Positions 1 to 42,341 of a DNA stretch of 42,341 nucleotides are shown here, piece by piece. The notes beneath the pieces are model-generated. The model was not told where the DNA came from, made no database searches, and saw only the letters and a list, made by a program, of their open reading frames with translations. Positions within the stretch are counted from its first letter, which is position 1, and each line of letters starts with the position of its first letter. Made by a program: the position numbers and the translations under genes. Location: positions 1 to 42,341 of the forward strand of contig CAUJFR010000039.1 in NCBI GenBank assembly GCA_963169885.1, read 5' to 3'. Source of the stretch: Bacteroidota bacterium (GTDB lineage: Bacteria; Bacteroidota; Bacteroidia; Chitinophagales; Chitinophagaceae).

Positions 1-85
1 GTGCCCGGGACTGGATTCGAACCAGCACATCCTTTCGAACGCCGCCACCTGAAGACGGTGCGTCTACCAATTTCGCCACCCGGGC
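1..85 (-). tRNA. tRNA-Leu (anticodon CAG)
   Basis: Read on the minus strand, the 5' acceptor strand GCCCGGG (complement of 79-85) pairs with CCCGGGC (complement of 3-9). The anticodon stem CCGTC/GGCGG encloses the loop TTCAGGT, giving anticodon CAG. The long variable arm is that of a class II tRNA, and the T-loop reads GGTTCGAATCC. The discriminator is A at position 2. The gene reaches the window edge, so whether CCA is encoded cannot be seen. Confidence 0.95.
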
Positions 86-161
86 AGCCGTTTTGCTTTA
101 TGAAACCTGGTTTTCAGTCAATTAAGTCATAAAACCGGGGCTTCAACCGGCCTTGGGGGTG

Positions 162-169
162 CAAATATA
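162..169 (-). promoter_or_regulatory. -7 box (TATATTTG), probably for tRNA-Leu
   Basis: The minus strand reads TATATTTG, an exact match to the Bacteroidota -7 consensus TAnnTTTG. It lies 76 nt upstream of the mature tRNA 5' end, between dapD and the tRNA. I did not find a convincing -33 element. Confidence 0.5.
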
Positions 170-226
170 AGGAATGTATAAATTCAATGAATCAATATTT
201 CAATTCTTCAGTTGAATATTTATTGA

Positions 227-1033
227 TCAGACACTTACATTAAAATCCCGCAACGCATCATTCAGACTGGTCTTCAGATCCGTACTCGGTTTACGCTGAC
301 CAATGATCAGGGCACAACCCACGCCATATTCACCGGCGGGAAATTTCTTGGTATAGGATCCCGGGATCACCACACTACGGGCAGGTACACGGCCCCGCAT
401 TTCAAAAGCCACCGGTCCGCTGACATCAATAATCTTAGTAGACTGGGTCAGCACCACATTGGCGCCCAGCACGGCCTCTTTTTCCACGATTACCCCTTCT
501 ACTACAATACACCGGCTGCCGATAAAACATCCATCTTCAATGATCACCGGAGAAGCCTGTAAGGGTTCCAGCACGCCCCCGATACCCACGCCACCACTCA
601 GGTGCACCCCCTTGCCGATCTGGGCACAACTGCCTACGGTAGCCCAGGTGTCCACCATAGTACCCTCGTCTACATAAGCCCCGATATTGACATAGGAAGG
701 CATCAATACCACGTTTTTTGCCAGGTAAGCTCCATAGCGCGCAACAGCATGAGGGACAGCTCTTACGCCAAGTTCTTTATAATTTTTCTTTAAGAGCATT
801 TTGTCGTAAAATTCAAATGGAGCCACATCCCAGGTCTGCATTTGCTGAATGCCGAAATACATCAGGATGGCCTGTTTAACCCATTCATTTACTTCCCAGC
901 TATATTCCCCGGGAGAAGCAACCCGGAGTCTGCCTTTGTCCACTTCTTCGATCACGGCTCTTACCGCATCACTGTACTTACTGTCTTTTAATAACTCACG
1001 GTTGGCCCATGCTTCGAGAATCAGTTCTTTCAT
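227..1033 (-). CDS. dapD: 2,3,4,5-tetrahydropyridine-2,6-dicarboxylate N-succinyltransferase
   Basis: This cytoplasmic enzyme transfers succinyl from succinyl-CoA to tetrahydrodipicolinate in the succinylase branch of lysine and meso-diaminopimelate synthesis. The 268-residue length fits the family (about 274 in E. coli). The N-terminal part is helical. The middle and C-terminal part is a left-handed beta-helix of hexapeptide repeats, seen in VNIGAYVDEGTMVDTWATVG, the run through IGKGVHLSGGVGIGG, and IEDGCFIGSRCIVVEG. The ATG start gives a normal N-terminus (MKELILEAW). A near-consensus -7 box (TATTTTCG, complement of 1050-1057) lies upstream. The gene is monocistronic; no other lysine gene is nearby. 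The family assignment is confident. Confidence 0.97.
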   Translation of the reverse strand: MKELILEAWANRELLKDSKYSDAVRAVIEEVDKGRLRVASPGEYSWEVNEWVKQAILMYFGIQQMQTWDVAPFEFYDKMLLKKNYKELGVRAVPHAVARYGAYLAKNVVLMPSYVNIGAYVDEGTMVDTWATVGSCAQIGKGVHLSGGVGIGGVLEPLQASPVIIEDGCFIGSRCIVVEGVIVEKEAVLGANVVLTQSTKIIDVSGPVAFEMRGRVPARSVVIPGSYTKKFPAGEYGVGCALIIGQRKPSTDLKTSLNDALRDFNVSV

Positions 1034-1060
1034 TGTGACGGTTTTGTTGCGAAAATAGAG

Positions 1061-1123
1061 AGAAATGGGGAATGGTGAATGGGGAATGGTGAATAGAGAG
1101 TGGAGATTGGGGAGTGGGGAGCT
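1061..1123. repeat. Heptad tandem tract, about 9 degenerate units
   Basis: Consecutive 7-mers read AGAAATG, GGGAATG, GTGAATG, GGGAATG, GTGAATA, GAGAGTG, GAGATTG, GGGAGTG, GGGAGCT. A 14-bp unit (1068-1081 and 1082-1095) is nearly duplicated. The tract fills the space between dapD and the promoter of the glycosyltransferase. It is open in the glycosyltransferase frame, but it precedes that gene's promoter, so it should not be translated. Confidence 0.85.
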
Positions 1124-1130
1124 TCCTGGT

Positions 1131-1138
1131 TATCTTTG
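1131..1138 (+). promoter_or_regulatory. -7 box (TATCTTTG) of the glycosyltransferase/tsaC operon
   Basis: An exact TAnnTTTG match ends 4 nt before the ATG at 1143. This selects the 1143 start over the longer open frame beginning at 1065 and predicts transcription beginning at or next to the start codon. Confidence 0.75.
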
Positions 1139-1142
1139 CGCC

Positions 1143-2291
1143 ATGAATATCGGGTTTGATGCAAAACGGGCTTTTCATAATGGTACGGGACTGGGACATT
1201 ACAGCCGGACATTGATCCGTTCGCTCGCCGAGTATTTCCCGGAAAATGCTTATTACCTGTTTAATCCAAAAACGTCAAACAGCTTTGATTTATCGGGTCC
1301 CCGGTTGCATGAAGTACAGCCAAGCGGCTTTTTTCAAAAATTATTCACTTCTGCCTGGCGTAGCAGTTGGGTGAAACAGGATCTGAAAAGACTGAAGATT
1401 GACCTGTATCACGGACTCAGTCATGAGATCCCGGTTGGGATACAGGATACCGGGATCAAATCGGTGGTGACCATCCACGACCTGATCCATGAACGGCATC
1501 CGGAACAATACAATGCGATCGATGTCAAAATCTATAATAAAAAGTTCAGGTATGCCTGTGCTCATGCCGATCAGGTAATTGCCATAAGTGAACAGACCAA
1601 AAGGGATATCATGGCGTTTTATGGTACACCGGAAGAGAAAATTTCCGTCTGTTACCAGAGTTGTAATCCGGCCTTTGGTCAGACCATTTCCGAACAGGAA
1701 AAAGAGCGGGTGAAAAAACAATACGGATTACCTGCACAGTATTTCCTTTATGTAGGTTCCCTGATCGAACGAAAGAACCTGCTGAATATCTGCAAAGCCC
1801 TGTTCCTGTTACGCAGTGAACTTGATATACCCCTGGTGGTAATTGGTGATGGCGGCCAATACAAACAGCAGGTTAAGGATTTTGTAAACCAGAACGGGCT
1901 GGAAAAAAAAGTGATTTTTTTGTCAGAACAGGAAGTGGCCCGTTCATCGGCTGAGTTTCGTTCCGCAGCCATATTTCCGGCTATTTACCAGTCGGCCATT
2001 GCCATGATCTATCCGTCTTTTTTTGAAGGGTTCGGAATCCCGGTCCTGGAAGCCCTGTGGAGCCGTTTACCGGTAATTACGTCCAATGTCTCCTGTCTCC
2101 CGGAAGCCGGGGGGCCAGGCGCACATTATGTGAATCCGGCTAACGCAGATGAAATTGCGGCGGGGATGATGAAAATTATTAATGATGCAGCCTATGCCGA
2201 CGAACTCCGGACGAAAGGATGGGGCCATGCACAGGAATTCACGCAACAAAAATGCGCGGCAGCTGTAATAGACGTTTATAATAAAACATGA
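1143..2291 (+). CDS. GT-B glycosyltransferase, GT4-like
   Basis: This 382-residue protein is predicted to transfer a sugar from a nucleotide-sugar donor, probably for a surface polysaccharide or glycolipid. The N-terminus MNIGFDAKRAFHNGTGLGHYSRTL has the glycine-rich acceptor-domain opening of GT4-type enzymes. The C-terminal donor domain has YFLYVGSLIERKNL, VVIGDG and the FFEGFGIPVLEA segment (EX7E-type motif). No transmembrane segment or signal peptide is seen. An in-frame extension to 1065 is only heptad repeat upstream of the promoter, so ATG 1143 is chosen. The stop overlaps the next ATG by 4 nt, indicating co-transcription and translational coupling with tsaC. Donor and acceptor cannot be told from the sequence. 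Confidence 0.9.
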   Translation: MNIGFDAKRAFHNGTGLGHYSRTLIRSLAEYFPENAYYLFNPKTSNSFDLSGPRLHEVQPSGFFQKLFTSAWRSSWVKQDLKRLKIDLYHGLSHEIPVGIQDTGIKSVVTIHDLIHERHPEQYNAIDVKIYNKKFRYACAHADQVIAISEQTKRDIMAFYGTPEEKISVCYQSCNPAFGQTISEQEKERVKKQYGLPAQYFLYVGSLIERKNLLNICKALFLLRSELDIPLVVIGDGGQYKQQVKDFVNQNGLEKKVIFLSEQEVARSSAEFRSAAIFPAIYQSAIAMIYPSFFEGFGIPVLEALWSRLPVITSNVSCLPEAGGPGAHYVNPANADEIAAGMMKIINDAAYADELRTKGWGHAQEFTQQKCAAAVIDVYNKT

Positions 2292-2857
2292 TGGATTTTG
2301 AACAGGATATCGAGAAATGTCTGGAGGTGTTGCATGCCGGCGGACTTATTTTATACCCCACTGATACCGTCTGGGGGATTGGTTGTGATGCCACCAATGA
2401 AGCCGCCGTGGCAAAAGTCTATGAGTTAAAAAAGCGATCCGACCAGAAAGCCCTGATCGTACTGGTGCCGGATGAACGGGAAATCTTAAAATATGTTTCC
2501 GGACCGGATCTTAGTCTGTTTGATTATTTGCAGGAACAGGTAAAACCCACTACCGTTGTCTATGAAGGCGCCATCGGATTTGCGGATAACCTGGTCAGTG
2601 AGGACGGCAGTATCGCCATCCGTATCTGCGAAGAACCTTTTTGTAAACACCTGCTGAAACGTTTCCGCAAACCCATTGTTTCCACTTCCGCCAATATATC
2701 CGGACAACCGGCTGCCCCTCATTTTACAGCGATCTCCGAAGAAATAAAGCAAGGGGTGGATTATGTGGTTCGTTACCGCCAGGAGGATGAGGTAAAGGCC
2801 CAGCCTTCGAAGTTGATTAAGTGGGAGGGGGGGAAGGTGGTTGTGCTACGGCCATGA
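2288..2857 (+). CDS. tsaC: L-threonylcarbamoyladenylate synthase (TsaC/YrdC family)
   Basis: The enzyme makes threonylcarbamoyl-AMP from threonine, bicarbonate and ATP, the first step of the t6A modification at position 37 of ANN-decoding tRNAs. The 189 residues correspond to the single-domain TsaC form, lacking the extra Sua5 domain. Visible family motifs are LYPTDTVWGIGCDA near the N-terminus, the KRSDQKAL segment near residue 50 and STSANISG in the second half. ATG 2288 overlaps the glycosyltransferase stop (ATGA); a second ATG follows at 2291. A run of 7 G (2827-2833) lies near the 3' end. With the CCA enzyme, miaA and tRNA-Leu nearby it forms a loose tRNA-maturation neighbourhood. Confidence 0.93.
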   Translation: MMDFEQDIEKCLEVLHAGGLILYPTDTVWGIGCDATNEAAVAKVYELKKRSDQKALIVLVPDEREILKYVSGPDLSLFDYLQEQVKPTTVVYEGAIGFADNLVSEDGSIAIRICEEPFCKHLLKRFRKPIVSTSANISGQPAAPHFTAISEEIKQGVDYVVRYRQEDEVKAQPSKLIKWEGGKVVVLRP

Positions 2858-2861
2858 TAAG

Positions 2862-2896
2862 CTAGTTAGTAGTTAGTAGTCGGTAGTTAGTAGTCA
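2862..2896. repeat. Heptad tract of the GTAGTTA family
   Basis: Five units read CTAGTTA, GTAGTTA, GTAGTCG, GTAGTTA, GTAGTCA and are followed by ACAGCCCCT. The same heptads followed by ACAACAGCCCCT recur at 25997-26052, so these are two copies of one dispersed element. Confidence 0.85.
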
Positions 2897-2920
2897 ACAG
2901 CCCCTCCTTAGAAAGCCTCC

Positions 2921-2952
2921 TTGTTAACTTGTCAACCTGTCAACCTATCAAC
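2921..2952. repeat. 8-bp tandem tract of the TTGTCAAC family
   Basis: Four octamers read TTGTTAAC, TTGTCAAC, CTGTCAAC, CTATCAAC. The tract is preceded by CC and closely matches the right arm of the inverted pair at 7682-7715. It ends just before the promoter of the CCA-adding enzyme. No opposing arm is seen here. Confidence 0.85.
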
Positions 2953-2960
2953 CTTACCAT

Positions 2961-2968
2961 TACCTTTG
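2961..2968 (+). promoter_or_regulatory. -7 box (TACCTTTG) of the CCA-adding enzyme gene
   Basis: An exact TAnnTTTG match ends 6 nt before ATG 2975. It rules out the longer frame from 2921, which is made of the octamer repeat. Confidence 0.75.
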
Positions 2969-2974
2969 CCCCGC

Positions 2975-4396
2975 ATGGATATCAATTGCACAGACAAGGA
3001 ATTATTTTACATCAATAAAGTAGGTGAAGCAGCCGCTGATCTGGGGGTGGAGACCTACCTGGTGGGGGGCTTTGTGCGGGATAAACTGCTGGGAAGAAAT
3101 ACCAAGGATGCGGATTTTGTCTGTGTGGGAGATGGGATTGCCCTGGCACATGCGGTAGCCCAACGATTCAGTCCGGCACCGCAGGTGGATTATTTTAAAA
3201 ACTTTGGTACGGCGCATATACGGGTGGACCGGGAATTTGACCTTGAATTTGTAGGGGCCCGCAAAGAGAGTTACCAATCAGAATCACGAAAGCCGGCGGT
3301 GGAACCCGGATCCATTGCGGATGACCAGGACCGCCGCGATTTTACCATCAATGCGATGGCCATCAGCCTGAACCCGGATGATTTCGGTAAACTGGTGGAT
3401 CCGTTTGAGGGACAAAAAGACCTGGCAGAAAAAATTATTCGTACTCCGCTTGAACCGGCGCAAACATTCAGCGATGATCCGTTGCGGATGATGCGGGGGA
3501 TCCGCTTTGCCACCCAGCTCGGATTCAGTATTGAGGAAAAAACCTGGCAGGGGATCATTGATAATGCCCACCGGATCCGGATCATCTCACAGGAACGCAT
3601 AACCGATGAATTGAATAAGATCATCCTGGCTCCCAAACCCTCCATCGGATTTGACCTGCTTTATAAAAGCGGGTTGTTGCAACTCATTTTTCCACCCATG
3701 GTGGAGCTGGCCGGCGCCGAGTATAAAGACGGCATGGGGCATAAGGATAATTTTTACCATACCCTCCAGGTGCTGGACAACCTCTCTGTGCATACGCCCG
3801 ATCTGTGGTTACGCTGGGCAGCCATCCTGCATGATATTGCCAAACCAGCCACCAAGCGCTTTGAAGAAGGACATGGCTGGACTTTTCATGGGCATGAAGC
3901 AGTAGGAGGGAGAATGGTGCCGAAAATTTTTGCCAAACTCAAACTGCCGCAAAATGAGAAAATGCGGCTGGTTAAAAAACTGGTCGAATTGCACCTGCGT
4001 CCGATCAGTGTGACCAAAGAAAATATCACCGATTCCGCCATCCGCCGGTTACTTTTTGATGCCGGCGATGATTTTGATGCCCTGATGATGTTGTGTGAAG
4101 CCGATATCACTTCTAAGAATAAACAAAAAGTTAAACGTTTCCTGGAGAACTTCCAGCTGGTACGGCAACGTTGTAAAGAAGTCGAGGAAAAAGACCATGT
4201 CCGCAACTGGCAGCCACCGATTACCGGGGAACTCATCATGGAAACATTCGGGTTGTCTCCTTCCAAACCAGTGGGGATAATCAAGGATGCGTTGAAAGAC
4301 GCCATGCTGGATGGCCTCATTCCCAATACCTATGAGGCAGCCTTTGCATTTATGCTTGAAAAGGCAGCGTCGATGGGGATTTTACCCGTAAAATAA
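2975..4396 (+). CDS. cca: CCA tRNA nucleotidyltransferase with HD domain
   Basis: The enzyme adds or repairs the 3' CCA end of tRNAs using CTP and ATP, in the cytoplasm. The 473 residues show the class II polymerase-beta head with YLVGGFVRD (residues 28-36) and the metal-binding acidic pair D45/D47 in TKDADF. The RRDFTINAMA segment lies near 120-129 and the DPLRMMRGIRFA helix near 168-179. A C-terminal HD phosphohydrolase domain has H286-D287 in WAAILHDIAK and HGHEAVGG near 305-312. HD fusions of this kind are common in the family and may act on 2',3'-cyclic or 3' phosphate ends. The ATG at 2975 is chosen from the promoter position. Confidence 0.94.
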   Translation: MDINCTDKELFYINKVGEAAADLGVETYLVGGFVRDKLLGRNTKDADFVCVGDGIALAHAVAQRFSPAPQVDYFKNFGTAHIRVDREFDLEFVGARKESYQSESRKPAVEPGSIADDQDRRDFTINAMAISLNPDDFGKLVDPFEGQKDLAEKIIRTPLEPAQTFSDDPLRMMRGIRFATQLGFSIEEKTWQGIIDNAHRIRIISQERITDELNKIILAPKPSIGFDLLYKSGLLQLIFPPMVELAGAEYKDGMGHKDNFYHTLQVLDNLSVHTPDLWLRWAAILHDIAKPATKRFEEGHGWTFHGHEAVGGRMVPKIFAKLKLPQNEKMRLVKKLVELHLRPISVTKENITDSAIRRLLFDAGDDFDALMMLCEADITSKNKQKVKRFLENFQLVRQRCKEVEEKDHVRNWQPPITGELIMETFGLSPSKPVGIIKDALKDAMLDGLIPNTYEAAFAFMLEKAASMGILPVK

Positions 4397-4432
4397 TTCA
4401 ATAACAAAATTCTGGCTGAAGGGGATTAATCT

Positions 4433-4440
4433 TAAATTTG
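4433..4440 (+). promoter_or_regulatory. -7 box (TAAATTTG) of the pRiA4b ORF-3-like gene
   Basis: An exact TAnnTTTG match ends 4 nt before ATG 4445, the same spacing as at 1131, 9468 and (minus strand) 8569 and 16636. Confidence 0.7.
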
Positions 4441-4444
4441 TGCT

Positions 4445-5005
4445 ATGGCCATTTTAAAATTCAGAGTCTATTTTGAGGAGGACGAAAGCGTGTACCGCGA
4501 TGTGGCAATCCGTCATACCCAGACCTTTAAGGACCTGCACGATGTCATTCTGAAAGCATACGAGTTTGACAATAAACATAAAGCGACTTTTTTCCGCAGC
4601 AATGATCATTGGTTAAGGGGCCGCGAGATCTCCCTGGAAGTATACGAAAAGGAATATAAGGCACCGCCACTGATCATGGGAGAAACTACCATCGGTTCCG
4701 AAATCCGGGATCCCAATCAGCGGTTTATCTATCTCTACGATTTTAATAAGAACTGGGGCTTCCTGGTGGAACTGATTAATGTATCCAAGGAAGAAAATCC
4801 AAAACTTACGTATCCGGCCGTGGTACGCACCGAAGGCATTGCTCCCAGCCAGTACGGTACCAAGGGCTTACTTGGCGAAAAATTTGCAGACATCGAGGAA
4901 AAGTATGACCTGACCCAGGTAGGGGAAGGCTTCGGGGAAAAAGATGAATCAGGGGAAGATGTAGCCCTCGATGAAGGAACAGCCGGGGAAGAAGAAGAGA
5001 TATAA
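4445..5005 (+). CDS. Plasmid pRiA4b ORF-3-like family protein
   Basis: This is a 186-residue cytoplasmic protein of unknown function. The first two thirds match the pRiA4b ORF-3-like family by pattern: a beta-strand opening (AILKFRVYFEEDESVYRDV), a TFKDLHDVILKAYEFDNKHKA-type helix, and YLYDFNKNWGFLVEL, resembling the family's Y-D-F-G-D-xW-x-H core. Most family members have a histidine after the tryptophan-containing turn, which is not obvious here. The last 35 or so residues are highly acidic (GEKDESGEDVALDEGTAGEEEEI) and likely disordered. The stop is immediately followed by the TTG start of miaA, so the two genes should share a transcript; a functional link to tRNA modification is untested. 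Confidence 0.8.
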   Translation: MAILKFRVYFEEDESVYRDVAIRHTQTFKDLHDVILKAYEFDNKHKATFFRSNDHWLRGREISLEVYEKEYKAPPLIMGETTIGSEIRDPNQRFIYLYDFNKNWGFLVELINVSKEENPKLTYPAVVRTEGIAPSQYGTKGLLGEKFADIEEKYDLTQVGEGFGEKDESGEDVALDEGTAGEEEEI

Positions 5006-5920
5006 TTGAATAGCACCACTCCAAAAACCGTTATTCTGATTACCGGGCCTACGGCTTCGGGTAAAACAGCTGTGGCTATTGAACTGGCCCGGGCTTATCA
5101 GGCTGAAATCATATCGGCCGACAGCCGCCAATGCTTCCAGGAAATGGCGATTGGTGTGGCCCGTCCGTCAACTGCCGAACTGGATGCCGTTCCCCATCAT
5201 TTTATTGCTTCTCATAGTATTCAAGAGGAAGTAACAGCAGCTACTTTTGAGAAATATGCCCTTGATAAAACTGCAACGCTCTTCCAGGAGAAAGACGTAG
5301 TAATCGTGGCAGGTGGGACCGGTTTATATATCCGGGCTTTTTGTGAGGGAATGGACCTGATCCCTGAAATTGATCCGGCTATCCGGCAGCAAGTGATCAG
5401 TGAGTATGAAGAAAAAGGACTTAGCTGGTTGCAATCTTTCTTACAAGAAAAGGACCCTGCCTTTTATTCCAGCGGCGAAATACAAAATCCGCAGCGAAGT
5501 ATGCGGGCGCTGGAAGTCTTTCTTTCCACGGGTAAAAGTATTCTGACCTTTCAGACAGGGAAAAAAACAAAAAGGGAATTCAATGTCATAAAAATCGGAC
5601 TTGATTTACCTAAGGAAATATTACATCAACAGATTCACCGGCGTGTTGATCAGATGATCAATACCGGACTTGAGCAGGAGGTGAAATCCTTATTGCTTTT
5701 CAGACAGCGCAATGCCTTGCAGACTGTTGGCTACACTGAAATGTTTGAGTACCTGGATGGGAAGATCAGCCTGGCGCAGGCGGTTGAAGCCATCAAAACC
5801 CATACCCGGCAATATGCCAAACGACAGCTGACCTGGTTCAGAAGAGACAAGGACATCCACTGGTTTTCACCACATGATACAGATGCTATTAAATCCTTTT
5901 TACAGACTTCAATGCATTAA
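5006..5920 (+). CDS. miaA: tRNA dimethylallyltransferase
   Basis: MiaA puts a dimethylallyl group on the N6 of A37 in tRNAs reading UNN codons. The 304 residues are the usual length. The P-loop GPTASGKT spans residues 14-21, DSRQ is at 39-42, and GGTGLYIRAF lies near residue 100. The C-terminal TRQYAKRQLTWFRRD segment is typical. The start must be non-ATG: TTG at 5006 directly follows the previous TAA (5003-5005), and no in-frame ATG precedes the P-loop. Translation probably depends on the upstream gene. The stop TAA (5918-5920) overlaps the stop of the convergent flavoprotein gene within TTAA. Confidence 0.95.
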   Translation: MNSTTPKTVILITGPTASGKTAVAIELARAYQAEIISADSRQCFQEMAIGVARPSTAELDAVPHHFIASHSIQEEVTAATFEKYALDKTATLFQEKDVVIVAGGTGLYIRAFCEGMDLIPEIDPAIRQQVISEYEEKGLSWLQSFLQEKDPAFYSSGEIQNPQRSMRALEVFLSTGKSILTFQTGKKTKREFNVIKIGLDLPKEILHQQIHRRVDQMINTGLEQEVKSLLLFRQRNALQTVGYTEMFEYLDGKISLAQAVEAIKTHTRQYAKRQLTWFRRDKDIHWFSPHDTDAIKSFLQTSMH

Positions 5921-7608
5921 ACGGTGGCTGCTACCTGTTGTACCGGTTTTGTCAATGCCGTTTCCCGGGTACAGGCATTCCACAATACATATCCACCGGA
6001 GAGGTTAAAGACTTCATTAAATCCGTTCTGCCGGAGAATACGGCTGGCCAGGTAACCTCTTAATCCGGCTTCACAATAAATATCGATGCGTTTGCCGGCG
6101 GGAATTTCATTCAACCGCTCACGGATCTCATCCACCGGAATATTCGCCGCTCCATCAATATGGCCCGCTTCAAATTCTCTCACAGTTCTGACATCTAACA
6201 GGTAACTGTTGTCATCACCATCCCCCAGGTCATTCCAGTAAAATATATTCAACCGGTCTGTTAAAATATTTTCTGCTATGAAACCAGCCATATTCACCGG
6301 ATCCTTGGCCGAAGAATAGGGAGGGGCATAGGCATGTTCAAATTCGGTAAGATCATAGATCGTGCCTTTGTTTTTAATTACAGAAGCCAGGATGTCAATC
6401 CGTTTGTCCACGCCATCATATCCTGCAATCTGGGCACTGTATAACCGGCCATTCTCCGGTGAAAAAGCGATCTGGATCGTCATTTGTTTTGCCCCGGGGT
6501 AATAACCCGCGTGAGAGCCGCTGTGATTGGTGGAAACGATATGATTGATCCCGGCCAATTTCAAATGCTTGCTGGCAGTACCGGCTGTAGCCACGGTCAT
6601 ATCAAAAACTTTTACAATCGCTGTATTGATCGAACCATTGTACAGGTGTTTATTTCCGAGTACAATATTATTGGCGGCAATTCGTCCCTGTTTATTCGCA
6701 GGTCCGGCCAGGTAAGTATTCATGGATTGTCCGGTAACCGGATTGGCAAACTCTATCGCATCTCCCACGGCATAAATATCCGGGTGGGAGGTCTGCAGGT
6801 ATTCATTCACCCAGATGCCTTTGGCCGCGCCCAGTTCAAGTCCGGCAGCTACCGCCAGCCGGGTGTCCGGCCTTACGCCGATAGACAGAATCACTACATC
6901 TGCTTCTAATACGTTACCATCTTTGAGCAATACTTTCAGGGTGTCATTTTCTTTTTCAAAACCGGTCACCGCACTGCTGAGCCGCAGGTCAACGCCTTTG
7001 GAGCGGATATGTTGCTGGGCCATGGCGGCTACCGGAAAATCAACCGGGGCCAGTATCTGGTTGCCCATTTCCACAACAGTGACACTCATGCCAAGGTCAT
7101 GCAGGTTTTCGGCCATCTCCAGTCCGATAAAACCGGCACCGATTACTACGGCACGACCGCTCTTCCGCTGGTCCACATATTGTTTGATATAGTCGGTATC
7201 TGTCACATTACGCAGGGTGAAGATGCCCGGCAGTCCAATGCCCGGAAGGGGCGGACGGATAGGTTCTGCACCTGGTGAAAGAACCAGTTTATCAAATGAT
7301 TCGGTATATTCTTCACCAGTCAGCAGGTTGCGGGCACTGACAGTCTTATTCATGGCGTCTATACCAGTCACTTCTGTGGAAATACGTACATCAATATTGA
7401 AACGGTTACGGAAAGAGGTAGCGGTTTGTACAAACAATTTATTCCGGTCACTGATCACATCACCAATATAATAAGGAAGACCGCAGTTGGCATAGGAGAT
7501 ATATTCCCCTTTTTCAAAAATAACGATCTCTGCTTTTTCATTTAATCTTCTCAGGCGGGCGGCTGCGCTGGCTCCTCCGGCTACTGCGCCTATGACAATG
7601 TACTTCAT
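5917..7608 (-). CDS. CoA-disulfide reductase-like flavoprotein with C-terminal rhodanese domain
   Basis: This predicted cytoplasmic FAD/NAD(P)H oxidoreductase is likely to reduce CoA disulfide or persulfide-type substrates. The 563 residues contain an FAD-binding N-terminus (IVIGAVAGGASAAARLRR), the single redox cysteine C42 in SYANCGLPY, an NAD(P)H Rossmann motif (VVIGAGFIGLEMAENL), the second FAD motif (IYAVGDAIE) and a dimerisation domain. The last 90 or so residues are a rhodanese domain (YLLDVRTVREFEAGHIDGAANIP) with active cysteine C512 in IYCEAGLRGY. The fusion is a known CoADR-rhodanese architecture, which supports handling of sulfane sulfur. The stop codon overlaps that of miaA. A long hairpin repeat lies upstream. 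Confidence 0.9.
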   Translation of the reverse strand: MKYIVIGAVAGGASAAARLRRLNEKAEIVIFEKGEYISYANCGLPYYIGDVISDRNKLFVQTATSFRNRFNIDVRISTEVTGIDAMNKTVSARNLLTGEEYTESFDKLVLSPGAEPIRPPLPGIGLPGIFTLRNVTDTDYIKQYVDQRKSGRAVVIGAGFIGLEMAENLHDLGMSVTVVEMGNQILAPVDFPVAAMAQQHIRSKGVDLRLSSAVTGFEKENDTLKVLLKDGNVLEADVVILSIGVRPDTRLAVAAGLELGAAKGIWVNEYLQTSHPDIYAVGDAIEFANPVTGQSMNTYLAGPANKQGRIAANNIVLGNKHLYNGSINTAIVKVFDMTVATAGTASKHLKLAGINHIVSTNHSGSHAGYYPGAKQMTIQIAFSPENGRLYSAQIAGYDGVDKRIDILASVIKNKGTIYDLTEFEHAYAPPYSSAKDPVNMAGFIAENILTDRLNIFYWNDLGDGDDNSYLLDVRTVREFEAGHIDGAANIPVDEIRERLNEIPAGKRIDIYCEAGLRGYLASRILRQNGFNEVFNLSGGYVLWNACTRETALTKPVQQVAATV

Positions 7609-7629
7609 GTGGTGCTTTTATTTGTAATG

Positions 7630-7715
7630 GTTGAAAGGTTGAGAAGTTGACAGGTTGACAAGGTATGTACTAAGGAAACTTCCTTGTCAACTTGTCAACT
7701 TATCAACTTGTCAAC
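7630..7715. repeat. Inverted pair of 8-bp tandem tracts, about 34-bp arms
   Basis: The left arm (7630-7663) is GTTGAAAG, GTTGAGAA, GTTGACAG, GTTGACAA plus GG. The right arm (7682-7715) is CC plus TTGTCAAC, TTGTCAAC, TTATCAAC, TTGTCAAC. Aligned as an inverted repeat they differ at 4 of 34 positions around an 18-nt loop. RNA from either strand could fold into a long hairpin. It sits between pdxJ and the flavoprotein gene, both on the minus strand. No U-tract makes it a standard terminator. The remainder of 7609-7844 shows no gene. Confidence 0.88.
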
Positions 7716-7844
7716 TTCATTTGACTCAGCAAAAGAATACCATAAATACACAACGGAATGTAACCTTGGTTACGCAAGTGGGGAGGAGCAGGCAGGGAAC
7801 AGTATGATTTTCGTCATATGCGTTGTCCGGTCATCGTGCCCGAC

Positions 7845-8564
7845 TTATTGCAACTGTCTTTTATAAAGCTGAATGGTATTTTCCAGTCCCAGGTAAATGG
7901 CATCACAGATCAGCGCGTGCCCGATACTTACTTCATCGAGCCAGGGTATATGCTGCTTAAAGAATTGCAGGTTATTCAAATCCAGGTCATGTCCGGCGTT
8001 CAGTCCCAATCCGATTTCTTTGGCTTTTATTGCTGCTGTTATATAAGGGGCAACTCCCGACTCCCGTCTCCCGACTCCTGACTCTCTGGCATACCCTTCC
8101 GTATACAATTCAATCCGATCCGTCCCCGTCTCCGCAGCTCCCGCCACCATCTCTGCCACCGGATCTACAAAGATGCTGACCCGGATACCGGCCTTTTTGA
8201 AAACGGAAATAATATCCCGGAGATAGTCTTTGTTGTTGATGGTATCCCAACCATGATCACTGGTCAGTTGACCCAGTGCATCGGGCACCAGGGTTACCTG
8301 GTCAGGTTTGGTTTCCAATACCAGATCCACAAATTTCTGTTCGGTACAGTTACCTTCAATATTAAATTCGGTGCTGATGATTTTTTTGATCTGACGAACA
8401 TCTTCATACCGGATATGCCGTTCATCCGGTCGCGGGTGCACGGTTACTCCATCGGCGCCAAATAACTGTACATCCACCGCTGCTTTTAACAGATCCGGAT
8501 TATTGCCGCCTCTTGAATTGCGTAGCGTGGCCAGCTTATTGATGTTTACCGAAAGTTTCGTCAT
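7845..8564 (-). CDS. pdxJ: Pyridoxine 5'-phosphate synthase
   Basis: PdxJ condenses 1-deoxyxylulose 5-phosphate with aminoacetone 3-phosphate to pyridoxine 5'-phosphate in the DXP-dependent vitamin B6 pathway. Starting at ATG 8564 it has 239 residues, normal for the family. Diagnostic segments are LSVNINKLATLRN, GADGVTVHPRPDERHI, LGLNAGHDL and VSIGHALICDA. A longer frame starts at TTG 8579, but the -7 box (8569-8576) lies inside that extension, so ATG 8564 is preferred. A loop after IELYTEGYA is encoded by a heptad repeat, giving RESGVGRRESGV. This loop is variable between homologues, so the enzyme is probably active. Confidence 0.95.
   Translation of the reverse strand: MTKLSVNINKLATLRNSRGGNNPDLLKAAVDVQLFGADGVTVHPRPDERHIRYEDVRQIKKIISTEFNIEGNCTEQKFVDLVLETKPDQVTLVPDALGQLTSDHGWDTINNKDYLRDIISVFKKAGIRVSIFVDPVAEMVAGAAETGTDRIELYTEGYARESGVGRRESGVAPYITAAIKAKEIGLGLNAGHDLDLNNLQFFKQHIPWLDEVSIGHALICDAIYLGLENTIQLYKRQLQ
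8053..8087. repeat. Heptad tandem tract inside pdxJ
   Basis: Plus-strand units read ACTCCCG, ACTCCCG, TCTCCCG, ACTCCTG, ACTCTCT. On the coding (minus) strand three 7-nt units equal seven codons, so the repeat stays in frame and appears as a 7-residue protein period (RESGVGR-RESGV). This is the same type of tract as those between genes, here within coding sequence. Confidence 0.85.
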
Positions 8565-8568
8565 GCTG

Positions 8569-8576
8569 CAAAAGTA
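8569..8576 (-). promoter_or_regulatory. -7 box (TACTTTTG) of pdxJ
   Basis: The minus strand reads TACTTTTG followed by CAGC and the ATG at 8564, a 4-nt spacing. It lies between pdxJ and the stop of the DUF2452 gene (8586), so pdxJ has its own promoter. Confidence 0.7.
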
Positions 8577-8585
8577 CAAAAAGCA

Positions 8586-9374
8586 TCAGAGTTCTTTCCA
8601 GGTATGATCTGCCAGTAATTGAACCGTGGCCACAAATTTTTTAAACGGGCCGGTTCCTCCCCATTCTTTCGGAGCTACCAGCGAGAGCATGAACGAGTCA
8701 TCCTTTTTTTCGTAGAGATAATAGGTCTGCCCGATATTGGGTTTGAAAGAAAGCCGGGCATTATAGATCATCATGGAGAGTTCCTTCCGTTGCTGGATTT
8801 CATGGGCTTGCAGGGCCAGCAGTTCAATCTGCTTCCGGATCTGGTCCAATTGCATATTGGTCTGCTCTTCCATTGCTGTCAGGGCCTTATGCTTAATCAC
8901 CCCTTCTTCGGTTGGTTTGATCACGGCGCCGGATACGGAAGCAGAATAGGGGAGTACACTCATCTGTTTGTGATAGTACTCCATATTGGTATAGGAACTG
9001 CCATCCGGCCGGCGGCTTTGCTGGGTTACCCGTAAATATCCATTGGGCATGATTTCATGTACCACATGCAAGGCGATTTCCCCTTTTTTATAAAAATGGA
9101 TTTCAAACGTGATACCATCAGGTATCAGGGCCTGCACTTTTTCGGCCAGTTCCGGATTTTCAAAACTATTGAGTTCGCCATCCGCATTAATCCGGTAACC
9201 GGAGGAAAAAGCCTGGTTCTCCAGGGTCACCCAGTTATGAAAAATCTGCAATTCCTTTTTGTCTGCTACGGCTTCAATTTTATAAATGCCGCTTTTGGGA
9301 CGTTCGCCAAATTCATAAACCCCTTTTTCAGGGAATAACTGCCAGGAAGCGAGAAAATTATAGGCCTGTACCAT
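8586..9374 (-). CDS. DUF2452 domain-containing protein
   Basis: This 262-residue protein of unknown function has no signal peptide or membrane segment. The C-terminal 100 or so residues match the DUF2452 pattern: a helix with LDQIRKQIELLALQAHEI, then NARLSFKPNIGQTYYLYE and LSLVAPKEWG, ending with LLADHTWKEL. Human C1orf50 belongs to that family. The N-terminal 130 or so residues are beta-rich (FLASWQLFPEKGVYEFGERP, FEIHFYKKGEIALHVVHEI, YLRVTQQSRRPDGSSY) and could form a calycin or lipocalin-like barrel; that is a guess from strand pattern only. The gene is divergent from the M48 protease gene and lies upstream of pdxJ on the same strand. Confidence 0.75.
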   Translation of the reverse strand: MVQAYNFLASWQLFPEKGVYEFGERPKSGIYKIEAVADKKELQIFHNWVTLENQAFSSGYRINADGELNSFENPELAEKVQALIPDGITFEIHFYKKGEIALHVVHEIMPNGYLRVTQQSRRPDGSSYTNMEYYHKQMSVLPYSASVSGAVIKPTEEGVIKHKALTAMEEQTNMQLDQIRKQIELLALQAHEIQQRKELSMMIYNARLSFKPNIGQTYYLYEKKDDSFMLSLVAPKEWGGTGPFKKFVATVQLLADHTWKEL

Positions 9375-9457
9375 AGTGCTGCATATTACAAAATTCTGTC
9401 TTAAAAGTTGGGTGGCCGCCTTTTTTATTTCAGACAGGCTGCGAATGGTAATATTAG

Positions 9458-9478
9458 CTCCAATGATTAAATTTGGAG
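9458..9478 (+). promoter_or_regulatory. -7 box (TAAATTTG, 9468-9475) within a dyad, M48 operon promoter
   Basis: TAAATTTG ends 4 nt before the GTG start at 9480. The box lies inside an inverted repeat, CTCCAA (9458-9463) and TTGGAG (9473-9478) with a 9-nt spacer, which could be an operator overlapping the promoter. The -7 box is the stronger claim. Confidence 0.6.
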
Positions 9479-9479
9479 A

Positions 9480-10550
9480 GTGAGAAATTATTTTGGTAAC
9501 TATACCGCTTCCCGCCAGTCTGAGCCGATTACGGCCAGCGTCCTCATATTTGACCGGTCAATCAGTATTGGTTATCAGGATGAATCCGGGGCCAATCATA
9601 CCGCCCGTTGGGAAATGAACCAGCTTTCGGCATCGGTTGTCTTTTCGGATGGAGAATCACTGATACGGAATATTGGTACGGGAGAAGAATTGCGCATTGC
9701 CGGAAAGGAAGCGGCGACCCTGGTAAAGGAAATGCAGGAGGAAATGGCCAAACCCTGGTACCGGAAAAAATCGGCCGGTTACAAGGGCCGGTTAGCCTTG
9801 TTTTTTGGCGGATTAATGCTGGTCCTGGCATTGCTCTATTTCCTCTTTGTGCCGATTTTATCCGAGAAAATAGCCGACACGGTGGAGCCGGAAACAGAAC
9901 GTCAATTGGGAGATGCTGTATGGGAAGCAATGCAGCCGGGTATAACTGAAGATACAGGTGCATCAAGGCTGGTCAATGAATTTTTTGGAATACTGAACGT
10001 GGAAACGGAATACAGAATCCGGATAACGGTGGTCAATGAAAATGTGGTAAATGCATTTGCTTTACCCGGTGGCCGGATCGTGGTCTATAGTGCATTATTG
10101 GATAAAATGCAGTCCTACCCGGAACTGGCGGCTTTACTGAGTCATGAGTTTACCCATGTCAATAACCGTCATGCAACCAAATCCATTTTCCGCCGGCTGG
10201 GTTCTAAAGTATTCATCAGCCTTCTTTTCGGCAAAATGGGATCTGTTACTTCTGTTCTTGTCAACCATGCAGATGATCTGAAATCATTAACGTATTCCAG
10301 GAGTCTGGAGAAGGAAGCCGATCTGGATGGGTTAGCCATTCTCACAAATCGTAAAATTGATCCCCAAGGGTTTACCGACCTGTTCCGGCATCTGAAAACG
10401 GCAGCCCCTGAATCAACCCTTCCTGAATTCCTGGCCAGCCATCCGGATATTGATAAACGGATCGGCTATATTAAGGAAATGTCAAAGCAGGCTCCGGTTG
10501 AATCCCATGCTGAATTAAAAGCTATATTTGAACAACTAAAAAAACAATAG
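9480..10550 (+). CDS. M48 family zinc metalloprotease, membrane anchored
   Basis: This 356-residue protein has an N-terminal domain of about 95 residues, one transmembrane segment (about 104-127, LALFFGGLMLVLALLYFLFV) and an M48 peptidase domain. Zinc ligands are H222 and H226 in LLSHEFTHVNNRH and the distal glutamate E279 in EKEADLDG. The AFALPGGRIVVYSALLD segment (from about 192) is typical of M48. The arrangement suggests a membrane protease for quality control or peptide processing; topology is not certain. The start is GTG 9480, supported by the -7 box 4 nt upstream. It probably heads an operon: the YbjQ-like gene begins 2 nt after the stop. Confidence 0.88.
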   Translation: MRNYFGNYTASRQSEPITASVLIFDRSISIGYQDESGANHTARWEMNQLSASVVFSDGESLIRNIGTGEELRIAGKEAATLVKEMQEEMAKPWYRKKSAGYKGRLALFFGGLMLVLALLYFLFVPILSEKIADTVEPETERQLGDAVWEAMQPGITEDTGASRLVNEFFGILNVETEYRIRITVVNENVVNAFALPGGRIVVYSALLDKMQSYPELAALLSHEFTHVNNRHATKSIFRRLGSKVFISLLFGKMGSVTSVLVNHADDLKSLTYSRSLEKEADLDGLAILTNRKIDPQGFTDLFRHLKTAAPESTLPEFLASHPDIDKRIGYIKEMSKQAPVESHAELKAIFEQLKKQ

Positions 10551-10552
10551 TT

Positions 10553-10870
10553 ATGCTGATCACCACCACTAATGTAGTTGAAGGAAGACCCGTACAGGAA
10601 TACCTGGGTGTTATCAATGCGCAAAGTATTATCGGCGCCAATATCTTCAAGGATATTTTTGCCGGACTGCGGGATGTGTTTGGCGGCCGCAGCAAAACCT
10701 ATGAGCGGGTTCTCGAACAGGCCAAAGAAGATGCGCTTCGTGAATTAGCGGAGAAAGCCCAGGCATTAGGAGCCAATGGGGTGCTGGGCGTTGATCTTGA
10801 TTTTGAAACGATCGGCAGCGGCGGTAGTATGCTGATGGTGATTGCGACCGGTACTGCGGTCAGATTATAA
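10553..10870 (+). CDS. YbjQ/UPF0145 family protein
   Basis: This 105-residue cytoplasmic protein matches the YbjQ (UPF0145, heavy-metal-binding domain) family: MLITTTNVVEGRPVQEYLGVINAQSIIGANIFKDIFAG, then a helix (YERVLEQAKEDALRELAEKAQALGA), then GVLGVDLDFETIG. Members form pentamer-like rings; the metal link comes from an old domain name and is weakly supported. There are no cysteines or histidines here that would make a metal site. It starts 2 nt after the M48 protease stop, so co-expression is likely. Confidence 0.88.
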   Translation: MLITTTNVVEGRPVQEYLGVINAQSIIGANIFKDIFAGLRDVFGGRSKTYERVLEQAKEDALRELAEKAQALGANGVLGVDLDFETIGSGGSMLMVIATGTAVRL

Positions 10871-10896
10871 TTAACCTCATTTAAATACGGAATCCA

Positions 10897-11451
10897 ATGC
10901 GGCGTTTACTACTTGTAACCGGCCTTTGTGCCCTGTTTTTTTTAAAGGCCGCCGGACAAACGGCGACTGCCCCGCTACCTGCCGGAGAAGTACTTGCTGC
11001 CGCATTGAAAACGGCGGGTCAGGAAAAGAAACATGTATTATTAATGTTTCATGCTTCCTGGTGTGTCTGGTGCCACCGGATGGATACCAGTCTGAATGAT
11101 CCTGCCGTCAAACCATTCTTTGACAAAAACTATGTGATCACGCATCTTGTTGTACTTGAATCTGCTGGAAAAAAGCACCTGGAAAATCCGGGGGCAGAAG
11201 CGTTAATGGAAAAATATAACGGTAAGGGTCAGGGTATTCCCTTCTGGCTGGTATTTGATCCGCAGGGAAACCTGATTGCGGATTCAAAAATCAGAACAGC
11301 TGGTCAGGGACCGGGTGAGGGAGAGAACTGTGGCTGCCCGGCCGTGGAAAAGGAAGTCAGCTATTTTATCAGTGTGCTGAAAAAATCCTCCTCCATTTCT
11401 GAAACAGAACAGGAGATAATTCGAAAGCGATTCAGAGAAAATGATCATTGA
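10897..11451 (+). CDS. Secreted thioredoxin-fold protein (CVWC motif)
   Basis: This 184-residue protein has an N-terminal signal peptide (MRRLLLVTGLCALFFLKAAG, cleavage likely near Q21) and a thioredoxin-like domain with redox pair C56/C59 in ASWCVWCHRMD and cis-proline P115 in GIPFWLVFD. This is the Thioredoxin_7/DUF255-like style of periplasmic protein. An extra cysteine pair is present in GENCGCPAV near the C-terminus. It probably exchanges disulfides in the periplasm. It lies 26 nt after the YbjQ-like gene and may be in the same operon. Its stop is 3 nt from the stop of the convergent large secreted protein gene. Confidence 0.87.
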   Translation: MRRLLLVTGLCALFFLKAAGQTATAPLPAGEVLAAALKTAGQEKKHVLLMFHASWCVWCHRMDTSLNDPAVKPFFDKNYVITHLVVLESAGKKHLENPGAEALMEKYNGKGQGIPFWLVFDPQGNLIADSKIRTAGQGPGEGENCGCPAVEKEVSYFISVLKKSSSISETEQEIIRKRFRENDH

Positions 11452-11454
11452 TCC

Positions 11455-14088
11455 TCAGCGGATCAGGGTCGATATTCCTTTCTGGAAATAGGAGTTTCCA
11501 TTATAATCCACTGCTTTTACCATCCAGACATACGTGGAGGAAGTCTGCAGTTGCCCGTTGATCCGGCCATCCCAGCCATGCCCGTTACGCCGGGTACTGA
11601 ATACCAGTTGCCCCCAACGGTTATACACATTAAAATAGTCAATACTTCTCATCCCCACTGCAATCGGGTAGAGCAGGTCATTACGCCCATCATTGTTTGG
11701 TGTAAATCCGGATGGGACAAATACAGCAGGACCTGTTTTAAAAACTTTTATAGTAACATAGGCGGAATCATTACAGCCTGTTGTGCCGGTACCCACTACT
11801 TTATAACGGAACCCGGGTGTTTCAGTTGTAAAACCGGCCACGGGGTCGGCAATTACCGGCGAAGATAGATTGTCAGCCGGCGACCACAGATAGCTTTCGG
11901 CCCCGGATACATTCAGTTGAAGGGATTGTCCCACTACGACGGCTGTATCGGCTGTAACCTGCAGCCGGATTGGTGGCTCTACACTTACACGAACGGTATC
12001 CTGCACCGGTTTGGGGCATCCTCGGTTGTCCGTAACTGTTAGTATGTAGTCTGTTGTTTGTGGCGGCGAGGCCAGAGGATTCAGCAAGGCGGGACTGGAT
12101 AAGCGGGCAGGAGGCGACCATGACCAGTTACTGGCATTGGTTGTCCCGTTCAGCCGGGTGCTGGCATTATAACAGATATTGATATCGGGACCCGCATTAA
12201 CCACCGGATAAGGAACAGGGCGGACCACTATTTGTCCGGTTGCAGAACAGCTTCCGATCCGGGCAGTGACCTGGTAGGTGGTTGTTGAGGGAGTAATGGC
12301 GAAGGGTTGCTGTACCTGCGGATTGATCAGCTGACCGGCAGGGGTCCATTGGTAAAGCAGTCCGTCGGAAATGATGCTTAACCGGGTGGTGTCTCCACTG
12401 CAGATCGTTGTATCATTCATCATTTGTAAACTCACAAAATTTACTACCCTGACCAGTACGGAATCACGGTTGGTACATCCGCCTTCTTCCATGGTAACAT
12501 AATAACGGGTTGTGGTAAGCGGCGTTACGGTTGGACTAGCCGTATTGGGATTTATAATAGCCAGATTGGGAGTCCAGGTGAACACTCCTTGTCCGGTAGC
12601 TTGTAAAACGAGCGGATCATTTCTGCAGATCAGGGTATCCCGGAAGGCAAGGGATACGGGTGGCTTATCAGAAATTCCGACAGATTTAGTAACCGTATCC
12701 CGGCATCCTTTTGTATCAGTTACAATTAAACGGATATCCTTGGTTCCCATAAGCGGGTATGTATAATCGGGATTCCGGATGGTGGAGATATCGGTGAACG
12801 TGCTGGTTTCTCCGAAATCCCAGTGCCAGGAATCAGGTACACCAAACACTGAAGTGGTTTGATCCGTAAAGAAACTGGGATTTCCATAACAGATACCTGT
12901 AATGCGGAAATCCGGTCTGAATCCCGGGAATACCCGTATCGTGGACGTGGTGGAATCGGAGCAGGTTTGATTCCGGTTGATGACCAGTTTTACTTTGTAA
13001 ATACCAACGGCGGAAAACGTATATGTTACCTCCGGACTTGTGCTGGAAAAGATCAGGTTATTGGCCTCATCAAATAAATCCCAGTTTGTACTAACGATTA
13101 GCGGACTATTGGATAGATTGGACAGGTTTATTGTTTGGGTATTTTTACATAGCAGGTATTCAGGTTGAAGCGATGCGGCAGCGATATCACAGTCGGCTAC
13201 GTTAATTTGAATATCTTTTCGTTGGGTGGCTATGACCCGTCCGTTACGTATCTCATCTACACAAACCGTCACCACATAAATACCAGATTCAGGTGCAACA
13301 CCCGTTATCAGCCCCGTATTCGGATTGACCTGAACGGCTGAGCCAAGAGGTTGAGTAGGGCTGTAAAGCGGTGAGTTATATGGTACTTGTGGAAAGGGGG
13401 GCGGGGCCGGGGGGAGATCATTACCTCCTGAACCGAATCCACCTCCGGTATTACCACTGGTACTGTTAAAAGCTGAGCAGAACGAGTAGCGGAGCTGATC
13501 CCCATCCTGATCGATGGCTGCAAAACTATAACTAAAGTTATTCTTTGCACATACTACAACAAGGTCGGAACCGGTAAATATTGCACTCTGATTACTTGGA
13601 TCTGTAGTTGATCCGGCCCGCCCGGGGATTTCTGCGGTGTAAAGTGCACCTATATTACTAAAACCGGATTGCAGATTATTGATTCCATCAATGCGATAAT
13701 TTACCTGACTGGCAAGTGTATAACCGGAGAGAGATGAAGGAAGGTTAACCGTGAAATTATAAAATGCAATCTCATAACAAACTGCCGGAGGATTATTAAT
13801 ACAGGGATCCGGGTTTGTTATGGCGATATTATCTTCTGCACTTAAAGGTACATTAAGGTCGAAAACCCGTAATCCGGTGCTTTTATCAAATACAGAGACT
13901 ATAGCCGGATTTGGGAACAGACGGCCACTATTACATCGCCGGTATAGTTTCAAAGTAACATTATATGTGTGAATGCCGCCATTAACACCCCCATAGGTAT
14001 AAAACATCTCTCCCCCGGTAATATGCCCTGCTTTTGCCAGTACTGGCAAAAGAAATGTTATAAGCAATATATAATAAAGCTTTGTCAT
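11455..14088 (-). CDS. Large secreted PKD-repeat protein with T9SS type B sorting domain
   Basis: This 877-residue surface or secreted protein begins with a signal peptide (MTKLYYILLITFLLPVLAKA). The N-terminal third (HITGGEMFYTYGG, YNVTLKLYRRC) is typical of a Bacteroidota adhesin-like family. The middle holds PKD/Ig-like repeats, for example DSWHWDFGETSTF, and repeated blocks with RYYVTMEEGGCTNRDSVLVRV, TTTYQVTARIGSCSA and TTDYILTVTDNRGCP. The last 85 or so residues are the gliding-motility-associated C-terminal domain (PSGFTPNNDGRNDLLYP, FNVYNRWGQLVFS, GHGWDGRINGQ, YVWMVKAVDYNG), the type B signal for T9SS export. The ligand or role is unknown. Divergent from the small secreted protein gene at 14260. 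Confidence 0.9.
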   Translation of the reverse strand: MTKLYYILLITFLLPVLAKAGHITGGEMFYTYGGVNGGIHTYNVTLKLYRRCNSGRLFPNPAIVSVFDKSTGLRVFDLNVPLSAEDNIAITNPDPCINNPPAVCYEIAFYNFTVNLPSSLSGYTLASQVNYRIDGINNLQSGFSNIGALYTAEIPGRAGSTTDPSNQSAIFTGSDLVVVCAKNNFSYSFAAIDQDGDQLRYSFCSAFNSTSGNTGGGFGSGGNDLPPAPPPFPQVPYNSPLYSPTQPLGSAVQVNPNTGLITGVAPESGIYVVTVCVDEIRNGRVIATQRKDIQINVADCDIAAASLQPEYLLCKNTQTINLSNLSNSPLIVSTNWDLFDEANNLIFSSTSPEVTYTFSAVGIYKVKLVINRNQTCSDSTTSTIRVFPGFRPDFRITGICYGNPSFFTDQTTSVFGVPDSWHWDFGETSTFTDISTIRNPDYTYPLMGTKDIRLIVTDTKGCRDTVTKSVGISDKPPVSLAFRDTLICRNDPLVLQATGQGVFTWTPNLAIINPNTASPTVTPLTTTRYYVTMEEGGCTNRDSVLVRVVNFVSLQMMNDTTICSGDTTRLSIISDGLLYQWTPAGQLINPQVQQPFAITPSTTTYQVTARIGSCSATGQIVVRPVPYPVVNAGPDINICYNASTRLNGTTNASNWSWSPPARLSSPALLNPLASPPQTTDYILTVTDNRGCPKPVQDTVRVSVEPPIRLQVTADTAVVVGQSLQLNVSGAESYLWSPADNLSSPVIADPVAGFTTETPGFRYKVVGTGTTGCNDSAYVTIKVFKTGPAVFVPSGFTPNNDGRNDLLYPIAVGMRSIDYFNVYNRWGQLVFSTRRNGHGWDGRINGQLQTSSTYVWMVKAVDYNGNSYFQKGISTLIR

Positions 14089-14142
14089 GAGGTGAATCCG
14101 TCCTGCAGGGATGGGGTTGGTCTTCCCTTTAAAGTTACTATA

Positions 14143-14216
14143 AAACGGGGAGCATCAGCCGGTGGTTGCCCCGTCAGGACCGGTTTTTCCCCGTTTAATT
14201 AACAAAACCGGCTGAT
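14143..14216. other. Nested inverted repeats in a divergent intergenic region
   Basis: Between the PKD protein start (14088) and the gene at 14260 there are interleaved dyads. AAACGGGG (14143-14150) can pair with CCCCGTTT (14189-14196) or, as ACGGGG, with CCCCGT (14169-14174). ATCAGCCGGT (14154-14163) can pair with ACCGGCTGAT (14207-14216). They could form alternative RNA or cruciform structures or be protein sites. No known riboswitch is recognised. Confidence 0.4.
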
Positions 14217-14247
14217 TCACCTGCTGAAAAAAAGCTATTTTTAAGGA

Positions 14248-14255
14248 CAATTTTG
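14248..14255 (+). promoter_or_regulatory. Near-consensus -7 box (CAATTTTG)
   Basis: Seven of eight positions fit TAnnTTTG including wildcards, and it ends 4 nt before ATG 14260, the spacing seen at the exact boxes in this window. Confidence 0.4.
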
Positions 14256-14259
14256 AACT

Positions 14260-14751
14260 ATGAAATACAGTTGTTTGGCCATACTAATGTTTCCTCTTTT
14301 TTTAAATGCCCAGGATTGTAAACTCAACAAAGCGACAGACCCCTTTACCAAGGAGACGACTCTTTCGACCGGATTCATGTTCTTCAGCGGGGCATCGCTT
14401 ACCATTGATGCCGATAGTAAGGAGGTGGACCTGTTGTTTTCCCTCGAAGGAGCCAATCGTTGTTTTGATAATAACTCCACCGCCGTTGTTCATTTTGAGG
14501 GAACCAAAGTAAAAATGAACCTTCGGAATGCCGGAACCATGAATTGTGAAGGACTCTTCCATTTTATCTATAAGAATTCAGTCAATACCACCACCCAGCT
14601 GCAGAAACTGACCACACAACGGGTCAGCCAGATCGTTTTTACAGACGCCAATAAAAAAGAAACGACGGTGATCCTGACTGGAAAAGATCAGGAGTTGCTT
14701 ATTTCCCTTGGAACCTGCCTGGTGACTGAGGCAAAAACACTGATCCGGTAA
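14260..14751 (+). CDS. Small secreted protein, family not recognised
   Basis: This 163-residue protein has a short signal peptide (MKYSCLAILMFPLFLNAQ) with probable cleavage after NAQ. The mature part is beta-rich with three spaced cysteines (DCKLNK, NRCFDNN, MNCEGLF) and a fourth in LGTCLVTEAKTLIR, so one or two disulfides are plausible. No catalytic motif is visible. Its composition resembles small Bacteroidota periplasmic proteins of unknown role. It stands alone between a divergent T9SS gene and the small ATPase-like gene 182 nt downstream. Confidence 0.75.
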   Translation: MKYSCLAILMFPLFLNAQDCKLNKATDPFTKETTLSTGFMFFSGASLTIDADSKEVDLLFSLEGANRCFDNNSTAVVHFEGTKVKMNLRNAGTMNCEGLFHFIYKNSVNTTTQLQKLTTQRVSQIVFTDANKKETTVILTGKDQELLISLGTCLVTEAKTLIR

Positions 14752-14933
14752 TTTTTATACTACAACGTCCGGAAAAAACACTTAGCCAGAAAAAGGTTAA
14801 CTGTTAAACCACGGAATTTTTCGCCGGGAAACAGCGTATTACTATAAAGGGTGAATACTTTTATAGGGAGAAATAACCGAAGGCGTAGTAGCCTGTTTTC
14901 CGGTTCCTTTGAATGCGCTGAAAACATAACCCT

Positions 14934-15362
14934 ATGAACGGACAATTAACTGCAACGGGTAATACTATTGTTCCCGTATCACTGAACCAGCTGATCAGAT
15001 CACTGGTAGAGAATACACAGCCTTTAGCTATTCAGCATCATACCAAGGTCGTTAATGAAGTCGATGGCCGGCTCTTGCTTGGAGAAGGAGCATCGCAACT
15101 GAGCAGTGTGCTGGAAGAGTTGCTCGATGCGGTCATCCTGAATTCCAGGGAAGGAGATATTCACATTACGGCTGACCGGTTTAAAGACATGGTGTTGCTG
15201 CATATTGAGGAGCGGAATAATTACAACGGGTATGCCCTGTCATTCAGTGTAGGTTCGCTGGAGCCGGATGCCGCCCGGATTGGAGGACATATCAGTATCG
15301 AGGGTGAACGGAAAAAAGAAGCCACTATCCAGTTTAGTTTTCCCGGACAGTTTGCCGCATAA
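14934..15362 (+). CDS. Stand-alone HATPase_c-like domain protein
   Basis: This 142-residue cytoplasmic protein resembles the ATPase half of a histidine kinase without the His-phosphotransfer region or a sensor. SLNQLIRSLVENTQPLAIQHHTKVVNEV resembles the start of a kinase ATPase domain. SSVLEELLDAVILNSREGDI matches the N-box region, although the usual asparagine-rich core is replaced. A late GGHISIEGERKKEATIQFSFPG matches the C-terminal G-T-F-x-L-P end. The glycine-rich G1 box (DxGxG) is not seen, so ATP binding is doubtful. It may be a degenerate regulator or scaffold. A hairpin terminator follows directly. The assignment rests on pattern similarity only. Confidence 0.6.
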   Translation: MNGQLTATGNTIVPVSLNQLIRSLVENTQPLAIQHHTKVVNEVDGRLLLGEGASQLSSVLEELLDAVILNSREGDIHITADRFKDMVLLHIEERNNYNGYALSFSVGSLEPDAARIGGHISIEGERKKEATIQFSFPGQFAA

Positions 15363-15367
15363 AATTG

Positions 15368-15390
15368 AAAAGCCCCATCAAGGGGCTTTT
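15368..15390. terminator. Bidirectional rho-independent terminator
   Basis: AAAAGCCCC (15368-15376), loop ATCAA, GGGGCTTTT (15382-15390). It lies between the convergent genes ending at 15362 (+) and 15415 (-), and its A and T tracts allow function in both directions. Confidence 0.85.
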
Positions 15391-15414
15391 CCGAAGGTTC
15401 CATCACAGGTTTTA

Positions 15415-15987
15415 TTATTTACAAGAATTATAGCGGGAAATAATCATTTCCAGTTCAGTAAACTGAAGCTGCCCGGCTTTCGCACTATCCATCAGGGAAG
15501 CGCAATCCCCGAATAGATTCACTGCAACCGTATTAAGATTGTCTTTTGATACAAGCGTAAGCCCGGATTGGCCGTTAGTTTTAATAAACAGGTCGTTGAT
15601 CCGGCCTTCCGTACCAGAACTGATGCCGGCTGCTTCATTTCCATTATAGATCACTTTACCGGTTGCATCAGATACCTTCTGCAGGAGACTGGCCCTGGAT
15701 CCGGCAGTCACTACCTTGAAGAAATCATTGGCATAACTGATATAGGCGACACCGCCCACATTGACTTCATTCACCGCATTACCGCCATAAGTGATTTTTT
15801 TGCCGCCGGTCTGCTGAAATACAAAGGAGGCTTTCCCTTTGAAGTTTTCTTTAATGAATCCTTCCAGCCGGCTGCCATCTGCCGTAACGATATACCCGGC
15901 CGTAAACCCGGCAGGGGCCTGGGCGAGGAGCGGGGTAAACGGGGTGAGGGAGAAGAGGAGTGCGGTAAGGGCGATTAACTTTTTCAT
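15415..15987 (-). CDS. Secreted protein of unknown function, probable TetR target
   Basis: This 190-residue protein has a signal peptide (MKKLIALTALLFSLTPFTPLLAQ). The mature domain is beta-rich (GYIVTADGSRLEGFIKENFKGKASFVFQQTGGKKITYGG), a pattern common in Bacteroidota periplasmic proteins with repeated short strands. The C-terminus has two cysteines (GDCASLMDS and the final NSCK). No catalytic motif is seen. It lies downstream of the TetR gene on the same strand. The 71-nt gap between them contains an operator with the same half-sites as the one before tetR, so expression is probably under that regulator. Confidence 0.75.
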   Translation of the reverse strand: MKKLIALTALLFSLTPFTPLLAQAPAGFTAGYIVTADGSRLEGFIKENFKGKASFVFQQTGGKKITYGGNAVNEVNVGGVAYISYANDFFKVVTAGSRASLLQKVSDATGKVIYNGNEAAGISSGTEGRINDLFIKTNGQSGLTLVSKDNLNTVAVNLFGDCASLMDSAKAGQLQFTELEMIISRYNSCK

Positions 15988-16021
15988 ACTTGCTTTTTTT
16001 TATAGTGTTAAATGGTTAATT

Positions 16022-16039
16022 ACTTACTGATAAGTAAGT
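16022..16039. promoter_or_regulatory. Probable TetR operator 2 (ACTTACT-GATA-AGTAAGT)
   Basis: The perfect 7-bp arms ACTTACT and AGTAAGT with a 4-bp centre are the same arms and spacing as in the operator upstream of tetR (16650-16667, centre AAGT). It lies 35 nt before the start of the secreted protein gene, between it and tetR. Confidence 0.75.
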
Positions 16040-16058
16040 CATAGGGGTAAAAAATTTT

Positions 16059-16631
16059 TTAACCGGTCAGTTGTTTCATCAGGCTGTTGCAGATGGCAGT
16101 ATAATCCTGCTGGCCGGTAATTCTTGCCAGTTGTACTCCTGCGGCCAGGTTGGTCATAATCAGTATCGATTTAATCCGGGCGCTTTCACTGAAGGTCAGT
16201 TCGCCTTTTTTCTTTCCTTCCCGCAGTACTTTTTCCACCAATCCCAGCACCAGTTTCACCAGTTCGGTCAGCTTCACCTTTGCTTTTTCAGGCAAGGTAT
16301 TGTAGTCCGAGCCTACTGAACCGATCAGGCAGATCTTTCCGTGTTCACACAGGGCCGTATAGCGGTTGATAAAAGCCTGAATTTTCTGACGGGATGAAAT
16401 ACCGGGCTTTTCCAGCGAACGGGCCAGTTCATGATAGCGTTGAATATACTGTTCAACGATTTCAGCAAGCAGATCTTCTTTTCCAGGGAAATGATAATGG
16501 ACAGCCGCGTTTTTTATTTTCAGTTCTTTGGCTATATCCGCATAACTGAATGAATGATACCCGTAGGTCTGAATAAATTCCATCCCTAATCGCAGGATTG
16601 ATTCCTTGGTGTCGGTAGGACGGGCTGCCAT
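16059..16631 (-). CDS. TetR/AcrR family transcriptional regulator
   Basis: This 190-residue repressor-type protein has an N-terminal helix-turn-helix of about 45 residues: ESILRLGMEFIQTYGYHSFSYADIAKEL, then IKNAAVHYHFPGKEDLLAEIV. The C-terminal ligand domain contains HGKICLIGSVGSDYNTLPEKAKVKL and resembles regulators of the TetR_C type with CLxG motifs; the ligand is unknown. It starts at ATG 16631, 4 nt after a -7 box. A 24-bp palindrome overlaps its promoter and a copy of the core lies before the next gene, so autoregulation and control of the secreted protein gene at 15415 are likely. Confidence 0.93.
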   Translation of the reverse strand: MAARPTDTKESILRLGMEFIQTYGYHSFSYADIAKELKIKNAAVHYHFPGKEDLLAEIVEQYIQRYHELARSLEKPGISSRQKIQAFINRYTALCEHGKICLIGSVGSDYNTLPEKAKVKLTELVKLVLGLVEKVLREGKKKGELTFSESARIKSILIMTNLAAGVQLARITGQQDYTAICNSLMKQLTG

Positions 16632-16635
16632 GGAT

Positions 16636-16670
16636 CAAATATACTGAAAACTTACTAAGTAGTAAGTTTT
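16636..16670 (-). promoter_or_regulatory. tetR promoter -7 box (TATATTTG) and operator 1
   Basis: On the minus strand TATATTTG (complement of 16636-16643) ends 4 nt before the tetR ATG. A perfect palindrome with 11-bp arms (AAAACTTACTA, 16647-16657, and TAGTAAGTTTT, 16660-16670; 2-bp centre AG) sits directly upstream, in the spacer between the -7 box and the expected -33 region, an ideal place for repressor binding. Confidence 0.8.
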
Positions 16671-16684
16671 TTGACTGGCATAAA

Positions 16685-16708
16685 AAAACCCGCCGGTTGG
16701 CGGGTTTT
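16685..16708 (-). terminator. Terminator after ahcY
   Basis: AAAACCCGCC (16685-16694), loop GGTT, GGCGGGTTTT (16699-16708), with further A residues at 16682-16684 giving a T-tract on the minus strand. It lies 19 nt beyond the ahcY stop and separates it from tetR. Confidence 0.9.
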
Positions 16709-16727
16709 CGCTGTATGCGGAAATTAA

Positions 16728-18053
16728 TTAATAACGGTAAAGTTCAGATTTAAACGGACCTGCTTTTGTGATACCAAGGTACTCAGCCTGGGCATCGGTC
16801 AGTTCATCCAGTACCACCCCGATTTTGGCAAGGTGAAGACGGGCCACTTTCTCATCCAGGTGCTTGGGAAGCACATATACTTTATTCTCGTAGTTCTTGT
16901 GGTTATTCCAGAGTTCGATCTGGGCCAGGGTCTGGTTAGAGAACGAATTACTCATTACAAAGGATGGGTGACCGGTAGCGCAACCCAGGTTCACCAGGCG
17001 GCCTTCGGCAAGGATGATCACATCATGTCCGTCCACATTGTAAATATCCACCTGGGGCTTTACAGTGTCTTTGGTATGACCGTAGTTGGTATTCAGCCAG
17101 GCAATGTCGATCTCGATATCGAAGTGTCCGATATTACAAACGATCGCTTTGTCTTTCATCAGTTTGAAGTGGGCGCCAGTGATCAGGTCGCGGCATCCGG
17201 AAGCGGTAACCACGATATCGGCTTCTTTCACTGCATCGATCATTTTTTTCACTTCAAAACCGTCCATAGCTGCCTGCAGGGCACAGATCGGATCGATCTC
17301 GGTAACGATCACGCGGCAACCGGCACCTGCCAGGGAAGCAGCAGAACCTTTACCCACGTCACCATAACCACCGACAACAGCTACTTTACCGGCCAGCATC
17401 ACGTCGGTAGCCCGGCGGATAGAGTCCACTAATGATTCTTTACAACCGTATTTATTGTCAAATTTGGATTTGGTCACTGAATCATTCACATTAATGGCCG
17501 GCATCGGAAGGGTACCCTTGGCTACTCGTTCATACAGGCGGTGTACGCCGGTGGTGGTTTCTTCAGAAATACCTTTTACATGCTGTACCAGCTCAGGGTA
17601 AGTATCCAGTACCATATTGGTCAGGTCACCCCCGTCATCCAGGATCATATTCAACGGGCGGTCAGCGGCACCGAAAAACAGGGTTTGCTCAATACACCAG
17701 TCTGCTTCTTCCTGGGTTTGTCCTTTCCAGGCAAATACACCAATACCGGCGGCGGCAATCGCAGCAGCGGCATGATCCTGTGTAGAGAAGATATTGCAGG
17801 AACTCCATTTTACTTCTGCTCCAAGGGCGGTCAGGGTTTCAATCAGCACAGCCGTCTGAATGGTCATATGCAGACAACCGGCAACGCGGGCACCTTTCAG
17901 GGGCTGGGAAGGTCCGTATTCAGAACGGATGGCCATCAGTCCGGGCATTTCTGCTTCGGCCAGGCGGATTTCTTTACGGCCCCATTCTGCCAATGAAATA
18001 TCTGCCACTTTATAGGGCAGGCTGAAGTCGATGGATTTTGATACAGTTGACAT
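16728..18053 (-). CDS. ahcY: Adenosylhomocysteinase
   Basis: The enzyme reversibly hydrolyses S-adenosylhomocysteine to adenosine and homocysteine, keeping methylation reactions running, and binds NAD+ tightly. The 441 residues fit the family. Visible are [16 protein letters not shown] near the N-terminus, the [10 protein letters not shown] region, [17 protein letters not shown], the Rossmann motif [14 protein letters not shown] (written here as [13 protein letters not shown]), [11 protein letters not shown] and the C-terminal [16 protein letters not shown] with the conserved lysine-tyrosine tail. A -7 box lies upstream with a 23-nt leader and a strong terminator follows, so it is a single-gene unit. 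Confidence 0.98.
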
Positions 18054-18076
18054 TTTTGCGTATATTTTTATGGCGG

Positions 18077-18084
18077 CAAAGGTA
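18077..18084 (-). promoter_or_regulatory. -7 box (TACCTTTG) of ahcY
   Basis: The minus strand reads TACCTTTGCCGCC, an exact match, 23 nt upstream of ATG 18053. Unlike the 4-nt cases, this leaves room for a short leader. The rest of the gap to 18308 shows no gene. Confidence 0.7.
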
Positions 18085-18307
18085 CTATTATTTACTGTAA
18101 AACCCTTGCTGAATAACGGTTTCAGCCTATTTATTTTAGGTCTGTGTTCAATGCGTGCTCAGGCCTAACCGCTTATTGTTCAACAGTTACGGTTTTTCAG
18201 GCCATAATAGTAAAAGTCCCACCGCTGATTTGTTGGGCATCCGGGAGATGTATCAGCATCCTGAAGACCATAAATGGCATATTTCAGTACCCGGCTGCAT
18301 GAAGAAA

Positions 18308-20707
18308 TTAATTTTTGCGGTCAAAAAGTCGTTTAAGCAAACCTTTCTTTTTTTTAGGATCTTCCTGGGCCGATCCAATGGGCTTAGTTTCCGTTTCTTT
18401 TTTTACCGGCGTGTTTACAATACTGTCTCTTTTGGCTGGTATATTATCTTCCTTTACCGGAGTGGATTCCGGGCTGATATACTCGTTATTATTCAGCTGG
18501 TAATCTTCTTCGGTACCGGTTCCCTGGTCTACGCCCTCGGCACCCGGAACCGGATCCTGTTCACTGATTATTATATCAGCATTATTAGGGCCTTCTTCCA
18601 GATCCGCCGGTTTGATGAATTTTGCATCTTTTTCGATCCCCAGTTTTTTATCGGCCAATACTTTCTGAAAAAAATATTCGGCGATCGGACGGGCAATCCG
18701 GCTGCCATCGCCCTGGTTGTGCATAAAGGTATATTCGAAACCGACCCAGGATCCAGCCAGTAACTGTGGGGTATAACCGATAAACCAGGCATCTGCATTG
18801 TCATCCGTGGTACCTGTTTTGCCCCCCATTTCTGCGGCACCTACCCGTGTACGCATGCCTTTAGCCGTTCCTTTGTCCACCGTTCCCTGCATCATCCGGG
18901 CCATGGTATAGGCGGTTACTTCACTGATGACTTCTTTCCGGTTTACACTAAAATCAAAGCGTTTGATCACATTCCCATTCCGGTCCTCGATCCGGCTGAT
19001 GGCATACGGTTTGGTAGAGAACCCGCGGCCGGCAAACATGGTATACGACCAGAGCATTTCATACATCGACAGATCACAGGTACCCAGTGCGATGGATGGA
19101 TAAGGTTTTACAGGAGTCGGTATGTTGATCCGGGCCAGGAACTCGGAAAACTGTTTGGGTTGTACCTGCTTCATGATATAAGCGGTGGCACAGTTTTTAG
19201 AAAACGCCAGGGCATCAGCCATGGACATGGACCCACCTCCACATTGTTTTCCGGAAGGCACCCATCCACTGCCCTGGAAGAACTGGGCCACATTTTCACA
19301 TTCAGTGGTAGGCGTAAAGCCTCTTTCTTCCATTGCCTGCGTATAGAGTAATGGTTTTATTGTAGAGCCGACCTGTCTTTTGGTTTTCAGGTTGACGTGG
19401 TCATTTTTATAGGTCTTGAAATGAATACCCCCCACCCAGGCCCGGATCTCACCGGTCACCGGATCCATCGCAATAAAACCGGCCTGTTCCATCTGCAAAT
19501 GATATTTGATGGAATCAAGCGGAGTCATGACGGTGTCTTTTTCCCGTTTGTTATTCCAGGAAAAAATCTTCATGGGTACTTTAACATTAAACGAAGCTTT
19601 TATCTCTTTATCACTCAGCCCGTCTTCTTCCAGGTTTTTCCAGCGGTCGGATTCTTTGATTGCTTTCTCCAGCAGTTTTTCACGTCCTTTCCAGACCGTT
19701 CCGTTTTTCATATCCGTACGCTGGTTGATTCCTTTTTGCAGCATGGCCATGTGCTGCGCCATGCCTTCCTCGGCATATTGCTGCATTTGTACATTAATCG
19801 TGGTATAGATCTTCAACCCGTCATTATAAATACTGTATTTGCCACCATCCGGTTTCTCTACATCCTTGAGGGCTTCCTTTATTTCATCTTTCAGTACTTC
19901 CCGGAAATAAGGCGCATAACCGGTATTTTCATCCAGTTTACGGTAATTGAGTTTAATATGAAGCGCTTTTGCCTTCTTGGCTTCAGCTGCCGTGATCTTC
20001 CCGTTTTTCTCCATCTGGCTCAATACGGTGTTCCGTCTGTCCAGGGCCAGTTTGGGATTACGTTGCGGATTGTAAATACTATTACCTTTCAGCATCCCCA
20101 CCAGTAATGCCGCTTCTTCCACCGTTAACCGGTCCGGCTCTTTCTGGAAAAAAGTCCGGGATGCATTCCGGATTCCGTACACATTGTTTCCAAAGGGTAC
20201 GGCATTGAGGTATAAAGTGATGATTTCTTCTTTGGTGAAGTTCCGTTCCAGTTTTACAGCAATGATCCATTCCTTTAATTTCTGTATCACCCGTAACGCT
20301 TTATTCGTTGCCCGTTCATTAAAGAGGTTCAGGGCCAGCTGTTGGGTGATCGTACTGCCCCCGCCTTCGGATCCCAGGGTGAAAACAGCCCGCATGGTGG
20401 AACGGAAGTCGATCCCGCTATGACTGTAAAACCGCTCATCTTCTGTAGCTACCAGTGCATCTATCACATAGGGGGAAATATCCCGGTATTTCACATTGCT
20501 GCGGTTTCCTCTTTCTGTATAATATTTACCCATCAGGGTTCCGTCTTCGGCATAAACTTCGGAAGCCTGCAGAATGGAGGGATTTTGCAATTCATTAATA
20601 GAGGGCATGGCACCAAAGACGCCAAAATTGGCCAGCACAATGACCAGTATAAAAGCCGCAAGGCCGCCAAAAAAAATACGCCAGAAAATCCGTACCGCTT
20701 TTTTCAT
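18308..20707 (-). CDS. Class A penicillin-binding protein (transglycosylase/transpeptidase)
   Basis: This bifunctional peptidoglycan synthase polymerises lipid II glycans and cross-links stem peptides in the periplasm. The 799 residues begin with a membrane anchor (about 8-31). The GT51 domain has the catalytic E89 in ATEDERFYSHSGID and GGSTITQQLALNLF near 117. The transpeptidase domain has S448-x-x-K451 (GSTIKP), S503-K-N505 (FSKNCATAY) and K630TGT (GGKTGTTDDNADAW). The C-terminal tail is charged and disordered, ending in KKKKGLLKRLFDRKN. Family: PBP1A-like. It shares the strand with the upstream SprE/PorW-like gene, separated by about 150 nt. Confidence 0.96.
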   Translation of the reverse strand: MKKAVRIFWRIFFGGLAAFILVIVLANFGVFGAMPSINELQNPSILQASEVYAEDGTLMGKYYTERGNRSNVKYRDISPYVIDALVATEDERFYSHSGIDFRSTMRAVFTLGSEGGGSTITQQLALNLFNERATNKALRVIQKLKEWIIAVKLERNFTKEEIITLYLNAVPFGNNVYGIRNASRTFFQKEPDRLTVEEAALLVGMLKGNSIYNPQRNPKLALDRRNTVLSQMEKNGKITAAEAKKAKALHIKLNYRKLDENTGYAPYFREVLKDEIKEALKDVEKPDGGKYSIYNDGLKIYTTINVQMQQYAEEGMAQHMAMLQKGINQRTDMKNGTVWKGREKLLEKAIKESDRWKNLEEDGLSDKEIKASFNVKVPMKIFSWNNKREKDTVMTPLDSIKYHLQMEQAGFIAMDPVTGEIRAWVGGIHFKTYKNDHVNLKTKRQVGSTIKPLLYTQAMEERGFTPTTECENVAQFFQGSGWVPSGKQCGGGSMSMADALAFSKNCATAYIMKQVQPKQFSEFLARINIPTPVKPYPSIALGTCDLSMYEMLWSYTMFAGRGFSTKPYAISRIEDRNGNVIKRFDFSVNRKEVISEVTAYTMARMMQGTVDKGTAKGMRTRVGAAEMGGKTGTTDDNADAWFIGYTPQLLAGSWVGFEYTFMHNQGDGSRIARPIAEYFFQKVLADKKLGIEKDAKFIKPADLEEGPNNADIIISEQDPVPGAEGVDQGTGTEEDYQLNNNEYISPESTPVKEDNIPAKRDSIVNTPVKKETETKPIGSAQEDPKKKKGLLKRLFDRKN

Positions 20708-20859
20708 ATGATGATGAATGGTTGAGGTTTGTCGATCTTATAGATTATATCGGAGAACCGAAAATAAGAAATTACCGGAGGGGTGGGGGAAACCTGTATT
20801 TAATTTTTTGCGAAAGTGTGCCTGAAAGGGAGGTTTTACCCGTAACTCCCGCTTTTTCA

Positions 20860-23817
20860 TCAGAATTTACCCGGCAGGTGCTGTTCCAGGAAACGTTTGT
20901 ATGCTTCAAGATCCTTGCCCGCTTTGAGCAATTGCAGGTTACTTTCAGAGATAATCGTAAAATAATATTTACCTCCTTTTAACCAGGGAATAATATCTGT
21001 CGCAGTTTTGGGACGGGCTTTTTCCACATAAGCAACTGCTTCATCGGTATTTTGGAAGAAACTCATCAGCAACAGGCGGTTTTCTTCATCAAGCTGATAC
21101 AGGTCTGCCGTATACGTCTTGTTATAATAGGTTTCCCTGTTATACCGGAAGAATGCATTTTTAGCCTCATTTATAAACACAGGATCCACTTTATTCAGTA
21201 CCAGTACCACATAATATTTGTCAGCTGGTTTAAAGACAAATGGGGTGGAACTAACAACAGGTGGTGTTGTTACAGGCTGTGTTTTCACCGTATCCATTAC
21301 AGGTTGCTTAACGGTCGGGGGAATAACTGTTGCCGGAGGCTTAACGGAACCCGTGTCCGTTTTGGTTACGGGTGGAGCGGGAATCACGGTCACCGGCGCC
21401 ACTGTTCCGGAATCCGTATAACGGGTTATCTGGAGATTGGTCAGTTCTTCTTCAATCTGGGCTCTCCGGCTGAGCACATCAATCAGGTCAATCGATTTTT
21501 CATTCAGCGGGGATTTAGGGAAGCGGGATATGATCGAATTTAAAATATCCTTAGCTTCATTATCATCCCGTTGCTTAATATAATAGACCGCTTCAATGTA
21601 AAGCAGTTGTGGGGTCCAGTAGTTATTCCCATACAGACTGTCAGCGGTTCTTTTCATGGCTATTGCAGCGGCGAAATCGCCTTCAATGAAAAGATCATAG
21701 ATCTGTTCATAGGTTTTTTTAGCGGCACTGTTTCCCGCATCATCGGCCGGATTTTTACCGGTAACTACAATCGTGGTAAGGTTACTGGCGGCAAATTTAC
21801 CCTCCATCAGTTTTTTAATCTCGGCGGCTTTACCAGTTTCCCCGTTTTTATTGTAACAATAAAACAGATTAAACAACACTTCATCCATTGGCATGAAATC
21901 GGGATATGTTGCCCGCAGCTCCTCAAGTGTTGCGGTGCCGGCACTACAATCCTCAATACCCTGAATATATGTTTTACCAAGGTTGAATAAGGCTTTCTGT
22001 ATAGAATCATTGGATTGCGCCAGTTGGGCTTCTGTCAACGGAAGACGGGCATACAAATCGTCAAAACTGATTCCATTACTCATGTCGCCACCACTGTTGT
22101 TTCCGGGATCCTGCGGATTACTACCCCCCGGGGAGGCATTCATCCGGTTATTCAGGATCGCTGCGCCTCTTCTCCAATTGTCTGTATTGGGCCGGTTGCC
22201 CCATTTGGCTTTGAATTCATTTTGCCCTCTTGAACGGGCATTGGTATTATAAAAGTACCATTCGCCCTTGGTGTCACCCGATGGGAAAAGGGTAGCCGGT
22301 GGTTGATTACCGGTTGTTTGTATACCCGTTGTCAGGGTGGGCTGTTCATCCTTTAGTCCCTGTTGTTTCCGGAGGTATTTTACGAGTTTTTTTACATAGT
22401 CACGCCGTTCATCCTCTGGCAGTGCCGCAATCCGCTGCAGACTGTCTTGTCTTTCCCTGATTTCAATATTGACCACAATCTCCCGTAAAGCTGTTTTCCT
22501 GGAAGAAATTGCATCCGGATTGGTAATGGAAGGATCGTCCAGCTTGATGCTGTCATAATAGGCATACGCGTTTTTATATGCTTTTTGCAAAAAGGACAGA
22601 TCACCCATTTGCAGAAATGCCTTATTCTTTTGTCCGGGATTATTATTAGGTGCTTGCGTGCTGAGGAGCAGCAACTGAAGGGCCTCTTGCACTTTATTTC
22701 CTTCCAGCTGCATCTGGGCCGCCATATAGTAAATTATATCCTGGTAATCGGCATATTTATCACGCCGGGCCATTTTTACCAGTTCGGCCACATTTTTTTG
22801 TATATCAGCCTCTCCATCATCCTTATTGGTGCGGATTGTTGCCAGGCGGGCATATATCTCCATCACCAGGTCGGTGGTACGACTGATTGAACGATCATAA
22901 TTTTTCCGGGCCTCTTTAAAATTGCCGGCCATTTCATAAAGCTGACCAGCCAGGTATTCCCAACGGGCTCTTTCCTGTTGGTTGCCGGCATTACTCAGTG
23001 CCTCAACGAGGTGAAAGGCGGCACTATCCCAGTTGTTTTGTTTGTAAAACGAATAAGCCTGCACTTCATGCAGGTCATTCATCAAACGGGACGGAAAGGC
23101 CGGGTCATCGCGAAGGGTAACAATCAGGCTGGAGGCTTCGGCAAACTGGTCCTGGGCCAGGAAATTCCGGATTTGCCAGATAAATGCATCGTTCCGGCTC
23201 GGTGGTTCTGTGAACATTTTTTTCGCCAGTCCTCTTTTTTCCCGGGTAGAAATGCTCAGTGCTGAATTTCCGTCACGGGCACTGCCGATCGTTTTATAGT
23301 AGCCATCTTTTTCTTTAGGGGCAAATGCGTAATTGATAAACTGAAACATCTGATAAGCCGAGTCAAAATCCTTTTGCAGATAGTAGGAAGCTCCCCAGAG
23401 CAGGTATAGATTGTCCACCCAGTCATTCCTGAGATCATGTAAGGCAATACCAGATGATGCTTTAATGGTGATCGAGTCCAGTTGTAACGAGTCGGCTGCC
23501 GTAACATCCAGCGAGTAATTGTAAAAAGGCAATAGCTTGGAATAGTCGTCTTTAAACGCCTGTTTGGCCCTGGCCAATACTTCATTCAGTTTGTTATTGG
23601 CATTAAACGTGTAATTGTAGTGCGTTACGGTATTTTGCACAAATCGGCGGGGAACGGTGAATTTTTTATCGGCTTTTTCCGAACGGAGAATCCGCTCTTC
23701 GTATTCCTTTGGTTTTTTAATATTCAGGTCAAAGCCCAGCTGACCAATAGCAGGTAGACCGGCCTGTAAAAGGATAAGGGAGAAAAGGAAAAAAATGATA
23801 TGTCGTTTTGCTCGCAT
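20860..23817 (-). CDS. SprE/PorW-like TPR protein of type IX secretion
   Basis: This 985-residue periplasmic or envelope protein has TPR-like repeats through most of its length (for example NLYLLWGASYYLQKDFDSAYQMFQFI and RWEYLAGQLYEMAGNFKEARKNYDRSI). A landmark segment, KGEWYFYNTNARSRGQNEF then KWGNRPNTDNWRR, is characteristic of SprE/PorW-type proteins needed for T9SS and gliding. The C-terminal domain has YYVVLVLNKVDP and KYYFTIISESN. SprE and PorW are described as lipoproteins, but this signal peptide (IIFFLFSLILLQAGLPAIGQ) lacks a lipobox cysteine. The first in-frame start is TTG 23829; ATG 23817 is chosen. A proline/threonine-rich linker (VIPAPPVTKTDTGSVKPP) precedes the last domain. Confidence 0.78.
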   Translation of the reverse strand: MRAKRHIIFFLFSLILLQAGLPAIGQLGFDLNIKKPKEYEERILRSEKADKKFTVPRRFVQNTVTHYNYTFNANNKLNEVLARAKQAFKDDYSKLLPFYNYSLDVTAADSLQLDSITIKASSGIALHDLRNDWVDNLYLLWGASYYLQKDFDSAYQMFQFINYAFAPKEKDGYYKTIGSARDGNSALSISTREKRGLAKKMFTEPPSRNDAFIWQIRNFLAQDQFAEASSLIVTLRDDPAFPSRLMNDLHEVQAYSFYKQNNWDSAAFHLVEALSNAGNQQERARWEYLAGQLYEMAGNFKEARKNYDRSISRTTDLVMEIYARLATIRTNKDDGEADIQKNVAELVKMARRDKYADYQDIIYYMAAQMQLEGNKVQEALQLLLLSTQAPNNNPGQKNKAFLQMGDLSFLQKAYKNAYAYYDSIKLDDPSITNPDAISSRKTALREIVVNIEIRERQDSLQRIAALPEDERRDYVKKLVKYLRKQQGLKDEQPTLTTGIQTTGNQPPATLFPSGDTKGEWYFYNTNARSRGQNEFKAKWGNRPNTDNWRRGAAILNNRMNASPGGSNPQDPGNNSGGDMSNGISFDDLYARLPLTEAQLAQSNDSIQKALFNLGKTYIQGIEDCSAGTATLEELRATYPDFMPMDEVLFNLFYCYNKNGETGKAAEIKKLMEGKFAASNLTTIVVTGKNPADDAGNSAAKKTYEQIYDLFIEGDFAAAIAMKRTADSLYGNNYWTPQLLYIEAVYYIKQRDDNEAKDILNSIISRFPKSPLNEKSIDLIDVLSRRAQIEEELTNLQITRYTDSGTVAPVTVIPAPPVTKTDTGSVKPPATVIPPTVKQPVMDTVKTQPVTTPPVVSSTPFVFKPADKYYVVLVLNKVDPVFINEAKNAFFRYNRETYYNKTYTADLYQLDEENRLLLMSFFQNTDEAVAYVEKARPKTATDIIPWLKGGKYYFTIISESNLQLLKAGKDLEAYKRFLEQHLPGKF

Positions 23818-23874
23818 TTGCCGGCGCAATCTAAAGTCTTAATAACTGAATTTCAAATAATTTAGTATAAAAAT

Positions 23875-23894
23875 AGGTCAAATTATTTTGACCT
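23875..23894. promoter_or_regulatory. Perfect 20-bp dyad in a divergent intergenic region
   Basis: The arms AGGTCAAA (23875-23882) and TTTGACCT (23887-23894) are separated by TTAT. It lies between the start of the SprE/PorW-like gene and the membrane anchor/bactofilin operon, so it could be a regulator site for either or both. There is no U-tract suggesting a terminator. Confidence 0.5.
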
Positions 23895-23950
23895 GAATCC
23901 GCCGGAAAAGCAGGGTTCATTTACTATCTTTAAACACCAAAAATCCTTTT

Positions 23951-24349
23951 ATGGCCAAATTAGAAGCCGGCTCCACCCTGCAAAGGCTGAGAAACCGATA
24001 CCGCCTGGTGGTGATGAATGACGACACTTACGAGGAAGTTGTCACGTTTAAATTGTCCCGGCTGAGCGTTTATGTCATGTTGAGCACAATATTTGTAGTA
24101 TTGGTCGGACTTACAGTTGCCCTCATCGTTTTCACACCTTTGAAGTACTATATACCAGGTACAAGTAATGATTATAAGTCAGTTATGGAGCTAAAACGGC
24201 TTCAGTACCGGGTCGATTCCGTGGAAAGGCAGGATGCCTATAAGACCCAGTATATACTGGGACTGAAAAAAGCCCTGGGAAGTACGGAAACCGCTAAACT
24301 GGATACCACGGCTATCGTGGTGCCCAAACCGGATATTTCTAATGACTAA
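23951..24349 (+). CDS. Single-pass membrane protein resembling an M23 peptidase N-terminus without the peptidase
   Basis: This 132-residue protein has a cytoplasmic N-terminus (LRNRYRLVVMNDDTYEEVVTFKLSR), one transmembrane helix (about 41-65, VYVMLSTIFVVLVGLTVALIVFTPL), then KYYIPGTSNDYKSVMELKRLQYRVDSVER with coiled-coil character. The same kind of N-terminus (YRLVxxNDxTxEE, TM, TPLxxYIPG) precedes an M23 peptidase domain in many Bacteroidota proteins; here the protein ends where that domain would begin. It overlaps the bactofilin start by one base (TAATG). Bactofilin genes are often next to M23 peptidase genes, so this is likely a catalytically empty partner of the bactofilin. The start is ATG 23951. 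Confidence 0.7.
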   Translation: MAKLEAGSTLQRLRNRYRLVVMNDDTYEEVVTFKLSRLSVYVMLSTIFVVLVGLTVALIVFTPLKYYIPGTSNDYKSVMELKRLQYRVDSVERQDAYKTQYILGLKKALGSTETAKLDTTAIVVPKPDISND

Positions 24350-24786
24350 TGATAAAACCAATGTTCAACAACAAAAACAAAACCGACATGCAGCAACCAG
24401 TATCCAATGGTAATGGCGGGGGCGCTACCCTGATCAGTGCAGGCACTGTATTAAAAGGCGACATCAGCAGCAGCAGCGATCTGCGTATCGATGGCACCGT
24501 AATTGGCAATATCAAAAGCGGATCCAAGATTATTGTGGGCAGCAGCGGGGTGGTGGAAGGGGATATCACCGGCAACCAGGCCGATATTACCGGAAAAGTA
24601 AACGGCAATATCAGGGCCAAGGAGCTTCTTCAGTTAAGAGGAGAGTGTCTTGTATCCGGAAATATCTATGCCGGCAAACTGCAGGTAGAACCCTCTGCTA
24701 CTTTCAACGGTCAATGCCATATGGGGGCCAATATTGTAGAGATGCCAAACAATGAATCAGCCGTCACCGTCGCCGCAGCGAAATAA
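24349..24786 (+). CDS. Bactofilin (polymer-forming cytoskeletal protein)
   Basis: This 145-residue protein forms the bactofilin beta-helix: ATLISAGTVLKGDISSSSDLRIDGTVIGNI, then repeated short turns with V/I-x-G (VVEGDITGNQADITGKVNGNI, CLVSGNIYAGKLQVEP, NGQCHMG). Bactofilins polymerise without nucleotide and commonly recruit cell-wall enzymes to define shape. The N-terminal tail (MIKPMFNNKNKTDMQQP) may contact the membrane or partner. ATG 24349 shares a base with the preceding stop; a second ATG lies at 24361. The gene for AtpZ starts inside its 3' end, 35 nt before the bactofilin stop. Confidence 0.93.
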   Translation: MIKPMFNNKNKTDMQQPVSNGNGGGATLISAGTVLKGDISSSSDLRIDGTVIGNIKSGSKIIVGSSGVVEGDITGNQADITGKVNGNIRAKELLQLRGECLVSGNIYAGKLQVEPSATFNGQCHMGANIVEMPNNESAVTVAAAK

Positions 24787-24982
24787 CAACAAAGAACTAC
24801 TCCGGTATGCAGGCCTTGGCACTCAGCTGCTGGCAGCTATCGGAATCGCTGTATTTGCCGGAATCAAAGCGGATAATTGGCTGCATACCTTTCCATTGCT
24901 GTCTTGTGTCTTACCTTTGGTCGTCCTGTCGGCACTGTTTTATAAACTGTTCCGGGAAACCAGCAGGTCCGATAAAAAATGA
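24752..24982 (+). CDS. AtpZ/AtpI family membrane protein
   Basis: This 76-residue protein has two predicted membrane helices (about 20-41 and 48-67) with LRYAGLGTQLLAAIGIAVFAGIKADNWL, matching the AtpZ/AtpI family, small proteins usually encoded ahead of the F0F1 ATP synthase genes and tied to its assembly or ion handling. The gene overlaps bactofilin by 35 nt and the next gene by 4 nt (ATGA). No ATP synthase genes appear in the window, so it is separated from its usual operon unless they lie elsewhere. Confidence 0.85.
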   Translation: MNQPSPSPQRNNNKELLRYAGLGTQLLAAIGIAVFAGIKADNWLHTFPLLSCVLPLVVLSALFYKLFRETSRSDKK

Positions 24983-25389
24983 ACAGATCACTGTTGCAAC
25001 CTATTCGTCCTTTGTTTTTGGTATTTATCCTTGTCAATGCACTGGCCCTGACCGCCAAATCCCTGCTGGAGAAATACCATTTCAACCAGGAACTGCTGAT
25101 CCTCGGTAACCTGCTCCTGTTTGTGGTGATCCTGGTTTCCTACCTGATCACCTATCGTTCACTCCATTCGTCCAATTCTCAGGCTTTTATACGCGCCATG
25201 TACGGCAGTTTCCTGATTAAGTTTTTTATCCTGGCTATTGCGGCTTTTACATACATAATGATCGCCAAAAAGGAGGTGAATAAACCCGGACTGGCCGTGT
25301 GTGCACTGTTGTATATCATCTATACGGCCATCGAGATCAGGGCCCTGATGTCAACACTTAAAAGAATGAAGCAGCAGTCGCATGCCTAA
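24979..25389 (+). CDS. Four-helix membrane protein, ATP synthase I-like
   Basis: This 136-residue integral membrane protein has four hydrophobic segments (about 12-28, 40-60, 72-92, 103-120): PLFLVFILVNALALTAKSLL, ILGNLLLFVVILVSYLITY, MYGSFLIKFFILAIAAFTYIMI, LAVCALLYIIYTAIEIRAL. Its layout resembles the uncharacterised membrane protein often placed between AtpZ and F0 subunit a in Bacteroidota, so a role in ATP synthase assembly is plausible by analogy. Overlaps AtpZ by 4 nt and the SprT-like gene by 8 nt. Confidence 0.65.
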   Translation: MNRSLLQPIRPLFLVFILVNALALTAKSLLEKYHFNQELLILGNLLLFVVILVSYLITYRSLHSSNSQAFIRAMYGSFLIKFFILAIAAFTYIMIAKKEVNKPGLAVCALLYIIYTAIEIRALMSTLKRMKQQSHA

Positions 25390-26011
25390 AAAAGAAGTCC
25401 CTGTCAATCACCTCGAACAATTTCTTCCACCGGGTACGGGGGAAGCAGTGCTGCATTACCTCCATGAATACAAAGTTCACCTGACCATTGCCCGTGAACG
25501 AAAGAGTATTTTAGGGGATTACCGCCACCGGACGCATCAGCAGAATCACCGCATCAGCGTAAACGGCAACCTCAATCCCTATGCCTTCCTCGTCACACTG
25601 CTGCATGAAATTGCCCATCTCCTAACGTTTGAACAATATGGCAACCGGGTGAATGCACATGGCCGGGAGTGGAAATCAGTTTTCGGAAAATTATTGCATC
25701 AGTTTGTACAAAACCAGGTGTTCCCCCCGGATATCCAGCAAGAACTGACTGAATCCCTCAAGAATCCAGCTGCCAGCAGTTGTGCGGAAGACGGACTGCT
25801 ACGGGTCTTAAGACGCTATGATGCAAAGAAGGATAATCATCACCTGATCGAAGAATTCCCAATGGGTAGTTTATTCCGCATTAAAGATGGACGGGTATTC
25901 AGAAAAGGAGAGAAGCTGCGCAAACGCTATAAATGCACTGAACTGCCCTCGGGAAAAGTGTATTTGTTCAGTCCGGTATATGAGGCGGTGCTTGTGACAG
26001 TTAGTAGTTAG
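25382..26011 (+). CDS. SprT-like metalloprotease-fold protein
   Basis: This 209-residue protein has a SprT-like zinc-peptidase core: RHRTHQQNHRISVNGNLNPYAFLVTLLHEIAHLLTFE, with HEIAH at residues 75-79 and the third ligand H93 in AHGREWKSVFG. SprT-like proteins relate to Spartan proteases that cut DNA-protein crosslinks; the bacterial role is less clear. The C-terminal half (LIEEFPMGSLFRIKDGRVFRKGEKLRKRYKC) could be a binding domain. The last codons (VTVSS, stop) come from a heptad repeat, so the native C-terminus may have been altered. Last gene of the overlapping operon beginning at 23951. Confidence 0.85.
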   Translation: MPKKEVPVNHLEQFLPPGTGEAVLHYLHEYKVHLTIARERKSILGDYRHRTHQQNHRISVNGNLNPYAFLVTLLHEIAHLLTFEQYGNRVNAHGREWKSVFGKLLHQFVQNQVFPPDIQQELTESLKNPAASSCAEDGLLRVLRRYDAKKDNHHLIEEFPMGSLFRIKDGRVFRKGEKLRKRYKCTELPSGKVYLFSPVYEAVLVTVSS

Positions 26012-26043
26012 CAGATAGTAGTTAGAAGTCCGATGCTTCGGAC
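25997..26043. repeat. Heptad tract of the GTAGTTA family with an inserted hairpin
   Basis: The units ACAGTTA, GTAGTTA, GCAGATA, GTAGTTA, GAAGTCC (25997-26031) match the tract at 2862-2896. A hairpin GTCCGA/TCGGAC (26028-26043) follows, then ACAGCCCCT as at 2897-2905. The first two units supply the stop codon and last residues of the SprT-like gene. Confidence 0.85.
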
Positions 26044-26114
26044 AACAGCCCCTGCTGAAGGGTGTTGGTTGAATATTTTTTAGAAAAACATCTTTGGAAA
26101 CTGGTGCTTTTCAT

Positions 26115-26636
26115 TTAGATTACGTTTCTTAGCAGGCCCTTCTCGCTTCTCGCTTCTAGCTCTTTCATCATCCACAACGGGCAACCAAAATGCCCGCTAT
26201 TACCCATCGGTCCGGTGAGGTAGGAAAAGCCTAAGCGTTCATATACTTTCAACGCAGCTTTCAGTTCGTTCATGGTCTCGAGATAAACCTTACTGAAACC
26301 ATTGGCCGCTGCCTGTTCCAGACAACGGTTAATCAGTTGTGTGCCTAAACCCGTGCCCCTGGCTTCAGGAAGCAGGTACATTTTTACGAGTTCACAGGTA
26401 TCTGCCGGTAAACCAGCCGTCGGGAAAATGCCACCGCCGCCAACGATCTTTCCATCTACCACAGCAATATTATACACCGATTTCTCCTGCCGGAATAATT
26501 CAAACAGTGTGTCGGTCGTGGGATCGTAGTACACAGTGCCCGGGTGATTGGCGCCGAATTCCGTCAGTGTATCGCGGATGATTTTGGCGATAACCGGGTT
26601 GTCGGCAGGTTGGATGGGGCGAATGATGGGGGGCAT
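26115..26636 (-). CDS. GNAT family N-acetyltransferase
   Basis: This 173-residue predicted acyltransferase uses acetyl-CoA. The N-terminus PIIRPIQPADNPVIAKII is the usual GNAT opening. VYNIAVVDGKIVGGGGIFP is the central beta hairpin. ELVKMYLLPEARGTGLGTQLINRCLEQAA contains the acetyl-CoA-binding R/Q-x-x-G-x-G/A motif (ARGTGLG). KAALKVYERLGFSYL is motif B. The substrate is unknown. Its last codons (ELEARSEKGLL) are written by a 7-bp repeat (26139-26159), and the true C-terminus may have been extended or altered. It is convergent with the SprT-like gene. Confidence 0.9.
   Translation of the reverse strand: MPPIIRPIQPADNPVIAKIIRDTLTEFGANHPGTVYYDPTTDTLFELFRQEKSVYNIAVVDGKIVGGGGIFPTAGLPADTCELVKMYLLPEARGTGLGTQLINRCLEQAAANGFSKVYLETMNELKAALKVYERLGFSYLTGPMGNSGHFGCPLWMMKELEARSEKGLLRNVI
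26139..26159. repeat. Three heptads (CTTCTCG) at the 3' end of the GNAT gene
   Basis: CTTCTCG, CTTCTCG, CTTCTAG on the plus strand; on the coding strand they encode part of LEARSEKG. Same 7-bp period as the intergenic tracts. Confidence 0.65.
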
Positions 26637-26670
26637 GGAGCTAAGTTAGGGCGAAATGGTGAAACGTAAG

Positions 26671-26777
26671 AATGAGTAATCAGTAATTAGTAATGAGTAA
26701 GGGACACCCCGAAAAAAGAATGGCTCTTTTCTTTCAGGTGCGTCGTCGTTTACTCATTACTCATTATTCATTACTCA
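26671..26777. repeat. Inverted pair of heptad tracts, about 30-bp arms
   Basis: The left arm (from 26671) is AATGAGT, AATCAGT, AATTAGT, AATGAGT; the right arm (from 26750) is TTACTCA, TTACTCA, TTATTCA, TTACTCA. As an inverted repeat over 30 bp (26671-26700 against 26750-26779) they differ at 3 positions around a 49-nt centre that contains AAAGA-rich sequence. It lies between the GNAT gene start and the MuiA-like gene stop, both on the minus strand. Confidence 0.85.
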
Positions 26778-26800
26778 TTTCCCTAAACCAAAACCAACTG

Positions 26801-28693
26801 TTAGTCGAGCTGCAAGACTTTATCGCGTGGATATTTTACCTCGTATTTAAAGCTGAGTTTATTTTCTTTTTTAGGTTCAACGGTCAGTTGCCAGGTGAGT
26901 TTCTGCGTATCATCATCCAGTTTGGCCCCGTCATATTTACGATCCTGAATTTCTATTTCTTTCATCGTGGATATCGGGAACTGATCATCAACTGTAATAC
27001 TGATGGCCTGCTGTTTATTGTTACGGATCACAATTTCATACTGACGGGTATCCGTTTTATTACTGCCTATGAATTTCCGTGAACTGTACTCCTTCAGTAA
27101 AGTCCTTTTTACCACAACTCCTTTGTCACGGCCAAGTGAAATATTCAGGGTATCACCGGCGCTGGCCACATCCAAATTTGATTTGCCCAGGAAAGTACCT
27201 TCGAAAAACAGGTTGGCTTCACCCGGCAGCAGGTTTAGTTCCTGCCAGTCTGCAATGCGGGCGGTTAAGAAAGCATCGGGTTCAAATTTAGGCGCGGCAT
27301 AATATTCAAACTCCGCTTTCAGTTCATAACCATCAATATCCACCGTATAGGTCTTTCCATCATTCAGTACCGTGTAGGGGTCATCAATTTCATAGATCGT
27401 GGTGGTGGGCTGGTAGCTGGTGGTGGTGCTGATCGCTGTTTGCTCTTTCTTTTTTCGGACGTTCGCTGAAGTAACTGGAGATTTTTCCCAATTGCTGTAT
27501 CCGGAATTCGAATAAGCACTGGTAACAACTACCTCTGATAAGTCTTTTGAGTTTTCTTTAAGTGAAATATTCATGTAGGCAGATGACGGAATGATTTCTG
27601 TTGTCTCCATGCCAATGGCACTCACCACCAGGACAGAAGAGCCAGTACCAACATTGAGATTAAAACTGCCATTCATATCAGCTGCAGCCCCTGTACGGGC
27701 ACCTTTTAGTACGATACTGGCTCCGGGAATTGGGTTGCCTTGTTGATCGGTGACTCTGCCTGATATAACACCGCCGGTTGCTGATAAACTCACTCCGGCA
27801 ACCCTTCCCTGCAGCGCGTTGGTGAATGCGGATGGGTAATAGTATTTCAGAAACCAGGGATTGATCACCGGTTTAGTGCCATCTTCATTGGGATTACCGG
27901 TAGATAAATAGAGTTTTACATCCTTCCAATCTTCCCCGCTTTGCTGAAATACATTCGCCTTATACTGCAAACTGATCGGGCTGCTGATATCCTTTACCCG
28001 GATATCATAGGTGGGATACCAGCCGGATTTCCGGACCAGGTAGGTCAGTGTAAACTGACTGTTGGTGGTTTCTTTGGCATTGACCGTTACATGAATTTCA
28101 CTGGTGGAAATATCGGATTTCTGATTCAACTCTGCCAGCTGCCGGTTCATTTTGACCAATTCCGCTTCCATTTTTTTTACCGATCGGTCCGTTTCCATTT
28201 GTTTCTGGTACACTTCTGTCAGCCGGCTACGCTGAAAGTCGGCCGCTTCCTTCAGGTCAGCGGCTTTCAGCCCATTATTCGCGCCCCCGATCTGCTGGTT
28301 TTTTACCAGCATGGTTTCTTCCTGTTTAAATACATTCAGGATATTTCGCTGCAAAGCAATTTTTTCAAGCAAGGATTCTTTCTGGGTCTCGATTTCACTG
28401 ATCTCAGTCTGTTTTTGTTGTTCCTTCAGGTGGTTTTGCTGGTGAATGACAGACAACACCGTTATATTTCCCTCAGCTTTTACCTGTATACTCTGCACAT
28501 CAATAGCGGGTGAGATATTATTGAATACGAGTTCGAACTTGCCGGCAGTCAGGTTGACTTTAGCACTGCGCTGGGTCTGGGCACCTTCGAGAAAAACAGT
28601 TACTTTATCAATTTTGCTTTCTACCGTTTTCTTAGTCTGGGCATTAATCTTGAGCATGGCCATACAGACCAGCAGAAGTAAAAGCTGTCTCAT
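26801..28693 (-). CDS. MuiA-family (DUF4139) protein with inserted TonB-receptor-like modules
   Basis: This 630-residue envelope protein has a signal peptide (MRQLLLLLVCMAMLKINAQ). Residues about 25-125 match the DUF4140-type N-terminus (KIDKVTVFLEGAQTQRSAKVNL). Residues about 95-195 are coiled coil. Residues about 205-270 (FTLTYLVRKSGWYPTYDIRV, GEDWKDVKLYLSTGNP) and about 430-630 (the later beta part, ending FKYEVKYPRDKVLQL) form the split DUF4139 domain. Between them, residues 292-308 (TNALQGRVAGVSLSATGG) read like a SusC plug fragment and 309-390 (SGRVTDQQGNPIPGASIVLKG, LSEVVVT) are a CarboxypepD_reg-like domain. MuiA names derive from a mucoidy-related role; biochemical function is unknown. 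Confidence 0.83.
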   Translation of the reverse strand: MRQLLLLLVCMAMLKINAQTKKTVESKIDKVTVFLEGAQTQRSAKVNLTAGKFELVFNNISPAIDVQSIQVKAEGNITVLSVIHQQNHLKEQQKQTEISEIETQKESLLEKIALQRNILNVFKQEETMLVKNQQIGGANNGLKAADLKEAADFQRSRLTEVYQKQMETDRSVKKMEAELVKMNRQLAELNQKSDISTSEIHVTVNAKETTNSQFTLTYLVRKSGWYPTYDIRVKDISSPISLQYKANVFQQSGEDWKDVKLYLSTGNPNEDGTKPVINPWFLKYYYPSAFTNALQGRVAGVSLSATGGVISGRVTDQQGNPIPGASIVLKGARTGAAADMNGSFNLNVGTGSSVLVVSAIGMETTEIIPSSAYMNISLKENSKDLSEVVVTSAYSNSGYSNWEKSPVTSANVRKKKEQTAISTTTSYQPTTTIYEIDDPYTVLNDGKTYTVDIDGYELKAEFEYYAAPKFEPDAFLTARIADWQELNLLPGEANLFFEGTFLGKSNLDVASAGDTLNISLGRDKGVVVKRTLLKEYSSRKFIGSNKTDTRQYEIVIRNNKQQAISITVDDQFPISTMKEIEIQDRKYDGAKLDDDTQKLTWQLTVEPKKENKLSFKYEVKYPRDKVLQLD

Positions 28694-28856
28694 AATAGAT
28701 GGTTTTGAGACAGGATGCCATCGTTGATCAGATTACATAAGGGAAAAGGGAAATAGTGCAGCCTGGATTAGTAAAGTGAAGGAAGACGAGGCATAAGGGA
28801 GAGGGAAGGATTGAAAAGCACTATTGTGTTGCCAGGTCTGAATAACGTAGAGTAAG

Positions 28857-28946
28857 ACGAGGCGGGACGCCTCGTTGAGCGGCCAGCAGGGCTTTTTCTA
28901 CTGTCGCCACAGGCGACATAATACAACCCGGGAACTGGAAGTTCCC
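28857..28946. repeat. Array of three tight hairpins with 3-nt loops
   Basis: Hairpin 1: ACGAGGCG-GGA-CGCCTCGT (28857-28875). Hairpin 2: TGTCGCC-ACA-GGCGACA (28902-28918). Hairpin 3: GGGAACT-GGA-AGTTCCC (28930-28946). All arms are perfect (7-8 bp). They occupy the 336-nt gap between the MuiA-like gene start (28693) and sucC stop (29029), along with the sucC terminator. No gene is seen there. The form resembles REP-type palindromes; no transposase is nearby. Confidence 0.7.
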
Positions 28947-28954
28947 AGGCCCTT

Positions 28955-28990
28955 CAAAAAACAAAAAGTCCCGGTCAAACAACCGGGACT
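28955..28990 (-). terminator. Terminator after sucC
   Basis: On the minus strand AGTCCCGGT, loop TGTTTG, ACCGGGACT is followed by a T-rich run (TTTTTGTTTTTT). Plus coordinates of the arms are 28967-28975 and 28982-28990. It lies about 40 nt past the sucC stop. Confidence 0.88.
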
Positions 28991-28994
28991 CCTT

Positions 28995-29029
28995 ACTTAT
29001 AACTTAAAACTTATTACTTACAACTTTCT
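28995..29029. repeat. Heptad tract between sucC stop and its terminator
   Basis: The units ACTTATA, ACTTAAA, ACTTATT, ACTTACA, ACTTTCT start at 28995, 29002, 29009, 29016, 29023. It fills the whole space from the terminator to the sucC stop codon. Confidence 0.8.
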
Positions 29030-30240
29030 CAAGCAACTGCTTTCTTCACCAGTTCAGCCGCTTCACTCAGCAAAATAGCAGATTGAACTTCCAGACCGCT
29101 TTCATCGATCAGCTTTTTGGCTTCTACGGCATTGGTGCCCTGGAGACGAACGATGATCGGAATATGAATGTTGCCGAGATTTTTGTAGGCATCAATGACA
29201 CCCTGGGCCACCCGGTCGCAACGAACGATACCACCGAAGATATTGATGAGGATCGCTTTTACAGCAGGATCTTTCAGGATGATTTTAAATCCGGCTTCCA
29301 CCGTTTGCGCATTGGCTGTACCGCCTACATCCAGGAAGTTGGCGGGTTCACCACCGCTGAGTTTGATCATGTCCATAGTGGCCATGGCCAGACCAGCCCC
29401 ATTCACCATACAACCCACATTGCCATCCAGTTTCACAAAGTTCAGGTTGAACTGACCGGCTTCCACTTCAGTCGGATCTTCCTCTGTAACATCGCGCAGG
29501 GAAGAGAGATCAGCATGACGTACGAGGGCATTGTCGTCCAGGTTCATCTTACAGTCAACAGCTACGATTTTATTATCAGCCGCTTTGAACAGCGGGTTAA
29601 TTTCCAGCATGGAGCAATCCAGCCCAACATAGGCGTTGTAAAGATTGGTCACAAATTTTACGCAATTCTTGAATGCGTCTCCGCTCAGTCCCAGGTTGAA
29701 TGCGATTTTACGTGCCTGGAATCCCTGAAGTCCACCGGAAGGATGTACCCATTCTTTAAAAATCTTTTCGGGGGTATTATGGGCTACTTCCTCGATATTC
29801 ATACCGCCTTCGGTACTGTACATGATCACATTCTGACCCTTGGTACGGTCGAGCAGGATAGACAGGTAGAATTCTTTTCGGTCACTCACGCCGTCATAAT
29901 ACATGTCCTGGGCCACCAGTATTTTATTCACCACTTTACCGGCTGGTCCGGTTTGCAGGGTTACCAGGGTTCCTCCCAGTATTTTTTTCGCGAAGTCTGC
30001 GATATCTTCAATATTCTTTCCCACTTTCACCCCGTTGATTCCATTTTCTTTAATGGCTCCTTTACCGCGGCCGCCTGCATGGATCTGTGCTTTCACGACG
30101 GCGAAGCTGCTGCCGAACTGGTTTTTGATCTGGCGGTAGGCTTCTTCCGCTTCGTGTACTGTGCTGCAGGCAAATCCTTCCTGCACCGGAACATTGTATT
30201 TTTTCAGTAGTTCCTTCGCCTGGTATTCATGGAGATTCAT
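29029..30240 (-). CDS. sucC: Succinyl-CoA synthetase (ADP-forming) beta subunit
   Basis: SucC provides the ATP-grasp nucleotide-binding subunit of the TCA-cycle enzyme that makes ATP (or GTP) from succinyl-CoA. From ATG 30240 it has 403 residues. Visible are [19 protein letters not shown] at the start, [38 protein letters not shown], and [19 protein letters not shown], followed by [16 protein letters not shown] and [16 protein letters not shown] longer frame to 30282 would run over the -7 box (30257-30264), so ATG 30240 is chosen. sucD is not in the window. Confidence 0.97.
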
Positions 30241-30256
30241 AATGGAAAAATTTGCG

Positions 30257-30264
30257 CAAAGATA
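30257..30264 (-). promoter_or_regulatory. -7 box (TATCTTTG) of sucC
   Basis: The minus strand reads TATCTTTGCGC, an exact match, 16 nt upstream of ATG 30240. Confidence 0.7.
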
Positions 30265-30619
30265 TAATTTTTTAGTATTCAAAGTCTTCTATTCATGCTT
30301 CAAAATCAGGCATATATCAGGGGTTTATTACTTTACATTTTTTGTTGCACTATATCCTAATGGTCCATTATTCTACTGGAACAGAATGGCCCGGCCAATC
30401 ATTTTAATTAAAAAAACACCTGTTATGAGGGGACGATAAAACAAGAAATTTGCCATGCAATGTTGGCAGGATGGGGGGGTGCAATACGTAAATATACGTA
30501 ATAAGAATTGTGTAGTTACTAGTGATTTTACATATAAGTACTCTTTTATATACAATTTGCGTATTATTTCATTTTTTAATAAGTGTAAACTTTTAATATT
30601 GCCTACATAAAATCCAATT
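30265..30619. other. Long AT-rich intergenic region with ATACGTAA direct repeats
   Basis: This 355-nt gap between divergent genes has no supported ORF. It contains a direct repeat ATACGTAA (30484-30491 and 30494-30501, 10-bp period, each core TACGTA being palindromic), a run of seven G (30473-30479) and an AT-rich block before the T9SS gene at 30620. One helical turn spacing suggests a tandem protein-binding site. No exact TAnnTTTG box is placed close to the start at 30620. Confidence 0.45.
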
Positions 30620-31978
30620 ATGAGGAAATCCACTATTCTGGCGGCTGTATTTTTTCATGCAGCGGTTGTTACCTACGGGCAGTCAATCCGGCTTATCACC
30701 CAATTTATAAATCCATGTGGATTAGATGGTGGTAACGAATTTATTATTGGTCTTGCCAATACACCTATCAATGTTGGAAACCTGGGTTTCGCTTCAATAA
30801 ATCACACCTCTGTTTCGCCGATCGTTCAGCCCGATTTTAACTGGTATTGGTATGGAAAAAATGTAATTAATGCACCACGGCCAACCTTTACTCCCAGTCT
30901 TGAAAATTGCGGGGTATCGGGTTCCGGATTATCCTGTTTCCGGATACTTGATCCAGGCACACCTGCAGATGCCACCACTATTGATAATGTCCGGACTACT
31001 TTAAATACAATTGCAGGGTGTCCGGTGTTTCAGCAGGTACCAGCTACCGGGATTATACCGGGTGGTCTTTTTAGTGTATTTCTGGGTGCGGGAGGCTGTG
31101 GACTTGATGTGCCGGCCACCAACCTGAATTTTTCCAATCATTGTTCTGGCAGCACTCCGATACAACAATATTACCTGGTGGTTGGAAATGGGGCATATAC
31201 CCCATTGTCCGCATGCAGTGGAGGCTATTTTGTAAATTCAAATGGGAGCTCGCGAACAAGTGTTATATATAATTATACCGGGGGGGGGAATACGATACCT
31301 GCCAATTATCAGTCCAGTAATACAATTTATACCAACGGCCCGGCTCCTTCTGCAGGTAATGCAGGGGTGATTGTACCAACAGGTTCTGGGGGTAGTATAT
31401 GGGTCAATAACTATGGATGTGTTCCCAGCCCAATGGTCATTCTGGATGAAAAAACTTTTTCTATCACGGGTCTTAAAAAAGAAAAAGATCAGGTTACGCT
31501 CAAATGGCAGATGGTCAGTTCGTCCGGCTATGACTACTTTTCACTGGAGCGTAGTTTCAATGGAGTTGTTTTTTCTGAATTAAAAAATGAAAAAGCCGAA
31601 CGGTCAGGTGATACCTATTCAGGGGTTTTTACAGATGATTTGGCAATAGCCCCTCTGCTTTATTATCGGATTAAATCGGTTGCCATGGATGGAAAAATAG
31701 CTTATAGTAATATGAAAGTGGTAAGCAACCTGGGCGCAAAACGGATGGCCGTTTTCCCGAATCCTTTTTCAGATCACTTTACAATCGAATCATCCGCAGA
31801 TGAGCCAGTAATCGTTACCATATCTGATATCACCGGACGGGAGCTGATGAAACGGACAATTAGCACAAGACGTTTAGAGGTGGATGCTGCCCGATGGGCG
31901 CCTGGGTTTTATACGATCCGGTTAAGTGGAACAGGTGGTGAAGTGTATCAGACACAGAAATTTATCAAACAAAATTAA
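30620..31978 (+). CDS. Secreted protein with T9SS type A sorting domain
   Basis: This 452-residue protein has a signal peptide (MRKSTILAAVFFHAAVVTYGQ), an N-terminal domain of about 270 residues with repeated cysteines (NPCGLDGGNEFIIGLANTP, SLENCGVSGSGLSCFRIL, GCPVFQ, GAGGCGLDVPATNLNFSNHCSG) that resembles lamin-tail-type or adhesin modules by layout only, a linker beta domain (YDYFSLERSFNGVVFSELKN) and the type A sorting domain (AVFPNPFSDHFTIESS, ending YQTQKFIKQN). It is exported through the T9SS and probably attached to the surface. A run of nine G lies in the coding sequence (31280-31288, encoding TGGGN). Function unknown. Confidence 0.85.
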   Translation: MRKSTILAAVFFHAAVVTYGQSIRLITQFINPCGLDGGNEFIIGLANTPINVGNLGFASINHTSVSPIVQPDFNWYWYGKNVINAPRPTFTPSLENCGVSGSGLSCFRILDPGTPADATTIDNVRTTLNTIAGCPVFQQVPATGIIPGGLFSVFLGAGGCGLDVPATNLNFSNHCSGSTPIQQYYLVVGNGAYTPLSACSGGYFVNSNGSSRTSVIYNYTGGGNTIPANYQSSNTIYTNGPAPSAGNAGVIVPTGSGGSIWVNNYGCVPSPMVILDEKTFSITGLKKEKDQVTLKWQMVSSSGYDYFSLERSFNGVVFSELKNEKAERSGDTYSGVFTDDLAIAPLLYYRIKSVAMDGKIAYSNMKVVSNLGAKRMAVFPNPFSDHFTIESSADEPVIVTISDITGRELMKRTISTRRLEVDAARWAPGFYTIRLSGTGGEVYQTQKFIKQN

Positions 31979-32042
31979 TATTCCGGGTTTCCTGAATATT
32001 TAATCAGTATCCAATTAAATCCAATATACAAATTCGAGAAAG

Positions 32043-34598
32043 ATGAAAAAACCATTCCTGCTTTTTACCGTTGTCTTTGTTTTTGTTTTGAATTCGCTCA
32101 GTCAGGGCCTGGAGAGTTTTTCCAGCATGCCTGTTACTACCAGTTCATCTTATTTAAGCCGAAACTGGACTGGGGACGGTGGTATTACCTGGACGGCGAC
32201 TGATACCAGGGCGGATCAGACTATTACCGGTCTTGCGGCTGGAATCAGAAACAGCAGCATTACATCCGGTAACATTACGTCGGGTATAGGCAATCTGTCA
32301 TTTAAGTATAAGTATCTCTTTACTGGCATTAACGCATCGCTTACCATTCGTGTTAATGGCACAGTGGTTGGAACTGTTTCTGTACCCACCACACAGACCA
32401 CAGCCACAACAGCCACAATAAATAATATTAATGTCAGCGGAACCTTTATCCTGGCGATTGAACAAACAGTAACCGGACAGCGGGTCGCAATTGATGATCT
32501 CAGCTGGACCGGCTTTGGGGTTTCTTGCTCATCCCCTGTTACTCAAGCCAGTAATGTTACTTTCAGTGGGACATCGGCCAGTGGGTTTTCGCTTAACTGG
32601 ACATCCGGAAGTGGAACGAATTCACTGGTCGTAATTAAGCAGGGGGGGGGCGTTACAGGAGTCCCAACAAGTGGCAATGCCTATACCGCAAATTCCATAT
32701 TTGGATCAGGTCAGACTATTGCCACGGGTGAGTATGTGGTGTATAACAGTACGGGAAATTCCGTTTCGGTAACAGGACTTACTGCTGGTACCACTTATCA
32801 TATCTCGGTATTTACTTTTAACAGTGCAGATAACTGTTATACAACTGCAGCTCCCGCAATAAATAACAATACCACCAGTTGCCAGCAACCTACTGTACAA
32901 GTTGGTGTTATAACCCCTGGTGCATCCAGTACTTCAGCCAGTATTAGCTGGTCTGGCGGAAACGGGGGCGCTTCACTTGTAAAAATAAACACATCAAATA
33001 GTTTTATTAATCCGGTAGATGGCATCCAATATCCGGCAACCACTTCTTATGGCGGCGGTGAGCAAACAATTTATGCAGGAGTCGGGTCATCTGTAACCGT
33101 CACAGGTCTCACTGCCAGTACCTCGTATTTTGTAACGGTGTACACTTATAATGCCTGTGCAGGGGCCCCAGATTATTTAATAACCGGTACCACTGTTTCA
33201 AATTTTACAACCACAGCTGGTGGCGGTGAACCGGCCGGTTATTATTCTGCCGCTACCGGACTTACTTGTTCCTTTCTTAAAACAGCACTCTCTTCGATTA
33301 TTACAACAGGGATGACGCCAAAAACCTATGGTAATCTCTGGACTGAATACCTGGTATCTGATATTAAACCCAGAGAAGTAGGTGCTGGATCTGCGAATGT
33401 AATCTGGGATATTTACAGTGACAATCCATCGGGTACGGATCCTTATAATTTTATACCAGGTACTGTAGCTAGTGGTGGGCAACAGGATAATGGCGGAGCA
33501 GCGGCCACAGAAGGCGTATTATATAACAGGGAACACAGTGTGCCTCAAAGCTGGTTTGGAGCCAGTGCGGCATCTGGTTCTATCGGACCGGAAAGCGACT
33601 ATTTCCATATTTTCCCAACTGATAAAGTGGTGAATGCAGCCCGAAGTAATTATATATATGGGGTGGTAAATGCGCCAACTTTTACTAGTCTGAACGGTGG
33701 AAAACTGGGAGCTAATACGGCAACCGGACTAACGGGGGCCACTGCCTTTGAACCAATTGATAGCTTTAAAGGAGATGTTGCCCGGGCTTTTTTCTATTTT
33801 GTAACCCGTTACCAGAGTAATATGTCAGCATGGGAAGCTTTGTCAACTGAAGGAAATCTGGCATTTGATGGTACAACCTGGCCATCGGTGGAACTCCCTT
33901 ACCTGCAAATGATGATAAACTGGCATAACCTGGATCCGGTGAGCCAGAAAGAGATTAACCGAAATAATACAGGCTACCTGTTCCAGGGGAATCGGAACCC
34001 CTTTGTAGATCATCCCGAATATGTTAACCAGGTGTGGGTGGCTGGTTGTGGAATTATTTTACCTGTAAAACTTATTCAGTTTACTGGTTTATATTCTTTA
34101 AATAAAGTTGTACTGAACTGGGATATTGAAACCCCCGAAGGGTTTGACCGTTTTGAAGTGGAAAGAAGTACGGATGGCGGCCGCACATTCCATAAAGCAG
34201 GAACGGTTGAATGGATGAACGGAAAATTCCAGTATTTATTCCGTGATGAAGACCAAACACTAAAAGGAGATGTATTTTATCGCCTTAAATTAATTGATCA
34301 GAATAATACCTTCACTTATACTAAGGTAATACGGGTAGTGGTTCCTGCTGATGAACTGATGGTTGAAATCTATCCCAATCCTGCCGCTGGCAATCTGACA
34401 TTGAACTTAAAGAAACCGCTTTCCGCTGCAGCAACTTTATTACTATCAGATTATACTGGCCGGACAATCAAATCGATGCTCGTTTCAGCAGGTCAGCAGC
34501 GCTTAACAGTACCATTAGACAATGTGGCTCCAGGCACTTATCTGATTCAGCTCCATACAGCCAACTCAACCATGTATGCCAAATTCATCCGGCAATAG
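32043..34598 (+). CDS. Secreted endonuclease I family nuclease with FN3 domains and T9SS sorting domain
   Basis: This 851-residue extracellular nuclease has a signal peptide (MKKPFLLFTVVFVFVLNSLSQ), a beta-sandwich of about 140 residues (WTGDGGITWTATDTRADQ, FILAIEQTVTGQRVAIDDLSW), and two fibronectin III-like domains (about 165-280 and 283-395). An endonuclease I domain (about 400-690) has YNREHSVPQSWFG with candidate catalytic H498, followed by GPESDYFHIFPTDKVVNAARSN. The C-terminus has a beta linker (RFEVERSTDGGRTFHKAG) and type A sorting domain (VEIYPNPAAGNLTLNL, TYLIQLHTANSTMYAKFI). EndA-type enzymes cut DNA without sequence preference, so nutrient or biofilm DNA degradation is likely. 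Eight consecutive G lie at 32642-32649. Confidence 0.92.
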   Translation: MKKPFLLFTVVFVFVLNSLSQGLESFSSMPVTTSSSYLSRNWTGDGGITWTATDTRADQTITGLAAGIRNSSITSGNITSGIGNLSFKYKYLFTGINASLTIRVNGTVVGTVSVPTTQTTATTATINNINVSGTFILAIEQTVTGQRVAIDDLSWTGFGVSCSSPVTQASNVTFSGTSASGFSLNWTSGSGTNSLVVIKQGGGVTGVPTSGNAYTANSIFGSGQTIATGEYVVYNSTGNSVSVTGLTAGTTYHISVFTFNSADNCYTTAAPAINNNTTSCQQPTVQVGVITPGASSTSASISWSGGNGGASLVKINTSNSFINPVDGIQYPATTSYGGGEQTIYAGVGSSVTVTGLTASTSYFVTVYTYNACAGAPDYLITGTTVSNFTTTAGGGEPAGYYSAATGLTCSFLKTALSSIITTGMTPKTYGNLWTEYLVSDIKPREVGAGSANVIWDIYSDNPSGTDPYNFIPGTVASGGQQDNGGAAATEGVLYNREHSVPQSWFGASAASGSIGPESDYFHIFPTDKVVNAARSNYIYGVVNAPTFTSLNGGKLGANTATGLTGATAFEPIDSFKGDVARAFFYFVTRYQSNMSAWEALSTEGNLAFDGTTWPSVELPYLQMMINWHNLDPVSQKEINRNNTGYLFQGNRNPFVDHPEYVNQVWVAGCGIILPVKLIQFTGLYSLNKVVLNWDIETPEGFDRFEVERSTDGGRTFHKAGTVEWMNGKFQYLFRDEDQTLKGDVFYRLKLIDQNNTFTYTKVIRVVVPADELMVEIYPNPAAGNLTLNLKKPLSAAATLLLSDYTGRTIKSMLVSAGQQRLTVPLDNVAPGTYLIQLHTANSTMYAKFIRQ

Positions 34599-34623
34599 GT
34601 AATGGCATTTTTCAAATAAAACC

Positions 34624-34653
34624 GGGTCGCCTTTCTTACGGCGACCCTTTTTT
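34624..34653 (+). terminator. Terminator after the endonuclease gene
   Basis: GGGTCGCC (34624-34631), loop TTTCTTAC, GGCGACCC (34640-34647), followed by six T. A perfect 8-bp stem 25 nt after the stop. Confidence 0.92.
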
Positions 34654-34665
34654 ATATATTCGGGT

Positions 34666-35514
34666 ATGGTTAAGTTGGTTATTGTTTTCTTAGTCTTTAT
34701 GCTGAACGCGTGTGGCCATGTCAGGAAAATGCCATTTCATAAGGGTAACGGGTTGACGGGTACCCGCTTTTACGAAATGGCTGCCGCCATGAATTGGGCA
34801 TCCCGGGATTCCCTGGTGATACGGGAGGCCCTCGCGGGAAATCTGCCTTCCTTTCTCCGGCATTTTGTGGCGGTCCGGGTTTCAGTGAAAGACAGCATGA
34901 CCGGAAAATTAATGAAGGCCGTTTTTTATGTGGCACCGGACTACCTGAGTATCGGCACCCAGAAGGATTGGGCGAGGGTTTGTATTACACCCTATGCGGC
35001 CCAACAGATAGCAGACAGCCTGCAATGTTTCCTGCCCACCCGGAAAATGGTGGATGATATTTACCAGGCGGCAACAGTGAAACTCAGACCCGTCCCCCTC
35101 TTTGCTTACCGGGATAGTACCCCGTCCATGTGGCAGCATCACCTGATTATCGAAGGTCAGCGAAAAGGTAAAAAGGGACTGATTGCCGGTATCAAAAAAG
35201 ATGTCGTGATTTCCGGAAAGATCAGCCGGGACAAAAAACCGGACCGGGTAGCTATTTATGGCTGGCATCAACCGGGAGGACGTGTTATACAACCTTTATA
35301 TACCGGTCATATATACTGGTGGGTGGATTACAGCCAGGGAATCCGGCTGGTTTACCGCCGGATCAAGGTGGACGGGAAATGGATGGATTATACCGAGGTT
35401 TTTAGAAATCCCCGGCTTAGGGGCTTGTTGTGTGATGAAAAGGACTGTGATTTTTTGCGGTACCCAGTACATCCAAATTCTGAAAGGACAAGAGGAACAG
35501 ACTTATTATTTTAA
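34666..35514 (+). CDS. Putative lipoprotein of a conserved family of unknown function
   Basis: This 282-residue protein has a lipoprotein signal with lipobox LNAC-G (C16 of MVKLVIVFLVFMLNACG). The mature protein has a hydrolase-like feel without a recognised catalytic motif: DYLSIGTQKDWARVCITPYAAQQIADSL, FLPTRKMVDDIYQAATVKLRPVPL, HHLIIEGQRKGKKGLIAGIKKDVVIS, and a histidine/tryptophan-rich block (RVAIYGWHQPGGRVIQPLYTGHIYWWVDYSQGIRLVYR). I recall similar proteins in several phyla, but no named function. Conserved His and Trp in the last block could form an active site. A near-match -7 box (TATATTCG, 34655-34662) lies 3 nt before the ATG. Confidence 0.7.
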   Translation: MVKLVIVFLVFMLNACGHVRKMPFHKGNGLTGTRFYEMAAAMNWASRDSLVIREALAGNLPSFLRHFVAVRVSVKDSMTGKLMKAVFYVAPDYLSIGTQKDWARVCITPYAAQQIADSLQCFLPTRKMVDDIYQAATVKLRPVPLFAYRDSTPSMWQHHLIIEGQRKGKKGLIAGIKKDVVISGKISRDKKPDRVAIYGWHQPGGRVIQPLYTGHIYWWVDYSQGIRLVYRRIKVDGKWMDYTEVFRNPRLRGLLCDEKDCDFLRYPVHPNSERTRGTDLLF

Positions 35515-35537
35515 TTAACAGAATAAACGCCGATGTT

Positions 35538-35545
35538 TACCTTTG
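35538..35545 (+). promoter_or_regulatory. -7 box (TACCTTTG) of the porin gene
   Basis: An exact TAnnTTTG match that ends 10 nt before the proposed TTG start at 35556, and 24 nt after the preceding stop. Confidence 0.7.
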
Positions 35546-35555
35546 CAGCGCTATT

Positions 35556-37616
35556 TTGCATCGTTTTTTCATCTTTTATCAAATCAGTTTTACTCTGAGA
35601 AGCAACTATATATACCTGTCTTTTTTTTTACTGCTTTTTATTTCCCAGGCCTTGCTGGCACAGGAGCCTGCTATGCAATTGGGAAACCGGCTTAAAAACC
35701 TGGGTAGCAGTTTCTCCGGTGGCAGTGGAAATGACAGCCTGAAACACCGGGATAATTCAGAGGATTCCATCACGATCAGTTTCCGGTATATGGATTCTAC
35801 CCGGCAGTACAAACTCGATTCCTCGGTCGGTGATTTTACCCGTCGCTTTCCGCTTCCGGGAACCTCGATCAACCTGGGGAATACCGGCCTGGCCACCCGT
35901 TCATTGCTTTTTTCCCCGGAATTAAATGCTGGTTTTGATCCGGGTTTTCACGCCTTTGATGTATATAAATGGAAACTGAGCGAAGTTCGTTTTTTTAATA
36001 CCACCCGTCCCTATTCAGAACTGAATTATATGCTTGGCAGCCGGGTGGAACAGATGATCAGCCTGATTCATACCCAGAATATCAAGCCCAACTGGAATTT
36101 TCTGTTTCAGTACCGGCTGATCAATTCTCCCGGGTCTTTCCAGAACCAGAACAGCAATCATAATAATTACCTGCTGAGTTCAAAGTATCAATCGAAAAAT
36201 CTGCGGTACAATAATTATTTCGTTTTGCTTTCCAATAAACTTCAGGCTTATGAAAACGGAGGCATTATTGATACCACGGATATTCTGAACGATCCGGACT
36301 TTAAGGAACGTTATAATATCAATACAAGAATCGGGGGTAAAAAGGTTTTTTCCACCAACTTTTTTGGTAATAAAATCAATACAGGAAATAAGTACAGCGA
36401 AACCACCCTGCTGTTCCGTCAACAGTATGATTTTGGAAAAAAGGATTCCCTGGTCACCGATTCCACTATTATCCCATTGTTCTTTCCACGACTGCGTTTT
36501 GAACATACCCTCCAGTTTGATCGTAACAGTTATACTTTTCAGGATAATGCAGGGGATTCACTTTATTACCGGGCGTACTATGATACTGCACTCAGAGATG
36601 CCAATGATACAGCCCTGTTTTCGGATAAATGGAAATTGCTGAACAATGATTTTTCCATTTACCAGTTTCCGGATGCCAAAAATCTGCATCAGTTTATTAA
36701 ACTGGGATTACTGGTACAGACAATCACCGGCACTTTGTCTTCGGGTAAACTGAATTTTTTTAATACGGCGGGACATGCGGAATACCGGAATAAATCAAAA
36801 AACCAGCGTTGGGATATCCAGGCCAATGGTCGATTGTTTTTCACCGGGTATAATTCCGGGGATTATGAGGCGCATATCCGTCTGCAGAGCCTGCTGAGCA
36901 AAAAAGCCGGGTCGTTGGAACTCGGATTTGAAAACACGAGCCGTACCCCCTCGTTTATGTTTGATTCCCGAAGTAGTTTTTACCTGATGAAATCAGTGGT
37001 AAACCTGAAAAAGGAAAACAATACTCATCTTTTTGCCTCTTATTTTCTGCCCTCATTTAAAATGAAACTGACCGGCCATTATTTCCTGGTCACGAATTAT
37101 ACCTACCTGGATAATTATTTTGAAGTGAACCAGGAAAGCAGCCTCTTTAACCTGCTTCAGATAGCAGTAGAGAAAACGATCCGGATCGGCAACCACTGGA
37201 ACTGGCATGCCGAACTGTATTTTCAGCAACGGGTAGGCGAGGCCCCGGTCAATGTACCGGCCTTATATACCCGTAACCGGATCGGGTATGAGGGTAGTTT
37301 AGGGTTTAAAAATCTGGATATTGCTTTTGGCACGGAGATCAGGTACCGGGCTGCCTATAAAGCGGATCATTATTCACCGGTAATGGGTCGTTTTTTCTAC
37401 CAGGATACCACGGTCATCCGGAATCCATTGCCCGATATTGCGGCCTATGTGCATTTCAGAATCCGGCCCTTTACCGCTTTTGTCCGGATGGAAAACCTCA
37501 ATACCGCCCGGAATTTCAACGGATTCGGTTTTACCCGTAACAACCTGGTAGCTCCCTTTTACGCCCTGCCGGGTCTGCAGTTCAGACTGGGGGTATTCTG
37601 GCGCTTTGTTAATTGA
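35556..37616 (+). CDS. Putative outer-membrane porin (Porin_10 family)
   Basis: This 686-residue protein is predicted to form an outer-membrane beta barrel for solute passage. A signal peptide region (YIYLSFFLLLFISQALLAQE) is followed by about 120 polar residues, then many amphipathic strands (SEVRFFNTTRPYSELNYMLGS, WNFLFQYRLINSPGSF, NLRYNNYFVLLSNKLQ, RFEHTLQFDRNSYTFQD) and a C-terminal strand ending LPGLQFRLGVFWRF, with a terminal aromatic residue as expected of barrel proteins. Family assignment (Porin_10) is by pattern. No ATG lies before the signal peptide; TTG 35556, 10 nt after an exact -7 box, is the best start. Substrate unknown. Confidence 0.82.
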   Translation: MHRFFIFYQISFTLRSNYIYLSFFLLLFISQALLAQEPAMQLGNRLKNLGSSFSGGSGNDSLKHRDNSEDSITISFRYMDSTRQYKLDSSVGDFTRRFPLPGTSINLGNTGLATRSLLFSPELNAGFDPGFHAFDVYKWKLSEVRFFNTTRPYSELNYMLGSRVEQMISLIHTQNIKPNWNFLFQYRLINSPGSFQNQNSNHNNYLLSSKYQSKNLRYNNYFVLLSNKLQAYENGGIIDTTDILNDPDFKERYNINTRIGGKKVFSTNFFGNKINTGNKYSETTLLFRQQYDFGKKDSLVTDSTIIPLFFPRLRFEHTLQFDRNSYTFQDNAGDSLYYRAYYDTALRDANDTALFSDKWKLLNNDFSIYQFPDAKNLHQFIKLGLLVQTITGTLSSGKLNFFNTAGHAEYRNKSKNQRWDIQANGRLFFTGYNSGDYEAHIRLQSLLSKKAGSLELGFENTSRTPSFMFDSRSSFYLMKSVVNLKKENNTHLFASYFLPSFKMKLTGHYFLVTNYTYLDNYFEVNQESSLFNLLQIAVEKTIRIGNHWNWHAELYFQQRVGEAPVNVPALYTRNRIGYEGSLGFKNLDIAFGTEIRYRAAYKADHYSPVMGRFFYQDTTVIRNPLPDIAAYVHFRIRPFTAFVRMENLNTARNFNGFGFTRNNLVAPFYALPGLQFRLGVFWRFVN

Positions 37617-37670
37617 TTCTCAAATCAATGCCCCTGATAAAACTCAGTTAGTATTCTTCAATTTTGCGAG

Positions 37671-37678
37671 TATCTTTG
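37671..37678 (+). promoter_or_regulatory. -7 box (TATCTTTG) heading the metal-handling locus
   Basis: An exact TAnnTTTG match, 7 nt before ATG 37686. It is the only clear box found at the head of the 37.7-42.3 kb locus. Confidence 0.7.
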
Positions 37679-37685
37679 CATTGAC

Positions 37686-38078
37686 ATGAAGAAACTGGTC
37701 CTGACCATATCTTTTTTATGCTATCTCACCGTAACCTGTGGGGTAGTGGTCAACCTGCATTATTGCATGGACCGGCTGGCTTCTGTCCATTTTTTCGGGG
37801 ATGAATCAGACCAGTGTGGTCAGTGCGGGATGTTGTTACATGAAAGCAATACCTGCTGTCACGATGAAGTGAAAGTCTTTAAACTGGAACAGGATCAGAA
37901 TAAAGTCAGTACTACGGATAATACACCTGTTTTTACCACTGAACTGGCAATTGAACCTTCCCCTTTTCTGAATGCTCCGTTTGAATCGGAGTTGGGACAG
38001 GTGAACGCCTTTATAAATCCCCCGCCACTACTATCCGAACAGGATACCTACCTGCAGATTAATGTCTTCCGGATCTGA
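37686..38078 (+). CDS. HYC_CC_PP family protein (copy 1)
   Basis: This 130-residue protein has an N-terminal signal or anchor (MKKLVLTISFLCYLTVTCGVVV) and a cysteine/histidine block: LHYCMDR, QCGQCGM, then NTCCHDE, with a proline-rich tail (INPPPLLSEQ) ending NVFRI. The HYC, CC and PP landmarks define the family, usually found near heavy-metal-associated domain genes in Bacteroidota. Role unknown; the Cys and His residues are suited to binding soft metals such as copper, by inference. It resembles the second copy at 40809 in all three motifs and in the terminal VFRI. First gene of the locus. Confidence 0.85.
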   Translation: MKKLVLTISFLCYLTVTCGVVVNLHYCMDRLASVHFFGDESDQCGQCGMLLHESNTCCHDEVKVFKLEQDQNKVSTTDNTPVFTTELAIEPSPFLNAPFESELGQVNAFINPPPLLSEQDTYLQINVFRI

Positions 38079-38172
38079 TACGCTGATTATTTTATAGCGA
38101 CTGGCAACAGCCGGTCAACCTTTGTGTCTTATGGCACGATATTATTTATTCATTAATTAATAAAAATTTATT

Positions 38173-38832
38173 ATGAAAACGATTCGCTTATTTTCATTGA
38201 CTGCCGTTATGGTAGCCATTACTTCGCTGGGTTTTGCCCAGACTAAAACAGAATCATTCCAGGTTTCCGGTAATTGCGGTATGTGCAAGACCCGTATTGA
38301 GAAAGCGGCTAAAGAGGCCGGTGCGTCCGATGCCAAATGGGATGCGGCTACACAACAACTGACCATCACTTATACCAGTTCCACCACCAATGCCGCTAAG
38401 ATCCAGGAAAAGATAGCCGCAGTTGGACATGATAATGCAGGTTTTAAAGCCACCATGGATGTTTACAATAAACTTCCCGGTTGCTGCAAGTATGACAAGG
38501 CGGCCGCTGCGGATAAAATGGATTGCTGTAAAGATGGCAAATGTGCTAATGCCGGCAATTGTGATAAACCCTGCTGTAAAAAAGAGGGCGACATGAAAAT
38601 GGATTGTTGCAAAGATGGCAAATGTGCCAATGCCGGCAATTGTGATAAACCTTGTTGTAAAAAAGAAGGCGCCGCTAATATGGATTGCTGTAAAGAGGGC
38701 AAATGTAATAAAGAAGGACATGCCGGTAAAGATTGCTGCAAGAAAGAAGGGGCTGCCAAAATGGATTGTTGCAAGGATGGCAAATGCAGCAAAGAAGGAC
38801 ATGATGGTAAAGACTGCTGTAAAAAATCCTGA
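38173..38832 (+). CDS. Secreted HMA-domain protein with four cysteine-rich repeats
   Basis: This 219-residue periplasmic or secreted protein has a signal peptide (1-23, TSLGFAQ). An HMA domain (about 28-92) has CxxC at C35/C38 (SGNCGMCKTRIEK). An extension ends in NKLPGCCKY (C104, C105). Four tandem units of 27 residues start at M116, M143, M170 and M197; the first reads MDCCKDGKC then NCDKPCCKKEG. The protein has 26 cysteines, 22 of them in the repeats, plus many lysines, so it looks like a metallothionein-like store attached to a chaperone domain. The metal is probably copper or another soft metal, by inference. The HMA part is a close homologue of the N-terminus of the receptor at 41280. 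Confidence 0.88.
   Translation: MKTIRLFSLTAVMVAITSLGFAQTKTESFQVSGNCGMCKTRIEKAAKEAGASDAKWDAATQQLTITYTSSTTNAAKIQEKIAAVGHDNAGFKATMDVYNKLPGCCKYDKAAAADKMDCCKDGKCANAGNCDKPCCKKEGDMKMDCCKDGKCANAGNCDKPCCKKEGAANMDCCKEGKCNKEGHAGKDCCKKEGAAKMDCCKDGKCSKEGHDGKDCCKKS
38518..38829 (+). repeat. 81-bp coding tandem repeats, 4 units
   Basis: The units start at 38518, 38599, 38680 and 38761, each 81 bp (27 codons) with the last shortened by 12 bp. Units 1 and 2 share the longer cysteine pattern (CANAGNCDKPCC), units 3 and 4 a variant (NKEGH or SKEGH, then GKDCC). Copy number is likely to vary between strains by unequal recombination. Confidence 0.9.
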
Positions 38833-38851
38833 TTAAGCAAAAAAAATAAAC

Positions 38852-39397
38852 GTGAAGAAAACAGGGTTGTTAATAGTATTGATATTACAGGTGCTGCTGA
38901 TGCAGGCTCAGTTCAGCAAGGCGAACCTGCAGGCTACCGGTCTGACCTGCGCCCTGTGCAGTAATGCCATTAATAAAGCACTGAAGCAACTTCCTTTTGT
39001 GGAATCGGTGAAAGCGGATATTAAGAACTCCTCTTTCAGTATTGTATTCCACCAGGGCGTGGAAGTAAAACCGGATGCGATCAGGGATGCGGTGGAGGGA
39101 GCCGGTTTTTTTGTAGGGGGGTTACAGGTAACCGGTTCATTTAAGAACCTCAATACCGGTCCGGATGGGATTATTAAAATAGGAATGAACTGGTTCCGTT
39201 TTCTGAAGGAATCCAACCGGGTATTGAATGGTGAAGTAACTTTTACCCTGCAGGATAAATCATTCCTGACTGCCAAAGCGTTTAAAAAGATCAGCAGTTC
39301 GGTAAAGATCCCCAGCTTGTCAACCGGTAAAGCAGAAGCGGACCAGGTGAAAGCAGGGGTGAAAAAAGGAGAGCGGATCTATCACGTGACCATTTGA
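38852..39397 (+). CDS. Secreted HMA-domain protein (second)
   Basis: This 181-residue protein has a signal peptide (MKKTGLLIVLILQVLLMQAQ) and an HMA domain with CxxC at C33/C36 (GLTCALCSNAINKAL), followed by a beta-rich region (VTGSFKNLNTGPDGIIKIGMN) ending with KGERIYHVTI. The C-terminal part may be a ligand-binding or partner domain; I do not recognise it. The start is GTG 38852, 19 nt after the preceding stop. A strong terminator follows. Likely a periplasmic metal chaperone or sensor component, by inference from context. Confidence 0.8.
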   Translation: MKKTGLLIVLILQVLLMQAQFSKANLQATGLTCALCSNAINKALKQLPFVESVKADIKNSSFSIVFHQGVEVKPDAIRDAVEGAGFFVGGLQVTGSFKNLNTGPDGIIKIGMNWFRFLKESNRVLNGEVTFTLQDKSFLTAKAFKKISSSVKIPSLSTGKAEADQVKAGVKKGERIYHVTI

Positions 39398-39409
39398 TCA
39401 ACGTATATT

Positions 39410-39446
39410 GTTTCTCTCCCCTTTATAACGGGAGAGAAACTTTTTT
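39410..39446 (+). terminator. Strong terminator inside the metal locus
   Basis: GTTTCTCTCCC (39410-39420), 9-nt loop, GGGAGAGAAAC (39430-39440), then six T. A perfect 11-bp stem. It splits the locus: HYC1, Cys-rich HMA and HMA2 upstream; TlpA, OMP, HYC2 and receptor downstream. It could act as a partial attenuator. Confidence 0.93.
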
Positions 39447-39458
39447 AATGAGTTCTAT

Positions 39459-39950
39459 ATGTTTTCATTGAAACAAATCACCGGTCTTATCCTTCTTATA
39501 TGTATGGGTACACTGGTGCAGGCGCAAATCAAACAAGGGTATAAAGCCCCTGAAGTGGCATTGCCGACCGCCAACGGAGATACGATCCGGCTTTCATCCT
39601 TGAAAGGGAAAGTGGTGTTGCTCGACTTCTGGGCTTCCTGGTGTGGTCCCTGCCGGATTTCCAATAAGGGATTGGTAAAACTATATCCGAAGTATAAGGA
39701 TAAAGGCTTTGAAATTCTTGCGGTATCATTGGATGAAGATGTTGACGACTGGCAAAAAGCCGTAAAAAAAGATAAGGGCAGTTGGCTCCAGGTAATCGAT
39801 AAAGGGGGATGGGAATCAGGTACGGTGAACCAGTGGCGTATCGTTGCCATACCAACGTCTTATCTGATCAATAAGGACGGAGTCCTGGTAGCCATGGACC
39901 TGGAAGGGAAGAACCTCGAAAAAGCATTGAATGAATTGTTGGGTGACTGA
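39459..39950 (+). CDS. TlpA-like periplasmic thioredoxin
   Basis: This 163-residue protein has a signal peptide (LILLICMGTLVQAQ) and a TlpA/ResA-type thioredoxin fold: APEVALPTANGDTIRLSSLKGKVVLLDFWASWCGPCR with redox pair C62/C65 and cis-proline P132 in VAIPTSYLINKDG. These proteins reduce disulfides in the periplasm, often for cytochrome or copper-site maturation. Here a natural partner is the set of Cys-rich and CxxC proteins in the same locus, whose cysteines must be reduced to bind metal; that is an inference from position. It lies 13 nt upstream of the next gene. Confidence 0.92.
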   Translation: MFSLKQITGLILLICMGTLVQAQIKQGYKAPEVALPTANGDTIRLSSLKGKVVLLDFWASWCGPCRISNKGLVKLYPKYKDKGFEILAVSLDEDVDDWQKAVKKDKGSWLQVIDKGGWESGTVNQWRIVAIPTSYLINKDGVLVAMDLEGKNLEKALNELLGD

Positions 39951-39963
39951 TTAATTATTCCAA

Positions 39964-40803
39964 ATGAGATACCTGATTTTTTCCGGATTATTGAGTTTAA
40001 TGTGCGTGCAAGGCAATGCACAGGAGTTATATGTTTTCAGTGAACCAGCATCAAATTTACCTGCCCGTTCGCTTAGTGTAAAAATCAAGAATCACTTTGT
40101 GACCCGCGATAACATTTATGGTCGTTTTTCCAACCGCCTCATGCCACAGGTCTTTTTCGGCATTCATAAAAATCTGATGCTGCGGGCCGGTATTTCGGTT
40201 GCGAATATGCATACGCCGGATACCCGCTATGAATCGTTTAATGTCTATGCGAAGTATCGTTTAGTGTCCAAAGATGATATTCACCGGCATTTCCGTTTAG
40301 CGGTCTATTCGGAGTTTTCTGAAACAAGGATTCCTTTTCATTATGATGAGATCACGCTTATGGGCGATAAAGGCGGGGTGGAAGCCGGGCTGGTTGCCAC
40401 ACAACTCTGGCATAAGTTTGCATTATCCGGTACAATTGGCCATACACAGGTTTTACATAAATCACGTAAGGATAATGTGATTTATATCCCCGAACGGGGT
40501 TACCAGTCATTGAATTATTCCCTGTCTGGTGGATTGCTGATATTGCCCAAAGAGTATACTGATTATAAGCAAACCAATCTGAACCTCTATATTGAATTAA
40601 TTGGTCAGCAATTAATGGATAAAAAGGCCGGGTTCCTCGATCTGGCTCCGGCCGTCCAGCTGATTTTCAGAAGTACCACCAAATTAAATATGGGCTATCG
40701 TTTTCAGTTAAATGGCTCGATGCAGCGGATGGCTTCCCAAAGCTGGCTCATCAGCCTTGAACGGACTTTCCTGAATGCGTTAAAGAAAAAGCAGCCTAAA
40801 TAA
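39964..40803 (+). CDS. Predicted outer-membrane protein, family not recognised
   Basis: This 279-residue protein has a signal peptide (MRYLIFSGLLSLMCVQGNAQ) followed by alternating hydrophobic/polar strands: RSLSVKIKNHFVTR, RLMPQVFFGIHKNLMLRAGISVANMH, ESFNVYAKYRLVSK, HFRLAVYSEFSETR, KFALSGTIGHTQVL, QSLNYSLSGGLLI, NLNLYIELIGQQLM, PAVQLIFRSTTKLNMGYRFQLNGS. That looks like an 8-12 stranded outer-membrane barrel. It has no cysteine after the signal. Its place between the TlpA-like and HYC_CC_PP genes suggests a role in metal passage or sensing, but the sequence gives no direct proof. Confidence 0.65.
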   Translation: MRYLIFSGLLSLMCVQGNAQELYVFSEPASNLPARSLSVKIKNHFVTRDNIYGRFSNRLMPQVFFGIHKNLMLRAGISVANMHTPDTRYESFNVYAKYRLVSKDDIHRHFRLAVYSEFSETRIPFHYDEITLMGDKGGVEAGLVATQLWHKFALSGTIGHTQVLHKSRKDNVIYIPERGYQSLNYSLSGGLLILPKEYTDYKQTNLNLYIELIGQQLMDKKAGFLDLAPAVQLIFRSTTKLNMGYRFQLNGSMQRMASQSWLISLERTFLNALKKKQPK

Positions 40804-40808
40804 ATGCC

Positions 40809-41204
40809 GTGCGCAAAACCGGACTGATCATATTGACCTTTCTATACCTTGCGTTTACCGCAGGGATCAGCGTACAACGTCATTATTGCATGAACCGGAT
40901 GGCCGCCCTTCGCTTTACGACTCAGCCGGAAGAACGTTGTGGATTTTGCGGCATGGAGAAAACAGAGCGGGATAATTCCTGTTGTCACGATGAGCAGGCG
41001 GTTTATAAAATCACCGATGATCAGCAACCGGGTTTTCCGACATTGTTTATTGTCAATGAATTTCAGGTAGGGTCTCCGGAACACTATATTCCGGTGTCCG
41101 GTTCAATAACTTCTGCTTCAGTCCCCGTCCCGGCTTACAGCCATGGACCACCGGGAGTATCCGCCTTCCCCTTATTTATTCGTTTTGGCGTTTTTCGTAT
41201 TTAA
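40809..41204 (+). CDS. HYC_CC_PP family protein (copy 2)
   Basis: This 131-residue homologue of the 37686 gene has the signal or anchor TGLIILTFLYLAFTAGISV followed by RHYCMNR, RCGFCGM and NSCCHDE, and a proline-containing tail (YSHGPPGVSAF) ending GVFRI. The start is GTG 40809, 5 nt after the OMP stop. A family copy opens the locus and another directly precedes the receptor, which suggests that HYC_CC_PP proteins work with HMA proteins. The end of the gene is followed by a 75-nt gap to the receptor start. Confidence 0.85.
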   Translation: MRKTGLIILTFLYLAFTAGISVQRHYCMNRMAALRFTTQPEERCGFCGMEKTERDNSCCHDEQAVYKITDDQQPGFPTLFIVNEFQVGSPEHYIPVSGSITSASVPVPAYSHGPPGVSAFPLFIRFGVFRI

Positions 41205-41279
41205 TGAAGAAGTATCCAGTTTCTATGGCCGGTAAGAACCGCCATGCATCTGATTATTTCATTCATCTAATACATTATC

Positions 41280-42341
41280 ATGAAAAATATCATACCGCTT
41301 GTATTGTTCTCTTTACTGCTTTTCAGCAGAGAGAATTTACAAGCGCAAACGGGTTCTGTAATAACCATTGCCCTGAAAGTATCCGGGAACTGTGAAATGT
41401 GTAAAGAACGGATTGAAGCGGCCGCCAAAGGTAAAGGAGTAAAAGAAGCCACCTGGGATGCGGATACCAAATTGCTGACCCTGACCTATGATACGTTGCT
41501 GTCCCGTATTGAAAAAGTACATACCCGGATTGCTGACGCCGGCCATGATACAGAATTGAAGAAAGCCAAAAACGATACGTATAAAGCATTGCCTGAATGT
41601 TGTCTTTACCGGGATCATAGTGAAACAATGTCTGTGGATCCGGGTAATACCCGGACTTCTATGGTGCGTGGTGTGGTACTGGAAGAAGATGAACGGGGAA
41701 ATTTCAGGCCACTGGCACGGGCCACTATTGCCTGGTTGGGAACCGGTACTGGTACAGTAACGGATAGTACCGGGGTGTTTAAGATTAATGTAACCACGGA
41801 GACCGACCGCCTGATCATCAGTTACACTGGATACCGGCCGGATACCATCGCCGTACAGCCGGCCACAGATCTGAAAATAATCTTGGCGAGTAACCAGCAA
41901 CTGGGCGAAGTCACCCTTAGCTCAAAAAGGCGGTCTACTTACATTTCTTCTCTGAGTACGATCCGTACACAGGTGATGACGGAAAATGAACTCTTCAAAG
42001 CGGCCTGCTGTAATCTCAGTGAGAGTTTTGAAACCAATCCCTCCGTTGATGTATCGTATAACGATGCGGTAACGGGCAGTAAACAGATTCAGCTGCTTGG
42101 CTTAAGCGGCAATTATACTCAACTTACTGTGGAGAATCTGCCCGGTCCGCGGGGACTGGCCACAGCCCTTGGACTCAACAGCATTCCCGGTCCATGGGTG
42201 GAGTCGATTCAATTGAATAAGGGAGTGGGTTCAGTAGTGAATGGCTATGAAAGTATTGCCGGGCAAATCAATATTGAATTAAAAAAACCGGAGAAAGCGG
42301 AACAGCTCTACGACAACGTTTACATGAATAATATGGGCAAG
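41280..42341 (+). CDS. TonB-dependent receptor with N-terminal HMA domain (partial, 3' end cut)
   Basis: The first 354 residues are visible and the frame is open to the last base. A signal peptide (about 1-22) is followed by an HMA domain with C38/C41 (SGNCEMCKERIEA) and an extension YKALPECCLY (C107, C108) that matches the Cys-rich protein at 38173. Next are a CarboxypepD_reg-like domain (about 128-215, ending QQLGEVTLSS) and a TonB plug (about 228-336: ELFKAACCNLSESFETNPSV, GSVVNGYESIAGQINIEL). The barrel lies outside the window. The receptor likely imports or exports a metal or metal complex across the outer membrane with TonB energy. The start ATG 41280 gives a proper signal peptide; an overlapping short frame at 41204 is not a gene. 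Confidence 0.9.
   Translation, partial: MKNIIPLVLFSLLLFSRENLQAQTGSVITIALKVSGNCEMCKERIEAAAKGKGVKEATWDADTKLLTLTYDTLLSRIEKVHTRIADAGHDTELKKAKNDTYKALPECCLYRDHSETMSVDPGNTRTSMVRGVVLEEDERGNFRPLARATIAWLGTGTGTVTDSTGVFKINVTTETDRLIISYTGYRPDTIAVQPATDLKIILASNQQLGEVTLSSKRRSTYISSLSTIRTQVMTENELFKAACCNLSESFETNPSVDVSYNDAVTGSKQIQLLGLSGNYTQLTVENLPGPRGLATALGLNSIPGPWVESIQLNKGVGSVVNGYESIAGQINIELKKPEKAEQLYDNVYMNNMGK

Follow-up and report, generated by a model that had tools for sequence, protein, structure and literature searches.

The window, a 42,341-nucleotide stretch of Bacteroidota DNA (Chitinophagaceae), joins two gene modules: one of HYC_CC_PP, HMA-CC and TonB receptor, which is conserved across Bacteroidia, and a Cys-rich HMA block. 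The receptor combines HMA, CarbopepD_reg_2 and Plug domains in one protein, keeps conserved neighbours and carries invariant cysteines. These findings suggest an undescribed, widespread outer-membrane receptor family for copper-like metals, and its sequences point to a thiophilic metal, of which copper, as Cu(I), is the likeliest candidate. As a whole, this reading, a TonB-dependent receptor for Cu(I) to which HMA-CC is tethered as periplasmic carrier, is a candidate function that we rate a little better than even. No description of this receptor with HMA or HYC_CC_PP was found in a literature search with most subscription journals outside its coverage, and the name HYC_CC_PP, that of an NCBIfam family, was found in no paper. 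If the reading is true, the phylum would have a candidate copper importer, a context would exist for those HYC_CC_PP and HMA genes whose current annotation names no function, and the fused form would make direct metal hand-over testable in a single protein.

An ORF check recovered in place every ORF named in the preliminary description of the window, all on the forward strand. The features of the locus are as follows.

35556..37616, + strand: outer-membrane protein of the Porin_10 family, opening the conserved block (PF14121, 285.7 bits)
37686..38078, + strand: HYC1, small Cys-rich HYC_CC_PP family protein (NF047658, 41.6 bits; cut-off 28)
38173..38832, + strand: CysHMA, Cys-rich HMA protein with signal peptide (by eye), HMA-CC domain and Cys-rich tail (PF00403, 31.4 bits)
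38239..38508, + strand: HMA-CC domain of CysHMA, CxMC and LPGCCKY extension (alignment A2; AlphaFold2 model)
38515..38826, + strand: 81-bp tandem repeats encoding the metallothionein-like tail of CysHMA (Tandem Repeats Finder, period 81)
38852..39397, + strand: HMA2, second HMA protein, CxxC without CC extension (PF00403, 39.2 bits)
39459..39950, + strand: TlpA/ResA-like thiol-disulfide protein (Thioredoxin_8, AhpC-TSA and Redoxin above cut-off)
39964..40803, + strand: predicted outer-membrane protein of a family without assignment
40809..41204, + strand: HYC2, small HYC_CC_PP family protein immediately 5' of the receptor (NF047658, 38.3 bits; cut-off 28)
41280..42341, + strand: HMA-fused TonB-dependent receptor, N-terminal 354 aa, ORF cut by the contig end (HMA, CarbopepD_reg_2 and Plug above cut-off)
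41349..41630, + strand: receptor HMA-CC domain, CEMC and LPECCLY (alignment A2; fused clade in the tree)
41667..41912, + strand: receptor CarbopepD_reg_2 domain, residues 130-211 (PF13715, 47.7 bits)
41961..42263, + strand: receptor Plug domain, residues 228-328 (PF07715, 33.7 bits)
42006..42011, + strand: invariant plug Cys-Cys, residues 243-244, in AACCNLSESF (CC in 118/118 receptors)

The proposal of a metal-handling locus made in the preliminary description is supported by a gene order conserved in the genus, and most of its named members held: both HYC_CC_PP proteins exceed the family cut-off, the second HMA protein matches PF00403, and the TlpA-like reductant is a thioredoxin-fold member by Pfam, scoring 88.9 bits with NF002854 (cut-off 170). 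An ORF does lie at 39964, where an outer-membrane protein had been named, and homologues occur in six of the 11 same-genus loci as well as in L009-L015; because its protein has no Pfam or NCBIfam family match in profile searches, the outer-membrane label is a prediction only. A Porin_10 homologue lies 5' of the first HYC gene in 9/11 same-genus loci (in L047 and L055 the contig edge is reached before that position) and in 8/8 of L008-L015. CysHMA has 26 Cys in its 219 aa, 22 of them in the 107-aa tail, whose repeats were reported twice, in overlapping rows that match at 87% and 74%. The Bacteroides-type promoter pattern had no match in the window against 1.9 expected by chance, an uninformative outcome.

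The receptor ORF stops at the contig end after 354 of about 860 aa. A search for the rest, as the preliminary description had proposed, located the C-terminal 145 aa on contig G000:C274 and a complete relative (L047) with 90% identity, in which Pfam finds both plug and beta-barrel. Together with the Plug domain in the window, these pieces identify the protein as a TonB-dependent receptor. The plug Cys-Cys is present in 118/118 receptors, in 15/15 further loci (14 from other classes) and in 18/18 of another set, nine of which repeat the 118; five paralogues, four of them of one subfamily, have SP, AP or ST instead. This pair may have a structural role. An OprC-type copper site was rejected for these receptors, since the motifs CxxxM and HxM occur together, anywhere in the protein, in 0/118 receptors. 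The predicted structure of the whole receptor was discarded as evidence owing to its poor quality (mean pLDDT 58.8, plug mostly below 50).

The HMA domains of CysHMA and the receptor align without gaps with 39/85 residues identical, strictly 46% rather than the roughly half claimed before, and shuffled sequences reached at most 17 identities in the best gap-free placement (2,000 shuffles). Since each of the two is only 9/67 identical to HMA2 at the best gap-free placement, their likeness is specific. Both also have the common YxxLPxCCxY extension described earlier, and CxxC and CC are invariant in the 12/12 copies of alignment A2, which holds extended HMA domains. CxxC occurs in 122/122 HMA domains inspected, the CC extension is absent in 6/6 HMA2 proteins, and 9/91 receptor-adjacent HMA proteins are without it. 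The PF00403 cut-off of 24.8 bits is exceeded by all three HMA proteins of the window, barely so by the receptor (24.9 bits), and the AlphaFold2 model of the CysHMA domain is good (mean pLDDT 92.7). In the HMA tree the CysHMA proteins form a separate, well-supported clade; on this clade and the 46% identity, a recent HMA duplication between the two window genes was rejected. The fused label requires at least three changes on starred branches, counted as gains or losses, and one fusion with two splits is also compatible with the tree. The fused G055 row sits on a long branch whose placement is unsure, and receptor L158 bears two HMA-CC domains in tandem.

The neighbourhood of the receptor was assessed in 98 class-level loci, each the first listed row of its genus among top-scoring rows, from a search that scored three candidates per genome and sampled strong rather than weaker receptors. 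A HYC gene is adjacent (within 1.5 kb, same strand) in 79/98 loci, and an HMA gene, by the same criterion, in 75/98; three loci have HMA fused to the receptor and 20 have it neither adjacent nor fused. Together with the order conserved in same-genus loci, these counts provide the synteny that had been sought. Because proteins near the receptor had served as seeds for the local HYC and HMA profiles, a within-locus position control was run: HYC fills 76/194 slots at -1/-2 versus 6/876 elsewhere within seven genes, and HMA fills 75/192 slots at -1/+1 versus 10/878. The usual class arrangement thus has HYC at -1 or -2, and the 38 upstream HMA genes among all 118 loci lie at a median of 3 bp from the receptor ORF. 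Nine HYC candidates from other loci gave three NF047658 scores above the cut-off, three below and three without a match. The source genome has seven HMA matches and the domain is a common one, so the fusion could in principle be its chance reuse with no joint function; the class-wide adjacency, far above other gene positions, already weakens this idea, the repeated change of the fusion label on the tree also speaks against it, and we regard it as very improbable indeed. The link between the extended HMA domain and the TonB receptor is real.

The Cys-rich HMA block is a different matter. It occurs without the receptor in 5/9 fetched loci, three of them beside CusA/CusB, and the whole genomes of these five have no receptor match or paralogue-level matches only. 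This suggests that CysHMA belongs to an efflux/tolerance block. The preliminary description had cast it as a soluble donor to the receptor HMA domain at the outer membrane. The two domains do have their HMA family and all four Cys in common, and CysHMA is present in 9/11 same-genus loci with a fused receptor; contig ends truncate the remaining two. Against such a candidate donor-acceptor pair stand the separate clade, the receptor-free blocks, the class-wide partnership of the receptor with an HMA gene of its own, and the direction of import, which would run from receptor to carrier; the donor role is accordingly not upheld as the main reading, and such a hand-over appears quite unlikely from the sequences.

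A receptor at E<=1e-150 was found in 70/99 Bacteroidia genomes and in 64/247 genomes of an even draw across the phylum; among 221 matches in 295 genomes, 195 were this strong (counted by eye). A link to the heme-copper oxidase was dropped: the receptor is strong in 9/14 genomes without COX1 versus 186/281 with it (hand count), and it is not tied to this main copper enzyme, in a comparison of little power because 281/295 genomes carry COX1. In the 99-genome survey, 19/70 receptor genomes lack an A2 match within 2 kb, and 50/102 A2 matches are not near a receptor; 94 of the 102 rows outside G000 were placed first and the other eight added later.

The metal is indicated by the company of HMA-CC away from the receptor. 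Twenty regions, picked by hand in favour of long fused ORFs and high scores, cover 21 of these 50 distant matches. HMA-CC is fused there to the C-terminus of CusB adaptors or to DUF3347, the latter mostly before a multicopper oxidase and twice after CopA. Copper/silver-type genes were noted by hand in 17/20 regions, with DUF3347 alone in L199 and none in L200, L203 and L204; no HMA ORF is among the ORFs listed for L201. Copper is the likeliest metal because of these fusions near multicopper oxidases and CopA, and copper or silver together are quite probable. The CxxC fold is also compatible with zinc, mercury and silver. Profile A2 matches 25 PDB sequences, mostly copper-ATPase domains and CopZ, and also MerP and two zinc ATPases, and the CrtA receptor of Bordetella imports chelated copper (PMC12914433). 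The substrate could hence be a different thiophilic metal, or a chelate of a metal (zinc, mercury, a chalkophore-type complex), which the presence of CopA, multicopper oxidase, CusA/CusB and DUF3347 in the picked regions makes improbable.

In the Cu(I) receptor reading, metal would enter via the barrel, the plug Cys-Cys may take part in its release, and the tethered HMA-CC, with CxxC and CC, would capture it on the periplasmic side, after which soluble carriers or an efflux system would accept it; HYC_CC_PP would be a conserved small thiol-rich accessory. In the genus the receptor module sits inside an efflux-type block (CysHMA, HMA2, TlpA-like protein and outer-membrane protein), which some relatives extend by a second TonB receptor and CusA, so that uptake and detoxification genes would share one operon-like cluster. 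As a rule, TonB-dependent receptors work in import. Import is the direction we favour as probable, and a direct plug-to-HMA hand-over is plausible at rather less than an even chance. The receptor could instead serve detoxification, as an outer-membrane copper-binding protein within a locus for efflux/sequestration, or by sensing external copper: depending on the locus, the clusters of relatives run on with a second TonB receptor, with CusA, with DUF3347 or with a multicopper oxidase, HMA-CC is elsewhere fused to CusB and DUF3347, and an AraC-type regulator lies 3' of the receptor in L011, L051 and L055. The importer rule speaks against this, as do the rarity of CusA-like (2/98, outside the genus) and AraC-like (3/98) neighbours among class-level loci and the lack of an STN signalling domain in Pfam reports for the window and annotated relatives; we consider it rather unlikely. 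Returning to import, a broader and tentative possibility is that HMA-CC might be the Bacteroidota counterpart of CusF, a single exchangeable domain that carries Cu(I) in the periplasm, either on its own or fused to CusB, to DUF3347 (before multicopper oxidases) or to the TonB receptor, where a thiolate relay from plug Cys-Cys to HMA CxxC and CC would keep copper from ever being free in the periplasm.

Few copper-specific outer-membrane transporters are known according to PMC12914433. OprC/NosA of Pseudomonas is described as a TonB receptor for ionic copper with metal ligands that include a plug Cys (PMC8610252); the receptors here are likewise TonB-dependent with plug Cys as candidate ligands, but have Cys-Cys, an HMA partner and HYC_CC_PP neighbours where OprC has a CxxxM-HxM site. 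The Bordetella receptors CrtA/BfrG stand for a family of TonB-dependent copper importers whose gene neighbours are conserved (PMC12914433). CrtA is found mostly in beta/gamma-proteobacteria, is partnered by PepSY_TM and has a conserved ligand site that includes an invariant His. The present family likewise has a TonB-dependent receptor and conserved neighbours, with copper import proposed only, and is set apart from CrtA by taxon; the term HMA is absent from the main text of that paper. Both small window proteins belong with the HYC_CC_PP family by score, and its position next to a receptor is established by the present analysis. CopZ and MerP carriers also have a CxxC HMA domain, but the domains here come with a signal peptide (by eye), an extra CC at profile positions 82-83, beyond the solved-chain matches that end at or before position 75, and scores far under the cut-offs of CopZ (NF033795: 22.3, 36.3 and 22.3 bits against 91) and MerP (TIGR02052: 22.2, 21.9 and 20.4 bits against 92.55) for the three HMA proteins. 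CusF, a small protein, carries Cu(I)/Ag(I) in the periplasm and also occurs as a C-terminal CusF-like domain of CusB (SilB). The HMA-CC domain resembles this pair as a small carrier that stands alone or is joined to a component of envelope transport, and differs in being an HMA-family carrier with a CC extension that occurs, in addition, as a fusion to an outer-membrane receptor.

The window spans one entire contig (G000:C39) of a draft genome. The seven genes at 37686-42341 are arranged, as the preliminary description had it, on a single strand and are separated by 5 to 94 bp. Those discussed here are listed by start position:

37686, same strand, HYC1, a small Cys-rich HYC_CC_PP protein
38173, same strand, CysHMA, a Cys-rich HMA protein
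38852, same strand, HMA2, a second HMA protein, without the CC extension
40809, same strand, HYC2, another small HYC_CC_PP protein
41280, same strand, the HMA-fused TonB-dependent receptor

The receptor ORF is interrupted by the contig end; its last 145 residues lie at the end of contig C274 of the same genome. After them come a second TonB receptor and then a 133-aa protein, an order matching that of the relative L048, where CusA comes next. The closest named relatives of the genome are MAGs of Chitinophagales/Chitinophagaceae. Judged by eye, a separate 851-aa protein (32043-34598) combines a signal peptide with fibronectin-like repeats and a region similar to endonuclease I, and has a T9SS-like sorting domain at its end.

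The receptor belongs to a recurrent neighbourhood. Among 98 class-level loci (one per genus, drawn from the highest-ranking rows of a search in 295 genomes), genes on the receptor's strand and no more than 1.5 kb away included both HYC and HMA in 61, HYC only in 16, HMA only in 14 and neither in four; HMA was fused in three, two of which also had HYC. HYC occupied 76 of 194 slots at -1/-2 of the receptor versus 6 of the 876 remaining slots up to seven genes away, and HMA 75 of 192 slots at -1/+1 versus 10 of 878. When neighbours were clustered without family-search annotation, no further cluster occurred in more than 10 of the 98 loci, the largest being scattered in position; CusA-like, AraC-like and TlpA-like genes were found near the receptor in two, three and three loci, respectively. 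Of 15 further loci, all but one of them from other classes, 11 had HYC at -1/-2, six had HMA directly adjacent, and four had neither. At E<=1e-150, an even draw across the phylum found the receptor in 64 of its 247 genomes; 27 of these 64 belong to other classes. Among the Chitinophagaceae loci compared, HYC2 directly precedes the receptor in the window, L047 and L011, and in L052 and L055 an HYC gene follows it. Parabacteroides distasonis (WP_005855442, 444, 446) and Bernardetia share the order HYC, CC receptor, HMA, for which the annotations read hypothetical protein, TonB-dependent receptor and HMA-domain protein; in Haliscomenobacter a CC receptor comes after an HMA-like gene and is followed by a paralogous receptor and CusA. 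Two fecal 'Bacteriophage sp.' entries of a phage collection, MT838850.1 and MT837870.1, contain receptor-like matches (44.6% and 51.7%) and are perhaps bacterial DNA.

Cysteine signatures mark both partners. The plug Cys-Cys is kept in 118 of 118 receptors, in all 15 further loci and in 18 of 18 of another set, nine of which repeat earlier rows; five paralogues, four from one subfamily, carry SP, AP or ST at the site. Common His residues (G011 positions 388, 593 and 527) occur in 113, 106 and 94 of 118 receptors. The HMA-CC motif (CxxC plus the CC extension) is present in 16/16 fused domains, 9/9 CysHMA proteins, 82/91 separate neighbours and 0/6 HMA2 proteins; in solved HMA chains the profile match ends at or before position 75, and the CC pair lies further on, at 82-83.

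The fusion itself is variable. It was found in 12 of 35 searched g1 genomes, the source genome included, and at least four others have an unfused sister receptor with an ACCDLAGCF plug. This sister subfamily, from the same genus (L040, L041, L045, L046), displays a third Cys in the plug. Outside the family, most loci encode HMA separately, as a gene of 110-160 aa adjoining an HMA-less receptor of ~750 aa. A tree built from 115 HMA-CC domains (a short alignment with many open forks) groups the fused copies from the window's family into a single clade (14 rows, support 97/90) and CysHMA into another (15 rows, 100/92); fused G311, G078 and G055, the last on a long branch, are placed elsewhere. 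The fused label requires at least four changes, three forced by starred branches; since these may be gains or losses, several fusions are no more than likely. At its N-terminus the G078 receptor (L158) carries a tandem pair of HMA-CC domains.

The company kept by HMA-CC hints at its metal. Of 99 class genomes, 78 had a profile match (E<=1e-10) and 70 the receptor (E<=1e-150), with a match within 2 kb of the receptor in 51 of these 70; outside the source genome, 52 of 102 matches lay within 2 kb of a receptor and 50 elsewhere. Among 20 hand-picked receptor-distant regions, ten carried a DUF3347 fusion of HMA-CC (in seven it precedes a multicopper oxidase-like gene, in two CopA lies upstream), four had CusB-type adaptors with a C-terminal HMA-CC, three had a separate HMA-CC beside CusA (L194, L202, L205; L194 is counted twice), and three had no such copper-type gene. 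Pfam confirmed the partners in the ten proteins scanned. Copper (or silver) is therefore, purely by association, the likeliest metal of the receptor module, the rival being that the receptor's substrate is another metal. With its fusions to DUF3347 and CusB-type adaptors (L186-L199), HMA-CC is possibly a general Bacteroidota copper-carrier domain. AraC-type regulators also lie near copper genes (L051:12040-12606, L011:15644-16207, L055:2793-3305, L193:2068-2637, L199:3738-4340); those whose sequence was read have an N-terminal NMVCxRC-like motif, and a metal sensor is possible.

TonB-dependent receptors are importers by rule, so in the preferred model copper would enter through the receptor and be captured by the tethered HMA-CC. 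The plug Cys-Cys would pass metal on to HMA, a hand-over that stays a proposal because the predicted receptor structure is a poor model. A rival reading gives the receptor a role in detoxification or sensing. Another, from the preliminary description, makes soluble CysHMA the donor to the receptor's HMA. The gap-free alignment on which it drew is sound: the two extended domains are identical at 39 of 85 positions, where 2,000 shuffles reached 17 at most, and the best gap-free placement of either on HMA2 gives only 9 of 67. Five of nine fetched loci (L010, L012-L015) contain the CysHMA block (Porin_10, HYC1, CysHMA, HMA2, sometimes a TlpA-like protein, and OMP) with no copy of this receptor nearby, L010 having the paralogous second receptor. 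Of the other four, L009 and L011 do include the receptor, a contig end truncates L008, and L016 is a receptor locus that lacks the block. Searching the five whole genomes (completeness unstated) gave no receptor match in two and matches at E 9e-97 to 3.5e-111 in three, on a scale where the L011 paralogue scores 6e-106 and its true receptor 0. CusA and CusB lie beside the block in L013-L015, on the opposite strand in L013. CysHMA, whose tail is a 107-aa repeat region holding 22 Cys, thus seems to be a periplasmic copper buffer belonging to an efflux locus, and the receptor module would have been placed into that locus.

Literature searches returned no description of a receptor/HMA/HYC module, and the accessible portions of PMC8610252, PMC12914433, PMC11213822, PMC11960050, PMC12119571, PMC10434189 and PMC6417203 do not describe it. 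In the available text of PMC6417203, on Porphyromonas gingivalis, an HMA (heavy-metal-associated) gene is taken to be Hma, the heme receptor of E. coli; both PGN_0493 and PGN_0495 are raised, as would suit a gene order of HMA, receptor and HYC. The Bizionia study, as far as its accessible text goes, attributes copper uptake to an OprC-like receptor and names HMA proteins apart from it (PMC11213822). OprC (PMC8610252) and CrtA (PMC12914433) are described in the portions available as copper TonB receptors; the receptors of the present family differ from OprC in lacking its copper site.
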